This document shows, in pieces, positions 1 to 26,120 of a stretch of 26,120 bases of DNA. The notes beneath the pieces were generated by a model. That model was not told the origin of the DNA. It searched no databases and saw nothing but the letters and a program-made list of their open reading frames with translations. How positions within the stretch are numbered: position 1 is the stretch's first letter; each line of letters starts with the position of its first letter. The DNA comes from Clostridia bacterium. GTDB lineage: Bacteria; UBA6262; WVXT01; JAUXBS01. The position numbers were made by a program, and so were the translations under genes. Location: NCBI GenBank assembly GCA_030618495.1, contig JAUXDE010000008.1, positions 1 to 26,120 of the forward strand, in the 5' to 3' direction.

Positions 1-953
1 TTGTTTTCCGTTACAAGTACGTCAACAGCGTTGTGGTCCATGCATATTTGGCCTATCTGTTCCGATAACCTGTCAACCTCATCAGCCGCGCCGTCAATTA
101 TCAGCATAAGATATGCGTCGGCATTCTTGCCGGGCCACTTCTTATCCAGGTACTTCTCCGAAAGAGTTATTACATCCTGTTCTATAAACTCCACAGCCAT
201 CGGCATTATACCGCTCCTTATTATTTCAGGAACCACTCTTATAGCCTCATGGAGGCTTGCAAACGGGACGATTAAGGTATAGGTTACCTCCTGGGAGGAG
301 ATGAGGCCTATAACCGCCTTCGTTATCACACCCAGTGTCCCTTCAGAACCTATCATCAGATTCAGGAGGCTGTAACCGGTACTGTTCTTCACGAGCTTGC
401 CCCCGACGGTTATAATGCTACCGTCAGCTAAAACAACTTCAAGCTCCTTTATAAAATTCCTAAAAACACCGTACTTCACGGCCCTTGACCCTCCCGCGTT
501 GGTTGCTGCCGCCCCCCCTATAAAAGCGCTATCCTCTCCGGGATGCGGCGGAAAGAAGAATCCTTCTTCTTCAACCGCCTTATAGAACTCCATTAATGAT
601 ACTCCCGCCTCAACAGTCGCCATCATGTTATCCTTATCGATTTCAATAATCCTGTTCATGTTCTCAAGGGAGAGGACTATCTCGTCGTAAACAGGCACAC
701 AGCCCCCGCACAAGCCGGTACCCGCGCCCCTGGCTGAAACGGGAAGTTTCTTTTTGTTGGCGAGTTTTAGAATAGCGGATACCTCCCCGGTCTTTGACGG
801 TTTTACGACAACGACGGGATACTTCCTTATTTCAGGCATCGTTGTCTCATCGTGGGAATAATCCTCCATTTCCTCCTTTTTGGTAATAACATTACTTCCC
901 CCGACAATATTTATTAATTCATTTATGATTTCATCATTGATTTTTCCGAACAC
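1..953 (-). CDS. FAD-linked oxidase, GlcD / D-lactate dehydrogenase family (3' end missing)
   Basis: The first 317 residues of a flavoprotein that runs off the left edge. The family oxidises 2-hydroxy acids such as glycolate or D-lactate with FAD. Seen in translation: the FAD-binding (PCMH-type) core with ARGAGTGLCGG at about 74-84, NAGGSRAVKYG at about 152-162 and SEGTLGVIT at about 203-211, all diagnostic of the GlcD subfamily. The start is GTG at 953-951; an in-frame TAA lies immediately upstream, so no longer start exists, and GGGAGG sits six bases before it. Family members are usually about 460 residues, so roughly a third is outside the window. Substrate cannot be told; a GlcF-like iron-sulfur partner, if any, would lie beyond the edge. 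The gene diverges from the ABC transporter at 1248. Confidence 0.9.
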   Translation of the reverse strand, partial: MFGKINDEIINELINIVGGSNVITKKEEMEDYSHDETTMPEIRKYPVVVVKPSKTGEVSAILKLANKKKLPVSARGAGTGLCGGCVPVYDEIVLSLENMNRIIEIDKDNMMATVEAGVSLMEFYKAVEEEGFFFPPHPGEDSAFIGGAAATNAGGSRAVKYGVFRNFIKELEVVLADGSIITVGGKLVKNSTGYSLLNLMIGSEGTLGVITKAVIGLISSQEVTYTLIVPFASLHEAIRVVPEIIRSGIMPMAVEFIEQDVITLSEKYLDKKWPGKNADAYLMLIIDGAADEVDRLSEQIGQICMDHNAVDVLVTEN

Positions 954-981
954 TTAAATCCTCCCATATAAAATAACAATT

Positions 982-1008
982 TTATTTAACAATTTCATTG
1001 TTAAATAA
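982..1008. promoter_or_regulatory. Perfect 12-bp-arm palindrome, candidate operator
   Basis: TTATTTAACAAT, three bases (TTC), then ATTGTTAAATAA: a perfect AT-rich inverted repeat (arms 982-993 and 997-1008). It lies 29 bases upstream of the GTG of the oxidase gene, in the divergent spacer. The symmetry and position fit a repressor-dimer operator; the stem is too AT-rich and lacks a T-run of its own, so an intrinsic terminator is less likely. Which regulator binds is unknown. Confidence 0.5.
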
Positions 1009-1112
1009 GAAATACACGACCTTCTGATGACCTGCACATATTTATTGTACCACATGATAAGTGGAAAATCCACTCTTTTTAATTACCCGGAGAGTTTCAT
1101 AATAAATTATTA

Positions 1113-1141
1113 TGTACATCTGACAGAATATGAAGTATAAT
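1113..1141 (+). promoter_or_regulatory. Candidate sigma70-type promoter of the ABC transporter genes
   Basis: A perfect -10 box TATAAT at 1136-1141 is preceded, 17 bases earlier, by TGTACA at 1113-1118 (4 of 6 matches to TTGACA). Predicted transcription start is near 1148, giving a leader of about 100 nt before the ATG at 1248. This is the only good -10 box seen in the spacer on this strand. Confidence 0.45.
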
Positions 1142-1171
1142 AGCAATGAGACATGAAGAAGTCTCTTTCCG

Positions 1172-1200
1172 TATGTTAATAAAGGATGTCAATTAACATA
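1172..1200. promoter_or_regulatory. 9-bp inverted repeat in the ABC transporter leader
   Basis: TATGTTAAT at 1172-1180 and ATTAACATA at 1192-1200 form perfect 9-bp arms around 11 bases, just downstream of the predicted transcription start. A 5-bp hairpin, GAGAC (1148-1152) with GTCTC (1161-1165), precedes it. The arms share the core TGTTAA with the palindrome at 982-1008, so both could be sites for one regulator. The rest of the 954-1247 spacer holds no gene that I can see. Confidence 0.35.
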
Positions 1201-1247
1201 ATCGAAGGATGATGAAAGTGGCATATTTTTATTATTGAGAGGATATT

Positions 1248-2114
1248 ATGAATATTATTGAAATAAAGGATTTAAAGAAGTATTTTGGGAAAACAAAGGC
1301 TTTAGATGGTATATCCTTTGATGTTACGGAAGGCGAGATTTTTGGATTTTTAGGACCTAATGGCGCCGGTAAAACAACAACCATACGATGCATGATGAAC
1401 TATATCAATCCGAATGAAGGTTCAATTTTAATATTTGGCAGGGATTCAGCTAAAGAGGGTGTTTATCTAAAAAAAAGGATAGGGTATCTTTCAGGATATG
1501 TCAAATTATATGATAAGTGGACAGGCAGAGACCATATAGAACTTGTGAAAAAGCTGCATAATATAAAAGAATGGCCAAAGGATTTAATAGAGCGGTTTGA
1601 TTTTAATCCCGACAAAAAATCAAAAGGCCTATCATCAGGCAATCGTCAGAAACTTGGTATAATAATGGCTTTTATGGTAAAACCCGATCTGCTTATCATG
1701 GATGAACCTACCAATGGCCTTGACCCCCTGCTTCAGAATGAACTGTATAAAATGCTTCAGGAGCAAAGGGCAAAAGGGACAACTATATTTATGTCATCCC
1801 ATAATCTTACTGAAGTTGAAAGGGTTTGTAACAGGATCGGTATTATTAAAAATGGAAAGATGGTAACAATAGAGGATATTGCCTCCTTGAAGGTAAAAAA
1901 GATAAATACAGTGCATGCTTACTTTGCGGAAAAGGTAGATAAAAAGGATTTCCAGCATGAAAATATAGAAATTATAAATGAGCTCCCCGACACACTTCTT
2001 ATGAAAGTAAAAGGGGATATTAATCCGTGCATTAAAGCGATTGCAAAATATAAGCTGAAAGATATTGATATTTTTCAGGCATCCCTGGAAGATATATTTT
2101 TAGAACATTATTAG
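1248..2114 (+). CDS. ABC transporter ATP-binding protein (ABC-2 exporter type)
   Basis: The 288-residue ATPase of a two-component exporter; it powers the membrane partner encoded just downstream. Visible motifs: Walker A GPNGAGKTT at 36-44, signature LSSGNRQKL at 128-136, Walker B LLIMDEP at 148-154, D-loop GLDP at 157-160 and switch histidine H185. The segment after GYLSG (about 79-93) resembles the subgroup with GYLPGELxLYDxxTG, though the acidic residue is replaced, so no classical Q-loop glutamine is evident. About 75 C-terminal residues form the usual accessory domain of this family. The start has GAGAGGA upstream. Base composition of this gene and the next is clearly more AT-rich than the flanking genes. 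The exported substrate is unknown; drug, lantibiotic and sodium exporters share this architecture. Confidence 0.93.
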   Translation: MNIIEIKDLKKYFGKTKALDGISFDVTEGEIFGFLGPNGAGKTTTIRCMMNYINPNEGSILIFGRDSAKEGVYLKKRIGYLSGYVKLYDKWTGRDHIELVKKLHNIKEWPKDLIERFDFNPDKKSKGLSSGNRQKLGIIMAFMVKPDLLIMDEPTNGLDPLLQNELYKMLQEQRAKGTTIFMSSHNLTEVERVCNRIGIIKNGKMVTIEDIASLKVKKINTVHAYFAEKVDKKDFQHENIEIINELPDTLLMKVKGDINPCIKAIAKYKLKDIDIFQASLEDIFLEHY

Positions 2115-2169
2115 TAATAAAAATAACCCGAAAAATAAGAAAACCACACTGAGTAAAGGAGCATAAATT

Positions 2170-2973
2170 ATGTTTACCTTATTATTAAGAATTTTAAAAG
2201 ACAGGAAAATATCAATCACAGTATTCTGTTTGGGAAGCATGCTTTTTATGTGGATGTATGTAGCCATGTGGCCCAGCTTCCAGAGCCAGGCTGAAGATTT
2301 TACTAAAATAATGGAAAATTATCCTGAAGAACTCATGAAAGCAATGAATATCAAAGAAATGAGCATGAATACCATAGAGAGCTTTCTGGCACTGGAAAAC
2401 TTTAGTATTGTATGGCCTCTTTTTATTATATTTCTCACAATATCTTTTGCGACTTTCTGCATTTCAACCGATATAGAGAAAGGCTCGATAGAAATTATTC
2501 TGGCACAGCCAATTTCAAGGACCAAAATATTTATAGGGAGATATCTCGCAGGATTGATATTTATATTATTGTTTACAACATTCTCAATATTATCAATATT
2601 TATTTTTGCGCCGCTTCATGGCGTCGATTATCAACCGGGAAATCATATTTCAATATTTTTACTGTCATTCATGTTTGGATGGGCTCTGTATAGCATTGCA
2701 TTTCTATGCTCTTCTATATTCTCTGAAAGAAGTAAATCACTGATGCTTAGCGGGTCTATTGTTTTTTTGATGTACATTCTTAATCTGATAGCGAATTTGA
2801 AAGATAATTTATCATATCTTAAATATTTATCCTTCTTTTATTACTACAGCTATTATGATGCTATAGTTTATAATTCTTTAAATATGTCTTCTTTTATTGC
2901 CTTTGGAGTGACAGTTATTTTATGTTCTTCTGCTGCGGTAATCTGGTTTAATAGAAGGGATATTACTTTTTAA
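2170..2973 (+). CDS. ABC-2 type transporter permease
   Basis: A 267-residue inner-membrane protein with about six hydrophobic spans (roughly 15-34, 78-98, 125-147, 160-182, 190-208, 240-259). The cytosolic motif EKGSIEIILAQPISR at 103-117 matches the conserved ABC-2 permease element just before the third span. The gene follows the ATPase by 55 bases with AAAGGAG before its ATG, so the two form an operon and should assemble as an ATPase-permease dimer. It is very AT-rich. The 75 bases between its stop and the convergent murJ stop hold no clear terminator hairpin. Substrate unknown. Confidence 0.88.
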   Translation: MFTLLLRILKDRKISITVFCLGSMLFMWMYVAMWPSFQSQAEDFTKIMENYPEELMKAMNIKEMSMNTIESFLALENFSIVWPLFIIFLTISFATFCISTDIEKGSIEIILAQPISRTKIFIGRYLAGLIFILLFTTFSILSIFIFAPLHGVDYQPGNHISIFLLSFMFGWALYSIAFLCSSIFSERSKSLMLSGSIVFLMYILNLIANLKDNLSYLKYLSFFYYYSYYDAIVYNSLNMSSFIAFGVTVILCSSAAVIWFNRRDITF

Positions 2974-3048
2974 AATAGTCCGTATCATCCATTTTCAAAA
3001 AAACCCTGCTTCTTGAATGACTTGTTGCTACACTAGAACAGTAAAGAC

Positions 3049-4662
3049 TTACCCTCTGACCATCATCTTCCTTATATACTTTAATTCATCGCATCCCAGC
3101 AGGTACGCTGATAAGAAGTAAACCCCGACCGCAAAGGGTATAGTTATCCCTACAAACAGGTATTTTGACGTCCCCCCAAGAAATTTCAAACACAGCATAC
3201 AGACCAGCATGACCGAAAGAGAGGCAATGAATATCTTGATAGACGACAGTATCATCTTCCCCAGCCCGAGCGACCCTATTCGCTTTCTCAGGTATATCAA
3301 CAGCAGTATGAGATTAACCATCGCCGCCAGCGCGGTTGCAAGGGCAAGGCCCCCGACCCCGAGAATACGCATGAGTATTAGATTCAATATTATGTTCAGC
3401 GCCATAGAGCAGGCGGCAATCCTGACCGGTGTTTTTGTATCCTTGAACGAGTAAAAAGCCGAGACCACCAGTTTCACCCCGGCATATCCCACGAGTCCCG
3501 CAGCATAATAAGCAAGCGCAAACCCTGTTACTTCAGAGGCATGCGAACTGAATGCGCCCCTTTCAAACAATACCCTTATTATCGGCACTCCTAAAAATAT
3601 CAGGCCCATTGTTGCGGGAAGGATTGTAAAGATTATCATTTTTAGGCCTGATGCAAGCGTACCCTTTAACCCGTCAAAATCCTTCCTTACCGACGACTCC
3701 GACATCAACGGTAGTGAAACCGTCGCTATGGCCGTGCCGAAAAGAGCCAAGGGCAGCTGCATTACCCTGTTGGCGTAGTAAAGCGCGGTTACGCTTCCTT
3801 CTTCAAGGACGGAGGCGCAGATGGTGTCAACAAATACATTTATCTGGCTTATGGAAAGCCCTACTGCCGCGGGCAATATCAATAGTCCTACCTTTTTCAC
3901 CCCCGGATGGCTTATAAGGGAACGTATGTTGATAAGCTCCTTAATAAATGAAAATGAAAAGTAGCCGCGTTTTGCAAGGGCAGGAACCTGGAACGCAAAT
4001 TGCGCAAACCCTCCCAAAAGTATTCCCGCGGCAAGCCCGTAGACCGGGCTCTCCATGAACGGGCAGACAACCAGTATGAATACAATCTCCGAAATACTCA
4101 GCATGCACGGCGCAAGCGCCGGTATAATAAACTTCCCCAGTGAATTGAGAATACCCAGAGTCAGCGCTCCCAGCCCTATTGCAATCATGAACGGGAATAT
4201 AATCCTCGTTATTGTTATTGTCAAAGCGAGTTTTTCCGGGTTACCCGTGAACCCCGGGGCAATCAGGCGCACTATTTGCGGCGTTAGAATCCACCCGGCC
4301 ACGGCAAGCATTATCAGTATAACCACGAGAACGGTAAAAATACTTTTTACGAATTTCTTTGATTCTCCATCTCCCTTTGTCTTCAGGTACTCCACGAAGA
4401 CAGGTATAAAGGATGATGAAAGCGCGCCTTCGCCGAGCAGTCTCCTAAACAGGTTGGGTATGCGGTAAGCAACGAACAGGGCGTCCGCAGCCATCCCCGC
4501 TCCGAGCATATTGGCTATTAACATATCCCTGATATAGCCAAGCGCGCGGGACAGCATAGTTGAAAGACTTACCCCCGCTGTCCACTTTGCGGCCTTTCCT
4601 TTTTCCTTCATTTCTCTTGACATATTTCCCTTTTTTTGATACTTTGATGGGAATTCAAACAT
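3049..4662 (-). CDS. murJ: Lipid II flippase MurJ (MviN)
   Basis: A polytopic inner-membrane protein of the MOP/MATE-like superfamily that moves the lipid-linked peptidoglycan precursor to the periplasmic face. Seen: the N-terminal LSRALGYIRD (about 37-46), then DALFVAYRIPNLFRR at about 60-74 followed by GEGALSSSFIPVF, all characteristic of MurJ, and a chain of hydrophobic segments consistent with the 14 spans of the family. The length of 537 is a little above the usual 510-525, so the start may be the later ATG at 4623 (MSREMKEKGK, 524 residues) with GGGA just upstream. With the longer start only 22 bases separate it from the divergent rpsT. Convergent with the ABC permease on the other side. 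Confidence 0.93.
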   Translation of the reverse strand: MFEFPSKYQKKGNMSREMKEKGKAAKWTAGVSLSTMLSRALGYIRDMLIANMLGAGMAADALFVAYRIPNLFRRLLGEGALSSSFIPVFVEYLKTKGDGESKKFVKSIFTVLVVILIMLAVAGWILTPQIVRLIAPGFTGNPEKLALTITITRIIFPFMIAIGLGALTLGILNSLGKFIIPALAPCMLSISEIVFILVVCPFMESPVYGLAAGILLGGFAQFAFQVPALAKRGYFSFSFIKELINIRSLISHPGVKKVGLLILPAAVGLSISQINVFVDTICASVLEEGSVTALYYANRVMQLPLALFGTAIATVSLPLMSESSVRKDFDGLKGTLASGLKMIIFTILPATMGLIFLGVPIIRVLFERGAFSSHASEVTGFALAYYAAGLVGYAGVKLVVSAFYSFKDTKTPVRIAACSMALNIILNLILMRILGVGGLALATALAAMVNLILLLIYLRKRIGSLGLGKMILSSIKIFIASLSVMLVCMLCLKFLGGTSKYLFVGITIPFAVGVYFLSAYLLGCDELKYIRKMMVRG

Positions 4663-4684
4663 ATATTATTCCCGGGAGGATTAA

Positions 4685-4966
4685 ATGACCAAGTTAAAAA
4701 ACGACCGACACACCAGTACGAAGAAGTCAGAAAGACAAAATATAAAACGTAAGAAACGCAACATACTGATAAAGAATAAAATCAAGAAAACCCTTAAAAA
4801 ACTGGAAGCCGCTATTGCCTCCGGTAATGTTGATGAAAGCAAGAAACTTTTAAAGGTTGCGATGAAAACCCTTCAGACGAGTTCCAGGAAGAACATACTT
4901 CCCGACAATGCAGCATCCCGTAAGATATCACAACTTTCAAAGAAGATAAACAGCATGAAAAAATAA
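4685..4966 (+). CDS. rpsT: 30S ribosomal protein S20
   Basis: A 93-residue, strongly basic protein that binds 16S rRNA during early assembly of the small subunit. Its run of Lys/Arg, the SERQNIKRK segment near 15-23 and the late NILPDNAASRKISQLSKKIN segment match the helical bundle of S20. A strong GGGAGGA (4674-4680) lies four bases before the ATG. It stands alone on the plus strand among minus-strand genes, with murJ diverging at 22 bases and holA converging at 7 bases; rpsT beside holA and murJ is a recurrent bacterial neighbourhood. I see no clear intrinsic terminator after the stop. Confidence 0.95.
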   Translation: MTKLKNDRHTSTKKSERQNIKRKKRNILIKNKIKKTLKKLEAAIASGNVDESKKLLKVAMKTLQTSSRKNILPDNAASRKISQLSKKINSMKK

Positions 4967-4973
4967 TCCGCAT

Positions 4974-6017
4974 TCAACCGCTCTCAGCGCAAACGCATAT
5001 ATCCATTACGAGCATTTCAAGAGCAAGCCTTGCGGGTTTCTTTCCTGTCTTGATTTCCACGTCGGCAGTAAGCAACCGGGAAAAATCATTGGCCAGTTCT
5101 CTGTCGGTAAATTTACAGGACGCCTTCACGAGGTACTTGTTATAGAAATAATTTATACCCAGGCTGTCCGTAATTTCCCTTTCTGTTTTATCCTGTTTCA
5201 ACAATATCCCTGCCAGGGCTATATGCCTTAACCTGGCAGCTATGGCTGAGAGTATCATCACCTGGCTACCGGGCTTCTCGTCAAGCAATAATTTCAATAT
5301 TTTAAGAGAATCCTCAACATTCTTGAAGGTAATTGATTTTTGAAGGTCAAAAACCGTACTGCCCTTTACGTACCCCAGTACCTGCTCAACGTCTTTTACT
5401 TCTATCGTCTTCCTGTCCCCGATGAAATTCACCAGTTTTTCAATCTCGCTCTTTAACCCGAACAGGTCGCTCCCTACTTCGCCGACAAGACACTGGTTTG
5501 CATCTTCGGAAATACTCCTGCCGAGACCCTTTACTTCACCGGCAACCCAGGGGGGTACCTGATAATCAAACAAGGGATAAAACTGCGCGTGAATGGAATT
5601 TGATTTGATCTGGCTGTAATATTTTTTCCTGAAATCCACCTTCCCGGCAGTCAGTATCAGGCAGGTTCCCTCCGCGGGTTCGGACACGTAGTCGGAAAGC
5701 GTTTTCCTGTCATTTTCCTTCAGTTTATCAATATCTTTAAATATTATCAGCCTTCCGATATTACCGGTTGTTTTTCCAAAAAAAAGAGGAAGCGTGTTTG
5801 CTATCTCCACCACTTCCCTCACGGCATCCTTTTCGCCAACGCTGATCATATTGAAATTAAAATCCGAAGATGCCTCGTTAACCAGTATTTTTTTTATTTT
5901 CTGAATTACATCTTCCTTCAGGTAATTCTCATTACCATCAAAAAGATAAACATTTGCTATTTCCTTTTTGTTTAAGCTCCCTATTATCTCACGGTATTTA
6001 TATATTCTGCTCTTCAA
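4974..6017 (-). CDS. holA: DNA polymerase III subunit delta
   Basis: A 347-residue clamp-loader subunit; HolA opens the beta sliding clamp in the gamma/tau complex. Recognised from the N-terminal YLFDGNENYLKED at about 24-36 (typical YLLYGEEPYLxEE), family-typical length, the alpha-helical C-terminal collar region and the leuS-lptE-holA order. The delta subunit lacks a functional ATP-binding motif, and none is seen here. The start is TTG at 6017-6015; no ATG or GTG occurs between it and the upstream in-frame TAA, and the next Met is about 58 codons in. lptE ends seven bases upstream. Confidence 0.9.
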   Translation of the reverse strand: MKSRIYKYREIIGSLNKKEIANVYLFDGNENYLKEDVIQKIKKILVNEASSDFNFNMISVGEKDAVREVVEIANTLPLFFGKTTGNIGRLIIFKDIDKLKENDRKTLSDYVSEPAEGTCLILTAGKVDFRKKYYSQIKSNSIHAQFYPLFDYQVPPWVAGEVKGLGRSISEDANQCLVGEVGSDLFGLKSEIEKLVNFIGDRKTIEVKDVEQVLGYVKGSTVFDLQKSITFKNVEDSLKILKLLLDEKPGSQVMILSAIAARLRHIALAGILLKQDKTEREITDSLGINYFYNKYLVKASCKFTDRELANDFSRLLTADVEIKTGKKPARLALEMLVMDICVCAESG

Positions 6018-6024
6018 AGTTATT

Positions 6025-6576
6025 CTACCAGCCGTAGATGGTTCTTTTTATAATCTCTTCCGACAACTCGGTTACAATACGCTCCCTTGCCAGCTCTTCT
6101 GTTTCCGCATTATCGCCTGACACGAAGAAACGGACTTCCTCAACAATCCCTCCTATTTCTGTGCCCGCTTCCGTTTCCCTCCAGATTTCATCCCACAGTA
6201 TAGTATTATCCGACAGGTCAACGAATATCAGGTTAACAATCATTCTAAGCCTGTACTGCTCAACGATATCGTTTTCATCATAACTTAAAGGTATCCGCTT
6301 ATATTTGATAATCTCGCCCTTAAGCATGCAATCGGCATCCTTTTCATCAGCTATCGTCAGCCTGCCGTTTTGAATGAATTTTTCTATCAACCCCGTCGTT
6401 AAGTCCTCGTTGATTCCGTAATACTCCGTACTATTGACAATCGTGGGAATGGCTATGGTTTTTAACCTCTGGGGAAGAATTTCCACGCCAGTGGTACTTT
6501 CAGGCGTATAACAACCGCTGAAAACAAGAAGAAATGATACTGCAAGGACAGTTCTAATCAACTTGATATTCTTCAT
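6025..6576 (-). CDS. lptE: LPS-assembly lipoprotein LptE-like
   Basis: A 183-residue lipoprotein. It starts with a basic and hydrophobic signal (MKNIKLIRTV then LAVSFLLVF) ending in SGC with Cys22 as the lipidated residue; position -3 is Phe, which is less common than Leu or Val. In the family, LptE plugs LptD and helps insert lipopolysaccharide into the outer membrane. Sequence identity in this family is low, so the gene order leuS-lptE-holA is the main support. I chose ATG 6576 because GGGAGGG lies six bases upstream and gives a normal signal peptide; an ATG at 6624 overlapping the leuS stop would add 16 residues. A general lipoprotein of the same fold is the alternative. Confidence 0.8.
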   Translation of the reverse strand: MKNIKLIRTVLAVSFLLVFSGCYTPESTTGVEILPQRLKTIAIPTIVNSTEYYGINEDLTTGLIEKFIQNGRLTIADEKDADCMLKGEIIKYKRIPLSYDENDIVEQYRLRMIVNLIFVDLSDNTILWDEIWRETEAGTEIGGIVEEVRFFVSGDNAETEELARERIVTELSEEIIKRTIYGW

Positions 6577-6620
6577 TTTACACCCTCCCGTGATTCTAAA
6601 CAAAACATAGTTAATATTCC

Positions 6621-9056
6621 TCATATCACTATGTTAACCAGTTTATTGGGGACGTATATGACCCTTTTTAATGTTTTCCCTTCTATATATTCCTTTACTT
6701 TCGGTTCCATGCAGGCTTTCTTCTTTACTTCCTCTTCAGGCAGTCCCGCGGGAACCTCAACTTTCCCCCTGAGTTTACCATTTATTTGTATAACAATCAA
6801 TACATCATCCGATTTTATCAATTCCGGGTTATATTTTGGCCAGGGCTGACGGCTTATTTCATCGTGTCCCAATTTTTCCCACAGTTCACCGGCAATATGA
6901 GGCGCAAATGGCGAAACCAGAAGGACCAGGGTTTCCACAACCTCTCTTAACTGCCCTTCCGAAATGGTTTTTGTCTTCTGGCTCACAGCGTTAAGGAATT
7001 CCATGAGGGCGGCAACAGCCGTATTGAAGCCGAATCCCCTTATATCATCCGTTAACTTTTTAATGGTTCTATGGGTTGTCCTGGCAAGTTCCCTGTCTTC
7101 TTCAGCCGCCCTGCCGGAAGCATTCCCGCTTAACAGAAAATCCGCCAGCCTCCATACTCTGTTCAGAAACCTGAATGCGCCTTTCACCCCTTCGTCATTC
7201 CATTCAAGGTCCATTTCCGGAGGGGCCGCGAATAGTATGAACATACGCGCGGTGTCCGCCCCGTATTTATTTGTCATGTCATCAATACTGACAACGTTTC
7301 CCTTTGACTTGGACATCTTGGCGCCGTTTTTCACGACCATACCCTGGCACAGCAGGCGTTTGAAGGGTTCATCAAAATCATGCGCGTTTAAATCCCTCAA
7401 TGCCTTGGTAAAAAAGCGCGCGTACAACAGGTGCATTATGGCATGCTCAATCCCGCCTATGTACTGGTCAACCGGCATCCAGTAATCCACGGATTTCCTG
7501 TCATACGGCCCATGCTCGCATTTCGGGCTGCAGTAACGGGAAAAGTACCATGAGGAATCAACAAAGGTATCCATGGTATCCGTTTCCCTCCTTGCGTTAC
7601 CGGCGCATTTCGGGCAGGAACATTTTACAAATTCGTCATGGTTAGCAAGCGGATTGCCCTTGCCGGTAAACTTGACTTTTTCCGGCAGCTTCACGGGAAG
7701 TTCCCCCTCAGGCACAGGCACTATACCGCACTTATCACAGTAAATAATGGGTATCGGTGTTCCCCAGTACCTCTGCCTTGAAATGAGCCAGTCCCGGAGT
7801 TTATACTGGACCTCCCTTTTACCCCATTTTTTCTCTTCAACATAATCCGATATCTTTTCCTTTGCATCTTCAGAGCTTATGCCGTTAAACCCTCCGGAGT
7901 TAATCATAACACCCTCATCCACGTAAGCTTCCTTCAGCGCGGATTCCCCCGAACCGGCGGGAGCTATGACCTGCTTTATGGGAATATTATACTTCTTTGC
8001 AAATTCATAATCCCTCTGGTCATGCGCGGGCACACACATTATAATCCCTGTCCCGTATTCCATCAGCACGAAATTGGCAACCCAGATGGGCACTTCCTCA
8101 TTATTAAGCGGGTTTACCGCGTAGGCTCCGGTGAACATTCCTTCCTTTTCCCTGTTTTCCGCAGTCCTGGTAAACTTGTCCTCATACGCCACACGGTTTA
8201 TGAACTTGATTATTTCCTTTTTGTTTCCACTGTCCTTGATCAGCTCACTGACCAGCGGATGTTCCGGAGCAAGAGCCATAAACCTTACACCGTAAAGGGT
8301 ATCCGGCCTCGTGGTGAATATGGGCATGGTTTCACCTCTGCCCTTGAGCTTGAAGTCAACTATTGTACCTTCACTCTTTCCTATCCAGTTCCTCTGCATT
8401 ATTCTTACGCGCTCGGGCCATTCTGAGAGCTTTTCCAGGTCATTCAGCAACTCTTCGGCATAGTCCGTAATCTTGAAGAACCACTGTTCGAGGTCTCTAA
8501 TCTCCACGGGGTTCTCGCACCTCCAGCACCTGCCCTCATGAACCTGTTCGTTTGCAAGGACCGTATCGCATTCAGGACACCAGTTAATCGGCGCTTTTTT
8601 CTTGTAAGCAAGGCCCTTTTCATACAACCGGAGGAAAATCCACTGGTTCCATCTATAGTATTCTGGCTTGTAGGTTTCAACAAGGCGCGACCAGTCATAA
8701 CTCAAACCTATTTGTTTCTGCTGCCGAACCATTCTGTCTATACATTCTCCCGTCCATTCTCCGGGATTAATACCGCTTTTGATAGCCGCGTTCTCTGCGG
8801 GCAGGCCCAGGGAATCATACCCCATGGGGTAAAGAACATTATACCCGTTCATCCTGAGAAACCTTGCATAAGTATCCCCTATGGCATAATTCCTGACATG
8901 TCCCATGTGTAGATCACCGCTTGGATATGGGAACATTTCCAGGAGATAAAATTTCTTCTTTTTGGAATCTTCCGATATTCTGAAGGTGTTTTCTTTTTCC
9001 CACCTGTCCTGCCACTTCTTTTCTGTTTCCTTAAAATTATATTTGTTCTCCATCAT
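6621..9056 (-). CDS. leuS: Leucyl-tRNA synthetase
   Basis: A class I aminoacyl-tRNA synthetase that charges tRNA-Leu. Domains in order: catalytic HIGH motif as HMGH at 50-53, paired cysteines CPEC (160-163) and CWRC (177-180) of the zinc domain, CP1 editing domain with TTRPDT at 248-253 and the GTG...VPAHDQRD stretch at about 335-349, a further cysteine set near 440-484, KMSKS at 580-584, anticodon-binding helical domain, and a C-terminal domain. The length of 811 is within the bacterial range, slightly shorter than the E. coli enzyme. It starts right after the stop of the REC-GGDEF gene and its TGA lies within four bases of an ATG preceding lptE, so this is an operon. Confidence 0.98.
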   Translation of the reverse strand: MMENKYNFKETEKKWQDRWEKENTFRISEDSKKKKFYLLEMFPYPSGDLHMGHVRNYAIGDTYARFLRMNGYNVLYPMGYDSLGLPAENAAIKSGINPGEWTGECIDRMVRQQKQIGLSYDWSRLVETYKPEYYRWNQWIFLRLYEKGLAYKKKAPINWCPECDTVLANEQVHEGRCWRCENPVEIRDLEQWFFKITDYAEELLNDLEKLSEWPERVRIMQRNWIGKSEGTIVDFKLKGRGETMPIFTTRPDTLYGVRFMALAPEHPLVSELIKDSGNKKEIIKFINRVAYEDKFTRTAENREKEGMFTGAYAVNPLNNEEVPIWVANFVLMEYGTGIIMCVPAHDQRDYEFAKKYNIPIKQVIAPAGSGESALKEAYVDEGVMINSGGFNGISSEDAKEKISDYVEEKKWGKREVQYKLRDWLISRQRYWGTPIPIIYCDKCGIVPVPEGELPVKLPEKVKFTGKGNPLANHDEFVKCSCPKCAGNARRETDTMDTFVDSSWYFSRYCSPKCEHGPYDRKSVDYWMPVDQYIGGIEHAIMHLLYARFFTKALRDLNAHDFDEPFKRLLCQGMVVKNGAKMSKSKGNVVSIDDMTNKYGADTARMFILFAAPPEMDLEWNDEGVKGAFRFLNRVWRLADFLLSGNASGRAAEEDRELARTTHRTIKKLTDDIRGFGFNTAVAALMEFLNAVSQKTKTISEGQLREVVETLVLLVSPFAPHIAGELWEKLGHDEISRQPWPKYNPELIKSDDVLIVIQINGKLRGKVEVPAGLPEEEVKKKACMEPKVKEYIEGKTLKRVIYVPNKLVNIVI

Positions 9057-9980
9057 TTAACTATCCGCCTTATCTATGACGAAAGAACTCCCGCCTTTTG
9101 CTTTGGCGTATTTCTTAAGCTCAGCTCCCATCTGGTTTACGTAACCCATATGCTCTATTTTCTTGTCCTTATTGGTGACCACAGCTATGGCAATTGATAT
9201 CAGGGGAAATTCATTTTCATTTCCCTGCCGGTCTTTCGCTTTCACGAAACCTTTCTTTCTGTCAGTTTTATTGTAAAACTCCAATACATTCCTGTCAAAT
9301 TCCTCAATGATTTTATTGCACAGTTTGTCTATATTATCGTGTTCGGTTATTACAATGAAATCATCGCCGCCTATGTGCCCCACGAAAACCCCTTCATTAC
9401 GGAAGTGTTTTATGGCGTTCATTATCGTATAAGCCGTCATTTTAATAATGTTATCGCCCTGTATAAAACCATAGCCGTCGTTATAAACTTTAAAATTATT
9501 AATATCAAGATACATAACGGCAAAAGCATCCGATGACTTTATTTTTTCCTCCAATTTTTTAATGACAACCCAGTTGCCCGGCAATCTCGTCAAAGGATTG
9601 GCGTTAATGTCCCTGGAACTCCTGCTGAAAATCCATTTTATCCTGTCAATAAAAGTTCCGGGCTCAAAGGGTTTGATAATATAGTCATCACAACCACAGC
9701 TTAAAGCTATTTCCCTGTCGCTTATTCCCTCCTTGCCTGTAAGAATAATAACCGGAATATAACTAAACAGTATGTCTTCCTTGACGGTTTTACATACCTG
9801 AAGCCCGTCCATACCGGGCATACTTATATCAATCAATATCATAGAAGGCGCATTATGATAAATCTTTTCAAGCGCATCCTTGCCGTTGAGAGCGGTTTCA
9901 ACCTCAAAAGATTCCTGTTCGAGGATATCCTTTGTAGTATCCAGGAACTCCTTATTATCATCAACTAACAGGATTTTCAT
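9057..9980 (-). CDS. Response regulator with GGDEF-type output domain
   Basis: 307 residues: an N-terminal receiver domain and a C-terminal GGDEF domain. The receiver has the acidic pair D7/D8, phospho-acceptor D51 (in LIDISMPGMDG), T81 and K103. The output domain begins near NPLTRLPGN (128-136), keeps the metal aspartate in MYLDINNFK (D159) and has GGDDF at 204-208 in place of GGDEF/GGEEF; no RxxD inhibitory site is present at the usual distance. It may make cyclic di-GMP on phosphorylation, but the Glu-to-Asp change leaves activity uncertain. It begins with AAGGA just outside the inverted repeat at 9997-10071 and ends flush against leuS. No partner histidine kinase is in the window. Confidence 0.9.
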   Translation of the reverse strand: MKILLVDDNKEFLDTTKDILEQESFEVETALNGKDALEKIYHNAPSMILIDISMPGMDGLQVCKTVKEDILFSYIPVIILTGKEGISDREIALSCGCDDYIIKPFEPGTFIDRIKWIFSRSSRDINANPLTRLPGNWVVIKKLEEKIKSSDAFAVMYLDINNFKVYNDGYGFIQGDNIIKMTAYTIMNAIKHFRNEGVFVGHIGGDDFIVITEHDNIDKLCNKIIEEFDRNVLEFYNKTDRKKGFVKAKDRQGNENEFPLISIAIAVVTNKDKKIEHMGYVNQMGAELKKYAKAKGGSSFVIDKADS

Positions 9981-9996
9981 AATTGAATCCTTAAGG

Positions 9997-10071
9997 GAAT
10001 TATGGGGACACGTACCTAATTATTCTTAAAATAGTCCGAGAAAAATAATTAGGTACGTGTCCCCATAATTC
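9997..10071. repeat. Intergenic inverted-repeat element (28-bp perfect arms)
   Basis: Arms 9997-10024 and 10044-10071 are exact reverse complements around a 19-base centre. Each arm carries the core GGGGACACGTACC. The element fills the gap between dxs and the REC-GGDEF gene; the last five residues and the TAA of dxs are read from the right arm. The shape, the intergenic placement and the GGGGAC core resemble REP-like elements mobilised by Y1 (RAYT) transposases in other bacteria; no transposase is in this window. It could also form a stable hairpin in the dxs mRNA. Confidence 0.8.
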
Positions 10072-11905
10072 TATTGACTGTATTTATTATCCCCTCCACA
10101 TTAAGGCCGTACTTGTCTCTCAATTCACTGCAACTGCCGTATTCTATAAATTTATCAGGCAGCCCTATCGATTTAATAAACACCTCATCTGAAGCCAGCA
10201 ACTCACTGATACTGCTTCCAAAACCACCTGAAAGCACCCCTTCTTCCACCGTCACTATCTTATTGGTATAACCAACCACCTTTTTGATCATTTCTTTATC
10301 CAGCGGTTTAATAAATCTCATATTTACCACCGTTGCCTTTATTCCAAAAGTTTCAAGCTGCCTTGCCGCAAGAAGAGAAGGATGCACCATGCTGCCAATG
10401 GCAAGTATTGCCACGTCTTCCCCATCGGCAAGCATCTCTGCTTTTCCTATAGGAAGCTTAGTAATGGTTTTATCCAATTTTACTCCCACAACCTTCCCCC
10501 GGGGATATCTCAGGGTACACGGACAGCCCGCATAAATTGCTGTTTTTAACATGTTCTGGAGTTCGTTTTCATCCTTTGGCGCCATAACAACCATATTCGG
10601 TATCATTCTTAGAAAGACAATGTCAAATACCCCGTGATGCGTCGGACCGTCCTCACCAACGACTCCCGCCCTGTCAAGGGCAAAAACAACCGGAAGGTTC
10701 TGCAGACAGACATCATGAATAACCTGGTCAAGCGCTCTTTGCATGAATGTTGAATAAATTGCGCATACCGGCAGGTAGCCGCCCTTTGCCAAACCCGCGG
10801 CAAAAGTCACCGCATGCTGTTCCGCAATCCCCACGTCAAAAAACCTTTTCGGGTACTGGCTGCCGAAGGCCTCGAGTCCTGTTCCCTGCGGCATTGCCGC
10901 GGTAATTCCGACGATTTTTTCATTATCCTTCGCAAGAGTCATAATTGATTTTGAAAATATCCCGGTAAACGAAGGAATGGTATCCTTCCCTTCCTGTTCT
11001 CCCGTCAGGATATTAAAGTTGTTTATCCCGTGGAACATAATGGGATTTTTCTCCGCAGGCTCATACCCCTTTCCTTTTTTAGTAATGACATGAACGAGTA
11101 CGGGCCCCTTAAGCTGCTTTACATTATCTAAGACCTCGATCAACCTGTAAACATCATGTCCGTCAATCGGTCCGACATAGGAAAACCCCAGCTCTTCAAA
11201 AAACATTCCGGGAAACAGGAGAACCTTGAGCCTCTTTGCTGTTCTCAATAAACCGATACCAAAGAATGTAAGCCTCTTCAGAAACTTTTCTATCCTCGTT
11301 TCTAATTTTTTCACTACCCCTAATGTCATAAGCTTAGCCAGCAGGCTTGACAACGCGCCTATTCTGTGTGATATGAACATCTCGTTATCGTTAAGTATTA
11401 CTGTAAGGTCTTTTGATATATGCCCGGCATTGTTCAATCCCTCAAAAGCCAGCCCCGCCGTCATTGACCCGTCACCAACGACCGCCACGACCCTGTTATT
11501 ATTGCCTGACAGGTCCCTTGCGCATACGTATCCCAGCGCCGCGGATATTGCCGTGGAACTGTGGCCGCTCACGAAAGCATCGTACTTGCTCTCTTCGGGA
11601 TTAGGGAAACCGCTTATGCCATTGAGTTGTCTCAGGGAATCAAATCTTTTTCCCCTGCCGGTTAATATCTTATGCGTGTAGCTCTGGTGCCCCACATCCC
11701 AGACAATTTTGTCCTCGGGGCATTCCAATACATAATGCAGGGCTATGGTTAACTCAACAGTTCCCAGGCTGGCAGCAAGATGACCTCCGGTTTTTGAGGT
11801 TGTCCTGATCATCAGGTCCCTGATTTCTTTTGCAAGCTCCGGCAGGAGTTCTTTTTTTATCAATTTAAGATCAGACGGCCTGTCTATTTTCTCAAGTATC
11901 GACAT
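10049..11905 (-). CDS. dxs: 1-deoxy-D-xylulose-5-phosphate synthase
   Basis: First enzyme of the MEP isoprenoid pathway, joining pyruvate and glyceraldehyde 3-phosphate with thiamine diphosphate; cytosolic. Seen: the cofactor motif from GDGSMTAG (144-151) to NDN (172-174), the SGHSSTAIS segment at 113-121, GIAEQH at 359-364 with catalytic Glu362, and DRAGVVGEDGPTHHG at 411-425. The length of 618 is normal. ATG 11905 is preceded by GAGGA. It follows ispA by 17 bases. The C-terminal residues MGTRT and the stop codon are encoded by one arm of the inverted-repeat element, so the original 3' end of the gene was probably rewritten by that insertion. Confidence 0.97.
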   Translation of the reverse strand: MSILEKIDRPSDLKLIKKELLPELAKEIRDLMIRTTSKTGGHLAASLGTVELTIALHYVLECPEDKIVWDVGHQSYTHKILTGRGKRFDSLRQLNGISGFPNPEESKYDAFVSGHSSTAISAALGYVCARDLSGNNNRVVAVVGDGSMTAGLAFEGLNNAGHISKDLTVILNDNEMFISHRIGALSSLLAKLMTLGVVKKLETRIEKFLKRLTFFGIGLLRTAKRLKVLLFPGMFFEELGFSYVGPIDGHDVYRLIEVLDNVKQLKGPVLVHVITKKGKGYEPAEKNPIMFHGINNFNILTGEQEGKDTIPSFTGIFSKSIMTLAKDNEKIVGITAAMPQGTGLEAFGSQYPKRFFDVGIAEQHAVTFAAGLAKGGYLPVCAIYSTFMQRALDQVIHDVCLQNLPVVFALDRAGVVGEDGPTHHGVFDIVFLRMIPNMVVMAPKDENELQNMLKTAIYAGCPCTLRYPRGKVVGVKLDKTITKLPIGKAEMLADGEDVAILAIGSMVHPSLLAARQLETFGIKATVVNMRFIKPLDKEMIKKVVGYTNKIVTVEEGVLSGGFGSSISELLASDEVFIKSIGLPDKFIEYGSCSELRDKYGLNVEGIINTVNRIMGTRT

Positions 11906-11922
11906 GTAATAATTCCTCTATT

Positions 11923-12780
11923 CTATGACTGCCGTTTTTCTATATATTTCGCTAATTCCCTTAATATATCAGCCCTTTTTCCGAACATTTCAAGTGATTT
12001 AAGCGCTTCATTTATCAATTTTTTCGTTTTTTTCCTGGACGCTTCCAGCCCGTATACCCCGGGATAGTTAATACCCCTGTCAGCCCCGTTATCCAGGATA
12101 TCATCCGTAATCTGGAAAGCCAGGCCAATTGCCTTGCCATATCTATCCATAGCCCTTATTTGATTGTCCTTTGCGCCGGCAATAATCGCGCCGAGCCGAA
12201 GTGATACTCTTATAAGCGCCGCTGTCTTGCAGGAATGAACATAATCAAGCCTTTTAATAATTTCTTTCCTCTTACTTTTCCTACTGAATGGTTCAATATC
12301 CACCACCTGCCCGCCAATCATCCCTCTCGTACCGGCAGCATCCGCAATTTCCTTAATAACCCTGCAGTCACCCGTTCCGGCAGCGATTTCAAATGCCCTC
12401 ATTATTAAAGCATCACCGGCTATAACGGCAATTGCCTCATTATACTTCTTATGACAGCTCAAGGCGCCTCTTCTGTAATCATCATCGTCCATGACAGGAA
12501 GGTCGTCATGAACAAGCGAAGAAGCGTGAATCATTTCCATGGCTGCGGCGGCCATTAAAAGTGAATCACGCATTCCTGCCGGAATCCTTACCCCGGCAAC
12601 ATTCTCCCCTGCAGCAAGAACCAGTACCGGGCGGAGACGTTTTCCACCGGATAAAACAACGTACCTCATAGCTTCATGGATAACCTGCGGATATTTCGTT
12701 GACTTATAGAGGCACCTGTCAAGCGCTTTGTTTATAACTGTTCTTCTATTTTCAAGATATGACTTTAAACCTCCGTCCAT
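11923..12780 (-). CDS. ispA: Polyprenyl (farnesyl/geranyl) diphosphate synthase
   Basis: A 285-residue trans-prenyltransferase that condenses isopentenyl diphosphate with allylic diphosphates. The first aspartate-rich motif is DDLPVMD at 92-98 (with DDDYRRG following) and the second is DDILD at 226-230; GGKRLRP at 45-51 binds diphosphate. The double-Asp spacing DDxxxxD and the small residues before it fit the bacterial farnesyl diphosphate synthase type, though exact chain length is not provable by eye. xseA-xseB-ispA-dxs is a widely conserved order. Only eight bases separate it from xseB. It should supply C15 or longer units for the lipid carrier used by MurJ. Confidence 0.95.
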   Translation of the reverse strand: MDGGLKSYLENRRTVINKALDRCLYKSTKYPQVIHEAMRYVVLSGGKRLRPVLVLAAGENVAGVRIPAGMRDSLLMAAAAMEMIHASSLVHDDLPVMDDDDYRRGALSCHKKYNEAIAVIAGDALIMRAFEIAAGTGDCRVIKEIADAAGTRGMIGGQVVDIEPFSRKSKRKEIIKRLDYVHSCKTAALIRVSLRLGAIIAGAKDNQIRAMDRYGKAIGLAFQITDDILDNGADRGINYPGVYGLEASRKKTKKLINEALKSLEMFGKRADILRELAKYIEKRQS

Positions 12781-12788
12781 GAATGCTG

Positions 12789-13031
12789 TTATTCCTTTTC
12801 TGTTTTAAATATTTTGGTTTTAACGCTTCCATCGGAAGATTTGACAAGTATCTGAATTTTCTTTTTGGCTTCTTCCAGTTTCGAATTACAAAACTCCGAC
12901 AGTTTAATACCATCGCTGAATAATTTCAGGGATTCCTCCAGGCTCAGCTGTCCTTCTTCCAGCTTGCCTGTTATTTCCTCCAGTTTTGACAATGCCTGTT
13001 CAAACTTTAATCCTGCTCTCTTCTCTGCCAT
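12789..13031 (-). CDS. xseB: Exodeoxyribonuclease VII small subunit
   Basis: 80 residues forming the helical hairpin subunit of exonuclease VII, which degrades single-stranded DNA in complex with XseA. The segment FEQALSKLEEITGKLEEGQL near 10-29 and LEESLKLFSDG after it match the family well. The ATG lies two bases beyond the xseA stop, with GGAG inside the end of xseA, so the two subunits are translationally linked. Confidence 0.96.
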   Translation of the reverse strand: MAEKRAGLKFEQALSKLEEITGKLEEGQLSLEESLKLFSDGIKLSEFCNSKLEEAKKKIQILVKSSDGSVKTKIFKTEKE

Positions 13032-13033
13032 TT

Positions 13034-14266
13034 TTAATTCTCCGTATCTATAACTTCACAGATTATCCCGCCCTTATGTAATTTTGTCTTAATCTTCTCT
13101 CCAACACTCACAACAGATGAATCCCTCAGTATCCGCCCATCCCGCACTTTCCATGTGATTCCATAACCGCGCGACAGCACCTCCAGGGGAGACAGCGCGT
13201 TCAACCTGCCAATCATCGAACGCATATGATCTTCCTTAAGCTGCATATAATGGTTTGCATGCGTAGACATGCGTTCAAGATAATAATCTATTTCCTGCTG
13301 GAACTTCTCATAAAACTCCATTGGCCGCTTAAATGCCCTGCTTTCTTCGGCCCGGTTATAACGGTTTTGATAATCTTTTACCGTAAACTTCACGATAGAA
13401 ATCAACCTTGCGGATAAAGCGGATAGTTTTTCATCCAGTTCCGCTTTATTTGCGATAACGAGTTCTATTGCCGCTGAAGGGGTAGGCGCCCTTAAATCAC
13501 TGACAAAATCTGAAATACTATAATCAACTTCATGCCCTACCGCGGAAATGACCGGAAGTTTTGAATTAAAGATTGCCCGCGCCACAACCTCCTCATTGAA
13601 CGGCCACAGGTCTTCAAGAGAACCTCCCCCGCGGCCTATAATTACAGCGTCCATATCAGAAAAACGCTTATTCAAATCCGAAAGCGCCTCCGCTATCTCA
13701 CCTGCCGCTGTTTCCCCCTGCACATGAACGGGGTATATCAGGACCCGGATGTTTGGAAAACGGCGTTCAATAACGGTGAGCATGTCATACACGGCAGCTC
13801 CCGTGGGAGAAGTAACGATTGCCAGCTTCTGTACAAGGAGAGGTAATTTTTTCTTAAATTTAGCGTCAAATAACCCTTCATCCTCGAGTTTTCTCTTTAA
13901 CTGCCCAAAAGCAACCTGCAGCGGTCCTTCGCCAAGCGGTTCCAGGTGCGAAACCACAACCTGATAGTTCCCGCCCTTGACGAACAGGCTTACATTCCCC
14001 CTGGCAATTACTTTCAGCCCATCTTCAGGCAGGAACTTAAGGTATGAAGCCTGCCACTTGAACATCACGGCTGACACCCGGGCGTTTTCATCTTTTAAAA
14101 CAAAATAGCAATGCCCTGATGTATGCTGCTTAAAATTCGATATTTCACCCTCCAGCCAGACATTGGCGAACTCCTCATCAAGCAGTTCCTTTACTATGTT
14201 GTTTAGCTCGGATACTTTATATATTTTCTTTCCTTTGTCCATGTCATTCATCATCGCATGACTCAT
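13034..14266 (-). CDS. xseA: Exodeoxyribonuclease VII large subunit
   Basis: The catalytic subunit of exonuclease VII, 410 residues. An N-terminal OB-fold domain starts at IYKVSELN and VWLEGEISNFKQHTSGHCYF; the catalytic region follows with VTSPTGAAVYDML, IIGRGGGSLEDLWPFNEE and SAVGHEVD, and a coiled-coil C-terminal region pairs with XseB. Length is typical or slightly short. Two starts are possible: ATG 14266, which overlaps the preceding gene by 23 bases and has GAGAG close by, or ATG 14242 (MDKGKKIYKV), one base after that gene's stop. The second gives the more usual N-terminus. Confidence 0.95.
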   Translation of the reverse strand: MSHAMMNDMDKGKKIYKVSELNNIVKELLDEEFANVWLEGEISNFKQHTSGHCYFVLKDENARVSAVMFKWQASYLKFLPEDGLKVIARGNVSLFVKGGNYQVVVSHLEPLGEGPLQVAFGQLKRKLEDEGLFDAKFKKKLPLLVQKLAIVTSPTGAAVYDMLTVIERRFPNIRVLIYPVHVQGETAAGEIAEALSDLNKRFSDMDAVIIGRGGGSLEDLWPFNEEVVARAIFNSKLPVISAVGHEVDYSISDFVSDLRAPTPSAAIELVIANKAELDEKLSALSARLISIVKFTVKDYQNRYNRAEESRAFKRPMEFYEKFQQEIDYYLERMSTHANHYMQLKEDHMRSMIGRLNALSPLEVLSRGYGITWKVRDGRILRDSSVVSVGEKIKTKLHKGGIICEVIDTEN

Positions 14267-15029
14267 AAACTCTCTTTATACTGCGCGCTTTACCGGTTTT
14301 TTCATCAATATCAATAATCACTCCGGATAGAACCGGGTCACCTTCAGCCACTTCAAAACGCAAAGGCATCTGCGTAAGGTACTTTTTAATAATAATTTCC
14401 TTCTTTACTCCTATAACTGAATTTCGCGCCCCGGTCATCCCAACATCCGTTATATATGCCGTTGACTGCGGTAAAATGCGTTCATCCGCTGTCTGTACAT
14501 GTGTATGAGTCCCTACAACCGCTGAAACTTTGCCGTCAAGATACCAGCCAAAAGCAATTTTCTCAGAAGTAATTTCAGCATGAAAATCTACGATAATATT
14601 CTTTACATTTTCCTTTTCCAGTCTTTCACTAATAACGTCAAACGTGCGAAACGGGCAGTCAAGATCCGGCATATAAACACGTCCCATCATACTAACAACA
14701 GCCACTTTTGTATCATTAATGTTTATTACTACAAGCCCATTCCCCGGAACACCGGGCGGGAAATTTGCAGGTCTTAAGATGTTCTCATCTTCAATTATCT
14801 GGAATATTTCTTTTCTCTTCCATACATGGTTACCCAGGGTTAATACATTTATTCCAAACGATAATAATTCATCGGCAACATCGGGAGTCAGTCCGGCTCC
14901 TCTTGCAGCATTTTCGCTATTGGCAATTATCAAATCAAAGTTCTCTTCCTTTGATATGACCGGTAATAATCTGCCCACCGCCTCTCTTCCCGGCCTGCCT
15001 ACAATGTCTCCGATATGCAGTACTTTCAT
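14244..15029 (-). CDS. YmdB-family metallophosphoesterase (TIGR00282)
   Basis: A 261-residue calcineurin-like phosphoesterase. Motifs: HIGDIVGRPGREAV at the N-terminus, NSENAARGAGLTPD, LTLGNHVWKRKE, VDFHAEITSEK and GTHTHVQTADERILP, giving the metal-binding Asp, Asn and His residues of the family. Bacillus YmdB has 2',3'-cyclic-nucleotide phosphodiesterase activity; the role here is inferred only by family. ATG 15029 is chosen because TTTGGAAA lies just upstream and the protein then has the normal family length; the reading frame extends a further 21 codons upstream but into the intergenic repeat at 15051-15101. It overlaps or abuts xseA. Confidence 0.92.
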   Translation of the reverse strand: MKVLHIGDIVGRPGREAVGRLLPVISKEENFDLIIANSENAARGAGLTPDVADELLSFGINVLTLGNHVWKRKEIFQIIEDENILRPANFPPGVPGNGLVVININDTKVAVVSMMGRVYMPDLDCPFRTFDVISERLEKENVKNIIVDFHAEITSEKIAFGWYLDGKVSAVVGTHTHVQTADERILPQSTAYITDVGMTGARNSVIGVKKEIIIKKYLTQMPLRFEVAEGDPVLSGVIIDIDEKTGKARSIKRVYESCDDE

Positions 15030-15050
15030 ATAATTTCCAAACATAAAACA

Positions 15051-15101
15051 GGGACGGTTCAGGTTTCTATAGAATCTCCGCAAAAAAACCAAAACCGTCC
15101 C
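15051..15101. repeat. Second intergenic inverted-repeat element (GGGACGGTT family)
   Basis: GGGACGGTT (15051-15059) pairs with AACCGTCCC (15093-15101); after a 2x2 mismatch, GGTTT (15062-15066) pairs with AAACC (15086-15090). The centre (15067-15085) is 19 bases, the same length as in the element at 9997-10071. It occupies the 94-base gap between the propeller-protein gene and the YmdB-family gene. The GGGACGGTT core is of the kind seen in REP-like repeats linked to Y1 transposases. Confidence 0.7.
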
Positions 15102-15123
15102 CGTTGTCCCGGCATCTCATCCA

Positions 15124-16512
15124 TTATTGACTAAGGTTATCAATTAACCCTCTCACCTCTTCAAGCGACGGGGGTTTACTTATATCCATAATGTAAATTC
15201 CACGGCTGGTCCCTTTTCTAAAACTCATGTAAACCACCCTGTTATCCACCGGGGAGAACAGGACAAAATTACTTCCGTAATATTTATCGCTTAACAACTG
15301 CACCCTGTTTTTCCCGTTACTGTCCGCCATGTAAACACCCTTGGGGCTGAAAAACCCTTTTGACTCCCCCCTGGCTTTACTGCTTCCTCCGCTTAAAAAT
15401 GCCACTTTACTGCCATCATGCGAAAAAGTAGGTATTTTATTATAAAACTTATCACTTGACACGCACTTCTCACCCTTGCCCGTTACGTTGCAGATAAATA
15501 TATTGTTGTTATCCAGCGAATTTATCTTCCCATCCCGGTTGGTATCCCTGCGCGTGGACAGAAACATTATACTCAAACCATCGGGCGAATACATGGGAAA
15601 ACTGTTATTGTACTTGTGGGATACAATCTGATGTTCATTCTTCCCGTCAATATCCACCGTATATATACTGCTATTGTCCCGAAAATCAATCCTGCCGTCT
15701 CCATTTGTATCATGCCGCCAGCTGGTGTATAGTATCCTGCCACCTGTCGGTGAAAAAGAAGGAAATGTGTTATCATAAGCATCTGTTACAATCTGGTTTT
15801 CCCTGCTTCCGTCACTATTAATAATATAGATACCGCTGTTGCTGCTGCCCCGCCAGCTTGAAAAGACAATCTGCCTGCCATCCGGAGAAAATGACGGGTA
15901 CTTATTGAAGAATACATCCTGTACCACGCATTTCTCGTCAGTGCCGTCAATATTTATGGTATAAACCCCGGGGTAGTCAAGGTTGTTGATAATGCCGTCA
16001 TCGTTGGTGTCCCGCCTCCTGCTTAAGAAAACTATTTTCTTGCCGTCCGGAGAAAATCCCGGGTTATAATTATCATACTCGTCTCCCGTCACCTGTGCCT
16101 CTTCTGCGGTATCTACATCCACCATGTAAATAGCGGAATTATTACCTACCATGCTTCCCTCCGCTTTTCTCCTGCTACTGGCAAAAACTATCTTCTTACC
16201 GTCTCGTGAAAAACTGGGGAATGAATTCCTGTGCTTGTCGCTGACCAGCTTTCTCATACCCGTTAAATCACACATAATTTTTTTCATGTTCTCGTCCGGA
16301 TTTAACCCAACCAGTAAGTGAAGGTACTTTTTGGCTGATTCCATGTCCGTCTTCAGGAAACTCGCAGCTGCTGAATAGTAATACGCTTCGGGTAGATTTT
16401 CCTTTTTTTCAATAGACCTTGCCAGCTGCTTGATGGCTTCATCAAGCAACTGCATATTCAGATACCTTTTACCTTCATTCAATAATTTTTCTTTACCACC
16501 GAATAATTTCAT
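15124..16512 (-). CDS. TPR / seven-motif beta-propeller (TolB-like, PD40) protein with EF-hand-like loops
   Basis: 462 residues. An N-terminal helical stretch (about 10-75) looks like one or two TPR-type repeats. It is followed by seven PD40/WD40-like motifs of the form FPSFSPDGxxIVFxS (about 97, 149, 204, 249, 304, 359 and 414), predicting a seven-bladed propeller. Three blades carry an inserted loop matching the EF-hand/dockerin calcium pattern: DTNDDGIINNLD (168-179), DTNGDGRIDFRD (268-279), DTNRDGKINSLD (323-334). The chosen ATG follows GGGGGT; a TTG eight codons earlier overlaps the yraN stop. No signal peptide or membrane span is seen, which is unusual for a TolB-like propeller. Exact function unknown; protein binding or calcium-stabilised scaffolding is plausible. 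Confidence 0.82.
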   Translation of the reverse strand: MKLFGGKEKLLNEGKRYLNMQLLDEAIKQLARSIEKKENLPEAYYYSAAASFLKTDMESAKKYLHLLVGLNPDENMKKIMCDLTGMRKLVSDKHRNSFPSFSRDGKKIVFASSRRKAEGSMVGNNSAIYMVDVDTAEEAQVTGDEYDNYNPGFSPDGKKIVFLSRRRDTNDDGIINNLDYPGVYTINIDGTDEKCVVQDVFFNKYPSFSPDGRQIVFSSWRGSSNSGIYIINSDGSRENQIVTDAYDNTFPSFSPTGGRILYTSWRHDTNGDGRIDFRDNSSIYTVDIDGKNEHQIVSHKYNNSFPMYSPDGLSIMFLSTRRDTNRDGKINSLDNNNIFICNVTGKGEKCVSSDKFYNKIPTFSHDGSKVAFLSGGSSKARGESKGFFSPKGVYMADSNGKNRVQLLSDKYYGSNFVLFSPVDNRVVYMSFRKGTSRGIYIMDISKPPSLEEVRGLIDNLSQ

Positions 16513-16532
16513 GATACCCCCGAGGCTAGTAT

Positions 16533-16913
16533 TCAAACATTATATTTTCTTTTCATCGAAAAAGCATCTTTTATCAGGTTTATCTTATCTGTAACAGCCA
16601 CAACGTCAAAACGGAAACTGCAATCCTTTAACTTCTTTTCCTTTATATAGAACAGCGCCGTCCTCATCAATTTATCCCTTTTGCGCCTGTCAACAGCTTC
16701 CTGGGGCGCTCCATGGCTGTCGCTTTTCCTCGTTTTCACTTCAATAAAACAAATATCGTTTCCGTTTTTCGCAATTATATCAATCTCGCCAAAAGGACAG
16801 CGGTAATTCCTACAAATGAACCTGTAACCTGCTTTTTTCAAATACTTTATTGACCTGGTTTCTCCCAAGAAACCTAATGCTAGTGTGGTGTTTCTTTGAC
16901 CGGAACCGGTCAT
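16533..16913 (-). CDS. yraN: YraN / UPF0102 family nuclease-like protein
   Basis: 126 residues with the family's restriction-endonuclease-like core: [22 protein letters not shown] supplies the D...ExK catalytic pattern (given here as GEIDIIAK and FIEVKTRK). The family is common beside rplS or rsmI; its cellular role is not settled, though a DNA-related nuclease function is suspected. Its ATG overlaps the rplS stop (ATGA), so it is translationally coupled to the ribosomal operon. Confidence 0.93.
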
Positions 16914-17251
16914 AATTTCTTTAATTCCTTGCCGGACCTCGATAGGTAATACAATTTTGCCCTGCGTACTTTTGTCTTTTCCAGAACCTTGATTGCATCT
17001 ATACTTGGAGAATAAACGGGAAACGTCCGTTCCACCCCTACACCACCGGCAGCTATTTTCCTTACCGTGAATGTCTTACCTATGCCGGAACCCGACCGGG
17101 CAATAACACGACCTTCAAATATTTGAATTCTTTCCTTCTTCTCTCCCTTTTCCTTAATTTTCAGGCTCAACCTCACCTTGTCCCCCGCCGTGAATTTAGG
17201 AATATCTTTCTTTAATGCCTCCTGGCTGATTTTTGCCGCAAAATTACTCAT
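16910..17251 (-). CDS. rplS: 50S ribosomal protein L19
   Basis: 113 residues; L19 sits at the interface between ribosomal subunits. The core [44 protein letters not shown] and the end [18 protein letters not shown] are characteristic. It follows trmD by 22 bases with GAGGA seven bases before ATG, as in the classical rpsP-trmD-rplS operon, and runs directly into yraN. Confidence 0.97.
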
Positions 17252-17273
17252 AGAATTGTCCTCTGCTAAAACT

Positions 17274-18035
17274 CTATTCCTGTATTTTTTTAACCATCTC
17301 CCTGTCTGTTCTTGAAAGCTTTATCTTTCCAATCAAATCCGGCCTCTTCATGCAAGTATTCTGCAATGCTTTTTCTCTTCTCCACCTCTGAATATTTGAG
17401 TGGTGCCCCGAAAGAAGCACCGAAGGGACTTCCATGTCCCTGAATTTAAACGGTTTCGTATAATAAGGGCAATCCAGCAACTTTTCACCGTAGAAAGAAT
17501 CTGTCTTATAGGATTCCTCGCTGGACATTGCCCCGGGAAGCAGCCGTACCACTGAATCAATCAGAACCAGGGCAGGTATCTCACCCCCGGTCAAAACATA
17601 ATCGCCTATTGATATCTCATCGGAAATTAAATTTTCCCTTATTCTTTCGTCTATCCCTTTGTAATGCCCGCAAATAAGTATCAGGTTTTTCTTCCCCGCA
17701 AGCATTTTTGCTTTTTTCTGATTGAACGGTTTTCCCTGCGGTGAAAGCAAAATGATACTTAAATCCCTTTTCTTCCCGTTACCCTTGCCATAACGTCCGT
17801 TTTTTTTTCCAGTAATTTTTTCCACTGCCTTGAATACGGGCTCGGGTTTCAATATCATTCCGGGACCACCGCCATAAGCAGTATCATCAACAGAAAGACG
17901 CCTGTCGGAAGTAAAATCCCTGACATCATGAGCATTAATGGTCACTATGCCATTTTCCTGCGCCCTTCCGACGATACTCTCTTTAACTACATTCTTAATT
18001 ATCCCGGGAAAAAGAGTAATAACGTTTATGTTCAT
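17274..18035 (-). CDS. trmD: tRNA (guanine-N1)-methyltransferase
   Basis: Methylates G37 of tRNAs using S-adenosylmethionine and so prevents +1 frameshifting. The SPOUT knot signature is present: [14 protein letters not shown], then [27 protein letters not shown] with the methyl-donor loop. An early [12 protein letters not shown] segment is also typical. I chose ATG 18035 ([11 protein letters not shown]), giving 253 residues and the usual N-terminus, over an in-frame ATG five codons upstream that lacks a ribosome site. RimM, which normally lies between KhpA and TrmD, is absent: only 32 bases separate the two. Confidence 0.96.
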
Positions 18036-18067
18036 TTTAACACCGACCATATAACTTATAACTGTTT

Positions 18068-18298
18068 CTAATCAACAACTTTAACTACAGCTTTACGCCC
18101 CACCTTGGATGATGCTGCATTAACCAGTAATCGCAGAGCTTTAATAGTCTTTCCTTCCCTGCCGATTACCCTGCCCCTGTCATTAACGTCAACAACGACA
18201 TGGTATATCAATACACCATTTTCTTCCTTTTCTTCAACTTTTACACTGTCGGGACTATCAACAAGTTGTTTGACTAAATATTCAACTAATTTTATCAT
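18068..18298 (-). CDS. khpA: KH-domain RNA-binding protein KhpA
   Basis: 76 residues consisting of one type II KH domain, with the RNA-binding GxxG loop in RVIGREGKTIKALR (about 43-56). In Firmicutes, KhpA (YlqC) binds RNA with KhpB and affects cell-wall synthesis and division. It lies between rpsP and trmD as in many bacteria. ATG is preceded by AAGGA at ten bases. A 174-base gap rich in inverted repeats separates it from rpsP. Confidence 0.92.
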   Translation of the reverse strand: MIKLVEYLVKQLVDSPDSVKVEEKEENGVLIYHVVVDVNDRGRVIGREGKTIKALRLLVNAASSKVGRKAVVKVVD

Positions 18299-18309
18299 TA
18301 GGTTTTATT

Positions 18310-18475
18310 CCTTCGACCCACCCTGATTGCCCTTCGACTTGCCCTGCTCGCTCAGGACTTCACTTCCAGCACTTCTTGTTCATTACATTCACAATGTCGC
18401 TCTTTCGCGAAGTTTACACTGAGCACATTCACTTCGTTCAGTATAAACTCCACGGAGTGTAGTCGAATGTGCTCA
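18310..18475. repeat. Structured repeat region between rpsP and khpA
   Basis: This gap holds several overlapping repeats. Two imperfect 21-base copies beginning CCTTCGAC lie at 18310-18330 and 18331-18351 (16 of 21 positions agree). TTCGCGAA (18404-18411) is a perfect palindrome. GTTTACACTGA (18412-18422) pairs with 18438-18448 with one mismatch, while TGAGCACATTC (18420-18430) pairs perfectly with 18465-18475, so the two stems interlock or compete. A short ACTCC/GGAGT stem sits at 18447-18458. The rpsP stop codon is the first three bases of the outer arm. A mobile repeat is the likeliest origin. Confidence 0.7.
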
Positions 18476-18721
18476 AGATGTCGTTTTTTTTGCCTTCCTG
18501 TAGAAACTAGCCACAGTATTAGACATGGCTGCTCCTTTACTTATCCACGCTTCAATCTTATCGACTTTAACATCAAAATTATACCCGCTTTCAACAGGCC
18601 TGTATGTACCTAAATATTCAAGGACTCTACCGTCCCTTTTTTTCCTCGAATCAACCACAACAACCCTGAAAAACGGCTTACTCTTTCCTCCCATTCTCTT
18701 CAATCTTATTGCTAAGGACAT
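18473..18721 (-). CDS. rpsP: 30S ribosomal protein S16
   Basis: 82 residues, the normal S16 length. AIRLKRMGGKSKPFFRVVVVDSRKKRDGR at the start and DKIEAWISKGAAMSNTV near the end (shown as KPFFRVVVVDSRKKRDGR and EAWISKGAAMS) are characteristic. S16 helps fold 16S rRNA and leads the operon with khpA, trmD and rplS. AAAGGA precedes the ATG. The TGA stop is embedded in the arm of the inverted repeat that fills the downstream gap, suggesting the last residues (KKTTS) may have been altered by its insertion. Confidence 0.97.
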   Translation of the reverse strand: MSLAIRLKRMGGKSKPFFRVVVVDSRKKRDGRVLEYLGTYRPVESGYNFDVKVDKIEAWISKGAAMSNTVASFYRKAKKTTS

Positions 18722-18798
18722 ATTCTTTCCTTTCTAAACTAAATGTTACTTTCTTAAATGTATTTAATACTTATATTATAATATATAAAGTTCTCACA

Positions 18799-18827
18799 AT
18801 ATTAACAGAATAATGCCATAAAGTCAA
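18799..18827 (-). promoter_or_regulatory. Candidate sigma70-type promoter for the rpsP operon
   Basis: On the minus strand TTGACT (18827-18822, 5 of 6 matches) and TAATAT (18804-18799, 4 of 6) are 17 bases apart. Predicted start is near 18792, giving a leader of about 70 nt to the rpsP ATG at 18721. The 119-base gap between rpe and rpsP is AT-rich and otherwise empty, with no clear terminator after rpe. Confidence 0.5.
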
Positions 18828-18840
18828 TGAAATGTTAAAA

Positions 18841-19497
18841 TTAATTTTTTATGGCTTTTTTCAAAGATTCAATTGCCTTTGAAATGTTACGCGCTGAATA
18901 TATATAATTCCCTACCACGAGAATATTGGCTCCCGCTTGCACAACCATGGGCGCGTTTAACAGGTTTATACCTCCATCAACCTCAATATCGGCATTCAAG
19001 CTTTTCTTTGAAATAATTTCCTTTAGTTCCCGGATTTTGGGAATTACCGATTTCATGAACTTCTGTTTCCCAAAACCGGGGTTCACGGTCATTAGTAGAA
19101 CCATATCAACTTCTGATAAATGATCTTTAACGCTGTTAAGGCCTGTTCCCGGATTCAAGGAAACCCCCGCTTTCAATCCCTTTTTCTTAATCATTTCTAT
19201 TGCCCTGCTAAGCTTATTAGCCGCCTCAACATGCACAGTAATGATGTCAGCTCCGGCATTCTTAAAATCATTGATAAAATTTTCCGGTTTTTCAATCATC
19301 AGGTGTACATCAAGTGTTAAATCCGTCTTATTCCTGATTGATTCCACCACCGCAGGCCCAAAAGATATATTGGGAACAAAATGACCGTCCATGACATCCA
19401 GGTGAAGTATATCAATTCCCGATTTTTCAATTACCCTGAGCGTCCTGCCAATATCAGTATAATCCCATGTTAAAATCGACGGGGCAATCCTAATCAT
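18841..19497 (-). CDS. rpe: Ribulose-phosphate 3-epimerase
   Basis: 218 residues forming a TIM barrel that interconverts ribulose 5-phosphate and xylulose 5-phosphate in the pentose phosphate pathway. IAPSILTWDY at the N-terminus, HLDVMDGHFVPNISFGP (metal-binding His/Asp), DVHLMIEKP, VNPGFGKQKF and EVDGGIN are all present. ATG 19497 is chosen because GGAGGAAAGGG lies directly upstream and the length is then typical; an ATG nine codons earlier lies inside the PASTA gene. It overlaps the PASTA gene by eight bases. Confidence 0.96.
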   Translation of the reverse strand: MIRIAPSILTWDYTDIGRTLRVIEKSGIDILHLDVMDGHFVPNISFGPAVVESIRNKTDLTLDVHLMIEKPENFINDFKNAGADIITVHVEAANKLSRAIEMIKKKGLKAGVSLNPGTGLNSVKDHLSEVDMVLLMTVNPGFGKQKFMKSVIPKIRELKEIISKKSLNADIEVDGGINLLNAPMVVQAGANILVVGNYIYSARNISKAIESLKKAIKN

Positions 19498-20452
19498 ATT
19501 CCCTTTCCTCCACAAGAATGTCATTTACCAGTATTCTTACTTTTGCCTTCCCGAGCACCTGCGCCGGCATTGATATTTTAGTCCCGGGAGAATGCTTTTC
19601 ATCATATATCAGGCGCTCACCCTGTTCATCCTCTATGAATATCCGTATAGCCTTGTCCATCAAGCCCTGGGATACTTCATAATATATGTTAATGTTTTTA
19701 ATTACCTTGTAATCTTCACTCTTCTTGGCAATAATCAGGTTCACTTCTGTGCCCTCGCTTATTATCTCATCAGGTTCCGGATCCTGGCGCAGGATGGTCC
19801 CCTCAAGAACGGTGTTATCAGGAATCATCCTCATCCTGCCTATTCTAATATTAGTGCCTGTCAGCATTTTCCTGGTATCCCTTATATTTTTTCCGATGAG
19901 ATTAGGCATTACTATAACAGGAATCTCATCACTTAACCCCCTGCTGACAACAAGGTTTACCATTATCCCTTTGCTTGCAATTTCTTCCGGAGCCGGGTCC
20001 TGGCTTATAATGAAATCCTTCTTTATCATGGTTGAATAAGTTTTTGTGACCTCACCGAGTAGAAGCCCCACCTGCCGCAGGATGAGAGTTGCCTCACGCA
20101 ACTGCTTGCCGATAAGTTCCGGGACAAATATCACCTTGCCTCCCGAACTTACTATTACGCGTATTATTTTGCCTTCCTTTACTATCATGCCGGCCCTTGG
20201 CTGCTGGTCAATAATGGTGCCATCGGGATAATCCTCATTAAACTGTTCGGCAACTTTTTTAAGATACAATTCATGCTCGCTTAAAAAGTTAACACCCTGA
20301 ACAATGGTTTTGCCCGTTAAATCAGGGACCATTACTTCTTTCTTCGCGCTAATGACTATTTTCATCATAAAATTTAAAGTCATAACAAAGACAAACGCAG
20401 AAACTGCGATAATCACCGCGGTTCTTGTCAAATTTTTCAGTTTATTTAACAT
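19490..20452 (-). CDS. Membrane-anchored protein with three PASTA domains, no kinase
   Basis: 320 residues: a short cytoplasmic N-terminus, one membrane span at about 11-33, then three PASTA repeats (about 37-104, 107-171, 178-243; each begins with a VPDLTGK/VPELIGK/MPNLIGK-type motif and ends in a VNLVVSRG-like strand), then a C-terminal domain (250-320) that I do not recognise. PASTA domains bind peptidoglycan fragments in Ser/Thr kinases and penicillin-binding proteins. Here no kinase or transpeptidase domain is attached. The start overlaps the end of fmt, and its end overlaps rpe, so it is locked into that operon. Likely an envelope peptidoglycan-binding factor; partner unknown. Confidence 0.88.
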   Translation of the reverse strand: MLNKLKNLTRTAVIIAVSAFVFVMTLNFMMKIVISAKKEVMVPDLTGKTIVQGVNFLSEHELYLKKVAEQFNEDYPDGTIIDQQPRAGMIVKEGKIIRVIVSSGGKVIFVPELIGKQLREATLILRQVGLLLGEVTKTYSTMIKKDFIISQDPAPEEIASKGIMVNLVVSRGLSDEIPVIVMPNLIGKNIRDTRKMLTGTNIRIGRMRMIPDNTVLEGTILRQDPEPDEIISEGTEVNLIIAKKSEDYKVIKNINIYYEVSQGLMDKAIRIFIEDEQGERLIYDEKHSPGTKISMPAQVLGKAKVRILVNDILVEEREYD

Positions 20453-21404
20453 ATATAATATTATCCCCCCGCTTCAACCTTGCCCCGAGCAGGTAATCAT
20501 ACGCGCAGCACCGCGCCCTACTCTCTGCCCGTACGACCGAAACCCTCAAGCACCCCTTACCGCACTTAACGGCAACCCACGAATCCTTTTTCATTTCAAG
20601 AATATGTCCCGGCTTATAATTTCTTTCAGATGAACTGTCTTGCAGGGGAGGTTCCGCCGCAAGTATTTTCAGTACTTTTTTCGCACCGTCACCTGAACGG
20701 ATTTCCACCCACGCTCCTTCCGCGCAAAAGGCGCGGATTTTATTATATATCTCAACGGCAGTATCGTTCCAGTTTATCTTACTATCTTTCTTACTTATGA
20801 TAGGGGCGCACTTATAGCTACCTGTCAAATCCTGCGGCACCTGTTTCACTTTTCCCGACTTAATCATGCTTAGAGTTTCCAGCATTAAATAGCATCCCTC
20901 GCTTACCAGTTTACCCATCAAGCTCTTATAATTATCTTCTATGTTTATTCGAACTTTCTTCCGGGCAATTATTCCCCCGGTATCTATATTCTCATCCATA
21001 AACATTGACGTAACACCTGTTTCTGTCTCCCCGTTGAGCATTGCCCATCTTGCCGGGGCAGCCCCCCTGTATTCGGGAAGCATGGAAAAATGAATGTTAA
21101 CACACCCCTTCCCGGGCACCTTCAGGAGTTCAACGGGCAGCTTTCTGCCGTAAGCAATAACCAGTATGATATCAGGCTTTAAACGCTTCGCCCTGGAGAT
21201 TAACCGTTCATTCAATTCATCGGGCTGCATGAGAATAATACTATTCTTCAGCGCAAACCATTTAGGACTACTCTTGGTGCTTAAGCGTATTTTTCTCCTG
21301 GGATTGTCACTCTTGGTAATCACGCCTACTATATCATGCTCCGCAGGTATTGCGTTTAAGAACTCAGCGCAAAAAACAGGGCTTCCCATAAATAATATTC
21401 TCAT
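20442..21404 (-). CDS. fmt: Methionyl-tRNA formyltransferase
   Basis: 320 residues; formylates initiator Met-tRNA with 10-formyl-tetrahydrofolate. The N-terminal Rossmann-like domain has MRILFMGSPVFCAEFL, the catalytic triad as Asn103 and His105 (NIHFSMLPEYRGAAP) and Asp141 (NIDTGGI), and a C-terminal OB-fold tRNA-binding domain. It follows priA by 44 bases. A peptide deformylase gene (def), which often lies between priA and fmt, is not here. The last codons overlap the PASTA gene start. Confidence 0.96.
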   Translation of the reverse strand: MRILFMGSPVFCAEFLNAIPAEHDIVGVITKSDNPRRKIRLSTKSSPKWFALKNSIILMQPDELNERLISRAKRLKPDIILVIAYGRKLPVELLKVPGKGCVNIHFSMLPEYRGAAPARWAMLNGETETGVTSMFMDENIDTGGIIARKKVRINIEDNYKSLMGKLVSEGCYLMLETLSMIKSGKVKQVPQDLTGSYKCAPIISKKDSKINWNDTAVEIYNKIRAFCAEGAWVEIRSGDGAKKVLKILAAEPPLQDSSSERNYKPGHILEMKKDSWVAVKCGKGCLRVSVVRAESRARCCAYDYLLGARLKRGDNIIYVK

Positions 21405-21426
21405 TGAATTTACCTAAACAACTTAT

Positions 21427-21454
21427 ATTATAACAAAATATTTATATTTTACAA
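21427..21454 (-). promoter_or_regulatory. Candidate promoter upstream of fmt
   Basis: On the minus strand an extended -10 (TGTTATAAT, with TATAAT at 21432-21427) lies 16 bases after TTGTAA (21454-21449, 4 of 6 matches). It overlaps the end of priA, and the predicted start gives a leader of about 15 nt to the fmt ATG. It could drive fmt-PASTA-rpe separately from the upstream genes. Confidence 0.4.
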
Positions 21455-23458
21455 CATATTTGCCGGGTCAATATCAACTTTGATTTTAAACTTTTTACTA
21501 TCAACCGATAACAACATTTTTCTTAAAATATTCTGCAACCGGAAATCATCAAAAGGCGGCATCCGCTTGATAATAATCTGCCAACGGAAATTCCCCCTCA
21601 GCGTTGAAAAAGCTGAAGGCACGGGTCCAAGCATGGTTAGAAATTCTTCATTCTTGAAATGAGCGTCCTCAGAAACAAGCGTATCAAGGGCTTCTTTTAC
21701 CTTCTCTGAATATTTTATAACTGTTTGTTCATCCTTCCCCGCTATAACAATATTGACAAGCTGTGAATAGGGGGGATAACCGAGATCCTTGCGTATCTTC
21801 ATTTCATCGGCGTAAAACAACGGATAATCAAAATTCATTATTTTCTTAATGACATCATTCGAAGGATTGTATGTCTGTATGAGTATTTCCCCTTTCACCG
21901 CTCCCCTGCCGCTCCTGCCCGCCGCCTGCACCATGGTCGAAAAAAACCTCTCGTTTGCCCTGAAATCAGGCAGGTAAAGGAGTTCATCCGCGGATATCAC
22001 CCCTACCAGGCTGACACCCGGGAAATCCCAGCCCTTCGCAACCAGCTGGGTCCCGATTAAAACATTGGTTTTCCCGCTCCTGAAATCAGAGAATATCTTT
22101 TCCGCGGATTTACTGTTTTTCAGGGCGTCCGAATCCAGCCTCGCAATCCTTGCGTCCGGCACTTTCTCTTTAAGCTCCTTTTCAATCCTCTGAGTACCGG
22201 ATTTTGAAGAACTTATTTTTTCACTGCGGCATTCCGGGCAAATTCGGGGCATGGGCATCCTGTAACTGCAGTAATGACACTTCAGGGCATTCCCTTCCAC
22301 ATGGTATACTAAAGGGATATTACAATCGGGGCATTTCATTACGCTTGCGCACTTCCTGCACATCACGTACCTGAAATATCCCCTGCGGTTAAGAAAAAGA
22401 ATAACCTGTTCCTTCCTCTTGATTCTTTCTTCCAGCGCCCTGTAAAGTTCCGAAGACAGTTTGAAATACTTCCCCGGACCCCTAAACCCATCTTTCATAT
22501 CGATAATTCTGACGGAAGGCAACGCCTGGCGGCCTATTCTCCGGGATAAATTCAACAATTTGTATTCACCTTTTCCGGCCCTGTAATACGACTCGAAACT
22601 CGGCGTGGACGAACCAAGAAGGACAACCGTCTTTTCCAGCTCAGCGCGCTTAACGGCAACATCACGGGCATTATACAGCGGCGCCCTGTCATGCTTGTAG
22701 GAACTGTCATGTTCCTCGTCCACCACGATAAGCCCCAGCTTCCTGAACGGCAGGAATACCGCTGACATCGTACCTATCAAAACATCTATTTCACCTTTTC
22801 TGCAGGACTCGCGTACCGTGTAACGCTGTCCCAGTGAAAGCCTGCTGTGCCAGACGCCAACCCTGCCGCTGCCGAAACGTTCCTCAAACATTCTGATGAA
22901 TTGTGGTATCAGCGAAATCTCGGGCACAAGGAAAATGGAAGACCCGCCATTCTCCTGAACGGCAGCGACACACTGCATGTACACCTCGGTCTTACCCGTA
23001 TCGCTGTCCCCCTTCAGCAGGAATGCGCTGAAACTATTTGTGGAGATGGCCCCTGCTATCTCATCAATGATGCTCTTCTGTTCAGGCAGCGGAATCCATG
23101 CCGATAAATTCCTGGTAGTTTGTATTTCCTTTATCCTTGACTTGACGGGACGGAAGTTATGGGAAACAACCGTATCCAGAGCCTGGCCGAGCGCGCACAC
23201 ATAATAGTCCGCCAACCACCGGGCAAGGCTAAAAAGCTCGGGGGAAACCAATGATTCTTCATCAACAACCCCATTTATGGTTTTTATTTTTTTTATTTTC
23301 GTTTCTACATCCATACCGGTCACCCACCCCGTAAGTTCACGTCTGCCAAAAGGAGCCCGTACCCTTGTTCCTTTATTTACTTTTGATTGTAGGTTTTCCG
23401 GGATTGAATAGCTGAAAGTTTTGTCGACCGGGATTGGAAAAGCAATTTCTACTATCAT
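21449..23458 (-). CDS. priA: Primosomal protein N' (replication restart helicase PriA)
   Basis: 669 residues, slightly short of the 730 of E. coli. PriA reloads the replisome at stalled forks. Domains: an N-terminal 3'-DNA-binding domain (about 1-105), the helicase core with Walker A GDSDTGKT (150-157; usually GVTGSGKT), DEEH box at 247-250, a zinc region with four CxxC pairs (CRKC, CPDC, CHYC, CPEC) at about 370-415, helicase motifs including GTQLVAKGWDFP and QAAGRSGRG, and a C-terminal domain. The ATG overlaps the stop of the preceding pilin gene (ATGA), an odd coupling of a pilin to a replication protein. Confidence 0.97.
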   Translation of the reverse strand: MIVEIAFPIPVDKTFSYSIPENLQSKVNKGTRVRAPFGRRELTGWVTGMDVETKIKKIKTINGVVDEESLVSPELFSLARWLADYYVCALGQALDTVVSHNFRPVKSRIKEIQTTRNLSAWIPLPEQKSIIDEIAGAISTNSFSAFLLKGDSDTGKTEVYMQCVAAVQENGGSSIFLVPEISLIPQFIRMFEERFGSGRVGVWHSRLSLGQRYTVRESCRKGEIDVLIGTMSAVFLPFRKLGLIVVDEEHDSSYKHDRAPLYNARDVAVKRAELEKTVVLLGSSTPSFESYYRAGKGEYKLLNLSRRIGRQALPSVRIIDMKDGFRGPGKYFKLSSELYRALEERIKRKEQVILFLNRRGYFRYVMCRKCASVMKCPDCNIPLVYHVEGNALKCHYCSYRMPMPRICPECRSEKISSSKSGTQRIEKELKEKVPDARIARLDSDALKNSKSAEKIFSDFRSGKTNVLIGTQLVAKGWDFPGVSLVGVISADELLYLPDFRANERFFSTMVQAAGRSGRGAVKGEILIQTYNPSNDVIKKIMNFDYPLFYADEMKIRKDLGYPPYSQLVNIVIAGKDEQTVIKYSEKVKEALDTLVSEDAHFKNEEFLTMLGPVPSAFSTLRGNFRWQIIIKRMPPFDDFRLQNILRKMLLSVDSKKFKIKVDIDPANML

Positions 23459-23622
23459 TGGATCTCTTCTGCAGCCTTAATAAACAACTCTCTTATCTTC
23501 TTGCCGAACAGCCGGACCGCGACCACACAGGCAACTACGATAAGCGCAATGATTAACACGTATTCCGTCGTGCTCTGGCCGCTCTCATCCGCATATAATC
23601 TTAATAATTCCTTTTTTATCAT
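23455..23622 (-). CDS. Flp-type pilin (class III signal), second of two
   Basis: A 55-residue small pilin: MIKKELLRLYADESGQSTTEY followed by a 20-residue hydrophobic span and a short basic/acidic tail; key points are the basic leader, the SG|QSTTEY processing site with Glu at +5, and the hydrophobic helix. Prepilin peptidases of the Tad/Flp and archaellin type cut after such Gly residues. I chose ATG 23622, which has GAGG five bases upstream; the frame is open to a GTG at 23670 but that would overlap the other pilin gene by 35 bases. It overlaps priA by four bases. No Tad assembly genes are in the window. Confidence 0.8.
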   Translation of the reverse strand: MIKKELLRLYADESGQSTTEYVLIIALIVVACVVAVRLFGKKIRELFIKAAEEIQ

Positions 23623-23635
23623 TTTATCCTCGGCG

Positions 23636-23815
23636 CTAAGGGAAAGGAACTGAAACAATTTCAATAACACGTTTCAATGCCTTGCCAATCACATCAATAA
23701 ATAACTTATTTACCACTACCATGCTGAATACGGTAACAACTACCAGAAGGGCATACTCCGTCAGCGCCTGCCCGCTATCTTTTGACAATAATTGATTTAA
23801 AGTTTTGTTTTTCAC
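23636..23815 (-). CDS. Flp-type pilin (class III signal), first of two, GTG start
   Basis: A 59-residue protein: VKNKTLNQLLSKDSGQALTE begins it, followed by YALLVVVTVFSMVVV and a basic C-terminal stretch. The basic leader, DSG|QALTEY site and hydrophobic helix match Flp pilins (typical GQALTEYALI). The GTG (23815-23813) overlaps the stop of the TPR-like gene as GTGA, and the TAG ends 13 bases before the next pilin, supporting a real coupled gene. Its small size makes it easy to miss. Function inferred: pilus or pseudopilus subunit. Confidence 0.78.
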   Translation of the reverse strand: MKNKTLNQLLSKDSGQALTEYALLVVVTVFSMVVVNKLFIDVIGKALKRVIEIVSVPFP

Positions 23816-24363
23816 AGCAATACAATTAATACAACATAAGCAGCCGCCATTAACGTGCTGACAACTAATTTTTTAAATGTAAATTTACTCTTTTTCATTA
23901 CTTCCTGCACCTTTGCCTCATCCTGGTGTATTTCCTGGATTTCTATTACCTTTTCCCCGTCCTTCTTCTGGGCCAGAATACCTTTTTCCTGGTTGAACAG
24001 GTACATCAACTTGTTATTGCCCTTGATTGAATCGGGCAAAACCGACATAAAATCGTACTCCGCATCAGGTTTTATTTCAAATATTTCCCGGATTGACTGC
24101 TCCGCTTTTTCTTCCTCACCCTCAAAAAGATGTGTATGGGCAAGCCAGAAACATGCCTTGATTTTTAACTCTTCCGACGCGGTCTCGGAAACCAGGACCT
24201 CCCTGAACTTTTCTGTCGCCTTCCTGCTGTCATAAAGTTCGTCCACATACTTTATTCCTTCACTAAGCGCCGCATCATCAACACCGGAAGCATCAACCCC
24301 TGGAGCAGTTAGCAATAATAACATTATTATATGTGTGTATAGATAACAACACTGTTTCTTCAT
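23812..24363 (-). CDS. TPR-like protein with signal sequence and C-terminal membrane helix
   Basis: 183 residues from ATG 24363 (MKKQCCYLY). An N-terminal hydrophobic signal (about 5-26, possible cleavage after VDAS) is followed by paired helices resembling TPR repeats (ATEKFREVLVS near 49-59, ACFWLAHTHLFEGEEEKAEQ near 70-89, then IFEIKPDAEYD), a charged linker and a C-terminal hydrophobic helix at about 166-183. The frame is open to a TTG at 24399 overlapping the kinase stop. No clear ribosome site precedes ATG 24363, so the start is uncertain. It probably sits in the periplasm, tethered at the C-terminus. Small helical-repeat proteins of this sort often accompany PEGA proteins; the specific role is unknown. 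Confidence 0.7.
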   Translation of the reverse strand: MKKQCCYLYTHIIMLLLLTAPGVDASGVDDAALSEGIKYVDELYDSRKATEKFREVLVSETASEELKIKACFWLAHTHLFEGEEEKAEQSIREIFEIKPDAEYDFMSVLPDSIKGNNKLMYLFNQEKGILAQKKDGEKVIEIQEIHQDEAKVQEVMKKSKFTFKKLVVSTLMAAAYVVLIVLL

Positions 24364-24391
24364 TATTATTATAATAGCATATTTAAAATCA

Positions 24392-26120
24392 CTATTCAAG
24401 AACCCGGTAAAGCTTCCCTGATTTATCTATTTTCAGGATAATAACCTGATTGGGTTTATCAAAGTTCATGGCCCCGACAGCAGGCTTTGTCAGGTCAGGA
24501 TGTTTAACTGTAACCGAATGACTGCCTCTTTCAAGTCCCTTAATCTTTCTTACCGTGTCGCCTTCGGTTTTACCGTCTACAAATATCTTTGAACCAATGT
24601 AATCAGGCCTGGTGTCAACAATAAGCGTTCCATCACATACAGGCTCCCTCTTTGATTCCGGGAGTAATTCCGCTTCTATCCTGTAAATTTTATTCACATT
24701 CACCTTCTTTACAAGCGATTCATAACCGGACTGGGTAAATCTCATAACGTAATTACCCGGTGTAAGCGAATAACTGAACGGGGTTTTTCTCCGCTTCACT
24801 CCTGTACCCTCTATTGCAACTCTCGCATGTATATCCTTCCCGGAACCGTCTTTTTCATAGGAATACACCCGGATTTTCTTCTTCAGGGCAGGGCATAGCT
24901 TAACCTCATCGTATGCGTTCACATCAACAACCTTCTCCCATGAATCAAACCTGTACTTTTCCAGTCTTATCCTGTGTTTTCCCGGTTCTACAGGCAAATC
25001 CACAATGGGGGTAATTCCTACTGATTCCTTTTTATCATCAATATAAACCGAGGCATCGGCAGGCTTGGAATTTATTGAAATCCTCTTAAAGAACGTCCCT
25101 GTTAAAGCGGCTTTAAGCACCTGTCCCCGGCTGTTAAGATTGAACTTCCAGAACTTTTTATCCATTTCTCCCTGTTCATCCGTATTCTTCAGGGTGTTAA
25201 TGATACACTTCCCTTGCCCCTTACTCCCGCCTATTGCATTGAATCCTTCCATGGTTATGACAACCATTGATTTTCCTGCCGGTATTCTGCATGTTAGCGG
25301 TGTACTGCCCTTAGCTTCCCCGTTAATTTCTACAACCGCCCCCTCGGGGACAGAGTTCACTGCCAGGTCCATGTCAAAGGGCAATACGAATTTTTTTCTG
25401 CCCTTTGTCATAACGGAATCCACTCCGTTTATGGCTATTCCTTCCTTGCTGTCTATTATTACAGTACTTTCTATGGGATAGAACCCCTGTTTTTTCAGGG
25501 AAAGAAGGTATTTCCCGGGCATAATCTTTTCAATTAACAGGGGTGTTTTATTTTCGGCTGATTTCACTATTTCCCTGCCCCTGCTTGAAATCGAAACAAC
25601 TGCGCCACGGGGAATGGTGTCAATGATAAAACCACGGGGATAAATAATACTATGAAGTCTTCTTCCCAGCCGGGTTTTCTGATTCAGGGTATCGTAAACC
25701 CCAAGGGCAGCGCCAAATAAAACCAGAACAAGAATAACAGCCAGCGCCGGTTTTGTCGATTTCTCCGGTTTCCTGTATGTGTCGACTGCCTTTGCCTTCC
25801 CCCCGGGTTTCTTCTTGAAAGGAAAACCCAAGCCGGGAATTGTCTCCCCTGTTTCTTCCGGTTCCTCTTCTTCAAGAAACCGGTTCATGAAACTCTTCAA
25901 CTTCTCCCGCCTGTCGGAAAACTTCATGTCGGACAGATATTTTTGCATATCCCCGGCCATTTCCCCCGCGGTACGATAGCGCTTTTCCTTATCTTTGTCC
26001 AATGCCCTTGAAACAATATGCCTTAATTCGCCGGGTATATTTCTATAGCTAACTTCCACTTTCTTTACTTTTTGCAGTATTTCAAGGTCCGTATCGCCTT
26101 CGTATAATTTCCTTCCGGTC
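24392..26120 (-). CDS. Ser/Thr protein kinase with C-terminal PEGA repeats (5' end missing)
   Basis: The last 575 residues of a transmembrane kinase; the frame is open to the right edge, so the apparent GTG start at 26059 is internal. The first visible part is the C-terminal kinase lobe (LTGRKLYEG-like TGRKLYEGDTD, then LRHIVSRALDKDKEKRYRTAGEM, recognised as the ALxKDPxxRYxSAxEM motif), followed by a charged juxtamembrane linker, one span at about 124-142, and about five PEGA-like repeats extracytoplasmically (signs: VNSVPEGAVVEING and INSKPADASVYIDD, with GxTPL and PGKHxIRLEK segments). The catalytic residues lie outside the window. It presumably senses an envelope signal. It is followed by the TPR-like protein and the pilins. 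Confidence 0.88.
   Translation of the reverse strand, partial: TGRKLYEGDTDLEILQKVKKVEVSYRNIPGELRHIVSRALDKDKEKRYRTAGEMAGDMQKYLSDMKFSDRREKLKSFMNRFLEEEEPEETGETIPGLGFPFKKKPGGKAKAVDTYRKPEKSTKPALAVILVLVLFGAALGVYDTLNQKTRLGRRLHSIIYPRGFIIDTIPRGAVVSISSRGREIVKSAENKTPLLIEKIMPGKYLLSLKKQGFYPIESTVIIDSKEGIAINGVDSVMTKGRKKFVLPFDMDLAVNSVPEGAVVEINGEAKGSTPLTCRIPAGKSMVVITMEGFNAIGGSKGQGKCIINTLKNTDEQGEMDKKFWKFNLNSRGQVLKAALTGTFFKRISINSKPADASVYIDDKKESVGITPIVDLPVEPGKHRIRLEKYRFDSWEKVVDVNAYDEVKLCPALKKKIRVYSYEKDGSGKDIHARVAIEGTGVKRRKTPFSYSLTPGNYVMRFTQSGYESLVKKVNVNKIYRIEAELLPESKREPVCDGTLIVDTRPDYIGSKIFVDGKTEGDTVRKIKGLERGSHSVTVKHPDLTKPAVGAMNFDKPNQVIILKIDKSGKLYRVLE

Follow-up and report, generated by a model that had tools for sequence, protein, structure and literature searches.

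A palindromic repeat, very probably a miniature mobile element of the TIRYT kind, supplies the end of dxs in a Clostridia bacterium

In this study, we report that the perfect inverted repeat at the 3′ end of dxs, in a window of 26,120 nucleotides (the whole stretch of DNA analysed), is very probably a miniature mobile element, palindromic and non-autonomous, that belongs to the type termed TIRYT (terminal-inverted-repeat-associated Y1 transposase), as judged from sequence comparisons. The case is a clear one for this little-studied class in an uncultured lineage, with one transposase, one repeat family and empty sites in a same-genus genome, and with a sister family in the same order in which both the transposase and the repeat arms have changed. 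Several genes, including dxs, have had their stop codon rewritten by the mobile repeat, and the view of Dxs itself is unchanged by the finding.

The inverted repeat at the end of dxs

Recomputation of the inverted repeat at positions 9997-10071 (75 bases) gave arms of 28 nt each with 19 nt between them, exactly as the first-pass annotation had placed it between dxs and the REC-GGDEF gene. The pairing reaches 31 nt at 97% beyond one mismatch further in, and no other strong, close inverted repeat was found in the window. The features of the locus are the following:

9057..9980, minus strand: REC-GGDEF response regulator of 307 aa, the gene that follows dxs on its strand
9988..9992, minus strand: AAGGA, Shine-Dalgarno-like site of that next gene, read from the sequence
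9997..10024, plus strand: left arm, 28 nt, GAATTATGGGGACACGTACCTAATTATT (sequence, inverted-repeat search)
10004-10011: GGGGACAC motif within the left arm (sequence)
10025..10043, no strand: spacer (loop) of the element, 19 nt (sequence, inverted-repeat search, fold)
10044..10071, minus strand: right arm, perfectly reverse-complementary to the left arm, giving the dxs MGTRT codons and TAA
10049..11905, minus strand: dxs, 1-deoxy-D-xylulose-5-phosphate synthase, 618 aa (ORF, Pfam)
10049-10051: stop codon of dxs, inside the right arm together with the final five codons

The Dxs C-terminus reads ...NRIMGTRT*, and the open reading frame agrees with the earlier proposal that its GTRT codons and TAA come from the right arm. 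The Pfam domain Transketolase_C stops at residue 606 of 618, ahead of the element. When folded as RNA of the dxs strand, positions 9997-10071 reached -46.6 kcal/mol (z = -11.0), and 0/200 shuffles were equally stable, which bears out the very stable mRNA hairpin that had been claimed. Its outer foot (9997) is indeed close to the next ATG (9980), at 16 nt rather than the 17 bases first counted, and the AAGGA of the REC-GGDEF gene lies 4 nt downstream of the foot, outside the stem. Elsewhere in the window, a gene for a WD40/TolB-like beta-propeller protein contains a pair of direct repeats of 69 nt (15838-16071) that are 71% alike; these are ordinary internal repeats.

A dispersed family and its transposase

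The 20-nt core of the arm (GGGGACACGTACCTAATTAT) gave 49 matches with up to three mismatches in the 1.69-Mb genome to which the window belongs (G000), against a single match for the reversed control pattern. These matches fall at about 24 sites, most of which have two arms facing each other across a spacer of 12-44 nt, so that the dispersed copies for which the first-pass annotation had suggested a search are present. Unlinked sites share spacers: those of C44 and C106 are identical, those of C151a and C151b are identical but oppositely oriented, and those of C28/C29/C128b and of C82/C88/C152 are alike at 0.89-0.96 and 0.68-0.84 of the maximum score, respectively. Arms and spacer were therefore copied as a whole unit. 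That the spacer of the window copy arose from the transposase element by internal deletion was considered and is not claimed, given that the likeness at both ends was seen by eye only and is too short. A bias of the sites against divergent gene pairs (0/19) is not claimed, because divergent intergenic DNA makes up 14% of the background and chance gives 0/19 about 6% of the time.

Additionally, tandem partial repeat heads (AATTATGGGG, AATTTGGGGACA and the like) border 8/24 of the elements in G000 (C15, C19, C28, C29, C44, C151b, C166 and C121; L003, L005, L006, L008, L010, L027, L030 and L145), whereas 321 kb of background contain a single partial head. Insertion at the same place more than once, or abortive excision, may have left them behind. 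At L017 (G000:C106, ~1465-1600) the element is nested in a GGGGTCAG-type palindrome (GGGGTCAGGTCT...AGACCTGACCCC), so that two GGGGWSAS families are nested at this site.

The search for a Y1_Tnp gene, likewise proposed in the first pass, revealed exactly one in the genome (E 7.5e-15; PF01797 at E 2e-14). On each side it has a copy of the arm with its GGGGACAC, the two copies forming a perfect inverted repeat of 28 nt:

G000:C61:1172-1828 (L149), minus strand: Y1_Tnp transposase, 218 aa (profile search)

The protein carries HVH and the Tyr of HKKYTRMIN (HUH plus a single Tyr) and matches PDB 4er8, TnpArep. Two points speak against the TIRYT reading: its match to NCBIfam REP_Tyr_transpos reaches 65.5 bits, below the cut-off of 80, and the C-terminal HTH of TnpAREP subclass 2.1 was not detected, no HTH family of Pfam being found up to E 10 in the ~90 residues beyond the Y1 domain. 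Two genomes of the same order encode transposases 67-68% identical to this one, with a different arm, GGGGACACAATACTTAATTAT, at both ends and 36-39 dispersed GGGGACACAATACTTAATTAT copies in each genome, and two further genomes of the GGGGACACAATACTTAATTAT genus have 6 copies each, without a close transposase. More distant relatives of the transposase, in a sample of 290 genomes, are often flanked by inverted repeats, often with GGGGAC-type cores. The cognate arms in G000, together with the changed arms and their copies in the same-order genomes, indicate that transposase gene and repeat go together. In this regard, the earlier association of GGGGAC-core repeats with Y1 (RAYT) transposases is refined in that the repeat is of the TIRYT type rather than a strict REP (no GTAG, single arm not self-complementary).

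Empty sites in relatives

Among the 60 genomes compared, the arm was found solely in its own. No copy was found in the same-genus genome G001 (dxs 81% identical); its completeness is 76%, and the part that is missing may contain copies. Twelve of the element sites, the dxs junction included, are intact in G001 yet element-free, with the flanking genes adjacent and 22-82 nt between the aligned parts. There, dxs is followed by the same REC-GGDEF gene ~20 nt past its stop, without the repeat, and Dxs ends in another tail, ...EFAGVSNPVVS. Past the KYGL...I motif, Dxs tails vary in sequence and length among relatives. A single copy at the same position in all relatives with a conserved Dxs tail, the outcome named in the first-pass annotation as contrary to insertion, was not seen. 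It must be noted that the evidence for mobility is presence or absence between species only.

The sister repeat family provides the best pair of empty and filled sites, with G002:C9 filled, G003 (C51) empty and flanks 96-98% identical. The mirrored outer flank GAATT(A)T at both ends of the element first suggested an AATT target-site duplication. However, the empty site of G003:C51 is without AATT, so the GAATTCC at G002:C9 came with the element; at other sites (C50, C128b and G004:C31) AATT is present in the empty relative.

Some of these junctions hold other repeats. In place of the window's element, G001 has other GGGG-headed repeats, namely a different GGGGACAGACACC palindrome at the C82 site (L245, G001:C70) and GGGTCAGGCCTTAACA arrays at the C152 site (L244, G001:C260); both junctions appear to be used repeatedly by different repeat families. 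L278 (G005:C7), which corresponds to the site of the G002:C9 element, has another palindromic repeat, GCACGATTTGAAATCGTGC ... ACAATTTGAAATTGTGC.

Gene ends made by the element

Six of the 24 elements close the adjoining reading frame in the same arm frame, with the tail GTRT* or GTCT*. The genes ending in this way are dxs, C106, C151a, C152, C128a and C157, of which the C106 ORF (167 aa) may be spurious. In the two cases other than dxs that have an orthologue in G001 (C128a and C152), the G001 tail differs, as compared by eye. The background, which covers 40 contigs plus the window (347 kb, 291 called genes), contains a GTRT/GTCT-type ending in dxs only.

According to the first-pass annotation, an essential gene appeared to have lost its native end to an inserted element. 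The insertion stands, given the empty G001 site and its other tail, while the gravity attached to it does not, as Dxs tails vary freely. Because of this variation, and with Transketolase_C untouched, the changed tail is probably harmless. An element supplying the stop codon of an essential gene is a tidy case, but one of a known kind.

Proposed mechanism and alternative explanations

The element consists of two facing GGGGACAC-headed terminal repeats around a short spacer. HUH/Y1 enzymes of the IS200/RAYT group act through single-stranded, hairpin-folded DNA, and the resident transposase would move the short elements by way of such DNA. One of them would have landed at the last codons of dxs; as the arm carries TAA in one frame (GGG ACA CGT ACC TAA), the dxs frame would have been closed with GTRT after a variable, dispensable tail. 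The stem of the inserted element would not include a ribosome-binding site for the gene that follows, and the consequence of the insertion for Dxs is most likely near-neutral. On an RNA spanning dxs and the REC-GGDEF gene, the perfect stem of 28 bp would form after departure of the terminating ribosome, and it would then probably undergo trimming or cleavage, or else protect the dxs 3′ end; we regard such an RNA step, be it folding, trimming, cutting or 3′ protection, as an evenly balanced proposition. A perfect stem of 28 bp is a plausible substrate of RNase III, and RNase III is encoded in the genome.

One alternative concerns function only and is compatible with a mobile origin, namely that the hairpin has been domesticated as a post-transcriptional switch setting the ratio of Dxs to the REC-GGDEF regulator. 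Translation of dxs would open the hairpin, whose stem contains the stop codon, and pauses would let it close beside AAGGA. We consider this unlikely. The stop within the stem makes an effect on the expression of dxs or the regulator conceivable, and the short distance from AAGGA to the foot, the RNase III gene and, by analogy, the E. coli REPs agree with it: there, the gene upstream is translated less when a REP lies closer than 16 nt to its stop codon (Liang et al. 2015, as summarised in PMC12306157). However, the Shine-Dalgarno-like site lies outside the stem, and there is no sign of selection at the site, with 23 other unrelated junctions occupied and no element in G001, an absence which argues against a conserved role. 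A broader proposal, which we hold to be quite improbable, is that the arm functions as a portable end for genes. With a stop in one frame of each strand in every copy, elements landing at gene ends would be rescued as clean four-residue GTRT/GTCT tails, the stem-embedded stop would tie opening of the hairpin to upstream translation, and the family would re-tune gene pairs genome-wide.

A canonical GTAG-class REP or REPIN moved by a RAYT would share the layout of facing pairs, the one cognate Y1 transposase and the intergenic sites, and is nevertheless very improbable. The GTAG (GTRG) tag was sought at the foot of the arm and is absent from the arm sequence, the single arm does not fold on itself (-0.9 kcal/mol, z -0.2, like shuffles), and the sub-threshold REP_Tyr_transpos score of the transposase also stands against it. 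That the repeat terminates or attenuates transcription of the dxs unit and has been retained for this function is scarcely credible: the very stable hairpin does sit exactly at the end of dxs, but the stem is not followed by a T-tract and is therefore not an intrinsic terminator, no terminator-like site was found in 9850-10250, and the same sequence occurs at two dozen unrelated junctions while being absent from this one in G001.

Comparison with known systems

The main TIRYT/TIRtron type is defined by the motif GGGGWSAS in the surroundings of RAYT-like genes (Di Nocera et al. 2013, PMC3733652), and the arm motif GGGGACAC fits this consensus. The type belongs to TnpAREP subclass 2.1 of Quentin et al. 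(2018, PMC6006769), who equate the subclass with Bertels RAYT group 1. On sequence features, the element is filed as a member of the TIRYT class. As in that subclass, the Y1 protein has a long C-terminal extension and the flanking repeats are of the form GGGG[AT][CG]A[CG], with no typical REP near (PMC6006769); the difference lies in the HTH, which Pfam did not detect here. Like the element, REPINs are doublets of short repeats that face each other, form a single hairpin and need a single-copy transposase (Bertels and Rainey 2011, PMC3116915), whereas their REPs are each self-complementary with a conserved tag, unlike the arms described here (PMC3116915). The supply of stop codons to adjoining genes by mobile repeats is likewise known for GTAG REPs, in which the stop is TAG (PMC3733652), while here it is a TAA in the middle of the arm and leaves a GTRT/GTCT tail. 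In TIRtrons/TIRYTs, as here, a RAYT-like Y1 transposase is flanked by long GGGGWSAS inverted repeats without GTAG REPs, and the dispersed families are moderately abundant and often dimers (PMC3733652). With respect to these, the present case adds a new host lineage, the arm GAATTATGGGGACACGTACCTAATTATT and empty sites identified by same-genus comparison.
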